Part shown: piece by piece, positions 1 through 46,456 of the stretch
How positions within the stretch are numbered: the stretch's first letter is position 1
Layout: each line of letters starts with the position of its first letter
NCBI GenBank assembly: GCA_007693505.1
Contig: REDL01000037.1
Coordinates: 1-46,456, forward strand
Direction: 5' to 3'
Length of the DNA: 46,456 bases
From: Desulfovibrionales bacterium
GTDB taxonomy: Bacteria > Desulfobacterota > Desulfovibrionia > Desulfovibrionales > Desulfonatronaceae
The notes under the pieces: generated by a model
Database searches by the model: none
Told to the model about the DNA's origin: nothing
Seen by the model: the letters and a program-made list of their open reading frames with translations, nothing else
Made by a program: the position numbers and the translations under genes

Positions 1-45
1 AACACAAAGGCCCGCTTATCCAAAAGATAAGCGGGCCTTTGTGTT
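1..45. terminator. Long perfect hairpin terminator
   Basis: Two perfectly complementary 20-base arms (1-20 and 26-45) enclose a 5-base loop (caaaa). The arms start and end in A-rich/T-rich sequence, with a GC-rich core (cccgc/gcggg), so the stem can act as an intrinsic terminator in both directions. It lies just past the stop codon of the leftward PHP gene, so it probably ends that transcript and one arriving from the left outside the window. Confidence 0.85.
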
Positions 46-83
46 GAAAATGGACAAAAGTTGCTCGCGCAGCAGGACCCGCT

Positions 84-773
84 TCAGCCGCTCAACAGAA
101 CATGCCGGGAAAGCTGATCATGATCCTGAAATTCAATGGGGATCTGTTTTTTAAAAAGATGGGCAAGGGCTACCTCATTGACCGGGGGATCGACTCCGTG
201 CAATTCGTTGGAAATCAAGCCAATGCTTTCTTCATCATGGCCATCGGAATTAAAGAGGGGAACAAGGTCGTAGGCCTGTAGAGTACGTGCGTAAAGGGGA
301 TGATTTTCCGGAAGAATCTTTGGATCGGAAATGAGGGCTTGACCACGCAGGATATTGATGGATCGCATCTCCATACCATCACAATGCTTGAGAATCCCTC
401 GTAGTTCCGGTGTCGAGAAGGATTGATAGCGAAAAGCATGAGCAACAAACAGGAAAATATCGTTCCGTTTTGGAGCGACAAGCCGGTTGAGTTGGGGAAG
501 GGAAAGGTGATGGATGGGGTGGTTCAGAAAACGTGCTCCAAATGCCACTACATGATACCCCTCCCTCAGGGCAATCTCAATCCCGGAATAAAGCCGCACT
601 CTAGGATAACGTGCCTGCAAGGCATCCAGACGCTCCTGTTCCCAGTAGACACCGTGCTCGGTAAAAATCAGAGCGTCAAGATCCCGGGCAATAGCGATTT
701 CACATGCGATTTCCGGGCTGACAAATGAGCAGCAGGAGTGGAGATTGGTATGAAAGTGGCAATCAATGCGCAT
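84..773 (-). CDS. PHP-domain metal-dependent hydrolase
   Basis: A 229-residue protein of the PHP (polymerase and histidinol phosphatase) superfamily, which binds two or three divalent metals and usually hydrolyses phosphoesters. Seen: an N-terminal H-F-H-T motif at residues 6-9, then TEHG near residue 38, GIEI near 64, VAHAF near 109 and SDGHD near 176. These match the ordered metal-ligand motifs of PHP proteins. The length fits a stand-alone PHP phosphoesterase, not a polymerase domain. The ATG at 773 sits directly before the first motif, but no strong ribosome binding site is visible. The substrate cannot be deduced; related proteins are often just called PHP-domain or histidinol-phosphatase-like. 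It is followed immediately by a strong terminator and appears monocistronic. Confidence 0.8.
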   Translation of the reverse strand: MRIDCHFHTNLHSCCSFVSPEIACEIAIARDLDALIFTEHGVYWEQERLDALQARYPRVRLYSGIEIALREGYHVVAFGARFLNHPIHHLSLPQLNRLVAPKRNDIFLFVAHAFRYQSFSTPELRGILKHCDGMEMRSINILRGQALISDPKILPENHPLYARTLQAYDLVPLFNSDGHDEESIGLISNELHGVDPPVNEVALAHLFKKQIPIEFQDHDQLSRHVLLSG

Positions 774-1213
774 GCAGTAAGGTTCTGTTCGCGAAATATT
801 CGAATCTGTTCGGGGTCGATGCCTTTATCAAAACGGTGCATTGAGGCTGATGTGTGCGGGTCCATCAAGGCATCGAGCTTGGCAACAGGCAGGTGAACTC
901 AACAGAAATATCTCTTCATCTCCCCAAAAGCCATGCCTTGAGGATACGCCTATGTTCTTCAGGCCGCAACACATCACTAAGGTTGTGTCGCAATCAAAAT
1001 TAGCACTGTTCCTTTTTTTGCGTTATCTGGTGAGCGAGGTGTTTGGGTTAGCGCCTAGCTCCGCCCTCATCATTGACCCTGTTTTGTTTCATGACCCGGT
1101 TCGGTGCCGACACGAAAAACAACTGAGCCGTGGATTGATGTTCTCGCTGACAGACATGGAGCACGATTTTTGCCTTGACCCCTATGAGATGATTACGCTA
1201 AATAAATAAGTTT
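774..1213. other. Intergenic region, no convincing gene
   Basis: About 440 bases between the PHP gene and tRNA-Arg(TCT). Short open frames exist on both strands (for example 841-1209 plus and 668-868 minus), but they lack ribosome binding sites, recognisable domains and gene-like composition. The minus-strand frame at 775-868 reads like the end of a real protein for some 30 residues, so this may be a decayed gene tail. The tRNA promoter should lie in the right-hand part. Confidence 0.5.
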
Positions 1214-1290
<77 letters not shown>

Positions 1291-1296
1291 ATTTTT

Positions 1297-1325
1297 GCCG
1301 CAGTTGCAGTGCTGCGGCTTTTTTT
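1297..1325 (+). terminator. Terminator of tRNA-Arg(TCT)
   Basis: Stem gccgcag (1297-1303) pairs with ctgcggc (1312-1318) around an 8-base loop and is followed by seven T residues. It starts 7 bases after the tRNA CCA end and is a classic intrinsic terminator. Confidence 0.9.
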
Positions 1326-1377
1326 ATTTTTTTTTGAAGCCACAAATGGATTGCGGATAAGGTTTATATTGCTTGTC

Positions 1378-1394
1378 TAGGCCTCTTTTTTGCA
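1378..1394 (+). promoter_or_regulatory. Possible sigma-54-type promoter
   Basis: The sequence TAGGCCTCTTTTTTGCA has GG and GC separated by exactly 10 bases, the spacing of the -24/-12 elements of sigma-54 promoters, and a good -12 half (TTTTGCA). The -24 half (AGGCCT) is poor against TGGCAC. The 13-mer CCTCTTTTTTGCA recurs at 1912-1924 in front of htpG. A sigma-70 reading is also possible (TTGCGG at 1351 with a weak -10), so the sigma factor is undecided. Confidence 0.35.
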
Positions 1395-1454
1395 AATGTA
1401 TGGCAGGCTGGTAAAAATGACCGCGACAACCCATGCGTATCAAGGAGCAATCCT

Positions 1455-1778
1455 ATGAAAATTGAAGGCAGCGACAGGATGTATGTTCCCACAGATCATC
1501 TGAAGGCCGTGCAGGAGAAGATTCAGGAGTTGAAGCGCAAAGCCGGTGTTGAAGAGATGGGGGACCGCATGAGTCTGCAAACTCGGCGGTCATCCGGGAC
1601 TGGTTCAGTAACGCTTCCGGGGAGGGCTGCAGGTAATCTTTCTGGCGAGCTATCCTTTGAGGACATGCAGCACAACCTGGAACAGATCAAACGCACTGGT
1701 CAGCATGCCCAACTGGGCGATGTACACGCGGATCTGAACATGGACCGTGTTCGGGAATTGTTGCGTCCATTGGGATGA
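1455..1778 (+). CDS. Small hypothetical protein
   Basis: A 107-residue, probably cytoplasmic protein that I do not recognise. A clear ribosome binding site (aaggag at 1441-1449) precedes the ATG, and a strong terminator follows, so it is very likely a real single-gene unit. It has a helical, charged segment at residues 14-31, a polar Ser/Thr/Gly-rich middle, and a C-terminal helix with NMDRVRELL. The disordered middle and short C-terminal helix recall small regulatory proteins such as FlgM-type anti-sigma factors, but no specific FlgM signature is visible and I do not assign that role. The leader shares a 13-base element with that of htpG. Confidence 0.7.
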   Translation: MKIEGSDRMYVPTDHLKAVQEKIQELKRKAGVEEMGDRMSLQTRRSSGTGSVTLPGRAAGNLSGELSFEDMQHNLEQIKRTGQHAQLGDVHADLNMDRVRELLRPLG

Positions 1779-1806
1779 TACGTTCGTTTCTTCATGACGG
1801 CAGGGT

Positions 1807-1837
1807 AAAACTCGCGGGATCATTTTCCGCGAGTTTT
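1807..1837 (+). terminator. Terminator after the 107-residue protein
   Basis: Arms aaaactcgcgg (1807-1817) and ccgcgagtttt (1827-1837) are perfectly complementary around a 9-base loop and end in a T run. This separates the small gene from htpG, so htpG needs its own promoter. Confidence 0.88.
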
Positions 1838-1879
1838 ATCATTTTGGACTCCTGAGAGCATGCGACCTCAATTTTATGG

Positions 1880-1924
1880 TTGACGAAGCGGGTAAAAATA
1901 TTATCTGTAGACCTCTTTTTTGCA
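1880..1924 (+). promoter_or_regulatory. htpG promoter region (tentative)
   Basis: TTGACG (1880-1885) and TATCTG (1902-1907), 16 bases apart, form a plausible sigma-70 promoter. The element CCTCTTTTTTGCA (1912-1924) is identical to one in front of the preceding gene. Read as a sigma-54 site, the -24 GG is changed to GA here, which argues against sigma-54 at this copy. No sigma-32-like consensus or CIRCE element is visible. Confidence 0.35.
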
Positions 1925-1972
1925 GTGTGTGGTTCGCAAGACTCATCCCAAGACAGGAGAAGGAGAATGGAT

Positions 1973-3895
1973 ATGAACGTGGAGACAGCAAAAAGCCCAG
2001 GAGAAACCCGGGAATTTCAGGCTGAAGTCAAGAAGATCCTCGATATTGTCATTAACTCGCTATACACGGAACGGGAAATTTTTCTTCGGGAATTGATTTC
2101 CAACTCCGCGGACGCCCTGGAGCGATATCGGCATCAGAGTTTGACTGATGCCGGCGTTGATCCTGAATTACCCTTGGAGATCAAAATCGTGGTGGACAAG
2201 GACGCCAAGACCCTGACCATTACGGATACCGGGATCGGCATGGATAGGGGAGAATTGGAAACCAACCTGGGGACCATCGCCCATTCCGGTACAAAGACAT
2301 TTTTGACCCAACTGACCGATGGCACCAAGGACGTCAACCTGATTGGCCAGTTCGGTGTGGGCTTCTATGCCGCGTTCATGGTAGCGGGCAAGGTGCGCGT
2401 CTCCTCTCGATCATTTCGTCAAGACGATACGGGCCATGTCTGGGAGTCTGACGGAGGTGGGGCGTATACCATCTCTGCTGCTTCCGGATTGCCCCGAGGA
2501 ACCTCCATAGTTCTGGAACTCAAGGAGGATGCAGCTGAATTCGCGGACCCGGAGCGGATCAAGCGGATTATCAAGCAGTATTCCAGTTTTGTTCCTTTCC
2601 CGATCCTGGTGGACGGTGAGGCCGTGAATACGGTTCAGGCGCTGTGGACCAAAAGCAAAAGCGAAATTTCCGACGAGGAGTATACCGAGTTCTACAAGTT
2701 CGTGGGCAATGCCTTTGACGAACCGCTCCTGCGTCTGCATTTCGACACGGACGCCCCCCTGGCCATCAAGGCCCTGCTATTTGTGCCCAAGGACAACTTC
2801 GAAAAGTACGGCCTGGGCCGGACCGAGCCGGGAGTCAATCTGTATTGCCAGCGAGTGCTCATTGAGCAGCACTCCAAGACTATCCTGCCGGAGTGGCTGC
2901 GCTTCCTCAAGGGCGTGATCGACTCCGAGGACCTGCCCCTGAACATCTCGCGACAGGCCCTGCAGGACAGCTCGCTGGTGCGCAAGATCAATTCCGTGGT
3001 CACCAAGCGGTTCCTGAAGCATCTGGAGGAAACAGCCAAGAACACCCCGGAGACCTACGAAACGTTCTGGGGGGATTTCGGCTACTTCTTGAAGGAGGGC
3101 GTGGTCAGTGATTTCGGTCATCGGGAGAGCCTGGGCAAACTGTTGCGCTTCGAGTCCTCCACCACCGAGCCTGGTAAACTGACCTCCCTGGCCGACTACC
3201 TGGGGCGGATGAAAATTGCTCAGAAGGAGATCTACTATATCCACGGCTCCAATCGCGAGGCTATCGAGGCCGGCCCGTACATCGAGGCCTTCCGGAAACG
3301 GAATCTGGAAGTGATCTACACCATGGATCCCATTGACGATTTCGTGATGGGGCATCTGGCGGAGTTCGAGGGCAAGAAGCTGGTTTCCGCAGATCGGGGA
3401 GACATCGAATTGCCGGAGCTGGATGAAGACATGCAAGACAAGCAGCAGCCGGAAGCCGAGCAGGAGCTGGACAAAACCCAGACTACGGACCTGGCGGCCT
3501 GGATGAAAGGCGTACTCGGCGACCGGGTCAAAGAGGTCAAGGAGTCCAAGCGCCTCGAAGGCAGTCCGGCAATGATCGTCAATCCGGATGCGCATATGAC
3601 CAGCTCCATGGAACGGGTCATGCGCGCCGCCGGCCGCCAGGCCGATTTGCCGATTTCGGCCAAGGATCTGGAAATCAACGCCCGCCATCCGCTGATCAAG
3701 GGCTTGGCCACGCTCCGCCAAACCGACGAATTTTTCGCCAGAACCGTGGCCGAACAAATTCTGGACAACGCCATGGTCCAGGCCGGCCTGCTCATTGAAC
3801 CACGGAATATGGTGGAGCGGACCTATCGGATTCTGGAACGAGCTGTCAGTGGATCAAAAGGCTCTGCAATACCAAGAGACCAGAAGCCGGAATAG
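1973..3895 (+). CDS. htpG: Chaperone HtpG (Hsp90 family)
   Basis: A 640-residue bacterial Hsp90, an ATP-dependent dimeric chaperone. The N-terminal GHKL ATPase domain shows the ELISNSADALER motif, DTGIGM, and the GQFGVGFYAAF lid/nucleotide motif. The middle domain includes LNISRQALQ with the conserved Arg. The C-terminal dimerisation domain ends after an acidic linker. The length is close to that of E. coli HtpG (624). I chose ATG 1973 because aggag at 1961-1965 lies 7 bases upstream; ATG 1967 is too close to it, and the upstream in-frame TTG at 1880 lies in the promoter and gives an atypical leader peptide. It is a single-gene unit between two terminators. Confidence 0.96.
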   Translation: MNVETAKSPGETREFQAEVKKILDIVINSLYTEREIFLRELISNSADALERYRHQSLTDAGVDPELPLEIKIVVDKDAKTLTITDTGIGMDRGELETNLGTIAHSGTKTFLTQLTDGTKDVNLIGQFGVGFYAAFMVAGKVRVSSRSFRQDDTGHVWESDGGGAYTISAASGLPRGTSIVLELKEDAAEFADPERIKRIIKQYSSFVPFPILVDGEAVNTVQALWTKSKSEISDEEYTEFYKFVGNAFDEPLLRLHFDTDAPLAIKALLFVPKDNFEKYGLGRTEPGVNLYCQRVLIEQHSKTILPEWLRFLKGVIDSEDLPLNISRQALQDSSLVRKINSVVTKRFLKHLEETAKNTPETYETFWGDFGYFLKEGVVSDFGHRESLGKLLRFESSTTEPGKLTSLADYLGRMKIAQKEIYYIHGSNREAIEAGPYIEAFRKRNLEVIYTMDPIDDFVMGHLAEFEGKKLVSADRGDIELPELDEDMQDKQQPEAEQELDKTQTTDLAAWMKGVLGDRVKEVKESKRLEGSPAMIVNPDAHMTSSMERVMRAAGRQADLPISAKDLEINARHPLIKGLATLRQTDEFFARTVAEQILDNAMVQAGLLIEPRNMVERTYRILERAVSGSKGSAIPRDQKPE

Positions 3896-3934
3896 GGTGT
3901 TGGTCGCATCATACGTTTCCGAAAATTGGTCCAT

Positions 3935-3981
3935 AAACCAAAACCGGCCGGCAGCCATTGGCTGCCGGCCGGTTTTGGTTT
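3935..3981. terminator. Bidirectional terminator between htpG and flgE
   Basis: Two perfectly complementary 22-base arms (3935-3956 and 3960-3981) enclose a 3-base loop. The arms begin with aaaccaaaacc and end with ggttttggttt, so U-rich tracts follow the GC core in both directions. It lies between the convergent htpG (+) and flgE (-) stop codons and should serve both. Confidence 0.92.
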
Positions 3982-3996
3982 GAGGCAAAGAGCTGG

Positions 3997-5478
3997 TTAC
4001 CGCTTCATCCGGATCACTTCGTCGAGCATCATGTCCACAGTCGTAATGGTTTTGCTATTGGCCTGAAATCCCTTTTGTGTGCTGATCATTTTGACAAATT
4101 CAGTCGCAAGATCAACATTGGACATTTCCAGGGCATTGGAAGAGACGGTTCCAAGGCTGCCTGTCCCAGCTATTCCAGTTAGTGCCGGCCCGGATTGACC
4201 TGTTTCAGCAAATAAATTTCCCCCTTCTCTGTTCAGTCCCCACACATTATTGAAGTTTGCAATTGTCATGGCATAGAGGTCAATAACCTGGCCGTTTGAA
4301 TAACGACCAGTCAATACACCTTCACGATTCACTGAAATATTTTGCAAAAAACCTGCTGTATATCCATCTTGATTCTGAAAAAGGGTAGTAGATGGATTGT
4401 TAAATGCAGTTGACGAAAGAGCATTTCGTTGCCAATTAGCTATATCACCCGCAAAAACACCAGGATTATATGCTGCAATATCTCCAACATAACGCGATCC
4501 TAATGTAAATTCAACGTTTTGAGGTTCACCAAGGAAGTTTACAGCAAAAGTTGGATAACCATTTCTTGATATAAAAAAAGGATCGCCATTAGGATCAAGT
4601 GATTGAGTTTCGGGTTCTACACGCATATTAATAATTTCACCAGCAGGGTTGAACAGAAGATCTCCAGACATCAATAGGCCATTTCCATTTAAGTCTTCAT
4701 CTGGTGGAATAGTCACGATGAACTGCCATATGGTATTTGGCAATTCATTTTGGTCTGCGTCGGCTCTCTTGTCAAAATAAATTGTTGCATTGTGCACACC
4801 ACCATTGGCATCATATATTTTCATGGTGGTTTGGTATGAATATTGTTGGTTTGTCAGTTCTTCAGGGTCTGCATTCCATGCAGCCTCAAGGTCAGCAACC
4901 CTTGATATCTCACCGGAATCCAGGTTAACTACAGCGTTGATAGTCGAAGTTGGTGAGGGTGGTGATTGAAAATTTTCCAGACGGATATCACGAGGAACTC
5001 CCTCGATATTCACCCTTCTTGCACCAACCTCTCCGTTTCCTGCGATATCCGCCAGCGGATCGATTGTATCATCACCTATTCCCCAACCCTGAACACGATA
5101 CCCATTTGGATCTACTAAAAACCCATCTTGATCAAAACGAAAATTACCAGCTCGGGTATAATAGTTTATTTCCTCGCCAGCAGGGCTGACCGTGAAAAAG
5201 CCGTTTCCGGTGATGGCCACGTCGGTTGACTCATTGGTCGTTTCAAGGGCACCCTGGCTGAAGTCACCAAGAATCGCTCCAACGGCAACACCTCTTCCGA
5301 CCTGACCTATTCCATTGGCTACGCTGACACTTTGGCTCATGAAATCTTCAAAGTGCATGCGAGAGCCTTTAAAACCAACAGTGCTTACGTTGGAAATGTT
5401 GTTGCCGATCACTCCCATCTTTTGGCCATGCCCCCTCAGACCGCTAACTCCGGTCCACATTGATGCAGTAAGACTCAT
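3997..5478 (-). CDS. flgE: Flagellar hook protein FlgE
   Basis: A 493-residue subunit of the flagellar hook, the universal joint between basal body and filament, exported by the flagellar type III system. The N-terminus shows the rod/hook signature (MSLTASMWTGVSGLRGHG, then NNISNVSTVGFKGSR) and ITGNGFF near residue 89. The C-terminus ends with the coiled heptad region NVDLATEFVKMISTQKGFQANSKTI and IRMKR. It is longer than enteric FlgE (about 400), the extra length being in the central surface domains. Those central domains (roughly 4200-5150) are clearly AT-rich compared with the gene ends and the neighbours. It is the last gene of fliK-flgD-flgE, 61 bases after flgD, and ends at a strong terminator. 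Confidence 0.96.
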   Translation of the reverse strand: MSLTASMWTGVSGLRGHGQKMGVIGNNISNVSTVGFKGSRMHFEDFMSQSVSVANGIGQVGRGVAVGAILGDFSQGALETTNESTDVAITGNGFFTVSPAGEEINYYTRAGNFRFDQDGFLVDPNGYRVQGWGIGDDTIDPLADIAGNGEVGARRVNIEGVPRDIRLENFQSPPSPTSTINAVVNLDSGEISRVADLEAAWNADPEELTNQQYSYQTTMKIYDANGGVHNATIYFDKRADADQNELPNTIWQFIVTIPPDEDLNGNGLLMSGDLLFNPAGEIINMRVEPETQSLDPNGDPFFISRNGYPTFAVNFLGEPQNVEFTLGSRYVGDIAAYNPGVFAGDIANWQRNALSSTAFNNPSTTLFQNQDGYTAGFLQNISVNREGVLTGRYSNGQVIDLYAMTIANFNNVWGLNREGGNLFAETGQSGPALTGIAGTGSLGTVSSNALEMSNVDLATEFVKMISTQKGFQANSKTITTVDMMLDEVIRMKR

Positions 5479-5539
5479 AATTTTGCTCCTTCAGTATAGC
5501 CCTTCTACTCCACAGAGAGAGATCAGGGTAGAATGTTTT

Positions 5540-6361
5540 TCACAATCCCAGGCTGTTAAGAAAGTTTTCCGTGGAGGAGGCTTCGGATAATAGCCCATTA
5601 AGATTGTTCAGATTGTTGGAAATATTTTGGACGTCTGAAGCAAGAGAGCTGTCTGGTAGCCCCATGCTTCCGGTGACTTCTTGTACATCCTTGAGATTGA
5701 CCCGACGTCCGTCCTGCAGGCGAAGATATGCATGGTCCCCGTCGTTGACGACACCGGAAACAACCCCACTTGTCTTGGTGGAGACCATTAAGGGCTCTCC
5801 GAACCGTCCCTCTGCGGCCATGGAAACGCTGTAGATACCGTCAGGCAAGGGGGTGCCGGAATGATCCTTGCCATCCCAGTTGAAATCGTGCTCACCGGGC
5901 ATCCTACCGGGGAGGGTTATGGTTCTGACGATATTGCCAAAGGAGTCAAAGATGTTTATGTGCAGTTTTTCAGCCACGTCAGGTAATGTGTAACTCAAGG
6001 AACTGATGCTGGTTTCCTCTTTACTGATGCTTCTTCCCTCTGCACGAATTTCCTTGCCAATGAAATTCACAGCACTCAATGTCTCCTGGCGAGCGAAGGT
6101 ATCCTTGAACCCATCGATGGATTCGGCAATGTTGTTTAATTGTTCCAGACTGGAGAACTGCGCGAGTTGGGCGACAAATTCCTTGTCGTCCAGTGGATTG
6201 AGCGGGTCTTGGTGTGCCAGCTGGGTTGTCAGCAGACGAAGAAACGCATCCCTGTCCAACTGTGATTTATCCCCGGTTTTAGGTTCTGGCGGAACAAAAT
6301 CCTTTTCTGCGCGACCGATAATCGAACTGGCCTGGGGGACAACGTAGGGACTCGTCGTCAT
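5540..6361 (-). CDS. flgD: Flagellar hook capping protein FlgD
   Basis: A 273-residue scaffold that caps the growing hook and allows FlgE to polymerise; it is lost when the hook is finished. Seen: the conserved N-terminal FlgD motif LDRDAFLRLLTTQLAHQDPL (about residues 35-54) with FVAQLAQFSSLEQ, then a FlgD Ig-like region with GEHDFNWDGKDHSGTPLPDG near residue 160, and a Tudor-like region up to VNLKDVQEV. A Ser/Asn-rich tail of about 40 residues follows. It lies between fliK (32 bases away) and flgE, the usual order for hook operons. ATG 6361 is preceded by an aggagaacc-type ribosome binding site. Confidence 0.95.
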   Translation of the reverse strand: MTTSPYVVPQASSIIGRAEKDFVPPEPKTGDKSQLDRDAFLRLLTTQLAHQDPLNPLDDKEFVAQLAQFSSLEQLNNIAESIDGFKDTFARQETLSAVNFIGKEIRAEGRSISKEETSISSLSYTLPDVAEKLHINIFDSFGNIVRTITLPGRMPGEHDFNWDGKDHSGTPLPDGIYSVSMAAEGRFGEPLMVSTKTSGVVSGVVNDGDHAYLRLQDGRRVNLKDVQEVTGSMGLPDSSLASDVQNISNNLNNLNGLLSEASSTENFLNSLGL

Positions 6362-6392
6362 GGTGGTTCTCCTGAGAAAGAGGAAAAATTTT

Positions 6393-8615
6393 CTAGGCGA
6401 TCAGGTTGATGCCGCCCTCTCTGGGTGAGTTTTGCAAAATCGAGGCCTGTTCCGAGGCTTCCAACCCGTCGCCCCCCTTGTTCCTGCCTCCGTTCCGCCC
6501 CAAAGCGGTCCACTGGGTCTTGGCGCCTTGTTCCTGAAATTTCTGCCCATCCGAGCCTTGCCACAGCTGAGTGAACTGGTTTTGATTTTGGTCGCTGAAT
6601 TGGGTCTGCACATCCAGGCGTGTGACGCGCAGGCCTTGGGATTCCAGAGACTGGCGGAGCAGGGGCAGATTTTCGGCGATGATTTGCCGAGCTTCCGGGT
6701 TTTCGGCGCGGAGCATGGCCTGGACTTCCTTGCCTACCACCCTCAGGTTTACGGTCAGACTCCCCAGTTCCGCGGGATGGAGTTGCAGTGTCAGTTGCTG
6801 ACGCCCCTGGCCTAGATTTTGGAGCAGACCGGAATGGACCTGGTTCAAGAGGGCCCGGTGCGGAGCAGGTGCGTTGGACAGCACCCGGCGAGCCGCGGCT
6901 TCGGCGGTAGTCGATGCACTGGTTTGGCCAAGTATGGACCGCGGATCCGGACCGGCATCCTTGAGCAGACCGCCAGACACGTCGCCACTGCCCTGGACGG
7001 AGATTTTGTTCCAAAATGATTCCCAGCCTTGGGCGGACTTGCGCTGGGCATTGGGGTTTTCCCACTGCGATCCCTGGTTGGCATGGCGATCCATCGAGCC
7101 CCGATTCTTGCCGTCACCTTCCGTAGCTGCGGCTTTGAGGGCGTTCACCGCCTCGGTCATGGACATTCGCTGGGCATTGGGGCCATTGTCCGCTGCCTGC
7201 ATCCGAAGGTCTCGGTTGTCGGAACCGGTGAGAATTCTCTGGATTTCCACAAACAATCGGTTTCTGTCCTGATCCGATCCCACCGAGGCTTCCTTGATCA
7301 TGCCCAGGATTTTTTGCAGCTCCTCCGGCGTCAGTTCGCTTTCGGTTGCTTGTCGCAGGATCTGTTCCAGGTTCGAAGATGATCCGCCGGAACTCTGCTG
7401 CAGCGCATTCTGGAACGCGGCCAGGGTCTCCGGGGTGAGTTTCAGATCGCCTTTGGTCACGGCGTTGGTGATCCGTAGCAGCAGGTCTGCATTTTCCTGC
7501 AGCGCCTTGTGCAGCACGGAACGCAGTTCCGGAGTCATTTCCATGCCGGCCTTTTTCATGGCCTCGGCAAGAGCTCGCAAGGTTACCGTGGTTTGAGGAT
7601 CGACAGGTGATCCGCCGGAACTCTGCTGCAGCGCATTCTGGAACGCGGCCAGGGTCTCCGGGGTGAGTTTCAGATCGCCTTTGGTCACGGCGTTGGTGAT
7701 CCGTAGCAGCAGGTCTGCATTTTCCTGCAGCGCCTTGTGCAGCACGGAACGCAGTTCCGGAGTCATTTCCATGCCGGCCTTTTTCATGGCCGCGGCAAGA
7801 GCCCGCAAGGCTTCAGCGGTTTGGGGATCGATTTTTTCGAAGTGGTCCTCGCTCAATCCGAAAAATTTCCCCAGAGTGGGATCCAATCCTCCAGAGGCCT
7901 TGGAATTGCCCATCAGTCCCAAGGCCTTCATGAAGGCCAGAATTTCGCTGGAACTAAAGGAAAACCTCGCATCAGCAGACAGGCTGGAAAGGAGTTCGTC
8001 GATGCGGCTGAAGACCGCATCCAGGTTTTTGTCCAGAATGTCCCTGGTCAGAGCCAGGGCATCATCCGGTGTGAAGCCGATTTTTTCCAGGAGACTGATC
8101 AGATTTTTTTCCTGCTCCGGCGTCAACTTGATGTTGGCCAGCTCCTCCAGCGGCTCGCGCAAAATGTCCAGAACCTGTCGCCACGTGACCGTCTCGTTGG
8201 ATTCGAAAACATCCTCAAGCCGGTCCAGGGTTTCCCTATCAACGCCCATATCTTCCAGTTTTTGCCGCAGCTCGGCAAAATCTTCCCTGTTCACAGGCTT
8301 GTCCAGATGGCGGGAGATGATTTGGTCGTCTCCTCTGGCCGACTCCTGTTCGGCCGGTGATCTTCGTTCCGGTTCGCGGAGGGGAGGCACTTCCTGGTGG
8401 TGCTGGTCGTGAAAAGCGGCTTGCTGTTGTGTCCATTCCATGAGCTGAAAGTTATCCCGGGCATTGTCGTGAGCTTCATCGCGAGCACTGTTCAGAAAGG
8501 CTCCAAAGATATTCCCGAGGTTGCCATTGCCAAGGGTGAGCAGCGAGGCCTCCATCGAAAGACCAGTGCTGGCTGAAGAGCCGGATTGGGATGAAAGAGA
8601 GGGAAAAATGTGCAT
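6393..8615 (-). CDS. fliK: Flagellar hook-length control protein FliK
   Basis: A 740-residue exported molecular ruler that measures hook length and triggers the export switch. The C-terminal FliK/Flg_hook domain is clear: LTLQLHPAELGSLTVNLRVV followed by NLPLLRQSLESQGL, about 100 residues before the end. The N-terminal two thirds are helical and polar. Residues of about 261-336 and 337-412 are a tandem duplication of 76 residues. ATG 8615 was chosen because aaggag lies about 8 bases upstream; an in-frame extension to 8687 lacks a ribosome binding site and would run through the putative promoter. It is large for FliK (about 400 in enterics), partly because of the duplication. First gene of the hook operon. 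Confidence 0.9.
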   Translation of the reverse strand: MHIFPSLSSQSGSSASTGLSMEASLLTLGNGNLGNIFGAFLNSARDEAHDNARDNFQLMEWTQQQAAFHDQHHQEVPPLREPERRSPAEQESARGDDQIISRHLDKPVNREDFAELRQKLEDMGVDRETLDRLEDVFESNETVTWRQVLDILREPLEELANIKLTPEQEKNLISLLEKIGFTPDDALALTRDILDKNLDAVFSRIDELLSSLSADARFSFSSSEILAFMKALGLMGNSKASGGLDPTLGKFFGLSEDHFEKIDPQTAEALRALAAAMKKAGMEMTPELRSVLHKALQENADLLLRITNAVTKGDLKLTPETLAAFQNALQQSSGGSPVDPQTTVTLRALAEAMKKAGMEMTPELRSVLHKALQENADLLLRITNAVTKGDLKLTPETLAAFQNALQQSSGGSSSNLEQILRQATESELTPEELQKILGMIKEASVGSDQDRNRLFVEIQRILTGSDNRDLRMQAADNGPNAQRMSMTEAVNALKAAATEGDGKNRGSMDRHANQGSQWENPNAQRKSAQGWESFWNKISVQGSGDVSGGLLKDAGPDPRSILGQTSASTTAEAAARRVLSNAPAPHRALLNQVHSGLLQNLGQGRQQLTLQLHPAELGSLTVNLRVVGKEVQAMLRAENPEARQIIAENLPLLRQSLESQGLRVTRLDVQTQFSDQNQNQFTQLWQGSDGQKFQEQGAKTQWTALGRNGGRNKGGDGLEASEQASILQNSPREGGINLIA
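7380..7835 (-). repeat. Tandem 228-bp duplication inside fliK
   Basis: Units 7380-7607 and 7608-7835 lie head to tail with a 228-base period (76 codons, in frame). The first 184 bases of each (7380-7563 and 7608-7791, plus-strand view) are identical as read; the last about 40 bases have diverged. Each unit encodes MEMTPELRSVLHKALQENAD and LKLTPETLAAFQNALQQSSG. The near-perfect identity implies recent duplication or gene conversion. Confidence 0.95.
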
Positions 8616-8640
8616 GTTTTTTCTCCTTATTCGCGACACA

Positions 8641-8656
8641 TACAAGAGGCGTTCCA
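8641..8656 (-). promoter_or_regulatory. Sigma-54-like promoter of fliK-flgD-flgE
   Basis: On the minus strand TGGAACGCCTCTTGTA matches the -24/-12 consensus TGGCACG-N4-TTGCA at most positions, with the required 10-base gap between the two dinucleotides (GG and GT). The expected start site lies about 14 bases before the fliK ATG, leaving just enough room for the aaggag. Flagellar hook operons are often sigma-54 dependent, which supports it; GT in place of GC at -12 weakens it. Confidence 0.45.
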
Positions 8657-8744
8657 GCCTACCCATGTTCGGCTTGAATACTGGCACGGATTCGAGTCAA
8701 GATGCCCTTGTCCACGGCGGCATGTTGCAGTAGGAAATAACCCC

Positions 8745-9029
8745 ATGTCTGGCCTGCGGTCGACCTCCGCCACCATGCCTCCAAACTATTCAAGCCGAAT
8801 GTACCTGCAACTGGCTCCAGACGGCATTTCCCTGCTGAAGTTTCTCCTGGAAGCTGAGGACAATCTGGCCTATCTGAGTACGGTGAGCCCACACTCGGCG
8901 GTGGTCAAACTGGTCTACGCTCCCGGGCAGGAGCGGGAAGTCCGGGAATTTTTGGAAACGGCGCATCACCAAGTGACGTTTCACGCGGTGGCTATCTTCC
9001 GTGGGGTGGACGGTCTGAGGGAAACATGA
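8745..9029 (+). CDS. DUF4911-type small protein
   Basis: A 94-residue cytoplasmic protein resembling the DUF4911 family of sulfate reducers. Visible are the MYLQLAPDGISLLKFLLEAEDNLAY region, which matches the family's start, and VVKLVYAPGQEREVREFLE, which looks like a ferredoxin-like alpha/beta fold. The function is unknown. ATG 8745 has aggaa 8 bases upstream; ATG 8775 is a possible later start. It is divergent from fliK, with 129 bases between the two starts, and lies 19 bases before the next gene, so the two probably form an operon. Confidence 0.7.
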   Translation: MSGLRSTSATMPPNYSSRMYLQLAPDGISLLKFLLEAEDNLAYLSTVSPHSAVVKLVYAPGQEREVREFLETAHHQVTFHAVAIFRGVDGLRET

Positions 9030-9048
9030 GTGAAAACGGAGGGACGAA

Positions 9049-9534
9049 ATGCGAAAAGAACGACGTTGCCAGAGGGTAACGCCACGGCTGGTCTTCTTGT
9101 TGATCCTCTTGTTGGCCTCAGCTTGGCTGAGTCTGGGGATGGGGGGATTTGGCGATAACGAAGCAATTACCAAGATACCCCGGCCTGAGCGATCGTTTCT
9201 TGTGGAACTGGTTGACGCCGATGACGTTTCCTTCGCCTTGCGTGACTTTTCCATGAATGGTCTGACCTTGTTGCCGGTTACGGCAGGTAAGGCGGATATC
9301 AGTCTGGATTTCGCCGAGATCCTCGACGTCCAGATGTTTATGCAGGACAATCATGTTCTGGCCAGGGTTCTTTTTCGGAACCAGTCTACTGCTGAGTTCA
9401 TGGCCGATCCAGGCTTGCCCTTTTATGGGTTGACCGACTGGGGCAAGCTGAAAATCAAGGCCGGGAACATTCGACGGATTACGTTTTTAGGCCGGGCGGA
9501 CACTCCCACGACTCCGGGGGAAGAACGAAACTGA
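9049..9534 (+). CDS. Small secreted or membrane-anchored protein
   Basis: A 161-residue protein that I cannot assign to a family. Residues 1-31 are a typical signal sequence or membrane anchor: a basic start (MRKERRCQR), then LVFLLILLLASAWLSL and a small-residue stretch. The mature part is a predicted beta-rich domain with alternating hydrophobic residues (SFLVELVDADDVSFALRDFS, ILDVQMFM, HVLARVLF, LKIKAGNIRRITF), which suggests a small periplasmic beta-sandwich or barrel. A good ggaggg ribosome binding site precedes ATG 9049. It is probably co-transcribed with the DUF4911 gene and convergent with tatD. Confidence 0.7.
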   Translation: MRKERRCQRVTPRLVFLLILLLASAWLSLGMGGFGDNEAITKIPRPERSFLVELVDADDVSFALRDFSMNGLTLLPVTAGKADISLDFAEILDVQMFMQDNHVLARVLFRNQSTAEFMADPGLPFYGLTDWGKLKIKAGNIRRITFLGRADTPTTPGEERN

Positions 9535-9543
9535 TCCCTGGTA

Positions 9544-10368
9544 TCACGGGGCCAGTTGAAAGAACGCGCGGGCCGTTGCCCCACATGCCGACCAGACTTC
9601 ATGAATGGATTGATTGCGCAGTTCGGCAACAGCCTGGGCCGTGTAGCAGAGGTAGGCCGGCTCATTGCGCTTGCCCCGGAAGGGCTGCGGGGTCAGGAAC
9701 GGGCAGTCCGTTTCCAAGACCATCCTGGATAATGGAATATGGGGCACGGCCTGACGCAGGGCGGTGCTTTTGGGAAAGGTAACCGGGCCTGGAATGGAAA
9801 TGTGCCAACCATTGGCCAGTACCGCTTCGGCCAGATCCCGGCCTTGACCAAAACAGTGCCAGAGCAGGGGACGGTCGGTGAAGTCCATGTCCCGTAAGAT
9901 GGCCAGGGTTTCCGTCTCGGCTTCGCGACTGTGCACGACCACCGGCAGATCCAGATCCCTGGCCAGGGCCAACTGATCCTGAAACGCCCGAACTTGGGCG
10001 TCCCTGGGGCTGCGGTTCCAGTAGAAGTCGAGCCCGATCTCGCCGAAAGCACGCAGCCCAGGATCATCCGCAAACAGCGTGGCCATGTCCGCCAACATCT
10101 CCGTTGTCAGCGTGTCCGCTTCGTGGGGATGGATGCCCAGGGTGAAAAACATGCCCGGAATGGCCGCCAATCGCGTGTGGTGCAACCGATAGGCTACCGG
10201 CGAGAGAAAGACATTGCCAAACCATACAACCCCGGCCGCTTGGGCCCGGGCCACGACCTGGTCCAGGTCTTCGGCAAATTCCGGAAAGTCCAAATGGGCA
10301 TGCGTCTCCACGCCCACTGTGGGCAAGCCGAATGTTTCCGGCATGGAGATATTTTTTTTGGATGACAC
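9544..10368 (-). CDS. tatD: TatD-family metal-dependent DNase
   Basis: A 274-residue TIM-barrel hydrolase of the TatD/YcfH/YjjV family, Mg-dependent nucleases active on DNA ends. Family motifs in order: ETHAHLD near residue 21, the GIHPH-type LGIHPHEAD near 77, GEIGLDFYW near 106, VVHSREA near 145, LWHCF near 168, and ETDCPFLTPQP near 218. All metal-site His/Glu/Asp positions appear intact. The start is a GTG (10368) with aggagt 6 bases upstream; ATG alternatives downstream lie too close to the first motif. It is convergent with the preceding gene, with only 9 bases between, and divergent from the next one. Confidence 0.92.
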   Translation of the reverse strand: MSSKKNISMPETFGLPTVGVETHAHLDFPEFAEDLDQVVARAQAAGVVWFGNVFLSPVAYRLHHTRLAAIPGMFFTLGIHPHEADTLTTEMLADMATLFADDPGLRAFGEIGLDFYWNRSPRDAQVRAFQDQLALARDLDLPVVVHSREAETETLAILRDMDFTDRPLLWHCFGQGRDLAEAVLANGWHISIPGPVTFPKSTALRQAVPHIPLSRMVLETDCPFLTPQPFRGKRNEPAYLCYTAQAVAELRNQSIHEVWSACGATARAFFQLAP

Positions 10369-10684
10369 GCGGTACTCCTAATTTAAGGGACAAAGGACTG
10401 AAGAGTTATCAAAGCACTGGGCTGAAAGCGGCCACGGGCGGGGAATGTACGTTCGACCAGGGCGGTTTGTCACCTGCCGTGGCCCGGTCACCGAGGGTTG
10501 GAATACGCCTGCATTCTGATTTGCATTGAATTTGGCGCACAGATCTCGTGCGCCATTGAAATTGGATTCGATATGGCCCGATTTTGGGCATGGGATTTCC
10601 GATTTCGATTTCGCACCTGACTCCATTTCGATTTTTTTTGAGTTGGATTATTGCTGAAGAGACTGATAACCACAATCAACAGTT
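10369..10684. other. Divergent intergenic region
   Basis: The 316 bases between tatD (-) and the 560-residue protein (+) hold no gene. There is an 8-bp hairpin TGGCGCAC/GTGCGCCA (10533-10540 and 10548-10555) without a T run, and a degenerate ATTTCGA-rich stretch (about 10599-10632). It must hold promoters for both genes, but I cannot place them. Confidence 0.5.
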
Positions 10685-12367
10685 ATGGCCATGCGCAGTT
10701 GCATTACACCGGAAGGTGTGTTCCGATTCGGCATTCACCAACCATCCTATACCGTTGCCAACATGCGGTCTCAAGGCCAAGCTCATGACCGGCTTGAGGA
10801 ATTGGGCCGGACATCAACCGGGGAAGCCGTGGATAATCACCGGAATTTTCCTGATGGAGATGTTTTGGTGAATCGGGCCGCGGTGATTTACGAAATTCCC
10901 AATGCCTTCTCGTTTCGAGGGACGACCTACATTGACTCCTCCTGGGCCGACGTCAAGGCACGTGATCCTCTCTCCATCACCCTTTCTGCCCCGCCGCAGG
11001 TGTCCATGCACCAGGCTCTGGAGGCGATCCAAAAGGAGGTCTTGGCTGTTTCGGAAAGCGGTCAAACGACATGGGATAAGGCAAGGCTTTTCGCTGTCCT
11101 GCCGGAATCCGTTCTGCTGGCCGTGGCCACCACGTCCACGGATCCGGACGATCTGCGGATTCTTGCGGCAATGTCCTGCGAACTGCTTTATGAGAACCTG
11201 GAGAATGCCGCGGGGACCATTCCCATCGGCTTGCGTTATGCCAAACGTGATGACGGCCGTGCCCGTCCCGTGATCCATCGCCATGATGTTTTTGAGGCCG
11301 TGGTGAACAATCCTTGGCTGCCGACCGTCTACAAGGTCGCCATGGTTTTGCGTCCCGGAGTGCAGGGGGGCAGTGAAGTGGTGGGGGATGTCCGTTCCGG
11401 AGCGGGCGGGCGGACGCATGTCTTCGAGTACCTGCGCCGCAACAGCTACATTCCCTGGGGCCATTTTGCCGCGAACATGGCCCATGACGCCGAGCGATAC
11501 GGGATTCGCGAACTGGACAGCGAGGATGTTTTCGGTCTGCGGCACTTGTACTATCAGCGAACGTACATCCGGCTGGCGGAGTTGTGCGGGCTGACCACGC
11601 CCCGTCGACGCAACCTCTCTCCGGACGAGCTGGATGATCTGCGCATCGCCATACTGGAGCATATCCGCGGAGCAACTGAACGCGGTGAAAAGTTGGCCTT
11701 TTCCGCCACCCTTTGGGGATGGAATTTCGGTTTTGATTTCGCGCCCAGTGGCTATCGACTGCACGCTTCCCACCAACAGGTCCATCAGCAATACGCCTTG
11801 ATTCCCGGAGAACTTTCAGCGAGGCAAGCCTCGGGATCGGGCAGCGTGTTCCAGCCCTTTGCCTGCGGCGACTTGATTGCCGAGACCGTTGCCCGGTACC
11901 GGGAGGCCACCGGGCAGGGGCTGTTCAATGATTATGTGCGAGCCATTCGAGCCAATCAGCGCACCGATGGCCGAGCAGGGGAGAGCAGCCTGGTGGTCTA
12001 CGAGGACGATCATGTCCTGCTTTTCGTGCCCAAGGCCCAAACCTCGGGTTTTGAGCTGCAACTGATGCCCCTCCGTCCGGTGGGGAACATCCTTGAAGCG
12101 GACACCGCCTGCCGTAAATCCCTGGACCAGGCCATGCTGCGGGCCCAGCAGGCCCTGGAGGGGCTGGGCGCACGAATGGTGACCAGCATCGAATACTCCA
12201 AGCGCCTGGATGTCAACATCCTGGATCAGCGTCTGTTGTACGCCTTTTTGCCCAAACTGCCCTATGCTCCCGGCGGGTTCAGCGAAGCCCAGGTCCGGTG
12301 CATCGTTGGCCATTATCCAGAGGACTTTGCTCTGGCCTGCCGGACGATCCTGGCCGGGGCAGCATAG
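10685..12367 (+). CDS. Unknown 560-residue protein, possibly GalT/HIT-like
   Basis: A 560-residue soluble protein without a firm family assignment. A His-rich segment, GYRLHASHQQVHQQYALIP (about residues 360-378), and the later region SLVVYEDDHVLLFVPKAQTS (about 439-458), followed by FELQLMP, resemble the two halves of galactose-1-phosphate uridylyltransferase/HIT-superfamily proteins. The canonical H-x-H-x-Q is not present in standard form, and I see no HxHxE in the second half. The N-terminal 350 residues are unlike anything I recognise. ATG 10685 has no clear ribosome binding site; ATG 10691 and later Met codons are possible. It lies 7 bases before azlC, so it may be co-transcribed. The function could be nucleotidyl transfer or hydrolysis, but this is inference. 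Confidence 0.6.
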   Translation: MAMRSCITPEGVFRFGIHQPSYTVANMRSQGQAHDRLEELGRTSTGEAVDNHRNFPDGDVLVNRAAVIYEIPNAFSFRGTTYIDSSWADVKARDPLSITLSAPPQVSMHQALEAIQKEVLAVSESGQTTWDKARLFAVLPESVLLAVATTSTDPDDLRILAAMSCELLYENLENAAGTIPIGLRYAKRDDGRARPVIHRHDVFEAVVNNPWLPTVYKVAMVLRPGVQGGSEVVGDVRSGAGGRTHVFEYLRRNSYIPWGHFAANMAHDAERYGIRELDSEDVFGLRHLYYQRTYIRLAELCGLTTPRRRNLSPDELDDLRIAILEHIRGATERGEKLAFSATLWGWNFGFDFAPSGYRLHASHQQVHQQYALIPGELSARQASGSGSVFQPFACGDLIAETVARYREATGQGLFNDYVRAIRANQRTDGRAGESSLVVYEDDHVLLFVPKAQTSGFELQLMPLRPVGNILEADTACRKSLDQAMLRAQQALEGLGARMVTSIEYSKRLDVNILDQRLLYAFLPKLPYAPGGFSEAQVRCIVGHYPEDFALACRTILAGAA

Positions 12368-12374
12368 CCATTCC

Positions 12375-13100
12375 ATGTCCAGACAGGTCCACTTTGCCGG
12401 ACAACCGGTCATATTCACGCTTTCCGGACTTCGCCGCGGCTTTCAAAGCTGTCTTCCCCTGGGACTGAGTGTTTTCGCCTATGGCCTGGTTTTCGGCATC
12501 CTGGCCGTGCAGGCCGGGATGGGCGTTGTCCAGGCCGGGGCCATGAGCCTGACGACCTTTGCCGGGGCGTCCCAGCTGATGGTGCTGGAGTTTTGGGGGC
12601 CGGTTTTACCGTTTTTGGGGATCGTGCTGACAACGTTTGTCGTCAATCTTCGTCACGTGCTCATGGGGGCGGCTCTTCGGGACTGGCTGGTTGGCTTGCC
12701 TGCATGGAAAGCCTATGGCTCAGTGTTTTTCATGACTGATGAATCCTGGGCCCTGTCCATTCAGGAGATGGGCTCTGGGGGGCGGGATGCCGCCTTTCTT
12801 CTCGGCTCCGGGCTGTGTATTTATTTGTTCTGGTTCTCGGCCACACTCCTGGGGGCTTCCAGTGGTTTTTTTCTCGGAACGGCCATGAGCAATCCAGCCG
12901 CCTGGGGGCTGGATTTCGCGTTTACCGCGGTGTTCATCAGTTTGCTGATCTTTTTCTGGAAAGGACGAAGCGATCTCCCGGTGTGGCTGATTGCGGGAAG
13001 CTTCGCCTGGGGTGGCTGGATGGTTTTACCCGGAAAATGGTATATTCTTTGTGGCGGCTTGGCTGGCGGTTTGTACGGAGCATGGCGGCATGGGCGCTGA
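12375..13100 (+). CDS. azlC: AzlC-type branched-chain amino acid exporter, large subunit
   Basis: A 241-residue inner-membrane protein with several hydrophobic segments. It has AzlC family features: the start region GFQSCLPLGLSVFAYGLVFG, then AGASQLMVLEFWG, and VNLRHVLMGAALRDWL. With AzlD it forms a two-component exporter for branched-chain amino acids and related compounds. ATG 12375 gives a family-typical N-terminus; an in-frame extension to 12210 would overlap the previous gene. The end overlaps azlD by 11 bases, indicating translational coupling. It follows the 560-residue gene closely. Confidence 0.9.
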   Translation: MSRQVHFAGQPVIFTLSGLRRGFQSCLPLGLSVFAYGLVFGILAVQAGMGVVQAGAMSLTTFAGASQLMVLEFWGPVLPFLGIVLTTFVVNLRHVLMGAALRDWLVGLPAWKAYGSVFFMTDESWALSIQEMGSGGRDAAFLLGSGLCIYLFWFSATLLGASSGFFLGTAMSNPAAWGLDFAFTAVFISLLIFFWKGRSDLPVWLIAGSFAWGGWMVLPGKWYILCGGLAGGLYGAWRHGR

Positions 13101-13425
13101 CTTGGAGGAGGCCGCCGCGTTCGCTGCTCGGAACTCGGACGTGCTTCTGGTGCTTTTGGGCATGGCCGCGGTGACCTACCTGACCCGTGCGGCAGGGTTG
13201 TACCTGATCTGTCGGGTTTCCCCCACGCCACGAGTGGAGGCATTTCTACGGCATGTTCCGGCCTCCATTCTGGTGGCCATTGTCATCCCCAGTCTGGCCC
13301 AGGGCAGTCTTGCGGAGCGATCTGCCGCCGGGATCACGGCGTTGGTTGCCATTCTGACCCGCAACCTGATTGCAGCCCTCGTCGGAGGAGTCCTGTCCGT
13401 GGTCGTGCTGCGGGCAATCCTATAA
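13090..13425 (+). CDS. azlD: AzlD-type branched-chain amino acid exporter, small subunit
   Basis: A 111-residue membrane protein with about four transmembrane segments; the family is usually 100-110 residues. LLVLLGMAAVTYLTRAAGLYL with the TYLTR motif, FLRHVPASILVAIVIPSLA and the closing AALVGGVLSVVVLRAIL are characteristic of AzlD. ATG 13090 overlaps the azlC stop, as is usual for this pair. An in-frame upstream extension inside azlC is not expected to be used. Confidence 0.9.
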   Translation: MGADLEEAAAFAARNSDVLLVLLGMAAVTYLTRAAGLYLICRVSPTPRVEAFLRHVPASILVAIVIPSLAQGSLAERSAAGITALVAILTRNLIAALVGGVLSVVVLRAIL

Positions 13426-13514
13426 TCTGATCATCACTTGAGTTCAAAATTCCCTGTGACTTTTGACGGTCTGGTTGCTGATATCCCAACATTCAAACCT
13501 GGCCTTGCGCATCC

Positions 13515-14684
13515 ATGACTTCAATTCCCAGCCTGACGGCAGTCTGGCATGATCAAATCTCCTCCATTGCTCCACAAGACTGGAATAACTTGTGTTCCGG
13601 GCGGGATATTCCCTTTTTACGCTGGGAGTGGCTGCACCTGCTGGAAACATCCGGCAGTGTCGCCCCCCAGAACGGGTGGCAGCCTTGCCATCTGACGATC
13701 CACAGCCCGACCAGGATGGTTGGTGCTGCTCCACTCTATTTGAAAGCACACAGCGACGGAGAGTTTGTTTTTGACCATGCCTGGGCGCAACTGGCCGCGG
13801 GTATGGGGGTGCGCTATTATCCGAAGCTGGTGGGCATGAGTCCGTTCAGTCCGGTCACTGCGTACCGATTTCTGGTTGCCGAAAATGTGGACGAAACCAA
13901 GGTTTGCATGGTCATGAGCCGGGAAATCGAACGATTTTGCCAGCGGCACGACGTCTCCGGGTGTGGATTCCACTTCGTGACCACAGCCTGGGGACGCATT
14001 TTAGAGCGTTTGGGGTACAAGGTTTGGGTACACCAGGGCTTTGTATGGATGAATCCCGGATTCACGTGCTTCGAGGACTACCTTGCCGGGCTGAAAACCA
14101 ATCAGCGGCGCAACGTTCGCCGGGAGCGTAACCGCCTGGCTGATAGCGGAATTTCGACGCAGTGTTTGTTCGGAACGGAAATCCCGGAATCGTTCTTTCC
14201 CCAGATGTATGAATTATATGCCCGACACAACGATCGTTTTGGACAGTGGAGTTGTAAGTTCTTGACACCGGGCTTCTTTCAGGGACTTCGGGATACATTC
14301 CGAGACAACCTGTTGTTCATCGTCGCTTCCGCTCCCGGTGAGATCAAACCCCTGGCCATGTCCTTGCTCATTGTGGCCGGAGACCGGGTGTACGGTCGAT
14401 ACTGGGGAGCAAGACGAGAAGAGGAGTACCTGCATTTCGAGCTGTGTTACTATAAGCCCATGGAATGGATGATCCAACATGGGCTCCGACTCTTTGACCC
14501 GGGCATGGGGGGAATTCACAAGGCGCTTCGCGGTTTCGTCTCCGCACCGAACTATAGTCTGCACAGGTTTCAGGATCCCAGGTTGCACAGGGTGATGGCG
14601 TCCTCCATTGCAGAGGCCAACCGCATGGAACTGCGGGACATCGCTGCATTAAACAGTATTCTGCCCTACAAAAGGCGAGGGTGA
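13515..14684 (+). CDS. FemAB-like / GNAT-type peptidyl transferase family protein
   Basis: A 389-residue protein of the FemAB-like group (peptidogalycan biosynthesis/recognition, PF04339 type), with a double GNAT-like fold. Seen: PFLRWEWLHLLETSG near residue 33, KTNQRRNVRRERNRL near 195, the FLTPGFF region, and the C-terminal FDPGMGGIHKALRGF near 328, which is conserved in this family. The substrate is not known; such proteins are thought to act on aminoacyl or peptide substrates in the cell envelope. ATG 13515 has no strong ribosome binding site but yields the normal N-terminus. It starts about 90 bases after azlD and may form a separate unit. Confidence 0.8.
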   Translation: MTSIPSLTAVWHDQISSIAPQDWNNLCSGRDIPFLRWEWLHLLETSGSVAPQNGWQPCHLTIHSPTRMVGAAPLYLKAHSDGEFVFDHAWAQLAAGMGVRYYPKLVGMSPFSPVTAYRFLVAENVDETKVCMVMSREIERFCQRHDVSGCGFHFVTTAWGRILERLGYKVWVHQGFVWMNPGFTCFEDYLAGLKTNQRRNVRRERNRLADSGISTQCLFGTEIPESFFPQMYELYARHNDRFGQWSCKFLTPGFFQGLRDTFRDNLLFIVASAPGEIKPLAMSLLIVAGDRVYGRYWGARREEEYLHFELCYYKPMEWMIQHGLRLFDPGMGGIHKALRGFVSAPNYSLHRFQDPRLHRVMASSIAEANRMELRDIAALNSILPYKRRG

Positions 14685-14819
14685 GTCAATGGTTGCGGCG
14701 ACCGCAGGACCAAATCGGTTGGCGGCATCGCAGGAAAGTTCCTTTCCGGCCGCACCTTTTTTCGGCATTTTTCAATTACGTTTACATTTTCAACATTACT
14801 GATTAGGAGAGAATGTCGC

Positions 14820-15545
14820 ATGTTGTCCATCATTCCATTTTATCTTCTTTTCCTGCCGCTGACCCTTGTCCTTGCCATTTTCACTATTGGCATTTCCTTC
14901 TTCGACCGCAGTGGAAACCTGCCCAATCGAATCAGCATGTTCTGGGGGGGGCTGGTCTGTCGCTTGGCCGGAATCAAGGTGCATGTGGACCGGAGAAATT
15001 TCGACCCTTCCGGAAAATATATTTTGATGGTCAACCATCAGAGCTGGTTCGACATACCGGTGCTTCTGGTGGCCCTGAAAGGCCACCAGTTTCGCTTTGT
15101 GGCCAAGCAAAGTCTGTTTCGCATACCGTTCTTCGGCCATGCCATGTCCCGGATAGGATATATCGGCATTGATCGGGATAACCCTCGCCGGGGAATGAAA
15201 AGCATCCAGGAGGCGATCGCCAAGTCCGAACATGCCTCCATTTTGATTTTTCCCGAGGGCTCCCGTTTCGAGAAGCTCGGAGATTTTAAGATCGGCCCGA
15301 TGATTCTGGCCATTAAAAGCGGACGGCCGGTTGTGCCGGTGCTGATTGCCGGAACCTACGCCGTACTTCCGAAAAACTCATGGCGCATCCGGCCCGGCTC
15401 CGTCGCGGTCCGGTTCTTTTCCCCCCATGAGATCCAAGACGCTTACACGCTTAAGGAGCGTGAACGACTCAAACAGGACATGTGGGAGATCATGCACGCG
15501 TATTCCAAGGAGACAGACGAATGGTTGGACACGAAACGTCCGTGA
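14820..15545 (+). CDS. plsC: 1-acyl-glycerol-3-phosphate acyltransferase (PlsC family)
   Basis: A 241-residue membrane-bound acyltransferase that makes phosphatidic acid from lysophosphatidic acid. The catalytic NHQSWFD (HX4D, His73 and Asp78) and the substrate-binding FPEGSR (144-149) are intact, and VVPVLIAGTY follows as in the family. Residues 1-26 form a hydrophobic anchor. ATG 14820 has aggag 10 bases upstream. The last 25 bases overlap the start of the RNase J gene in another frame, so the two are coupled. Confidence 0.93.
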   Translation: MLSIIPFYLLFLPLTLVLAIFTIGISFFDRSGNLPNRISMFWGGLVCRLAGIKVHVDRRNFDPSGKYILMVNHQSWFDIPVLLVALKGHQFRFVAKQSLFRIPFFGHAMSRIGYIGIDRDNPRRGMKSIQEAIAKSEHASILIFPEGSRFEKLGDFKIGPMILAIKSGRPVVPVLIAGTYAVLPKNSWRIRPGSVAVRFFSPHEIQDAYTLKERERLKQDMWEIMHAYSKETDEWLDTKRP

Positions 15546-17179
15546 CCCTGACGCCGCTGGGAGGGTTGGGGGAAATAGGGATGAACTGCATGCTGCTGGA
15601 ATCCGACGGCAGCATGATCATCATCGATTGCGGGCTGATGTTTCCCAGTGATTTTCACTACGGCGTGGACGTCCTGATCCCGCGCTTTGAATCCATCCTG
15701 GCCCGCAAGGACCAACTCAAGGGGATCATCCTCACCCATGGCCATGAAGATCATATCGGGGCTTTGCCCTGGCTTCTTCCGTACGTGGACGCTCCAGTGT
15801 TCAGTTCCGACTTCACCCTGGCCCTGCTGGAAAACAAACTGCGGGAACACAATCTGAACAAATACGTGGATTTTCGGCACGTGCGTGACAATGAAACCGT
15901 GGAATTGGGACCGTTTAACGTCCACTTTTTGCGGGTCTGCCACTCCATCATCAATGGGTATGGACTGGGCATTGAAAGTCCGGTGGGGCGAATCATCCAC
16001 AGTGGCGACTTTAAAATCGACCCCACGCCCATGGACAATCAGTTCACGGACCTGGAAGCCTTTGCGGACTTCGCCGCGCCCGGCGTGCATTTGTTGCTCT
16101 CCGATTCCACGAATGTAGAACGGGAAGGTACGACGCTGACGGAAATGGAGATCAAAGGGGCGCTGGAGCGAGTCTTCCGCAACGCTGACGGACGGATCAT
16201 CATCACCCTGTTTTCCAGCCATATCCAGCGGATGCAGGAAGTCTTCGACCTGGCGGCATTGACCGGAAGAAAGGTCGCCATTAGTGGCCGCAGCCTGGTG
16301 AATAATATCTCCCTTGCCCGGGATCTTGGGTATCTCCGTGTCGCCCCGGATGCAATCTGCTCTCTGGAGGATATCGAATCATTCCGGGATGATCAGCTGG
16401 TTCTGCTGGTCACCGGATCCCAGGGAGAGCCCTTGTCCGTTCTCAGTCGGATCGCCCTGGGAGAACACCGGCAAGTTCGCATTCGACAAGGGGATCTGGT
16501 TTTGATGTCTTCCCGGATAATTCCGGGGAATACAAAGGCCATTTCCAGGCTGATCAACAGTCTGTATCGTCTAGGAGCGGAAGTGCTTTATGAAAAGGTC
16601 CAAGGCATTCATGCATCAGGACATGCTCACCGAGACGAACTGGCCACGATGCTGAACACGGTCAACCCCAAGTTTTTCGTGCCTGTTCACGGGGAATACC
16701 GGCATTTGGTCAAGCATTGCCAGCTTGCCCGGGAATGCGGGGTGGCTCCAGAGCGGGCTATTGTTCTGGAGAATGGACAGCCTCTGACGTTTTTTGAACG
16801 GGGTATTCGCTTTGAGGATCGAATCAAAGTGGATTCAACCCTGGTTGACGGCAAAGGCGTCGGTGATGTGGGAGCCAGCGTACTCAAAGAACGAAAGCTG
16901 CTGGCCGAGGAAGGTCTTGTGGTGGTGCATGTCGTCGTTGACCAGGAAACCGGCCATATTTTAATCGGACCGGAACTGGTCACCAAGGGTTTTGTGTTTG
17001 AACAGCAGTTCGAGCATGTGCTTGACGACTCCAAATGCTTGATTCTGGATGTTTTTGAGTCCAACCCCAAGGCGTCGCCCAAAAAGAACGCCGAACGCGT
17101 CCGCATGGCTTTGCGTAGTTTTTTCCGCAAGGTGCTGCACCGGGATCCCGTGGTGCTGCCGCTTGTGGTGAGTGTCTGA
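15521..17179 (+). CDS. rnj: Ribonuclease J
   Basis: A 552-residue metallo-beta-lactamase/beta-CASP ribonuclease with 5'-exonuclease and endonuclease activity in mRNA turnover and rRNA maturation. The zinc motif HGHEDH (73-78) is followed by HSGDFKIDPTP, SDSTN, then the beta-CASP motifs FSSHIQR, GRSLVNN, TGSQGEP and SRIIPGN. The closing HASGHAHRDEL and FVPVHGEY motifs are intact. A C-terminal domain of about 100 residues completes it. ATG 15521 has aggag 8 bases upstream; a GTG at 15482 lies inside plsC and is less likely. The translational overlap with plsC suggests one operon. Confidence 0.95.
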   Translation: MVGHETSVTLTPLGGLGEIGMNCMLLESDGSMIIIDCGLMFPSDFHYGVDVLIPRFESILARKDQLKGIILTHGHEDHIGALPWLLPYVDAPVFSSDFTLALLENKLREHNLNKYVDFRHVRDNETVELGPFNVHFLRVCHSIINGYGLGIESPVGRIIHSGDFKIDPTPMDNQFTDLEAFADFAAPGVHLLLSDSTNVEREGTTLTEMEIKGALERVFRNADGRIIITLFSSHIQRMQEVFDLAALTGRKVAISGRSLVNNISLARDLGYLRVAPDAICSLEDIESFRDDQLVLLVTGSQGEPLSVLSRIALGEHRQVRIRQGDLVLMSSRIIPGNTKAISRLINSLYRLGAEVLYEKVQGIHASGHAHRDELATMLNTVNPKFFVPVHGEYRHLVKHCQLARECGVAPERAIVLENGQPLTFFERGIRFEDRIKVDSTLVDGKGVGDVGASVLKERKLLAEEGLVVVHVVVDQETGHILIGPELVTKGFVFEQQFEHVLDDSKCLILDVFESNPKASPKKNAERVRMALRSFFRKVLHRDPVVLPLVVSV

Positions 17180-17285
17180 GTGCAAATCAAAGCACAACCA
17201 CCAGGAAGCACTCGACGGAATCAACGTGGCCATGCTTTCTTTGCCAAGAACTGTAAATCCATGAACCCTGAACAGGGGAGTTTCT

Positions 17286-18065
17286 ATGCGCGTCGTGCGA
17301 GTACAGCATTCGGGGAAAACATTTTATGCCACCTTGGAACCGGATCACGTAACCTGCCTGAACAAGGACATGGGCCTTACCGAACCGATTCCCCTGGACC
17401 AGGTGACGTTGTTGCCTCCTGTGGCCCCGAGCAAAATCATCTGCGCGGCTCTCAACTACCATGCCCATGCCGAAGAAATGGGCAAGGAAGTGCCGGAAGA
17501 GCCGGTGCTTTTTTTCAAACCGCCATCTGCGATCATCGGGGCATGGCAGTCCATTGTCCTGCCTCTGCAGTCCTCACGAGTGGACTATGAAGGCGAGCTG
17601 GCCGTGATCATCGGCAAGCCCTGCCGGAGAGTTGGCGTGGCTGAGGCTTCGGAGTACATTTTCGGCTATACCTGTGCCAACGACGTTACGGCTCGGGACC
17701 TGCAGGCCAAGGATGGGCTTTATGGACGGGCCAAGGGGTTCGACACCTTCGGACCTATTGGCCCCTGGATTGAAACCGAGGTGCCGGATCCCACCGCCTT
17801 GACCTTGATCACCCGCATCAATGGCGAGGAACGTCAGAACGGCAGCACCGGGGACATGATCTTCAGCGCCTGGGAACTGCTCAGTTTCGCTTCCAATGTG
17901 ATGACCTTGTTGCCCGGCGACGTCATTCTGACCGGAACTCCTCCTGGGATCGGGCCAATGCAACCTGGAGATGAAGTACAGGTGGAAATATCTGAAGTGG
18001 CTTTGCTGACCAACACTGTCGTGGCGGAACAGTCCCAGGATGCTGAATATACAATCCTCCAATAG
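17286..18065 (+). CDS. Fumarylacetoacetate hydrolase family protein
   Basis: A 259-residue FAH-fold enzyme. Members hydrolyse or isomerise carbon-carbon bonds in beta-keto acids (fumarylpyruvate, 5-carboxymethyl-2-hydroxymuconate, oxaloacetate tautomers). Family motifs: an N-terminal leader of about 60 residues, KIICAALNYHAHAEE, FFKPPSAIIG, VDYEGELAVIIGK with the metal-binding Glu residues, FGYTCANDVTARDLQ with the third metal ligand Asp, KGFDTFGPIGPW, and LTGTPPGIGPMQPGD. All ligands appear present. The substrate cannot be deduced. ATG 17286 follows aggggag. It lies 106 bases after RNase J and 36 before the next gene. Confidence 0.9.
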   Translation: MRVVRVQHSGKTFYATLEPDHVTCLNKDMGLTEPIPLDQVTLLPPVAPSKIICAALNYHAHAEEMGKEVPEEPVLFFKPPSAIIGAWQSIVLPLQSSRVDYEGELAVIIGKPCRRVGVAEASEYIFGYTCANDVTARDLQAKDGLYGRAKGFDTFGPIGPWIETEVPDPTALTLITRINGEERQNGSTGDMIFSAWELLSFASNVMTLLPGDVILTGTPPGIGPMQPGDEVQVEISEVALLTNTVVAEQSQDAEYTILQ

Positions 18066-18101
18066 TTTTTTGAACAACGTGACCGCAACTGGGAGCAGGA
18101 C

Positions 18102-18791
18102 GTGGGGTTTCTTTCCGCAAGTACGGGATTGACGAGATACCGTTTGCCGGATGAGGTCGGAGACGACGTGCTCTCCGACGTCTTGCTCAGGCTGAAACGC
18201 TTTGCTTTCGTGGACATCGACCAAAGCATGGAAGAGCGGTCTTTTGGCTGGGTCTGTTTCGACGACCCGCTGGACGCTGAATGGGCAACGGCCGGTCCGG
18301 AAAAAGGCCCCTACCTGGCTTTTTCCTTGCGCCTGGATACCCGGCGCATTCCACCGGCAGTTTTCAAGAAGCACTGGATGATCGCCCTTCGGCAGCGGAT
18401 GGCCCAACTGGCCGGGGAGGGCAAGAAATTTCTGAGCAAGGACCAGAAAACGGAATTACGCGATCAGGTTCGTCAACGCCTTCTGACGCGCAGCCTGCCA
18501 ATACCGGCGGTGTTCGACGTGGTCTGGAGCGTCAAGGACAACAGGGTTTACCTTGCCACCACGAATACCAAAATCTGCACCTTGTTTGAGGAATTGTTCG
18601 CCCGAACTTTTGAAATAGAGCCGGAGGCGCTGACACCGGTGGTTTTGGGTGTTGAACTCTTGGGGGAGGCGGCCGAAGGGCGTCTGACCGGTTTTGAAGG
18701 CTCGCTCTTTGTTCCGGCCCGGGATGTTGGCGCGGACAGAGCCGATCCTGCCGGTGATCATACCCGTGACTCAGGAGAGACCGCTCCATGA
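18102..18791 (+). CDS. RdgC-like recombination-associated protein
   Basis: A 229-residue protein resembling the short RdgC-type proteins of sulfate reducers. E. coli RdgC is a DNA-binding ring protein that limits RecA activity. The family pattern is visible in SASTGLTRYRLPDEV at the start, ERSFGWVCFDDPLD near 45, FSLRLDTRRIPPAVFKKH near 75, and the basic helix and strand region LSKDQKTELRDQVRQRLLTR followed by YLATTNTKICTLFEELFARTF. It is about 70 residues shorter than E. coli RdgC. The start is GTG 18102 with gggag 6 bases upstream. The stop overlaps the next ATG (ATGA), so the partner is translationally coupled. Confidence 0.68.
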   Translation: MGFLSASTGLTRYRLPDEVGDDVLSDVLLRLKRFAFVDIDQSMEERSFGWVCFDDPLDAEWATAGPEKGPYLAFSLRLDTRRIPPAVFKKHWMIALRQRMAQLAGEGKKFLSKDQKTELRDQVRQRLLTRSLPIPAVFDVVWSVKDNRVYLATTNTKICTLFEELFARTFEIEPEALTPVVLGVELLGEAAEGRLTGFEGSLFVPARDVGADRADPAGDHTRDSGETAP

Positions 18792-19327
18792 GCCTGGAAA
18801 CTCTCAAAGCCAAGGACCTTGCCCTGGGGCAGGAGTTTCTGACATGGATCTGGTTTCGCAGCGAACGGAGCAACGGGCAGTGGCAGACCCATGACGGCGT
18901 CCCCTTCGGCCTGACCTTTGAAGGCCGGGTCATGGTTCAGAGTGGAGAAGGGGAGTATCTGGAGACCGCTGTCTGTAGCGGGCCTGGAGCGGAACTGCAT
19001 GAGGCCAAGAGTGGCCTCTTGCGTGGCAAGAAAGTCCACCAAGCCAAGTTGCGCATGGAAGAGGATGGCCATGGCTGGCACGTCACTGTCAAGGCCGAGG
19101 ACTTTACCACCGCCGGATTCAAGACCCCAAAGGTGGAGTTCCGTCTGGAGGAGGGCCAAGACCCGGACGGACCCTTTCTGGAAAAAATGTACCTTTTTGA
19201 ACGGGCGTTCCTTTTTTTTGATCAGATGTTTCTGCAGTTCCTGAAACTGCGGTTTTCGCCCAATTGGGCCGAAGAATTGCGTGCCATTCGCCGGTGGGTC
19301 GACGCGACCGCCGGTTCACATCCATAA
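18788..19327 (+). CDS. Hypothetical partner of the RdgC-like protein
   Basis: A 179-residue soluble protein that I do not recognise. It begins at an ATGA overlap with the RdgC-like gene, so the two are made together and may interact. No signal peptide or membrane segment is seen. Most of the chain is amphipathic, with an N-terminal EFLTWIWFRSE region, a beta-rich middle (GLTFEGRVMVQSG, AKLRMEEDGHGWHVTVKAED) and a C-terminal helical region with aromatic residues (FLFFDQMFLQFLKLRF). A conserved hypothetical protein beside an RdgC-like one is an arrangement I associate with Desulfovibrio genomes, but the biochemical role is open. Confidence 0.7.
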   Translation: MSLETLKAKDLALGQEFLTWIWFRSERSNGQWQTHDGVPFGLTFEGRVMVQSGEGEYLETAVCSGPGAELHEAKSGLLRGKKVHQAKLRMEEDGHGWHVTVKAEDFTTAGFKTPKVEFRLEEGQDPDGPFLEKMYLFERAFLFFDQMFLQFLKLRFSPNWAEELRAIRRWVDATAGSHP

Positions 19328-19375
19328 AATTTCAACCAGCCGTTGCGCAAACGACCTTGCACAGGAGTACCACGT

Positions 19376-20800
19376 ATGTCCGATTCCCAGATGGAACAAA
19401 GCTTTGCTGAAATGTTCGAGGCCTCGGAAATGGAAATGAAGCCTGATCTGCGGGTCGGCGACCGGATCAAGGGCAGAATTATCGCGGTGAGCGAGGAAAT
19501 GGTTTACGTGGACACCGGGACCAAAAGCGACGGGGTCATTGAAAAGCAGGAGCTTTTGGACAAGGACGGCTCATTCTCTCTGGGTGAAGGAGATGATGTG
19601 GAATTGTTCGTGGTCTCGACCCAGGGAAATCAGATTCGCCTGGCCCGCGCCCTTGGAGGCGAGGGGGGGATGGAGCAACTGCGGCAGGCCATGGAGGAGG
19701 GCATCCCAGTCGAGGGCAAGATCAAGGAAACCTGCAAGGGCGGGTTTCGGGTGCGCATTCTGGACAAAACGGCATTTTGTCCGCTCAGCCAGATGGATCG
19801 TCGGCCGGTTGACGACCCTGAAGCCCTTGTGGGCGAAACCACGCACTTTCTGGTCACCAAAGTCGAGGAGCGTGGTCGCAACATCGTGATTTCCCGCCGA
19901 TTGCTTCTGGATCGGGAACATGCCGAAACCCTCAGCCGTTTTTTGGAGCAGACCGCAGTCGGTGATCTTATTCAAGGCACTGTATCCCGCTTGGCCCCTT
20001 TCGGGGCGTTTGTGGAGCTGGCTCCTGGCCTGGAGGGCCTGGTGCACGTTTCCGAGCTGGGCTGGTCCAGAAATGTTTCTCCGGAAGATGTGGTGAGCAT
20101 GGGCGATACGGTCATGGTGAAGCTGCTCAAAGTGGACGACCAGGGCAAGGGGGTTCGCCTGGAGCTGTCCATGAAACAGGCCATGGAAGATCCCTGGGTG
20201 CGCCTTGCGGACGAAGTCCAGGTGGGGGGCAAACTGACCGGGCGGGTTACCAACCTGGCCCCTTTCGGTGCCTTCGTGGAGCTGGTTCCCGGGATCGAGG
20301 GCCTCGTGCACGTCAGTGAAATGAGCTACCTGAAACGGGTGCATAAGCCTGGAGACGTGGTCGCCGTGGGGGATCGCGTCCCGGTTCTGGTCAAGTCCAT
20401 TGACCCCCAAAGCCGGCGCATTGCCTTGTCCATGCGCGACGCCGAGGGCGATCCGTGGGAAGGGGTAGCCGAGCGATTCAAAAAAGGGCAGGTCGTTCAA
20501 GGAATCATGGAAAAACGGGAAAAATTCGGCATGTTTGTTCAACTTGAACCAGGAGTCGTCGGTCTTTTGCCCGGTTCACGTCTGGAACGCGCCGAGGACG
20601 AGAGCTACGCAAAAGCCAAGCCGGGTGATGTCTTGCCGGTGGTCATCGATGTGGTGGATGGAGAAAAGCGACGTATTTCCCTTGCCTTGCCGGGTGCTGA
20701 TCAGGGCGAGGACTGGCAAAGCCATGCCACACAGGAATCAACTCCCATGGGAACCTTGGGCGAACAGTTGAAAAAAGCCATGGACCAACGTGATGGCTGA
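19376..20800 (+). CDS. S1 RNA-binding domain protein, five S1 domains (RpsA-like)
   Basis: A 474-residue protein with five S1/OB-fold RNA-binding repeats at about residues 27-92, 110-175, 195-268, 282-355 and 368-437. Repeats 3 and 4 carry the textbook signature LAPFGAFVEL followed by GLEGLVHVSEL or GIEGLVHVSEM. Ribosomal protein S1 of Gram-negative bacteria usually has six repeats and about 557-576 residues. This could therefore be a shortened S1 or a second S1 paralogue binding mRNA. ATG 19376 has aggag 8 bases upstream. It is the last gene of the rightward run and convergent with the NtrY-like kinase. A different paralogue elsewhere could be the main S1. Confidence 0.88.
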   Translation: MSDSQMEQSFAEMFEASEMEMKPDLRVGDRIKGRIIAVSEEMVYVDTGTKSDGVIEKQELLDKDGSFSLGEGDDVELFVVSTQGNQIRLARALGGEGGMEQLRQAMEEGIPVEGKIKETCKGGFRVRILDKTAFCPLSQMDRRPVDDPEALVGETTHFLVTKVEERGRNIVISRRLLLDREHAETLSRFLEQTAVGDLIQGTVSRLAPFGAFVELAPGLEGLVHVSELGWSRNVSPEDVVSMGDTVMVKLLKVDDQGKGVRLELSMKQAMEDPWVRLADEVQVGGKLTGRVTNLAPFGAFVELVPGIEGLVHVSEMSYLKRVHKPGDVVAVGDRVPVLVKSIDPQSRRIALSMRDAEGDPWEGVAERFKKGQVVQGIMEKREKFGMFVQLEPGVVGLLPGSRLERAEDESYAKAKPGDVLPVVIDVVDGEKRRISLALPGADQGEDWQSHATQESTPMGTLGEQLKKAMDQRDG

Positions 20801-20839
20801 TCGAGCCCAAGTTGTTCGCAGCAAATAATGAAAATCGCC

Positions 20840-23077
20840 CTATGTCGGTAAAATAACCTCAAAGACGCAGCCGCGAGGCGTGTTTTGGCGGACCCGAATC
20901 GTGCCGTGGTGTTCCCCGACGATGGACTTGGCAATCGTCAGGCCGAGCCCGGTTCCGCCTTTTTTTCGGGAAAAGTACGGATCAAAAATATTCTGGATAT
21001 CGTCCGCTTGACTCAGGCCGTGTCCGTTGTCCTGGAATTCAATCAGGACGGACTGGCGTTCCGGAGCATGCTGTAGCCGAATGCGAACCTCCGGCTGCTC
21101 CTGGTCCTCCAAGGCCTCAACGGCGTTGGTCAGGAGGTTGATCCACACCCGGCGCAGAGCCTCTGGGTCGAATCGCATCGGGGGCAGGGTGCCATCCACC
21201 TCCAGGACCCATTGGATACCGACGTGGCTGTTGCGGAACATGTCCACGATTTCCTCCAGGTGCGGTTCCAGAGCATTCTCCGAGGGGCGAACCTCCGGCA
21301 GTTTGGCAAAAGAGGAAAACTCCTGGACCATCCGCTGGAGGTGCTCCACCTGGCGGATGATGATCTTGGTGCATTGATCAAAGACTGCTCGATCGTCGAC
21401 TTGGGCTGCGAATTTTCGCTCCAGTCGCTGGGCTGAAAGCTTGATGGGCGTCAAGGGGTTCTTGATTTCATGGGCGATCCGACGGGCCACGTCTTTCCAG
21501 GCCGCAAGACGTTGCATTTTTTCGAGCTCCGTGACGTCCTCAAACACCGCGATGATCCCGCCCTGATCCTTTAAGTGGACAATGTTCACCAGCAGCTTGA
21601 TTTCCCCGGACCCCACCCGTAGATCCAACTGACGCTGCCATTTTGCCCGCGGATGGCTGTGCAGGTGCTTGACCACGCCCTGCAGCATGGCCAGATAGTC
21701 CTGGTGCAGAAATTGATTCGGCGTTTTGCCCAGGATCTGCCGGGAATCGAAGTTGAGGATCGCTTCAGCGGCCTTGTTCACCGTGGTAACCCGGCCATCC
21801 GGGCCGATGGAAACCACACCGGACGTGATATTGTCCAGCACCGCTTCCATATACTGTCCCCTGGTTTCCAGCTCCCGATTCTGTTCTTCCAACCGGACAT
21901 TGGCCTGGGTCAGTTTTGCCCGACTGAATTCAAGGTCCTGGACCATGTGGTTGAAGGACTGAACCAGCATACCCAGCTCATCTCGCGCATCATCCTGGAG
22001 GCGGAAGGCCAGGTCGCCCTCGGCAATGCGTTGGGTGCCCAAGGCCAGAGCCTGGACCGGGGCGGAGAGCTCCTTGGCCAGTCGGAAGCCGAACCAGGTC
22101 GCGGCCAGGATGATCAACAAGGTGATCAGTCCCAGGACCAAATACAGCGTAACCTTCAACGGATACTTGAGGGTTTGCAGTTTCTTGTACTCGTCCACGC
22201 CACGAACAATCTGGCGCAGCTTGAACAGCAATCCCTCGCCCAGGCTGTCGCCCAGAACCAGAAAACCGCTGCGTCCACCGTCCACGGGTAACACGCCAAC
22301 CACCAGGTCGGAATGAGGGCCGGGATAGATTGCAGAAAGTGTTCGAGGGTTCTCCAGGAGCGAGTCCAGGTTCATTTCCATGCGCAGACTCGGCCAAGCT
22401 GCTGCCCAATCCTCATTGGCATGCCAGTTCTGTTCGCTGAGTTGCGGAGACAGCACACCAGTGAGCCCCAGGCCGTATTCCAGGCGTTTTTCCTCCAGAA
22501 AGGCATGCATCGGCCGACCGCCCCACGCGAACTGGCGCTCCCTGATTTGACTGACCAGAAAATCGCCGCGTTGTTCCAGTCGTTCCTGGGCTGAGGAATA
22601 GAAGGATTGGCCGACTGTCAAGGCTTGTTCCAGGGATTTTTCCATCTGTCCCTCAAACCAAAAATCCACCGATGTTCGGACAAAGATCAGAGAGATCAAA
22701 AAAAGCAGAACAGTCGGGACCAGGGAAAGGGAGACAAAAGCCAGAACAAGTCGCGTCCGCAGTCGGACTCCGATGACCTTGCGCCGCCGTTCCAGGACGA
22801 GTTTGACCACGTTCCTGGCCACCAGAAACAAAACGACCAGCAGCAGGATGAAGTTCAGATTATACAGGGCAAAAAAGACGTAGGAGTCCACCCGCATGAA
22901 GATGAGCTGCACCCAGACCAGAACCACCACGGCGATAAAGCCGAACAGCGCCAGATACAGCTCTCTCTGCTGGCGCTTACGCTGCGTCCGGTCCGGAACG
23001 CTGATTTTGATCGGTTCGAAGGTGGACGATGGGTCGGGCATGGGGGGTACAGGGTGGTCTTTAACGACCGATAGCAC
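20840..23077 (-). CDS. ntrY: NtrY-like sensor histidine kinase
   Basis: A 745-residue membrane kinase of the NtrY type. Three hydrophobic segments near residues 41-60, 66-88 and 108-135 and a fourth at about 308-330 surround a periplasmic sensory region. Then follow a HAMP domain (about 335-385), a PAS domain (about 408-515), the HisKA helix RRIAHEIKNPLTPIKLSAQR with phosphoacceptor His536, and a HATPase domain with GTGLGLTIAKSI near the end. RLRTRLVLAFVSLSLVPTVL is characteristic of NtrY. The start is GTG 23077 directly after the upstream stop, with ATG 23041 as alternative. The usual NtrX response regulator does not follow; the next gene is convergent. Confidence 0.9.
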   Translation of the reverse strand: MLSVVKDHPVPPMPDPSSTFEPIKISVPDRTQRKRQQRELYLALFGFIAVVVLVWVQLIFMRVDSYVFFALYNLNFILLLVVLFLVARNVVKLVLERRRKVIGVRLRTRLVLAFVSLSLVPTVLLFLISLIFVRTSVDFWFEGQMEKSLEQALTVGQSFYSSAQERLEQRGDFLVSQIRERQFAWGGRPMHAFLEEKRLEYGLGLTGVLSPQLSEQNWHANEDWAAAWPSLRMEMNLDSLLENPRTLSAIYPGPHSDLVVGVLPVDGGRSGFLVLGDSLGEGLLFKLRQIVRGVDEYKKLQTLKYPLKVTLYLVLGLITLLIILAATWFGFRLAKELSAPVQALALGTQRIAEGDLAFRLQDDARDELGMLVQSFNHMVQDLEFSRAKLTQANVRLEEQNRELETRGQYMEAVLDNITSGVVSIGPDGRVTTVNKAAEAILNFDSRQILGKTPNQFLHQDYLAMLQGVVKHLHSHPRAKWQRQLDLRVGSGEIKLLVNIVHLKDQGGIIAVFEDVTELEKMQRLAAWKDVARRIAHEIKNPLTPIKLSAQRLERKFAAQVDDRAVFDQCTKIIIRQVEHLQRMVQEFSSFAKLPEVRPSENALEPHLEEIVDMFRNSHVGIQWVLEVDGTLPPMRFDPEALRRVWINLLTNAVEALEDQEQPEVRIRLQHAPERQSVLIEFQDNGHGLSQADDIQNIFDPYFSRKKGGTGLGLTIAKSIVGEHHGTIRVRQNTPRGCVFEVILPT

Positions 23078-23650
23078 TTAGGGCACGGAGAATTCCAGTT
23101 CGTAGCGGATCGGGGTCATCACTTCCCAGGACCAGAAAAAGAGGACGCGGCGCATCCAGATCGGGATATCCCGACGATCCAGAGTGATTTCCAGTTCCAG
23201 GTGATACGTCTGTCCAGGAACCAACTGAGCCCAGTCCCCCATCTCCAGGTTGATTTCCCGCCAGTGGGACTCGACCAAGTCATTGAGTTCCTTGGCCTTG
23301 ACCAAGTACTCCTTCTGGGGCAACGTCAACTCGTACTCCTGGGTCAGTGGGTTCCACTCCAGGACATGTTCAAACGTCCGCTCGGCAAGGGTCCGGTTGG
23401 GGAGAAACAGGCGTTTGGAGATCAGGCGGGCCGTGCCTTCCAGCCAGAGATCCACCCCTTCCCGGAGGACGCTTTTGATGGTTTCTGGCTGCTCCAGGCG
23501 CAGCCCGATTCGGAGATGAACCTTCTCGGCTTGGCTGTCCACCACCAGATTGTCCAGCGCCAGCAGCGACGCTCCCAGGCCGGGACTTGGAATGGACACC
23601 GCGGTCAGGAGCAGCAGGCAGCTGAGGAAAGTGTGGCGAATACGACGCAT
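23078..23650 (-). CDS. DUF4390-family exported protein
   Basis: A 190-residue protein with an N-terminal signal sequence (residues about 1-26, TFLSCLLLLTAVSIPSPGLGA). The rest matches the pattern of DUF4390 proteins, which are commonly encoded immediately upstream of NtrY-like kinases: VHLRIGLRLEQPETIKSVL, LPNRTLAERTFEH, NPLTQEYELTLP, and YHLELEITLDRRDIPIWMRR near the C-terminus. It is probably periplasmic. Its stop codon abuts the ntrY GTG, so the two form an operon and may act in one signalling path, for example as a ligand-sensing partner (inference). No strong ribosome binding site is visible at ATG 23650. Confidence 0.82.
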   Translation of the reverse strand: MRRIRHTFLSCLLLLTAVSIPSPGLGASLLALDNLVVDSQAEKVHLRIGLRLEQPETIKSVLREGVDLWLEGTARLISKRLFLPNRTLAERTFEHVLEWNPLTQEYELTLPQKEYLVKAKELNDLVESHWREINLEMGDWAQLVPGQTYHLELEITLDRRDIPIWMRRVLFFWSWEVMTPIRYELEFSVP

Positions 23651-23790
23651 TCAGTATAGGGGTGATGGGGATTTAAGAACCAGTTCGATGCAGCAAGCCC
23701 GATGTATCAGGCCCGGCGCCTCAAGATCCACTCTCTACCCTCATTGGCATACCTTTGACAACCAGAGATGCTTTGTTTAGCGGAGCGCAT

Positions 23791-25956
23791 ATGCAACTGA
23801 ACGAACATGATGCCAAGACGCTTTTCGAGGAGTCTGGCCTCCCCATCCCCAAGGGATTGCTTCTGATGCCGGATGATTTTTCATCCACCCGTCGCCTGGA
23901 ACTGACCTCCCGGCTGGTCGGGATTCCCAGTCCCTGGATGCTCAAGGCTCAAGTGCTCTCCGGTGGTCGCGGCAAGCGGGGCGGCATTCTCGCCCTGGAT
24001 TCCCTGGAAGAGCTTCCCGATGTAGCCCAGCAGCTCTTTCAACTGGTGCTCAGCGAACAGAAGGTTTCGCTTCTGCGCATTGAGCAACGCACCGAAATCG
24101 CAAAGGAATATTATCTCAGTCTGACCCTCCATCGGGCTTGGGGATGTCCGGTGCTGACCATTGGACGCCAAGGCGGGGTGGACGTGGAACGCATCGGCGC
24201 TGACGATCCGGAAAGTCTCTTGGTTCAGAAACTCAATTCCTTGGCCGGACTGGGAGATCACCACATCCGTACGGCCTTTTTTCATTTGGGGTTGGAGCAT
24301 GATGCGGCCAAGGCGCACTGGCCGGGTTTTCAAACCCTGGTGCGCAATCTTTGGAGCTGCTTTCAGCGCAACGGCCTGCTGCTGGCGGAAATCAACCCCT
24401 TGGTGTTGACCAGGGACGACCGCTGGCTGGTTCTGGATGGGAAGGCCGAGGTGGATGACAACCAGGCCGACCTGCGTCCGGAGTTGCGACGGTATGACCG
24501 GGATATCTATTTCAGCGAACAAGAATGCCGGGCCAAGCAGGCCGGATTGAGCTACCATCGTTTCGGGGGACGGGTCGGACTGATGGTCAACGGGGCCGGG
24601 TTGGCCATGGCGACCATGGACCTGCTCTCTTTTTCGGGTTTGGAGCCGGCCAACTTTCTTGATCTTGGCGGTGGGGCCAGCCAAAAGGCCATGGATGCCG
24701 CCATGGCCATTCTGCTCAATGATTCGCAAGTTGATGCCGTGTTGATCAATCTGTTTGGCGGCATTCTTTCCTGTGAAAAGGTGGCTGCGGCCCTGAAACA
24801 GGCCCTGGGGGGCAGGCCGCCGACCAAGCCGGTGGTGGTTCGTTTTTCCGGACATGGAGCCCAGGACGGTTGCGCCTTGCTGGCGGATGTCCCCGGCGAC
24901 ACCCTGCATGTGACCGACGACTTGGGCCAAGCCCTGGCTGTGTTGCGAAAGTTCGTGCCCAGCCGGATCCGCGACGGAGGAAAATCCTCCGTAGCGTCGC
25001 ATGAAGTGGGAAGGGGCGGGCAAATTCCAGGTTTGCCTGAAAAAGCTCCTGGCTCCCCGCGCAAAGGGTTGCCTTCATGTCGCCCTTTTGGCCTGAATGC
25101 CGCATCACGGATTCTCGTTCAAGGGTTGACGGGACGAGAAGGGCAGCGCCACGCCGTTCTCATGCGGGAGTACGGCGGAAACATCGTGGCCGGTGTAACC
25201 CCGTTCAAGGGCGGTGAGCGTGTCCTGGGTGTGCCGGTGTACTCCAGTGTCGCCTCCGCGATCTCCCGGCACCAAATAGATGTCTCCATTATTTTCGTCC
25301 CCGCGGCAATGGCCGCGGACGCAATCCTGGAGGCCGCCCAGGCCGGCGTTCCCTGGATTGTCTGCATTACCGAGGGGATTCCACAGATGTCCATGCTCCG
25401 GGTGCTGACCCAGCTCAAAGGTTCGGAAAGCAAACTGATTGGCCCCAATACCCCGGGAGTGATCGTCCCCGGGGAAATCAAGGTCGGGATCATGCCTGGA
25501 CATATCTTTCGTCCTGGTCCCGTGGCCGTGCTCTCTCGAAGTGGGACCCTGACCTATGAAGCTGTCAACAGGCTTTCCACGGTCGGCATTGGCCAGTCCA
25601 TCTGTATCGGGGTGGGAGGAGACCCGTATGTCGGTATGGGTTTGGCGCCGTGTGCGGAACTTGTTGCTGCTGATCCGCGGACTGAAGCCGTGCTGATTCT
25701 GGGAGAGATCGGCGGCCATGCTGAGGAAGAAACCGCTGAAAAACTGCGGGCTATGGGATGGGACGGGCCGATACTGGCCTTTATCGCCGGTCGGACGGCC
25801 CCGGTCGGCAAACGACTTGGCCATGCAGGTGCCATCCTGGAGGCGGGTGAAGGCGGCATCCAGGTCAAATTGGACCGCCTTCAGGCTGCCGGAGCAACGC
25901 TTTGCGCCGGACTGGACGAGATTGCGCTGTTAACGAGAACGGCATTGAGCCGCTGA
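23791..25956 (+). CDS. Fused succinyl-CoA synthetase (SucC-SucD)
   Basis: A 721-residue fusion of the beta (SucC) and alpha (SucD) subunits of an acyl-CoA synthetase (ADP/NDP-forming), converting succinyl-CoA or a related acyl-CoA and ADP plus phosphate to acid, CoA and ATP. The beta half starts at once with LNEHDAKTLFEESGLPIPKG and KAQVLSGGRGKRGG (ATP-grasp), and has MVNGAGLAMATMD and LDLGGGAS. After a low-complexity linker of about 40 residues (positions about 405-445) comes the alpha half with QGLTGREGQRH, GVTPFKGG, GPNTPGVI and the phospho-His motif KRLGHAGAI (His about 678). ATG 23791 has ggag 6 bases upstream; an upstream TTG extension is unlikely. The substrate could also be acetate or another acid. 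Confidence 0.85.
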   Translation: MQLNEHDAKTLFEESGLPIPKGLLLMPDDFSSTRRLELTSRLVGIPSPWMLKAQVLSGGRGKRGGILALDSLEELPDVAQQLFQLVLSEQKVSLLRIEQRTEIAKEYYLSLTLHRAWGCPVLTIGRQGGVDVERIGADDPESLLVQKLNSLAGLGDHHIRTAFFHLGLEHDAAKAHWPGFQTLVRNLWSCFQRNGLLLAEINPLVLTRDDRWLVLDGKAEVDDNQADLRPELRRYDRDIYFSEQECRAKQAGLSYHRFGGRVGLMVNGAGLAMATMDLLSFSGLEPANFLDLGGGASQKAMDAAMAILLNDSQVDAVLINLFGGILSCEKVAAALKQALGGRPPTKPVVVRFSGHGAQDGCALLADVPGDTLHVTDDLGQALAVLRKFVPSRIRDGGKSSVASHEVGRGGQIPGLPEKAPGSPRKGLPSCRPFGLNAASRILVQGLTGREGQRHAVLMREYGGNIVAGVTPFKGGERVLGVPVYSSVASAISRHQIDVSIIFVPAAMAADAILEAAQAGVPWIVCITEGIPQMSMLRVLTQLKGSESKLIGPNTPGVIVPGEIKVGIMPGHIFRPGPVAVLSRSGTLTYEAVNRLSTVGIGQSICIGVGGDPYVGMGLAPCAELVAADPRTEAVLILGEIGGHAEEETAEKLRAMGWDGPILAFIAGRTAPVGKRLGHAGAILEAGEGGIQVKLDRLQAAGATLCAGLDEIALLTRTALSR

Positions 25957-25962
25957 GCCGTA

Positions 25963-26430
25963 ATGAAAGCCGTTGCCTGTCTGGCTGTGGGACGATTAAA
26001 AACGCCGCATTGGGTGCAGGCCGCAGAGCTGTATGGCAAACTCATTGGACGGTTCGTGCGTTTTGAGCGAATGGAGGTCAAGGATGCTCCAGGTCATCTG
26101 GCTACGGAGCGTCGCATCGACCTGGAAGGCGCAGCACTGTCGACCAAACTGGGACCCAAGGATCGCATCCTGGGACTGGACACGCGGGGGCGGAGTTTCT
26201 CCTCGGAAGCGTTTGCCGCCGCTTTGGAACAGTGGCTGGAAGATCCGGTTCGCAGACCATGTTTCGTTCTGGGGGGAGCATATGGGCTATCCGATGCGAT
26301 TCGAGCTGGAAGCGACCAACTGATCAGCTTGGGAGCCATGACGCTACCCCACGAACTGGCCCGGGTCGTGCTCTTTGAACAGATCTACCGGGCTTTGACC
26401 ATTCTGCGGAAAACCGGCTACCACCATTAG
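25963..26430 (+). CDS. rlmH: 23S rRNA pseudouridine-1915 N3-methyltransferase RlmH
   Basis: A 155-residue SPOUT-class methyltransferase that methylates pseudouridine 1915 of 23S rRNA on assembled ribosomes. Family motifs: LDTRGRSFSSEAFA near residue 74, FVLGGAYGLSD near 101, LGAMTLPHELARVVLFEQIYRA near 122 with the knot, and the C-terminal GYHH, which corresponds to the family's PYHR/YHH end. The length is normal. The start ATG 25963 lies 6 bases after the sucCD fusion stop, so they are probably co-transcribed. Confidence 0.95.
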   Translation: MKAVACLAVGRLKTPHWVQAAELYGKLIGRFVRFERMEVKDAPGHLATERRIDLEGAALSTKLGPKDRILGLDTRGRSFSSEAFAAALEQWLEDPVRRPCFVLGGAYGLSDAIRAGSDQLISLGAMTLPHELARVVLFEQIYRALTILRKTGYHH

Positions 26431-26448
26431 CGTGTTCTGGGAGGGATC

Positions 26449-27333
26449 ATGCAACGACGTCGGGCATCTTTGATCATTTTGGTGGGGTTGGCATGGCTTG
26501 GCCTGGCGGGGTGTGCCGCTTCGTCACCGCAGCAAGGGCGCATCGGCAACCTGGAGTATGCTCTCGTGGAAGTGCGTGACCGCCAGGATCGTCTGGCCGA
26601 GGAGTTTCGGGAACGCCTGGAATCCATGGAGCAGTCTTTGTTGCAACAGGAAAGATTCCTCCAGGACACCTTCACCTTGTTGGAAGCTTCCGGCATCCAC
26701 ACCGAGAACCTTTCGCGGTCCGGCGCGACACAGATCATCCCAGGGTCTGTTTCAGAAAAAGATCGCGACCCTCTTCCCCGAACTACGATGGAAAGCCAGA
26801 AATTGCAGCCGGATGTGGCTGTTCCCGTCCCGGCGCAACCAGCGCCACGCGAAGCCGTTGAACCGGAAGCCCGCCCGGCACCCAGTCCTGCTGTCGAATT
26901 AACGCCCTTGGACAAAACTCCGGGGGTGCGCCCTCAGCCGGGAAACAACGAGGCCAAGCTTTTGTATGATCAGGCCCTTGCTCGATATTTCCGAGGCGAG
27001 TACAGCCGAGCGCGAGCTGATTTCCTGGATTTCCTGGAACGGTTTCCCGACCATCCCCTTGTGCCCAATGCCCTCTATTGGCAGGCTGAAACCCACTATG
27101 CCCAGAAGCAATTCGTGCAATCCATTCTGGTATTCAAGGAGTTGAGTCGCCGGTTTCCCAACAGTGCCAAGGCTCCGGATGCACTGCTCAAGGCCGGATT
27201 CGCCTATGAGCAGCTGGGGGATTATCCCAACGCTCGCTTTCATCTGCAAATCGTGATCAACGATCACCCCGATTCCGCAGCGGCCCAATTGGCCATGGAA
27301 CGTTTACCGTTGTTGTCTTCTCCCAGCTTGTGA
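26449..27333 (+). CDS. Outer-membrane-type lipoprotein with TPR repeats (CpoB/YbgF-like)
   Basis: A 294-residue lipoprotein. The signal peptide ends with the lipobox LAGC (Cys22). Then come a coiled coil (about 30-75), a proline-rich linker (about 115-160), and three TPR-like repeats (about 165-285: AKLLYDQALARYFRGEYSRA, ALYWQAETHYAQKQFVQSI, ALLKAGFAYEQLGDYPNAR). This matches CpoB/YbgF of the Tol-Pal system, which coordinates outer-membrane constriction with peptidoglycan synthesis. TolB and Pal are not adjacent here, so the Tol link is family-based. It is tightly packed between rlmH and dprA; the stop overlaps the next gene (GTGA). Confidence 0.82.
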   Translation: MQRRRASLIILVGLAWLGLAGCAASSPQQGRIGNLEYALVEVRDRQDRLAEEFRERLESMEQSLLQQERFLQDTFTLLEASGIHTENLSRSGATQIIPGSVSEKDRDPLPRTTMESQKLQPDVAVPVPAQPAPREAVEPEARPAPSPAVELTPLDKTPGVRPQPGNNEAKLLYDQALARYFRGEYSRARADFLDFLERFPDHPLVPNALYWQAETHYAQKQFVQSILVFKELSRRFPNSAKAPDALLKAGFAYEQLGDYPNARFHLQIVINDHPDSAAAQLAMERLPLLSSPSL

Positions 27334-28553
27334 CCTCAATGCACCCGGATCGTCGCGAAGAGTATCTGGCCTGCCTCGCCCTGCGCAACAGCAGTGGACT
27401 TGGGCCGCGGACATGGAAAAAAATTCTGGAGCATTTCGGCCAGGCTGGCATAGCCGTGGAGCACGTCGATCAATGGTATCAGCTGGGCTTGGCATCGCGG
27501 AGACAGGTCCGAGAATTTTTGGCCGGGACATGGCAACAGGCTGCAAACTGTGAGGCCTTTACGGCCATGGACAAGGGCATGGAGGTGCTGCTCTGGTCTG
27601 ATGCCGATTACCCCTGGATGCTGCGCTGCATTCCGAATCCTCCGGCCTTGCTCTATCTGTCCGGTGACAGGGGGCTGCTTGCTTCTCCGGCCTTGGCCAT
27701 TGTCGGATCCCGCAAATGCTCCAGGTACGGGTTGGAAACCGCGCGCGCCATCAGTCAGGACGTGGCTCGGGCCGGTGTTTGCGTGGTCTCCGGTTTTGCC
27801 GCGGGCATTGATCGTCAAGCCCATGTCGCGGCCTTGCAGGAGGTCGGTTCCAGTATTGCCGTTCTTGGAACCGGGCTGGATCTGCTGTATCCAGCCGTGA
27901 ACAAGGATCTGTGGCTGCTGCTCCGCAAGCAGGGCCTGATCATAACGGAGTTCGCCCCGGGCACCAGGCCGGAGGCAATGAACTTCCCGCATCGTAATCG
28001 AATCATCAGTGGATTGTCTCTGGGCGTGGCGGTGGTTGAAGCAGCGGTGCGGAGCGGCAGCCTGATCACGGCTGCCATGGCCTTGGAGCAAGGCCGAGAG
28101 GTTTTCGCCTTGCCAGGGCCGGTGAACATGGAGAGCTACAACGGATGTCACCATCTGATCCGCCAGGGTGCGACCCTGGTGCGCGGTGGCGAAGACATTC
28201 TCGTTGCGCTGCAGCCGCAACTTGTCGCTGCAGGCACGGCGGGACGTCGCGCCGGTCCTCGTGCAGATGCGCCGAACCCGAAGCCCGGGACGCCTCTCGA
28301 TGCAGCTGCCTTGGATCAGACCGGTCGTGAATCGCAGTTGAAACGAACAGCCCACCGGGAACGTTTGAACGACGAGGAAATGCGTTTGGTGGCGGTCCTG
28401 GAAGACCGCGACAAGGTCCACATTGATGCAATTTGCGAGGCCCTGGAGCAAGAGCCGGCAGTTGTCAGCACGCAGCTTCTTCTCCTGGAAATGCGTTCTC
28501 TTGTCATGCGCCATCCTGGAATGTACTATTCATTGTGGAGCAAACAAGCCTGA
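27330..28553 (+). CDS. dprA: DNA-processing protein DprA
   Basis: A 407-residue DprA/Smf protein that loads RecA onto single-stranded DNA. The central Rossmann-like domain holds LAIVGSRKCSRYGLETAR near residue 125, VVSGFAAGIDRQAHVAAL near 150, AVLGTGLDLLYP, FPHRNRIISGLS and VVEAAVRSGSLITA. An N-terminal SAM-like region and a C-terminal winged-helix domain (about 345-405) with an interposed Pro/Ala-rich linker complete it. The start is GTG 27330 overlapping the cpoB stop; ATG 27339 is a possible alternative. No competence apparatus is visible nearby, so a role in transformation is not implied by the context. Confidence 0.94.
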   Translation: MTSMHPDRREEYLACLALRNSSGLGPRTWKKILEHFGQAGIAVEHVDQWYQLGLASRRQVREFLAGTWQQAANCEAFTAMDKGMEVLLWSDADYPWMLRCIPNPPALLYLSGDRGLLASPALAIVGSRKCSRYGLETARAISQDVARAGVCVVSGFAAGIDRQAHVAALQEVGSSIAVLGTGLDLLYPAVNKDLWLLLRKQGLIITEFAPGTRPEAMNFPHRNRIISGLSLGVAVVEAAVRSGSLITAAMALEQGREVFALPGPVNMESYNGCHHLIRQGATLVRGGEDILVALQPQLVAAGTAGRRAGPRADAPNPKPGTPLDAAALDQTGRESQLKRTAHRERLNDEEMRLVAVLEDRDKVHIDAICEALEQEPAVVSTQLLLLEMRSLVMRHPGMYYSLWSKQA

Positions 28554-28665
28554 AGGGACGGGGGGCCGTGCATCGCGGTATCCCGAATTTTTTTGCCTTC
28601 CCTGCGTGGCCAACGGCAGTCGCTGCTACCGGTACCCACCGTGAAACAATAAAGCGGGAAAATTG

Positions 28666-29031
28666 ATGCAAAAAATTCCTCTGAAGCTGGCCGCGCCGGG
28701 CATGAAACTGGCCAAACCGATTCTTCGGGACAATGGCCTTGTCCTGGTTGCCGAGGAGACCGAGCTCTCCGAGTCCCTTCTAGAGCGTCTGGAACGCATG
28801 GACGTGGCCATGGTCACGGTCCAGGGCAATCCGGTCAATCTGGGCGGAACGGAAACCAATCCCTATACGGAACGTGCCAAACGCTTGGAACATTTATTCC
28901 GGAAGCAGGCCGAGGACCCGTGGATGATCCAGCTCCGGACCCACTTGCACGACTATTTTCAGCTCAAGGCTGCCAGTGCGCCAATGGACATGGAGCAGAC
29001 GTCGCAAGCTGAACCAGGAGGGACGGCATGA
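28666..29031 (+). CDS. Small protein with HD-GYP-type N-terminal domain
   Basis: A 121-residue protein. The first 55 residues (LKLAAPGMKLAKPILRDNGL, then EETELSESLLERLERMDVAMVTV) match the short beta/helix module often found at the N-terminus of HD-GYP phosphodiesterases. The HD-GYP domain itself is absent. Its tail is helical and polar. It overlaps the following HDOD gene by 4 bases (ATGA), so the two are translated together and probably work together in a signalling pathway (inference). The start is ATG 28666; an in-frame TTG directly before it is less likely. Confidence 0.75.
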   Translation: MQKIPLKLAAPGMKLAKPILRDNGLVLVAEETELSESLLERLERMDVAMVTVQGNPVNLGGTETNPYTERAKRLEHLFRKQAEDPWMIQLRTHLHDYFQLKAASAPMDMEQTSQAEPGGTA

Positions 29032-29870
29032 GCGACGACCTGCGGACCGAGCGTAAGGGGCAGCTTTTGGCGGTCAAGGATTTGCCCACTTTGCCCAAGG
29101 TCCTGGAGGAGGTTACCAAGCTTTTGGAGGATCCCAACTCGTCATCTCAGCAGATCGCCAAGTTGATCTCCAGGGACCAAGTTCTGTCGGCCAAGGTGCT
29201 GAAGATGGTCAATTCGCCCATCTACGGCTTTCCAGGACGGATCAGCACAATCCAGCATGCCCTGGTTCTCCTGGGATTCAATGTGATCAAAGGCCTGATA
29301 ATCAGTTCTTCCGTCTTCGAACTGATGAACACCTCCATGGTCGGCCTATGGGAGCATAGCGTCGGCTGTGCCATGGCCTGCAACATCATCGCCCGCGAAG
29401 CGGGTTTCAAGGAGCCCGAAGAATATGCCGTAGCCGGCCTGCTGCATGACCTGGGCAAGGTGATCGTGGCTCTGCAGTTGCCATCAGCCAAGGAGGAAAT
29501 CGACACCCAGGTCCGTGAATGGGATCTGCTCTACCTTGAGGCGGAAAAAAAAGTTCTTGGGTTCAGCCACGACCGCATCAACGCCTGGGTTGCTGACCAC
29601 TGGAACCTGCCGTTGAACCTGAAAGTCGGCATTGCGGGGCATCATCGCCCAGTGACGGCGCAACATTACCCGAAAATGGCCTGCGTGGTGCATGTGGGTG
29701 ATTTTTTGGTCCGAACCCTTGAGGTCGGATCCGGGGGAGATGATTTGGTGCCGCGGCTGGATCCAGATGCCTTGGCATTGCTGCAGCTGGATCTGGGCCA
29801 ACTGGATACGGTTTTGGATGCCATGCTCCTGGAGATTGCGGGTGACGGGCTGTCCATGGGGTTGGGATAG
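29028..29870 (+). CDS. HDOD domain signalling protein
   Basis: A 280-residue protein made mostly of an HDOD domain (about residues 18-215), a non-catalytic relative of HD phosphohydrolases used in signal transduction. Typical features: LPTLPKVLEEVTKLLEDPNS at the start, LISRDQVLSAKVLKMVNSPIYG, ISTIQHALVLLGFNVIKGL, then LWEHSVGCAMACNIIA and AGLLHDLGKVIVAL. The HD pair is kept at LLHDLGK and in IAGHHRP, so activity is not excluded. Translationally coupled to the preceding small protein, and 2 bases before the next gene. Confidence 0.92.
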   Translation: MSDDLRTERKGQLLAVKDLPTLPKVLEEVTKLLEDPNSSSQQIAKLISRDQVLSAKVLKMVNSPIYGFPGRISTIQHALVLLGFNVIKGLIISSSVFELMNTSMVGLWEHSVGCAMACNIIAREAGFKEPEEYAVAGLLHDLGKVIVALQLPSAKEEIDTQVREWDLLYLEAEKKVLGFSHDRINAWVADHWNLPLNLKVGIAGHHRPVTAQHYPKMACVVHVGDFLVRTLEVGSGGDDLVPRLDPDALALLQLDLGQLDTVLDAMLLEIAGDGLSMGLG

Positions 29871-29872
29871 GC

Positions 29873-30814
29873 GTGTCGAAAATCCGGAAACTGCGTTTTT
29901 TTCTGGTCTGCGCTGACCCAGGGCGCGTGACGTTTTTTCAAAGCCTTTGGCCTATGGACGAAGTGGAGTGGACGGTTTTCCAGCGGGGACCCATGGCCTT
30001 GGAGCAGGTGTTCAACGCCCCGCCGGACCTGTTGCTCGTTGATGACGATCTACCGCAGCTCTCCGGCGCGACCCTGGTGAACATGGTCAAAAGCGAGAAC
30101 GTCTATCGCCAGCTGCCTGTGGTACTCTGTCTTTCCGCGGAATCACCTCTGGAAGCCGTAGATTTTCATAGCGTGGAGATGGACGATTTCTTGGTGTTTC
30201 CGGTCTCGGCCCTGGAGGCCAGGTCCCGAGTCAGCTTGACCTTGCATCGCGCATCACGGGAACTGGACGCCAATCCGTTGACCAAACTGCCGGGCAACAC
30301 CTCCATTATTCAGCGCATCCAGGATCTTATCGACAGGCGTGACCCCTTTGCTTTGGCCTATGTAGACCTGGACCACTTCAAATCATTCAACGACAAATAC
30401 GGGTTCTCGCGGGGGGATGAGGTCCTGATGATGACCGCCCGGGTGATCGTCAACACCATCCGGTCATTTGCCGGAAAGCTTTCCTTCGTGGGGCATGTGG
30501 GTGGGGACGATTTTGTCTTTATTTTAACCCCGGACGTGGTGGAATTTGCTTGCCAACGTATCGTTGAAAGCTTCGACAGCATCGTCCCCCATTTTTATGA
30601 TCAGGATGACCAGGAATGCGGATATATTCTCTCCACGGACCGCAAGGGAGCCCTGCAACGGTTTGCGATGATGTCCGTTTCCATCGCCGTGGTCTTCAAT
30701 GTCGACGGTCGCTTGAAGCACTTTGGCGAAGCATCACAGATCGCCATGAATCTGAAAAAGAAGGCCAAGTCCATACCTGGCAGTTCCTATGTCCTGGACC
30801 GCCGACAGGAATGA
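29873..30814 (+). CDS. Pseudo-receiver and GGDEF-like (GGDDF) protein
   Basis: A 313-residue protein with an N-terminal receiver-like domain and a GGDEF domain. The receiver has an acidic LLLVDDD (Asp57-59) but the usual conserved Lys is Phe109 (VFPVSALEA), so it may not be switched by phosphorylation. The GGDEF domain has a normal substrate region (VDLDHFKSFNDKYGF, SRGDEVL) but the active-site motif is GGDDF (210-214) in place of GGDEF. No RxxD inhibitory site precedes it. It may be a weak or non-catalytic c-di-GMP protein. The start is GTG 29873, just after the HDOD gene; the last 26 bases overlap the recombinase gene. Confidence 0.85.
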   Translation: MSKIRKLRFFLVCADPGRVTFFQSLWPMDEVEWTVFQRGPMALEQVFNAPPDLLLVDDDLPQLSGATLVNMVKSENVYRQLPVVLCLSAESPLEAVDFHSVEMDDFLVFPVSALEARSRVSLTLHRASRELDANPLTKLPGNTSIIQRIQDLIDRRDPFALAYVDLDHFKSFNDKYGFSRGDEVLMMTARVIVNTIRSFAGKLSFVGHVGGDDFVFILTPDVVEFACQRIVESFDSIVPHFYDQDDQECGYILSTDRKGALQRFAMMSVSIAVVFNVDGRLKHFGEASQIAMNLKKKAKSIPGSSYVLDRRQE

Positions 30815-31751
30815 GCTTTCCCCTTATGGCAGGATGTTCATGGCCCATCTTGGGGTGGAGAAGGGCTACGCCGAAGCCACTCTGGGTGCCTATGGTCTGG
30901 ACCTGTTGCAATTCGAGCGATTTGTTGTGGACAAGGGCTTGGATCCACAAGCTCCAGAATCCATCACACGGGAGACTGTTCGGAGCTACTTGGCCGAACT
31001 GCATCGCCAGGGCGTCAAGCGCAGTTCCGTGGCCCGCAAACTGGCTGCGCTGCGCTCCTACTTTCGATTTCTGATTCGTCGCGATATCCTGCGCACCAGC
31101 CCGTGTGCCGTTATTGGCAACCCCCGTCAGGATGTCCGGCATCCAGCGACCCTGAACGTGGATCAGGCCCTCAGCCTCGTGGACGCCTCGGCGGAGCTGG
31201 ATCCGCGAACCCTGCGGGATATGGCCCTTGTGGAGTTGCTGTATGGCTCAGGGGTGCGGATTAGCGAGGCCCTGGGGCTGGACCTGTTCGACCTGGATCT
31301 GGATCAGGGCATGGTCCGCGTTCTGGGCAAGGGCAGCAAGGAACGCCTCGCCCCGATGACCGAAGCCGGGGTACATCGGCTGCGTGCCTACCTTGCCCAC
31401 CGCAATGCCTTCAGCCCTCGACCCGAGGAGCGAGCGGTTTTTTTGGGAATGCGCGGGGGCCGTTTGAACCGGCGGGAGGCCACCAGAATCGTGGACAAGG
31501 CTGCGGAAAAGGCCGGCCTCGCGCAACGGATCAGTCCGCATGTACTTCGACACAGTTTTGCATCACATCTGTTGGAATCCGGGGTGGATCTGCGTAGCGT
31601 CCAGGAACTGCTCGGCCATGCCCGGCTCAGCACCACTCAGCGTTACACCCACCTTGACCTGGCTCGGGTTGTTCAGGTCTACGATCAGTCCCATCCCCTG
31701 GCCGTGGAGGGAGAAGCCAGGAAGCGCGAGCCGGAAGAGGGCGGACAATAA
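30789..31751 (+). CDS. xerC: Tyrosine recombinase XerC/XerD
   Basis: A 320-residue tyrosine recombinase that resolves chromosome dimers at dif. The N-terminal SAM-like core-binding domain covers residues about 10-100. The catalytic residues are visible: Arg157 (GVRISE), the GKGSKER Lys hairpin near 180-186, His251 and Arg254 (SPHVLRHSFASH), His277 (LGHARLSTTQRYTH) and the nucleophile Tyr286. This is the XerC/D pattern; which of the two cannot be told from sequence alone. ATG 30789 lies inside the preceding gene. A later Met at residue 16 or 18 is possible. Confidence 0.93.
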   Translation: MSWTADRNELSPYGRMFMAHLGVEKGYAEATLGAYGLDLLQFERFVVDKGLDPQAPESITRETVRSYLAELHRQGVKRSSVARKLAALRSYFRFLIRRDILRTSPCAVIGNPRQDVRHPATLNVDQALSLVDASAELDPRTLRDMALVELLYGSGVRISEALGLDLFDLDLDQGMVRVLGKGSKERLAPMTEAGVHRLRAYLAHRNAFSPRPEERAVFLGMRGGRLNRREATRIVDKAAEKAGLAQRISPHVLRHSFASHLLESGVDLRSVQELLGHARLSTTQRYTHLDLARVVQVYDQSHPLAVEGEARKREPEEGGQ

Positions 31752-31946
31752 GACGGAACCGCATCCGGCATGACGGATGTTCTGTGGAGTTTGCCCGGAT
31801 TTTTTGAGCAGTTCCGATGCGGTGGCTGGCCGTCGTTGCAGGCCGGTCGGGAATCACACCCAGTGAATATTGCCCGTTCCATCTGTCCTGAGCCACCTGG
31901 TTTTCCCGGAAAGGCTCGTTCACTGCGCGAGGTTGGAGCGGTTCGG

Positions 31947-34760
31947 CTAGCGACCCGGACGAGAAGTGGCCATGATGTAAACTTCGTGGGGGTCAAGGAT
32001 CAGGACCACACTTCCGTCGCCCATAATCGTCGCCCCAGAAATGCCCTCAATGTCCCCCAGATAGCTCCCCAAGGGCTTGATGACCACCTCCTGGCGCTCC
32101 TGGAGGCGATCCACCACAAGTCCAAGGCGGCGATCATTGTCCGTGATCACCACCACCGGCAGAATATCCCGGTTCTGGGTATTCCGGGGAAGACCGAGCA
32201 GGTCCGTCAATTCAACGATTCCCAAGACCTCATCTCGGAGGGTGACTGCCTTGCGTCCGCTGACGTCGGTCAGGATCGACGTGTCGATCTTGGTTGTTTC
32301 GGAGACCGCATCCAGGGGAATGGCATAGGTGGCCCCAGCCACGGTAACCATCAAGGCATCGATGATGGCCAGTGTCAGAGGTAAAACCAGGGTCATTTTC
32401 GACCCCTTGCCAAGTTCCGAGGTCACATTGACCGTGCCCTTGAGATTCTTGATGTTGGTCCGGACAACGTCCATGCCCACGCCACGCCCGGAAATATCCG
32501 TGATCGTATCGGCCGAGGAAAAGCCCGGAGCGAAAATCAGTTCCACGGCCTCTCTGTCGTCCAGCCTGGCGGCATCTTCTTCGCTCATCAGCCCTTTTTT
32601 CACGGCCACTTTGCGCATTTTTTCCGGATCAATGCCCCGACCGTCATCCTCCACCTCAATGGCCACGGAATTGCCCTTGTGATAGGCCCGTAGCCAGACC
32701 CGACCAGTGGCCGGTTTGTTGGCGGCGAGGCGTTCCTCCCGGCCCTCCAGGCCATGATCCATGGAGTTGCGAACAAGGTGGACCAGGGGGTCGCCAATGA
32801 CCTCTACAATGCTCTTGTCCAGTTCGGTTTCCTCGCCTTCGGTGATCAATTCCACATCCTTGCCGCTCTTGCGGCTCAGGTCTCGAACCAGTCGGGGGAA
32901 TCGAGAGAATACCGCGCTGACGGCGACCATGCGGACCTGCATGATCGTGTCCTGGAGATCGTCGGAAATCCTGGCCATGGCATACGTGGATTCCGTGAGT
33001 TGCTGGGCAACCTGTTCCACCTGCTCGGGATTGTCCTCCAGAGACTTGGAAAGCATGGCAAAGCGGTTGCGATTGATGATCAGCTCGCCGATCAGATTCA
33101 TCAGGTGATCCAATCGTTCATGATCCACCCTGATGGTCGTCGAGGTCTTGGGTTTAGACGTTCCGGCAGCATCTGGGCGGCCGGAGGGTTGGTCCAATTT
33201 TTCGGCGGATTGGGAGGTGTCCTGTTGTAACTCGGGATTCGGAGTGGCTGGGGGTTGCGGTTGTGCACCCTGTTCGGGTTGCGTATCAGCCTTGGTTGCA
33301 GTGGATGCCGCAGGTGTGGTGGCAACTGGCTTGATGTTTGTCGCCGTGCCGGCTGGTTGCTCTTTTGGGGTCGGTTTGGGGGGCTCGACCATGCCATCGG
33401 AACCCTGCGCAGGGGCCGCAGCGGAGCACAGCGCATACCGGCCCAGGATCGCCGTAACCATGTCGGCGATGATTTCCTTTTCCTGCCCAAGCAGGTCCAG
33501 GAAGAGCTCAAACCCCATATCCGCCTCGCGGGCCTGGTCAACCAGCTTGGCCGTTCGCTCGGCATAGACGTTCAGATCGTCAAAGCCCATGTACCCGGCA
33601 GAGTTCTGCAGGGTGAGCAGTGAGCGATACAATCCGTCGACCGCCGCCTTCTGGGCGGGATCTTCGGTGAGTTGGCGTAGCGCCAGGTCCATGTTTTCCA
33701 TCTGCTGGCGGGATGTGAAGCGGAAGACGGCGAGGTCTTCCGGGTCAAGGCCGCCTGGGAGCGGTTCCTGGGCCGTGGGGGGGCAATGCGTTGCATCGCC
33801 TGCTTCCTGGGGCTCCACGTCCGGGGTGGCCGGATGGGGCTCCGCTGGGACTGATCCCAGGCGGGATTCATGCAGCCTGGTGATCATCGGCTGGACATCC
33901 AGCCTCGAGACACTCAGGCTTGGGGCATCCACCCTGGACACGAGCCCGTCGATCTGGTCCGTTGCGGCCAACAGGAGGTCGATCAGCTCCCGTTCCAGGG
34001 CAATCTCTCCCTTGCGAACCTGGCCCAACAGGCTCTCGGCCTCATGGGACAGGGCATTGAGTTCCAAAAAACCCAGCAGGCCGCTATTGCCCTTGAGGTT
34101 GTGCATGTACCGAAAAATATCGTTGATCAGCTCGTCCTTGCCCTCCGGGGTCCGTTCCAGTTCCAACAGCGATCGGTTCAAATTGGCGACAATCTCCTGT
34201 GCCTCTTCCAAAAAATCCGCCAGGTGCTCGGCGCTGACCGCATTCAAGGCATAACTTCCTGAAGGAGGAGCCGGGGTCACGGTCTCCGAGGAAGCCTCGG
34301 CCGCTACTGGAGGGGGTGTTTCCCCCTTGACGCTCGTTCCGGTGGAGGGAGCCGGGGTGCCGCCACTGTGTTCCATGACCTCGGTAATCCGGTCGATGAT
34401 TTCACGGGTCTCCACATCGCCTTCCGTCCCACTGACTTCCAGGTTCTCAATCATCGTGCGCAGGGCGTCGGTAGTTGCCAGGACAATGTCCATGATGTCC
34501 GGGGTGACCTGGAATTTGCCCTTGCGCAATTCATCCAGAATGTTCTCCGCTTTATGGGCCAGATTATTGATTTGCGGCAGACCGAGAAATCCCGACGCTC
34601 CTTTCAGAGAGTGCATGGGCCGAAAAATGGCATCCAGCAGGCCCACATCCTTGGGCTGCTTCTCCAGGAGCAACAGATTCGGCTCGATGGTTTCCAGATG
34701 CTCTCTGGCTTCGATGATGAAATCAGTGAATAATTCCGGATCCGAGAATTCTTGATTCAT
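31947..34760 (-). CDS. cheA: Chemotaxis histidine kinase CheA with three Hpt-like domains
   Basis: A 937-residue CheA. Hpt 1 holds FRPMHSLKGASGFLG (phosphoacceptor His50) and Hpt 2 FRYMHNLKGNSGLLG (His220). A third Hpt-like region at about 345-445 has YRSLLTLQNSAGYMG, with Leu382 at the phosphoacceptor position, so it cannot be phosphorylated there. A Pro/Thr-rich linker leads to the dimerisation helix (about 543-625), the HATPase (LVHLVRNSMDHGLEG near 660, DDGRGIDP near 707, GRGVGMDVV near 759) and the C-terminal CheW-like domain (from about 800). ATG 34760 has gaggtg 5 bases upstream. It is the last gene of the cluster and receives signals through CheW. Confidence 0.95.
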   Translation of the reverse strand: MNQEFSDPELFTDFIIEAREHLETIEPNLLLLEKQPKDVGLLDAIFRPMHSLKGASGFLGLPQINNLAHKAENILDELRKGKFQVTPDIMDIVLATTDALRTMIENLEVSGTEGDVETREIIDRITEVMEHSGGTPAPSTGTSVKGETPPPVAAEASSETVTPAPPSGSYALNAVSAEHLADFLEEAQEIVANLNRSLLELERTPEGKDELINDIFRYMHNLKGNSGLLGFLELNALSHEAESLLGQVRKGEIALERELIDLLLAATDQIDGLVSRVDAPSLSVSRLDVQPMITRLHESRLGSVPAEPHPATPDVEPQEAGDATHCPPTAQEPLPGGLDPEDLAVFRFTSRQQMENMDLALRQLTEDPAQKAAVDGLYRSLLTLQNSAGYMGFDDLNVYAERTAKLVDQAREADMGFELFLDLLGQEKEIIADMVTAILGRYALCSAAAPAQGSDGMVEPPKPTPKEQPAGTATNIKPVATTPAASTATKADTQPEQGAQPQPPATPNPELQQDTSQSAEKLDQPSGRPDAAGTSKPKTSTTIRVDHERLDHLMNLIGELIINRNRFAMLSKSLEDNPEQVEQVAQQLTESTYAMARISDDLQDTIMQVRMVAVSAVFSRFPRLVRDLSRKSGKDVELITEGEETELDKSIVEVIGDPLVHLVRNSMDHGLEGREERLAANKPATGRVWLRAYHKGNSVAIEVEDDGRGIDPEKMRKVAVKKGLMSEEDAARLDDREAVELIFAPGFSSADTITDISGRGVGMDVVRTNIKNLKGTVNVTSELGKGSKMTLVLPLTLAIIDALMVTVAGATYAIPLDAVSETTKIDTSILTDVSGRKAVTLRDEVLGIVELTDLLGLPRNTQNRDILPVVVITDNDRRLGLVVDRLQERQEVVIKPLGSYLGDIEGISGATIMGDGSVVLILDPHEVYIMATSRPGR

Positions 34761-34800
34761 GGATGCACCTCGTAGCAGGCAGGAAGAAAGATTTTGGAAG

Positions 34801-35178
34801 CTACCCCAGCAGCATTTTCACGTTGCGAAGCAGCTTATCTGGCTGGGCCGGCTTGACCATGTACAGATTGGCTCCAAGGCCAATACCCTTCTGGATGTCT
34901 TTCTCCTGGCCTTCGGTGGAGAGGACGATGATCGGCGTATCACGAAAAATTTCCTGCTCGCGAACGTTCTGGATGAAGGTAAAGCCGTCCATCCGCGGCA
35001 TGTTGATGTCGCTGATAATCACGTCCACCTTCCCAGCGGTAAAAAGCTTTTCCAGGCCGTCCATGCCGTCCTCAGCCATGGTCACCCGAAATCCCTCCCG
35101 CTTCATGATGAAGGCGACAAGATTGCGAACTGTTTTGGAGTCGTCGACAATGAGAATATGCTTCACAAAAAACCTCAT
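34801..35178 (-). CDS. cheY: Chemotaxis response regulator CheY
   Basis: A 125-residue single-domain receiver. Seen: the acidic pair DD (12-13), phosphoacceptor Asp57 (SDINMPRMDG), Ser87/Thr88 (LSTEG) and Lys109 (VKPAQP). It should carry the signal from the CheA encoded next to it to the flagellar motor. ATG 35178 overlaps the cheW stop (ATGA), so they are coupled; an in-frame GTG at 35163 is a possible alternative start. It lies 40 bases before cheA. Confidence 0.93.
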   Translation of the reverse strand: MRFFVKHILIVDDSKTVRNLVAFIMKREGFRVTMAEDGMDGLEKLFTAGKVDVIISDINMPRMDGFTFIQNVREQEIFRDTPIIVLSTEGQEKDIQKGIGLGANLYMVKPAQPDKLLRNVKMLLG

Positions 35179-35897
35179 GCTATGACCAGGGATTGAACCA
35201 GATGGTCGAGGGAAAGAATGGTAATCAGTTTTTGATTTTCAGCGCGAATCAGCCCGCTGATCATTTCACTTTGAACACCCAGAAGGGATTCCACGGCCCA
35301 GTCGATCCGGTCTTGCTTGACGCGGTGCATGGTGGAAACGGTCTGGATCTGCAAGCCGACCTGCAGTCCTTCGTGGCGACAGACAATGATGAACCGATCC
35401 TCACCAGGAGGGAGACGAAGCAGCATGCGCAGAGAAACCAACGGCGTCACCCGGCCGCGCAGGTTGACCACGCCGGACAGAAAGGCCGGAGCGGAAGGCA
35501 GCTTGGTCGGCTCCACAGCCCGGATGACCTCCTGAACCACGTCGATAGGCAGAGCGTAGTCCTGGTTTGCCAAGTGAAATCCGATCAGTTGCAATTCAAG
35601 TTGTTCACGCAACGATTTCTGGGGGGGTGACGCATCCGGTGAAGACGACAGGCTTGGCGCTGCCCGCTTGGGAACAGATTCGGAAGCGGCTGCATCGGTA
35701 GTTTGCAGGCCGGCCATGACCTGTTCCGGGGACACGGTTTGGATGCGTGCGGCGTGCGCATCAGCCTTGTCGCCCACCCCAAGGTACTTCTTCAAGAACG
35801 CCTCTTCCGCGCTGGTGAGATTGTCTGGCGAGGTGCCTGGCCCGGTATCCTCGGACAAGAGCGGCTGATCCTGAAAATATTGTTCAAGCGTTTTCAT
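35175..35897 (-). CDS. cheW: Chemotaxis coupling protein CheW with N-terminal extension
   Basis: A 240-residue CheW. The CheW domain proper starts near residue 101 (ELQLIGFHLANQDYALPIDV), followed by GVVNLRGRVTPLVSLR. The first 100 residues are an extra, mostly disordered segment with a helix EEAFLKKYLG (31-40), which is unusual because CheW is normally about 160 residues. It couples receptors to CheA. The start at ATG 35897 is 14 bases inside the end of the ParA gene. A much longer in-frame upstream extension to 36122 runs antisense in character over the ParA gene and is rejected. Confidence 0.92.
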   Translation of the reverse strand: MKTLEQYFQDQPLLSEDTGPGTSPDNLTSAEEAFLKKYLGVGDKADAHAARIQTVSPEQVMAGLQTTDAAASESVPKRAAPSLSSSPDASPPQKSLREQLELQLIGFHLANQDYALPIDVVQEVIRAVEPTKLPSAPAFLSGVVNLRGRVTPLVSLRMLLRLPPGEDRFIIVCRHEGLQVGLQIQTVSTMHRVKQDRIDWAVESLLGVQSEMISGLIRAENQKLITILSLDHLVQSLVIA

Positions 35898-36669
35898 TGG
35901 CTGTGATCTCCTTGGCCAGGTGCCGGTAGGCTTGTGCTCCCCTGGAGGACGGGGCGACTTCCAGGATGGTTTTTCCCATGCCGCTGGCTTCCCGAAATTT
36001 TGTGTCCATGGGGATGATGGACTCAAAGACCTTGTTGGCGGCTTTTTGACGTAACAGGCGCAGCACCCGCTGACACGCCCCGGCGCGGCGATCAAACATG
36101 GTGGCCAGGATGCGGAAGTCAATAGGTTGGGGCAGGGCCTTGTTCAGGGTTTTCATGGTCGCGAAGATCAGTCGCACGCCGTGCAAGGCCAGGAAGTCCG
36201 TCTGCATGGGAATGATCACCAGGTTGGCCGCCACCAAGGCGTTGACCAGCAAGATGCCGACATGGGGCGGACAATCCAAAATCACGTAATCATAGCGGTC
36301 GTGCAGGTGTCTCCTGCATTGCTTCAGGATGGCGCCAATGCCAGCCCTGTCCCGCAGGTCCATCTCCAACTCGGAGAGGCGGATATGGCTGGGGGCGACA
36401 TCGAATTTTGCATTTGTCGTCGACGCGATGAGGTTGTCCAGGATGGCGGGGCGCTTTCCGGCGTCCTCCTCCAGAAACAGTTCGTACAGGGTGGTGCGTT
36501 GTTCCTCCGGATAGAAACCGAGGTGGATGCTGGCGCAGGCGTGGGGGTCCAGGTCCATGACCAGAACCCGGTGTCCCATCTCGCCCAGGGCGGCGCCAAG
36601 GCTCAGGGCGGTCGTGGTCTTGCCGACACCGCCTTTCTGGTTGGCTACGGCCAGAACCTGCAGGGTCAT
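35884..36669 (-). CDS. ParA/MinD-type ATPase of the chemotaxis cluster
   Basis: A 261-residue ATPase of the ParA family. The deviant Walker A NQKGGVGKTTT (residues 10-20) and the downstream LDCPPHVG and VIIPMQT regions are typical. In chemotaxis clusters such ParA proteins (ParC-like) localise chemoreceptor arrays at the pole and ensure their inheritance. ATG 36669 overlaps the PilZ stop (ATGA); an upstream in-frame extension to 36726 lies inside the PilZ gene. Its end overlaps cheW by 14 bases, so the three are coupled. The role in array positioning is inferred from context. Confidence 0.9.
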   Translation of the reverse strand: MTLQVLAVANQKGGVGKTTTALSLGAALGEMGHRVLVMDLDPHACASIHLGFYPEEQRTTLYELFLEEDAGKRPAILDNLIASTTNAKFDVAPSHIRLSELEMDLRDRAGIGAILKQCRRHLHDRYDYVILDCPPHVGILLVNALVAANLVIIPMQTDFLALHGVRLIFATMKTLNKALPQPIDFRILATMFDRRAGACQRVLRLLRQKAANKVFESIIPMDTKFREASGMGKTILEVAPSSRGAQAYRHLAKEITANENA

Positions 36670-37082
36670 GCGCTGTCTCGCTGTTTGCGCAACTCCTTGA
36701 GAATCAACATCCTCAGGGCTTGCCAATCGTCCTCATAGATATCCAGAAACTTTACCCCCACTGCATAGTCACGCATCGCAACGATTTCCCGGGTGTGGAC
36801 AACCTCGCCAACCGCTGTCAGGGATTGGTCGACGTCGCTTTCGAATACCTTGAAAAAACCTGGGTGGTGCTTGTTCAAACTGGGGATGAAGATGGTCACC
36901 TGCAATTTGTCGCCAACATGAAAACGCTTGGCACAGTGGACAAGTAGTCCACCCTCGCTGATGTCCACGGAGTGAACTTCCGATGCAGGTTGGCGTTGCA
37001 AGGGAAAAACAAAAGGTCTGATTGTGACCTCAAAAGGTTTGGTCAGGCGGACATGGGCTCGTTTTTCCTCGTCATGTTCCAT
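36666..37082 (-). CDS. PilZ-domain c-di-GMP-binding protein
   Basis: A 138-residue stand-alone PilZ protein. The c-di-GMP motifs are intact: RxxxR at Arg8-Arg12 (KRAHVR) and DxSxxG at Asp40-Gly45 (DISEGG). It probably binds c-di-GMP and affects motility, linking the second-messenger state to the chemotaxis apparatus. It lies upstream of parA with an ATGA overlap and about 150 bases after cheR, where an internal promoter may lie. A GGDEF-like protein and an HDOD protein are encoded nearby in the window. Confidence 0.9.
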   Translation of the reverse strand: MEHDEEKRAHVRLTKPFEVTIRPFVFPLQRQPASEVHSVDISEGGLLVHCAKRFHVGDKLQVTIFIPSLNKHHPGFFKVFESDVDQSLTAVGEVVHTREIVAMRDYAVGVKFLDIYEDDWQALRMLILKELRKQRDSA

Positions 37083-37232
37083 GCAAGACTCCGGTTTACA
37101 ATGGTACGTTCAGGGCTTCTCGTGCTGAAGCTCCTCGCGTCAACGAGAAGACAATGGACAGTCAGGAAGTCGGACCAGGCATAGTATGCATTGCTGCTTT
37201 CCTTCACACCCCAGCCATGCCGTCCAAGGTAT

Positions 37233-38087
37233 TCAGAGGACTTTGGAATAGACGATGCTACCGGGGTGGTGTTGCGGCTTCAGTGTCCGAGAAACATGGT
37301 GCAGTGACTCGGAGTGCCCGATGAACAAGACCCCATCGGGCACCAAATTGTCGTAGAAAGCGCTAATTACCCGTTTTTTCATCGCGTCGTCAAAGTAAAT
37401 GATTACGTTACGGCAAAATATGATATCCGAGCGGGGGATCAATTTGATCTGGACGCGGTCATTCAGGTTGAGTTGCCCGAACGAGACCAGGCTCTTCAGG
37501 TCCTGGCGAATCCTGAACTGTCCAGCCTCCTCAATGAAATATTTCCCGACAATCTCTTTTGGGGTCGTCCGCAAGGCGTATTCGGAGTAAACACCGCGGC
37601 GCGCGGCATGTAAAACAGCTTCGGAAAGATCGTTGGCCGTGATCCGGACATCCCAGTTTATGAGCTCCGACCGAAGTACTTCATGCAAAATAATTGCCAG
37701 CGTGTACGGCTCCTCACCCGTGGAGCAACCCGCGGACCAGAGGTGCAGTGAGCGCTTTCCGGATTTCCTGAGCCGGTCCAAAAAACGGGGCAGCACGATG
37801 TTTTGAAAAACGGCCAACTGTGGCGGATTGCGATAAAAACTGGTTTCATTGGTGGTAATGACCTCGAACAGTCGGGGGAGTTCCTGACGCCGTCCGGTGT
37901 CATACTTAAGGTAGTAGATGTATTCGCCATAGCTCTTTAAATTCAAAATCTTGATGCGATTTGAAAGCCTGTTTTCCAGCAGATACTTCCGCCTGTCCGA
38001 AATGGAGATTCCGCTTTGAGCATATATGAAATCCCGCAATTGCTGGAATTCGGCATCCTTCATGCCCAATGGAACGGCGCCGCCCAT
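37233..38087 (-). CDS. cheR: Chemotaxis methyltransferase CheR
   Basis: A 284-residue S-adenosylmethionine-dependent methyltransferase that methylates glutamates of chemoreceptors. The N-terminal helical domain has DFIYAQSGISISDRRKYLLE, and the catalytic domain has ETSFYRNPPQL, LHLWSAGCSTGEEPYTLA (SAM site) and FCRNVIIYFD. The start ATG overlaps the HEAT-repeat gene stop (TAATG). No CheB, CheD or receptor gene is in the window, so methylation in this cluster must be reversed elsewhere. It is the second gene of the run, then a gap of 150 bases leads to PilZ. Confidence 0.95.
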   Translation of the reverse strand: MGGAVPLGMKDAEFQQLRDFIYAQSGISISDRRKYLLENRLSNRIKILNLKSYGEYIYYLKYDTGRRQELPRLFEVITTNETSFYRNPPQLAVFQNIVLPRFLDRLRKSGKRSLHLWSAGCSTGEEPYTLAIILHEVLRSELINWDVRITANDLSEAVLHAARRGVYSEYALRTTPKEIVGKYFIEEAGQFRIRQDLKSLVSFGQLNLNDRVQIKLIPRSDIIFCRNVIIYFDDAMKKRVISAFYDNLVPDGVLFIGHSESLHHVSRTLKPQHHPGSIVYSKVL

Positions 38088-40042
38088 TATCGATGCTGCT
38101 CCTGATCCTGCTCCTGAAGGTGAGCGATGGCAATCTCCACTGTGTTGATCAGTTCCGGGTCGTCGTTGTTGAGGAGGCCAAGCAGGATCTGGAAGGCCCT
38201 TGGGCCGCCGATCAACCCCAAGGCCTCGACAATCTTCAGGGTAATGAGCGAATTCTCTTCATGTAAGAGCACAGCAATTTTTTCCAGAGACTCGGTTTGC
38301 CGCAGCCGTCCCAGGGCCTCGATGGCCCGGACCCGAACCCAGTCGTCGGTGTCGTTCAGCGCGGATTCAAGAATCGGTGCAACATTGACTAGGCTGCATG
38401 CGCAGTCCCCCAGCAGGGTGACCAGAGTCAATCGCACATCCCTGTCTTCATCCTGAAGGCGCTGAGAGATCATTGCAAAGACATCGCTCGTCAGGCCGCA
38501 AAGATTGATCGCAGCCTCCAGGGCCGCCTTGCGGACAGCGGTGGAATCATCCTCCAGGGCCGTGCGCACCACGTCCAAATGTGTATCGCAACCCAGGCTG
38601 CCCAGCCCAAGGATGGCCATGGTTCGTTTTTCAGGAGCCGGTGAGGCGAACATCTGGTGAAATTTTTCCACCAGCGAGACGTCTCCCAAAGCAATGCAGG
38701 CAGTCAGGGCGGCCTCCCGGACATCAGGATAGGGGTGGTCCAGAAAGGTAAACAACTGCTTGGCCAAATCGGATTTGTCTCGGTTTGGTGATGGTTGTCG
38801 GCTAAGAAAATGCATAGCCTGCTTGAGCACATGTCCATCGTCATGCCGGTCAAGCAGGTCCATAAAAAAAGAGTTGGCTTCGTCTCCGGCCACCGCGTTC
38901 AGGGCATCCACCAACTGGCGCTGCACGTCCCGATCATGACGCCAGAACGCCTCCATCAAGATCTGGCTGGAATCTGGTCCTGGCAATCGTCGCAGCGCGT
39001 TGACGGTCACGTCCAGGGCCTCGGTGTTCGTCTCTTGGAGGGTCTGGCGAAACACTTCCGTTGCTCCGATTTCCGCCAGGGCGATGGCCATGGAACTCAT
39101 GCGGTCCTGGTGTGCCTCCGAGTTTGGGTCGAGTTCAGAGGCCATGGCAATGATCGGCCCGGCCGCCTCGGTCACACGCAAGGATGCAAGTCCGGAGATG
39201 GCTGCATCTTGAATCGTCTCGTCTTCGTCCTCCAGTGCGGAAAGCAGGTATTTTCTGAAATGGGCTTGTTCCAAGGCCGGCAGCAGGTTCAAGACCCTGC
39301 CACCCATGATCTGAACAACGGCTTTGACGATTTTATTGCGCAAGGCCCATGGTGCTACATCAAGCCGTTCCAGCATCAGGGGAATGGACTTCAGGTTGCC
39401 CATCTCGCCGAGGGCATCAACGATCATTGAGGCCACCAAGTCTGTCGCCTTGGGCATTGTCTGGATCAGGGCGTTGATGGAAGATTCATCACGGATTTTC
39501 AACAGAGCCTCAATGACCGAAAACTGAACCCACTCCTCGTCCTCCAAGGCCTGGTTCAAGCACTGAACTGCCTCTGGAAATCCCAAATTGCCGAGACTGA
39601 CCGCGGCCTGATACCGAACATTGACATCAGCGTCATGAAGCAACGCCTGGCATAAATGCGGGACGGCGAGAATGCTTCGGGTTGATCCAAGGATGTCCGT
39701 GGCGAAAATTCGGATGTCCCCGTCGGCATCATCCAGCAGAGCCAGGATTGTCGATATGTCCTGGTTTCCGATCTCCCGCAGGATGTCCATGGCCAAGTTG
39801 CGGACCTGGGCATTCTCAGTGCGCAACAACGGGCAAAGTCCTTGGACTGCTTCGCTTCCTCCAAGCTGGCGCAACGCCAAATCCGCGGCCTCCTGGACAC
39901 CCAGGTTCGGATTTTCAAGCAGTCGGATCAATTCCAGGACCGCCCCATGGCATCGGGCATCTCCAAGGTCCCGTGCCGCCTCACGCACCAATTCAGGGTC
40001 ATCGACATGGAGCCGTTCTATGATTTGCAGGCAGTCCGCCAT
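38087..40042 (-). CDS. HEAT-repeat protein at the head of the chemotaxis cluster
   Basis: A 651-residue soluble protein built of many HEAT (phycobilisome-lyase-like) repeats of about 30 residues, for example NLAMDILREIGNQDISTILA, RYQAAVSLGNLGFPEAVQ and VRVRAIEALGRLRQTESLEK. HEAT solenoids bind partner proteins; no catalytic motif is visible. The gene overlaps cheR (TAATG), so it is probably co-expressed with it and may scaffold part of the receptor array (inference). ATG 40042 has gaggaa about 6 bases upstream; an in-frame ATG at 40063 is less likely. It is the first gene of the leftward cluster; its upstream region has a palindrome at 40134-40145. Confidence 0.9.
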   Translation of the reverse strand: MADCLQIIERLHVDDPELVREAARDLGDARCHGAVLELIRLLENPNLGVQEAADLALRQLGGSEAVQGLCPLLRTENAQVRNLAMDILREIGNQDISTILALLDDADGDIRIFATDILGSTRSILAVPHLCQALLHDADVNVRYQAAVSLGNLGFPEAVQCLNQALEDEEWVQFSVIEALLKIRDESSINALIQTMPKATDLVASMIVDALGEMGNLKSIPLMLERLDVAPWALRNKIVKAVVQIMGGRVLNLLPALEQAHFRKYLLSALEDEDETIQDAAISGLASLRVTEAAGPIIAMASELDPNSEAHQDRMSSMAIALAEIGATEVFRQTLQETNTEALDVTVNALRRLPGPDSSQILMEAFWRHDRDVQRQLVDALNAVAGDEANSFFMDLLDRHDDGHVLKQAMHFLSRQPSPNRDKSDLAKQLFTFLDHPYPDVREAALTACIALGDVSLVEKFHQMFASPAPEKRTMAILGLGSLGCDTHLDVVRTALEDDSTAVRKAALEAAINLCGLTSDVFAMISQRLQDEDRDVRLTLVTLLGDCACSLVNVAPILESALNDTDDWVRVRAIEALGRLRQTESLEKIAVLLHEENSLITLKIVEALGLIGGPRAFQILLGLLNNDDPELINTVEIAIAHLQEQDQEQHR

Positions 40043-40133
40043 GGTCTTCCTCAGCCTTTGCAATCAATTTCGTTAATGATTGGAAAAATTGGCCTAAGTG
40101 GTACAGATTAAGGCAAGAAAGCATCACCAACCA

Positions 40134-40145
40134 GGCAAATTTGCC
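40134..40145. promoter_or_regulatory. Palindrome, candidate operator of the chemotaxis cluster
   Basis: GGCAAATTTGCC is a perfect 12-bp palindrome about 92 bases upstream of the HEAT-repeat start. Its size and position suit a dimeric regulator. No matching regulator is identified. Confidence 0.3.
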
Positions 40146-40326
40146 CAAATCAATTCGCCCTCAACCCTTAAAGCATCATGCGCGCTTTCTCGTCAAGATG
40201 ATCTCAGACAGGAGCATGTGGAGTTTGTCCTCGTTTCAGATTTCCTTGCCACAGACGTGAGAGGTTCACCCGGTTAAATCCAGCGAAACTGGTACGCGAA
40301 GCGTATTTACCCGAGCAAGAACAAAT

Positions 40327-40367
40327 AAGTGTTTTTCAACAGCCGACCTGGCTGGCGAAAAACACTT
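40327..40367. repeat. Long hairpin 1
   Basis: Arms AAGTGTTTTTC (40327-40337) and GAAAAACACTT (40357-40367) are perfectly complementary. The inner CAGCC/GGCTG pairs again around gacct. The structure is strong, but without a run of T after it as a plain terminator. Confidence 0.7.
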
Positions 40368-40390
40368 CGCGCCAGAAGACGCAGGCAACT

Positions 40391-40426
40391 GTTTCAGCCC
40401 ATTATTGTTTGTCAATGGGCTGAAAC
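40391..40426. repeat. Long hairpin 2
   Basis: Arms GTTTCAGCCCATT (40391-40403) and AATGGGCTGAAAC (40414-40426) pair perfectly around a 10-base loop. It lies 23 bases after hairpin 1. The two could form part of a structured RNA or a terminator for a transcript not defined here. Confidence 0.7.
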
Positions 40427-40684
40427 GTTCTTCCGTCTGCCTTATACGTCCTGGATGGTCCAGCGAAGCGGGTGGGTAAAAAATACATTTCAGATTGCTC
40501 GATGATCAGCGATGTACAGTGACAAACACCTCATGCGTCCATCCCAGACTGGCTGAAAATCCCGCCATATCCACATCCTGAGTTCTGTTAAAACAAGAGC
40601 GGCCCACACTACCTGTTTTCAGCGGTCACCATTCCATGCCCACTTGACAAAAAGCCTCTGCCTCGCATAAATATGCACTCTTTG

Positions 40685-40761
40685 GCGCCCGTAGCTCAGC
40701 TGGATAGAGTACCGGACTACGAATCCGTTGGTCGCACGTTCGAATCGTGCCGGGCGCACCA
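40685..40761 (+). tRNA. tRNA-Arg (anticodon ACG)
   Basis: A 77-base cloverleaf with acceptor arms gcgcccg (40685-40691) and cgggcgc (40751-40757). The anticodon loop ctacgaa gives ACG, which reads CGU/CGC/CGA arginine codons through inosine. The T-arm loop is ttcgaat. The 3' CCA (40759-40761) is encoded. It borders a decayed region, typical of tRNA-linked integration sites. Confidence 0.94.
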
Positions 40762-40769
40762 AGAAATTT

Positions 40770-40802
40770 AAGGGTTTAGGTGAATCACCTAGGCCCTTTT
40801 TT
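40770..40802 (+). terminator. Terminator after tRNA-Arg(ACG)
   Basis: AAGGG (40770-40774) and TAGGTG (40777-40782) pair with CACCTA (40786-40791) and CCCTT (40794-40798), with a 2-base internal mismatch on each side, followed by a T run. A typical intrinsic terminator 9 bases after the tRNA. Confidence 0.85.
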
Positions 40803-41393
40803 CTTTTCAGGATGGAAAAGATTGCCAGAAGATTGCCAAAAAAATTTGGTGATTCAATGGAACCTGCATCCCCCTCGTTCCCCGCGCATCTTAGCAGCCC
40901 ACCCATTCAAGCCTCTGTTGCCCCCCAGCCCGCCCACTCCATGCTCGAAGCTGCTCCGGTCATTGATGTTGAGGCTCGGCCCGATCCTCATACAGCGACC
41001 GTCTCCATCCCCTCCCAGACCGCTGTCCGATCCCAGGCGCCGCTGAACACCTCCTGCCGCCGCTCGCCCACACTAACCCCTGCCCGCCATGCGCTGAATC
41101 CCGTACAGGGCGAATATGGTCTCAGCAGGTGTCATACCGGTGAAAGCCGGCGCTACTCGCTATCCAGGTCAGCTCAACTTGCTTGGTAAAACCCGTTTTG
41201 ACCGTGATAAAGCGTCAGTTGATAAACGCGTCAGCTTGAATTTCTTGCGAGAAAAGCTGCATACTTGGCAGATTACTTTGGATAGATTGAATTTCCCGGC
41301 AGTCGATCACCGCGCATCTCGGCCTTCATTACGCTCCTGTCAGCGGAATCATCAGAAAAGAATGAAATACATTAAATAGCAAGACCTGACCCC
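40803..41393. other. Non-coding or decayed region downstream of tRNA-Arg(ACG)
   Basis: About 590 bases with no gene that I can support. Open frames here (for example ending at 41189) are proline/serine rich without motifs and partly arise from the tRNA. The region probably contains debris of past insertions at the tRNA, but no integrase or att repeat of the tRNA 3' end is seen in this window. Confidence 0.5.
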
Positions 41394-41571
41394 CAATCCG
41401 TGCTGGATCATGGCCTGAAACAGGAAGGTCTTGCCGCTACGCCGGGGACCGGTGAGGGCCACGACCTTGCCCCGGACCAGCGGGAACCGAATAGGTGCGC
41501 GGCTTGATCACCGGCGTGGCTGCCTGCTGGGCGTCGAGGATCAGTTGCTTGAAGATGGTTTTATAGTCCAT
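41394..41571 (-). pseudogene. Remnant of an AAA-type ATP-binding protein
   Basis: Starts at ATG 41571 with MDYKTIFKQLILDAQQA and after a 1-base frameshift near 41485-41488 continues, in the next frame, as FPLVRGKVVALTGPRRSGKT followed by FLFQAMIQHGL. This is a Walker A-containing start of an AAA/DUF4143-type ATPase. The rest of the gene (normally about 400 residues) is missing and the sequence changes to unrelated DNA near 41390. It is both frameshifted and truncated, so it is non-functional. Confidence 0.75.
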
Positions 41572-41691
41572 ATTGCCCCCTAGTACAGGACAAGATTGCA
41601 TGAAATGTGCATTGCATGCAAGGCAATGTCTGATTTCGGCACTATACAGGGCAAACGTGCAAACGCGGGCACACAGGGCAGGCGACGACCA

Positions 41692-41735
41692 ATCCCACCG
41701 TCCCACCGATTCACCGTACCACCGTGCCACCACCC
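41692..41735. repeat. CCACCG-rich simple repeat
   Basis: Six irregular copies of (C)CCACCG/CACCG spaced 7-9 bases apart, immediately before the first REP-like hairpin. Probably a replication-slippage tract. Confidence 0.6.
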
Positions 41736-41736
41736 A

Positions 41737-41761
41737 GGGCAGGCGCAAGGCCTGCCCCTAC
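41737..41761. repeat. REP-like hairpin, copy 1
   Basis: GGGCAGGC (41737-41744) and GCCTGCCC (41750-41757) pair around gcaag and are followed by CTAC. The mirror-image copy at 41821-41845 begins with GTAG. Together they form an inverted pair, as in REPINs. Confidence 0.7.
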
Positions 41762-41820
41762 GGAACGCCATCCACCATTTGGAACATGCCGGAATCCAAT
41801 GCACCGCGCACATGCATCCC

Positions 41821-41845
41821 GTAGGGGCGGCCCTCGCGGCCGCCC
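41821..41845. repeat. REP-like hairpin, copy 2 (inverted)
   Basis: GTAG is followed by GGGCGGCC (41825-41832), ctcgc and GGCCGCCC (41838-41845). Similar in plan but not identical to copy 1, and in the opposite orientation, with 59 bases between the two. Confidence 0.7.
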
Positions 41846-41994
41846 TGACATGTGGGCGTGGTATTGCGGGGGGCGGCAATATTCCGGTCAATCGTGCAAG
41901 CGTGGAAACCCAGGGCGGACACGTAGATGTCCTCGGTGCCAAATGGCTGGGGACAGGGTGTGGATGCTCAAGTGGCGGGCATTTCGCTACCGCG

Positions 41995-42523
41995 GGGTTG
42001 GCCATCCGAGAAATGATGCGCGCGGAGATCGCCTCTCTGCGTCAGGGCGTGCGCAACGCCCACGACGCCGTCAGCCTGATCCAGGCCGCGGGACGGGGCC
42101 CTGGCCGTGATCGACGAGAAGCTGATCCGGATGAAGGAGCTGGCCATGCAGGCGGCCACGGGCACCTACAATTCGGACCAACGTCTGATTATTGACTCCG
42201 AGTACCAGGCCATGGCCTCGGAAATCACCCGCATCGCCAACGCCACCAAGTTCAACGGCATCTACCTGCTCAACGGCAACCTCTCCGGCGACGTCCACAA
42301 CGGCGCGGGCATGAGCCCCACCGGCAGGCTGAAAGTCCACTTCGGACCCTCTAACAACTGCGCGGAAGACTACTGCTACATCCAGATCGCCACGGCCACG
42401 TCCAGTGCGTTGGGGTTGGGGTCCGTGAGCAGGACGGCGGGGGTGGCGGGGACTGGGGGGGATGAGTTTATACCTGGGTGGAAATGGAGGCTTTTGCGGT
42501 GGGATTGGGTGGTGGTCTTATAG
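41995..42523 (+). pseudogene. Flagellin gene remnant
   Basis: Encodes a recognisable flagellin core: GLAIREMMRAEIASLRQGVR, then AVSLIQAA, and, after a 1-base insertion in the G-rich run near 42089-42092, LAVIDEKLIRMKELAMQAATG, TYNSDQRLIIDSEYQAMASE, ITRIANATKFNGIYLLNGNL and NNCAEDYCYIQIATATSSALG. The normal N-terminus of flagellin (MSLVINHN type) is missing and homology fades near 42420. The reading frame is broken, so it makes no functional filament. It may be a decayed duplicate of an intact flagellin gene elsewhere or the scar of a recombination. Confidence 0.88.
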
Positions 42524-42615
42524 TGTCCGGTCATATTACGTTTGGTAGCCTGCCACTTGAGTACCTAGTGTCCCAACATAATTACTAAATGACCATGGAA
42601 AAGTCTAACCGGACA
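42524..42615. mobile_element. Short inverted-repeat element (MITE-like)
   Basis: TGTCCGGT (42524-42531) and ACCGGACA (42608-42615) are inverted copies bounding 92 bases without coding capacity. TGTCCGG ends are seen on several insertion sequences, so this may be a miniature derivative or a solo pair of ends. It lies at the point where the flagellin remnant stops. Confidence 0.35.
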
Positions 42616-42720
42616 CCACTGGGACGGCGTAATGCTTTGGAATAGCAACCGGCAAGGAGGCAAGGCCATGACGAATTTCCCCCAGGCAGCATTGTCCCTC
42701 CACGGGCCCACTGTGTGGTT

Positions 42721-45700
42721 TTACGAATCAGTGCTGAGCTTGTTTCCAGCTCCATTAAGAACTTCTTGTACCACTGTGGCCATTTCCTGTAGCCGGTAGG
42801 GTTTTCCGAGAAATCTTCTGGCTCCGAGTACCAGAGCATCCTTGCCATGAGCTGCAGACGTGTACCCACTGGCGATGATAACCTTGATCTGGGGATCGCG
42901 TCGCAGCAGTTCTTGCAGACAATGGTTTCCACCCATGCCCGGCATATTCAAATCCAGCAAAACCAGGTCAATGGCTTGGCCATGCTCGTTGTACGCAGCC
43001 AGAGCTTCTTCCCCGGTGGATGCCAATATGACGATGTATCCAAACATTTCCAAGGCTTCCTGGGTCAGCTCGCGAATTTGGGGATCATCATCCACCACCA
43101 GAATGGTTGCATTCCTCCCCTGAGGCAAGATTTTCTGGTGGGAGGGTTCCGGCTGGGATGCCGTGACAGCTTTGTCAGGCTCCAACGCCGGCAGGTAGAC
43201 GCGAAACGACGTTCCTGCTCCGGGCTCACTGTCACAATAGATATGGCCGCCATGGGCTTTGACGATGCCATAGGCCGAAGCCAGCCCCAAACCAGTGCCT
43301 TTGTCCACTTCCTTGGTGGTAAAAAAGGGATCAAAGACATGCTTGAGAGCGATCTGGTCCATGCCGCAACCGGTATCCGAAACCTTGAGCAGGACATGCC
43401 GCCCGCCACGAATCCCCTCACAGGTGTCTCCGGCACCTTGTTCTCGCAGCACCACGTTGCTGGTCTCAATGGTCAGCTGGCCTCCTTCGGGCATGGCGTC
43501 CACGGCATTGTTGGCCAGGTTCAGCAGGACTTGTTCGATTTGCACAGGATCTCCGAAAATTGGCCAGGCCTCTGGGTTGAGGTGCAGTTCCAAGGCAACC
43601 ATTTTGGGAATGGTCCGCTCCAACATTTGCACTGTGTTTTTCACCTCCTGATTCACGTCCACCGGTGCCCTGTTGGTTTTGATCTTCCGGCTGAAAAGAA
43701 GCAGCTGTTGCACGAGGAGCTCCGCCCGGTCCATGGCATTCGTCACAATGTTCAGTCGTGATGCTTCTCGATGATCTTCCGGCATCTCCTCCAAGAACAT
43801 TTCAATGTTACCCCGCATGACATGCAGCAAATTATTGAAGTCGTGCGCCACTCCTCCGGCCAGGATGCCCACGGACTCCATCTTCTGCGCCTGGAGCAGT
43901 TGGGCCTGCATCCTTTCCCGCTCCTGTTCCGTCTTTTTTCGTTCGGTGATGTCCTGATGGGTGCCGATCAGACGAACTGCTCGGCCGGTCGTATCGCGTT
44001 CCACAGCCCGGCCACGACCGAGAATCCACCTCCATTCTCCATTTCTGGCTTGCATCCGAAACTCGACGGCAAATGACTCCACGCGATTCTCGATGCAATC
44101 CATGTTCGCCTTGAATGCTGCTTGTTTGTCGTCCGGGTGGATCAGATCCGTCCAGGCCCGAACGTGCCGTGGAACTTCAGCAAGCTCGTATCCCAGCATC
44201 CTGACATAGCCTGGGCTGTAATAGACATGATCAGTCTGGATATCCCAGTCCCAAATACCGTCGCTCGTGGCTTCCATGCTTAACCTGAACCGTTCCTCAC
44301 TCTCCTGCAAAGCTTCCTCGGCTCGTTTGCGGTCGGTGATCTCCCAATTGACGATGATAGCGGCTTCAATCGCTCCATTTTCATCCAAGACCGGTGCTGT
44401 GTAGTTGAGGATGATTTTCTTCTTGCCGTCAAACGTATCGATTTCCAGAAGCTCATCAACGATGGTCACCCCTTTGTTCACGGTATGCACCAAAGCCCAG
44501 TCATCCGGTTCAATTTGCTCTCGCGACGGCAGTCTTCTTGCCTTGAAAATACCATAGCCTGTTTTATCAACACTGGGTTGCGCGCCCCAAATGGCCACAC
44601 CTGCCGGATTGCCCTGCAATATGGCCCCTTTCTTGTCTGCAATCCACAAGCCGATCGGCAGAATTTCAAAGACCTTGCGCAGCAGATTTTCGCTTCGACG
44701 CAGCGCTTCTTCGGCCTGTTTGCGACTGGTGATGTCCTCGAACATGGCATAGGCCTGGGTAGGGAGTGTTCCACCGGAGGAGAATAAGGGGATTGCGGTG
44801 ATGGACAGCCAGACATGGGTTTGCCGGATTGGATGAAACACCCCGCGAACAACAGGTCCGACCGTTTTTCCGGTGCGCAGGGCAATCATGGCGGGGTGAT
44901 CCACGCCCAAGACTTCCGAGCCGTCTTCTGTGAGCATCCTCCAGTTTTGGTCTATGGATGTTGTTCCACGCATCTGGTTTATGGTGAGTCCAAGAATTTT
45001 TTCCGCGGCAGGATTGGCCGAGATGATGGTTCCGTCCGCTGTCTGATACACGACGCCCTGGGTCATGGTTTCGAAAAGGCTACGGTATTTTTCCTCACTA
45101 TCCCAGATGGTTGCAAATAGCTTCTCCCGTTCTTCCAGGCTCCTTTCCAGGACGACATTGCTGTAGCCCATCGTGCAGATGATTTCTGACAGTTTTCCAT
45201 AGAAATGGATGGCCTTGGTCACGGTATCCTTGTCCAAAAGAGGAACTTTTCTCAATGCTGCAAGATACTGCTCCGTATCAAAGCCGTATCGGGCGGCCTG
45301 CGCCTTGAAGATTTCGACATCCGGCGGCTCGTCCTTGAAAAAAAACTGCCCGGTGAAAAGGTTGGCCACATGTCTGTCCTCGACCATGATGGGCATCACG
45401 ATGTCCAGCATGTTGTTCCTGCAACGATAAATTTTGTACTGGCCAGGTGCAACGTTGCGGGAGAGCGCATTGTCGCTTTCCAAGCAGTTTTTGTTCGTTT
45501 CCGGGTGGGCACGATGAAAATTCAGGCAGATATCCTCCCAATCCGTCGAGGCCAGGATGTGGCCTTTCATGTCCAAGAGGGCGGCACCGATCCCGGTCAG
45601 TTTCGCAAACCCGGTCATCAGTTCCTGAATGGCAGGGCGGTCAATGATGTTTTCCAACTCGATTTCCGGTTCATTGTCCCGCGACACCCTATTGCCTGAA

Positions 45701-46146
45701 GGTGTGTCGTGCAAAAACATTTGCTTGCTGGATGATTGTCCAGCTTGATCCTGTATGGAGATATCCATGACAAAGCCCTGGATATGTCGCATACTTCCAT
45801 GCATATTGCGGACAACGCGAACGGTCTCCATGGTCCAGAATGTGGATCCGTCTTTGCGTTTTTGCAGGGTTTGATACGGACGCATCGAGCTGTGATTATC
45901 CAGATTTAAAATCTGAAATCGATCGGCGGGATTCACGTACAGTTGCCGTGCGATGTCTGTTATCACTGCACACATCTCTTCGGGGGAAGCGTATCCGTAC
46001 ATCGCGACCATTGCGGCGTTGACACGAAGAAACCGTCCTTCAGGCGTGGCGGTGTAGATGCCGATGGGCGCATTCATCAGGTCGTCGACCGTCTCGGCTG
46101 GGCTGAGGTGAATGGTGTCGGTATCTCTGTTCAGCTTTTGGGCCAT
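42721..46146 (-). CDS. PocR/PAS hybrid histidine kinase with receiver
   Basis: A 1141-residue soluble hybrid kinase. Order: PAS 1 (about 20-130); a PocR-type ligand-binding domain (about 165-328) with the Cys-containing ICLNFHRAHPETNKNCLESD and FTGQFFF; PAS 2 (about 352-478); PAS 3 (about 485-608); PAS 4 (about 615-738); the HisKA helix GGVAHDFNNLLHVM (phosphoacceptor His768); HATPase with NLANNAVDAM, DTGCGM and GTGLGLASAYG; and a C-terminal receiver (about 1013-1130) with Asp1065. PocR domains sense small molecules such as hydrocarbon derivatives or polyols in other proteins. ATG 46146 has aggag 6 bases upstream; a GTG 18 bases earlier is less likely. It stands alone here, without a partner gene visible. 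Confidence 0.93.
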   Translation of the reverse strand: MAQKLNRDTDTIHLSPAETVDDLMNAPIGIYTATPEGRFLRVNAAMVAMYGYASPEEMCAVITDIARQLYVNPADRFQILNLDNHSSMRPYQTLQKRKDGSTFWTMETVRVVRNMHGSMRHIQGFVMDISIQDQAGQSSSKQMFLHDTPSGNRVSRDNEPEIELENIIDRPAIQELMTGFAKLTGIGAALLDMKGHILASTDWEDICLNFHRAHPETNKNCLESDNALSRNVAPGQYKIYRCRNNMLDIVMPIMVEDRHVANLFTGQFFFKDEPPDVEIFKAQAARYGFDTEQYLAALRKVPLLDKDTVTKAIHFYGKLSEIICTMGYSNVVLERSLEEREKLFATIWDSEEKYRSLFETMTQGVVYQTADGTIISANPAAEKILGLTINQMRGTTSIDQNWRMLTEDGSEVLGVDHPAMIALRTGKTVGPVVRGVFHPIRQTHVWLSITAIPLFSSGGTLPTQAYAMFEDITSRKQAEEALRRSENLLRKVFEILPIGLWIADKKGAILQGNPAGVAIWGAQPSVDKTGYGIFKARRLPSREQIEPDDWALVHTVNKGVTIVDELLEIDTFDGKKKIILNYTAPVLDENGAIEAAIIVNWEITDRKRAEEALQESEERFRLSMEATSDGIWDWDIQTDHVYYSPGYVRMLGYELAEVPRHVRAWTDLIHPDDKQAAFKANMDCIENRVESFAVEFRMQARNGEWRWILGRGRAVERDTTGRAVRLIGTHQDITERKKTEQERERMQAQLLQAQKMESVGILAGGVAHDFNNLLHVMRGNIEMFLEEMPEDHREASRLNIVTNAMDRAELLVQQLLLFSRKIKTNRAPVDVNQEVKNTVQMLERTIPKMVALELHLNPEAWPIFGDPVQIEQVLLNLANNAVDAMPEGGQLTIETSNVVLREQGAGDTCEGIRGGRHVLLKVSDTGCGMDQIALKHVFDPFFTTKEVDKGTGLGLASAYGIVKAHGGHIYCDSEPGAGTSFRVYLPALEPDKAVTASQPEPSHQKILPQGRNATILVVDDDPQIRELTQEALEMFGYIVILASTGEEALAAYNEHGQAIDLVLLDLNMPGMGGNHCLQELLRRDPQIKVIIASGYTSAAHGKDALVLGARRFLGKPYRLQEMATVVQEVLNGAGNKLSTDS

Positions 46147-46456
46147 GCAAGTCTCCTGGGTCACTGTGGCTCAATATTGGCTGGAGTCAGGAACATATCG
46201 GAGGCGGTTGACGCGGATTTCATGGCTTGCCGGCATGAAAACGTTGTTCATCAATCATTTCCATTTCTTTTTCTCCATTTTTTTGCAACAAGGTCAAGCA
46301 CCGGCTTGTTCGTCTTCAAAACAAATTTATTCTCGAACAACAGGGAGCTTGAAATCGGTATCGATTTTGATGTTTTCTGGCCCAGTCAAGGGGTATTCCC
46401 TGGACACTTTTTCCCCTGCAAACTTGCAATGATGACAATTTTTCCGAAAAAAAGCC
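46147..46456. other. Region upstream of the hybrid kinase
   Basis: About 310 bases with no gene that I can support; open frames overlapping it are shadows. It should hold the promoter of the hybrid kinase. AT-rich sequence and TTGACT-like hexamers occur on the minus strand, but no convincing -10 pairs with them. Confidence 0.45.

Follow-up and report, generated by a model that had tools for sequence, protein, structure and literature searches.

A HEAT-repeat protein encoded beside cheR in the chemotaxis cluster of Desulfovibrionales is a candidate partner of the CheR methyltransferase

What does a HEAT-repeat solenoid do at the head of a chemotaxis gene cluster? The question is raised by the window analysed here, a stretch of 46,456 nucleotides from a Desulfovibrionales bacterium (contig REDL01000037.1 of assembly GCA_007693505.1), in which the initial annotation had described seven leftward genes, most with overlapping ends, as a single module. 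ORF reading and Pfam scans recovered all seven where they had been placed, on the minus strand from 40042 to 31947, in the order HEAT, CheR, PilZ, ParA, CheW, CheY and CheA. The first gene (38087-40042, minus strand, as for every cluster gene below) encodes a 651-residue HEAT-repeat protein (Pfam HEAT_2, E 1.9e-65) and is followed by the receptor methyltransferase CheR (37233-38087; Pfam CheR, E 1e-55, and CheR_N), which matches Salmonella CheR (1af7/1bc5). Four of the six junctions overlap: HEAT/CheR by TAATG, PilZ/ParA and CheW/CheY by ATGA, and ParA/CheW by 14 bp. The other two are gaps, of 40 nt between CheY and CheA and of 150 nt between CheR and PilZ; in the latter no hidden element was found, the sequence being single-copy with a fold that is not unusual (z 0.85), and terminator-like sites around it are no more numerous than expected by chance.

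Upstream of the HEAT gene, a partly palindromic block on the minus strand (40167-40196), TTGACGAGAAAGCG(C/T)GCATGATGCTTTAAG, is kept in five of six genus sequences; with up to 3 mismatches allowed, the genome has no second copy, and the reversed control gave 0. It reads TTGACG-N17-CTTTAA, and we call it no more than promoter-like because scans for the sigma-28 consensus (the whole window, up to 3 mismatches) and for sigma-70 (31500-40700) gave no match. A tRNA-Arg gene lies upstream of this block.

We asked how far the arrangement is conserved. Of the 150 genomes searched in the order, 110 contain a HEAT orthologue (match at 1e-20), among them 8 of 8 from the genus. Longer stretches were read for 56 HEAT-bearing genomes, hand-picked to cover genera, together with nine named loci of Desulfovibrio, Desulfovibrionaceae and Halodesulfovibrio; two loci whose stretch ends inside HEAT (L099, L100) were dropped, leaving 63, among which the two sources may share duplicates. 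In all 63, cheR comes directly after HEAT and cheA is present, and the counts for the other members are 62 for CheY, 56 for CheW, 55 for CheB, 54 for ParA (51 by ORF and 3 by tblastn) and 24 for PilZ. An apparent loss of ParA in three loci (L069, L070, L078) proved to be an artefact of ORF overlap, the gene being found by tblastn. The named Desulfovibrio loci L039 and L041-L046 have the same gene order. The expectation that the combination would recur elsewhere, in Desulfovibrio and in the clusters of close relatives, is thus borne out, and the recurrence of gene order across the order, more than chance would give, supports the reading of the cluster as one conserved, operon-like module. Of the HEAT+CheR+PilZ+ParA neighbourhood for which a search had been suggested, HEAT-cheR recurs in all loci read, ParA in most and PilZ in a minority.

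Forty genomes of the order carry no HEAT orthologue. These are not counterexamples: 39 of them also have no full-length CheA orthologue, and in the remaining one (G065) the CheA copy lies at a contig end. As a positive control, a clear CheA orthologue was found in 19 of 20 HEAT-bearing genomes, the exception being G102. Since 39 of the 40 HEAT-less genomes are without full-length CheA, HEAT and the cluster CheA come and go together. The cluster is the standard flagellar chemosensory system of Desulfovibrionales.

Part of this system has probably been described before. In Desulfovibrio vulgaris Hildenborough, cheA3 (DVU2072) is reported as the terminal gene of an operon with a parA homologue; cheA3 mutants swim but produce no halo in soft agar and gather in capillaries in lower numbers, and the same paper describes the operon as conserved in Desulfovibrio (PMC3944678). 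DVU2075 is described as a ParA family protein (PMC11784015), and the tag numbers DVU2072 and DVU2075 fit the order CheA-CheY-CheW-ParA seen here. From this gene order by tag number we infer that the cluster is probably orthologous to the published operon. Its CheA has 937 residues against the 1089 implied by 3270 bp in D. vulgaris (PMC3944678). HEAT, PilZ and CheR are not mentioned in the main text of that paper.

What kind of protein is HEAT? AlphaFold2 predicts a continuous, all-helical solenoid (mean pLDDT 93.7, pTM 0.76), and its Foldseek matches are generic HEAT scaffolds, the top ones including SF3B1, CAND1 and karyopherins. Together with the 8 stretches matched by Pfam HEAT_2, these results give the tandem bihelical repeats and solenoid of a HEAT-repeat protein. 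Its first 192 residues (39467-40042) form a conserved core of invariant or nearly invariant alignment columns, among which we defined a six-residue signature conserved across the order: R81, N82, F113, N141, V142 and W171. In the model these lie close to where the second helices of the consecutive repeats 3-6 begin, and so probably form one ridge. The signature was scored at a threshold of at least five of six residues, allowing L for F113, I or L for V142 and F or Y for W171, in 78 loci (76 hand-picked from matches in the phylum and two of the window's own genome), 77 of which gave a core match; both the positions and the threshold were chosen once the alignments had been seen, and gene neighbourhood was not used in choosing the residues. 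At least five signature residues were found in 55 of the 77 loci, all 55 of them che-linked and 48 with cheR in the stretch. The remaining 22 comprise 8 che-linked loci, seven of which read RMYNVW, and 14 without any che gene. The window's HEAT has all six residues and sits in a che cluster, which places it in the che-linked family.

This family extends beyond the order. A search of the phylum with a HEAT profile matched 139 of 395 genomes at 1e-15, some of them within the order itself. Among 29 long-HEAT loci fetched from other families outside the order, cheR adjoins HEAT in 17, in two of which it lies upstream instead (an overlap of the HEAT and cheR ORFs in L202 is the effect of an early start call), and in a further 8 a single HDOD-like gene separates the two. 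The latter arrangement forms a HEAT - HDOD-like gene - CheR cassette (L176, L177, L179, L181-L183, L185, L189), with CheY genes around most copies; by eye, a FliA-like sigma factor gene lies just upstream of it in L182. In the last 4 of the 29 we found neither cheR nor cheA in the stretches read. A second form of the protein is short (207-240 residues): all ten che-linked short HEATs are encoded between cheB and cheR in a chemosensory system other than this one, and over their whole length they align with residues 1-192 of the long HEAT. A further short HEAT, L211, is not part of a che cluster and matches the long form elsewhere than in these residues. In two genomes, G010 (L105) and G092 (L104), a second cluster of the order CheW-CheB-short HEAT-CheR-CheY-CheA occurs alongside the long HEAT; no such cluster was detected in the window's genome. 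HEAT represents a widespread and apparently undescribed family whose gene is almost always beside cheR.

We compared the evolution of the cluster proteins by a partial mirror-tree correlation of pairwise distances, using the 36 loci in which an ORF was found for each of seven proteins, with 1000 random subsamples of 24 loci each. Two pairs stand out: HEAT-CheR, with a partial correlation of 0.64 and reciprocal best partners in 986 and 996 of 1000 subsamples, and ParA-CheW, with 0.59 and reciprocal best in 997 and 979. Adjacency alone does not explain these values, because CheW-CheY (0.02) and CheY-CheA (0.25), whose genes also adjoin, fall below them; HEAT-CheB reaches 0.37. The genomes are related, and the correlated evolution and adjacency of HEAT and CheR could also reflect joint inheritance and do not prove contact. 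Folding HEAT tethered to CheR, with the one stop between them read as Gly, gave no confident interface (pTM 0.53, where HEAT folded by itself reached 0.76; pLDDT at the join was 31-49); with 22 rows in the alignment and no pair error given by the model, this outcome counts weakly against an interface.

Long open frames had suggested that HEAT and CheR might be fused in some relatives. The loci read show two separate genes, often in frame. In one family (f5) the two share a frame with a single stop between them in 21 of 40 loci (including L066, L071, L083, L085, L088 and L090), and this stop is TAG in 19 of the 21 against 3 of the 19 that are out of frame. In parts of the Desulfovibrionaceae, HEAT may be joined to CheR by read-through of the in-frame stop; we put this no higher because TAATG and TGATG junctions cannot be TAG and because the loci are related. 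Separately, the CheR N-terminus carries about 180-230 extra residues in L041-L046, L067, L102 and L103, with no Pfam match in the two scanned.

The second pair bears on the array-positioning role that had been suggested. ParA, a 261-residue ATPase (35884-36669, ATG start; Pfam AAA_31/ParA, E 4e-47), has the Walker A motif KGGVGKT, as do all 52 rows aligned. CheW (35175-35897) matches Pfam in its C-terminal part only and begins with an extension of about 100 residues (35897-35592, minus strand) that comprises the motif EQYFxD...AFLxKYLG and a linker. The motif is present in all 54 ParA-bearing clusters (a regular expression recovers 45, and 9 divergent copies were recognised by eye); of the nine ParA-less clusters, seven have no CheW and two (L088, L097) have a CheW without it. 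Vibrio ParP is described as interacting with ParC through an N-terminal region, which a proline-rich linker joins to a CheW-like domain (PMC5706961). The layout here is alike: the ParA-like ATPase is encoded next to a protein whose N-terminal region and linker precede a CheW-like C-terminal domain; the likeness is one of layout, the motif having been defined from these loci alone. The coinheritance of extension and ParA supports the suggested role, and the best reading of ParA and the extended CheW is a putative ParC/ParP-like positioning pair.

In the usual view, adaptation through receptor methylation is the work of CheR and CheB, alone or with CheD. CheB and receptor genes had been noted as absent from the cluster, and from the cluster they are; CheB nevertheless belongs to the system. 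In most relatives it is encoded just upstream of HEAT; the three of these proteins that were scanned combine a receiver with a methylesterase domain. In this genus the gene is not found at that position, and a CheB encoded on another contig of the own genome is, within that genome, the best match to the CheBs of every one of the 50 long-HEAT clusters compared, at 46-72% identity. We therefore reject a loss of CheB from the system in favour of relocation within the genome. In seven of eight genus genomes the relocated gene is directly downstream of a REC-GAF-HD-GYP gene (L213:4783-7413 = G000:C73; L223-L228); the eighth genome, 84% complete, gave no match. The domains were scanned in the own copy of the REC-GAF-HD-GYP gene, which retains HDIGK and GYP and is likely a c-di-GMP phosphodiesterase. 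Two receptors (L140 and L141; G000:C71 and C109) have a long tail that ends in DDEFEKF, a sequence resembling a CheR/CheB-binding pentapeptide.

At the output end, CheY (34801-35178; Pfam Response_reg, E 1.3e-28) is a single-domain response regulator. CheA (31947-34760) had been read as a triple-Hpt kinase; only two of the three domains are of the active type. Pfam finds two Hpt stretches followed by H-kinase_dim, HATPase_c and CheW domains, and the phosphorylatable histidine is conserved as H50 in 62 of 64 rows and as H220 in 63 of 64, the rest being gap or X. The third domain (about residues 338-440) is Hpt-like by hhalign (probability 96.7 and 97.6 against the other two Hpts, 1.1 against a control domain) and has a histidine at the aligned position in 0 of 64 rows; judged by these alignments, it is a conserved pseudo-Hpt. 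Neither a receiver (Pfam Response_reg) nor a P2 domain was found in CheA. Having no receiver, it differs from Tfp/ACF-type multi-Hpt CheAs, a C-terminal receiver being reported for over 90% of multi-Hpt CheAs (PMC10782961). One locus (L081:7224-13616) has a CheA-like open frame of 2130 residues, against the usual 850-1100.

The single-domain PilZ protein (36666-37082; Pfam PilZ, E 3e-11) has both c-di-GMP motifs, RxxxR and DxSxxG, and is predicted to bind the nucleotide. Over 25 rows, RxxxR is found in 22, the other three reflecting a later start, and D/NxSxxG in 23. The c-di-GMP input previously attributed to the module is thus backed by intact motifs, but 39 of the 63 orthologous clusters have no PilZ; because it is the least conserved member, such input is optional to the system. 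Pointing towards the 3' end of cheA on the plus strand (29873-31751) are a REC-GGDEF gene, whose motif reads GGDDF, and a XerC/D-type integrase gene; the former is a possible local source of c-di-GMP.

Which role, then, best accounts for HEAT? We consider it about evenly balanced that HEAT is a dedicated partner of CheR, a scaffold or a regulator. We offer this as the best explanation of the observed gene order, orthology, signature, coinheritance and correlated evolution, from which we infer binding to CheR and an effect on methylation. CheR-TPR enzymes such as WspC and FrzF, in which TPR domains are fused to CheR, likewise couple a helical solenoid to the methyltransferase; here the solenoid is a separate HEAT protein and not a fused TPR. 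The main rival is an output role through CheY, in which CheY-P would dock on the solenoid and HEAT would act as a sink or as a relay to the motor. HEAT and HEAT_PBS proteins are indeed tied to chemosensory systems elsewhere: Cpc7 of Myxococcus xanthus interacts with CheY7 (PMC11514114), and deletion of OE2401F of Halobacterium abolishes motor switching (PMC2666748). Compared by description, their reported partners are CheY7, or CheD and OE2402F (DUF439), and not CheR. The four cheR-less loci outside the order speak for CheY and against CheR, as they belong to one family, have a signature-bearing HEAT and carry a CheY gene after it. Within the order, however, at least one gene separates HEAT from CheY in every CheY-bearing locus, cheR being always adjacent, and the HEAT-CheY partial correlation is 0.22 against 0.64 for HEAT-CheR. 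On balance we regard the CheY role as unlikely.

HEAT could also serve the array at large, as a general scaffold that connects ParA, CheW and CheA and assists in array positioning; its adjacency to cheR would then be incidental. The shared operon and the scaffold-like nature of solenoids (the SF3B1, CAND1 and karyopherin matches) would allow this. Yet HEAT and CheR stay where ParA and CheW have been lost from the cluster (L062, L068, L075, L076, L077, L086, L101), and the partial correlations of HEAT with ParA (0.14) and CheA (-0.05) are low, which makes this improbable. Least probable, in our estimate, is an ordinary chemotaxis operon in which HEAT only stabilises or chaperones CheR and has no part in signalling. 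Genes that overlap or nearly touch and tightly correlated evolution are what such a helper would show; strictly conserved residues, shared by long and short forms in different chemosensory systems, suggest a specific contact, even if a chaperone would need one too.

Two functional pairs can be envisaged in the cluster. In one, the solenoid and CheR would act together in adaptation: the N-terminal ridge of HEAT (residues 1-192, with the signature) would bind CheR or a CheR-receptor complex, the remaining solenoid would gather CheB or array proteins, and HEAT would thereby dose or localise methylation, akin to the fused TPR of CheR-TPR enzymes. In the other, ParA and the N-terminally extended CheW would place the array. 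A broader version, held more tentatively and rather doubtful, is that HEAT is a core adaptation component across Desulfobacterota, with a CheR-docking ridge (RN...F...NV...W), short (~210 residues) and long (~640 residues) forms, and a gene that travels with cheR among systems of differing architecture.

The operon as such was probably already known; what appears new is that its HEAT protein belongs to a family associated with cheR throughout a phylum, which we did not find in the open-licence literature searched, a set outside which most subscription papers fall. A third protein, kept next to cheR in many systems within a single phylum, would be a regulator so far missing from the account of adaptation. 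Its role is addressable in a sulfate reducer amenable to genetics, for which a cheA3 mutant with a phenotype is already available. A further prediction is that sulfate reducers have a ParC/ParP-like positioning pair. Together, these results suggest that the HEAT-cheR association is an overlooked part of bacterial sensory adaptation.
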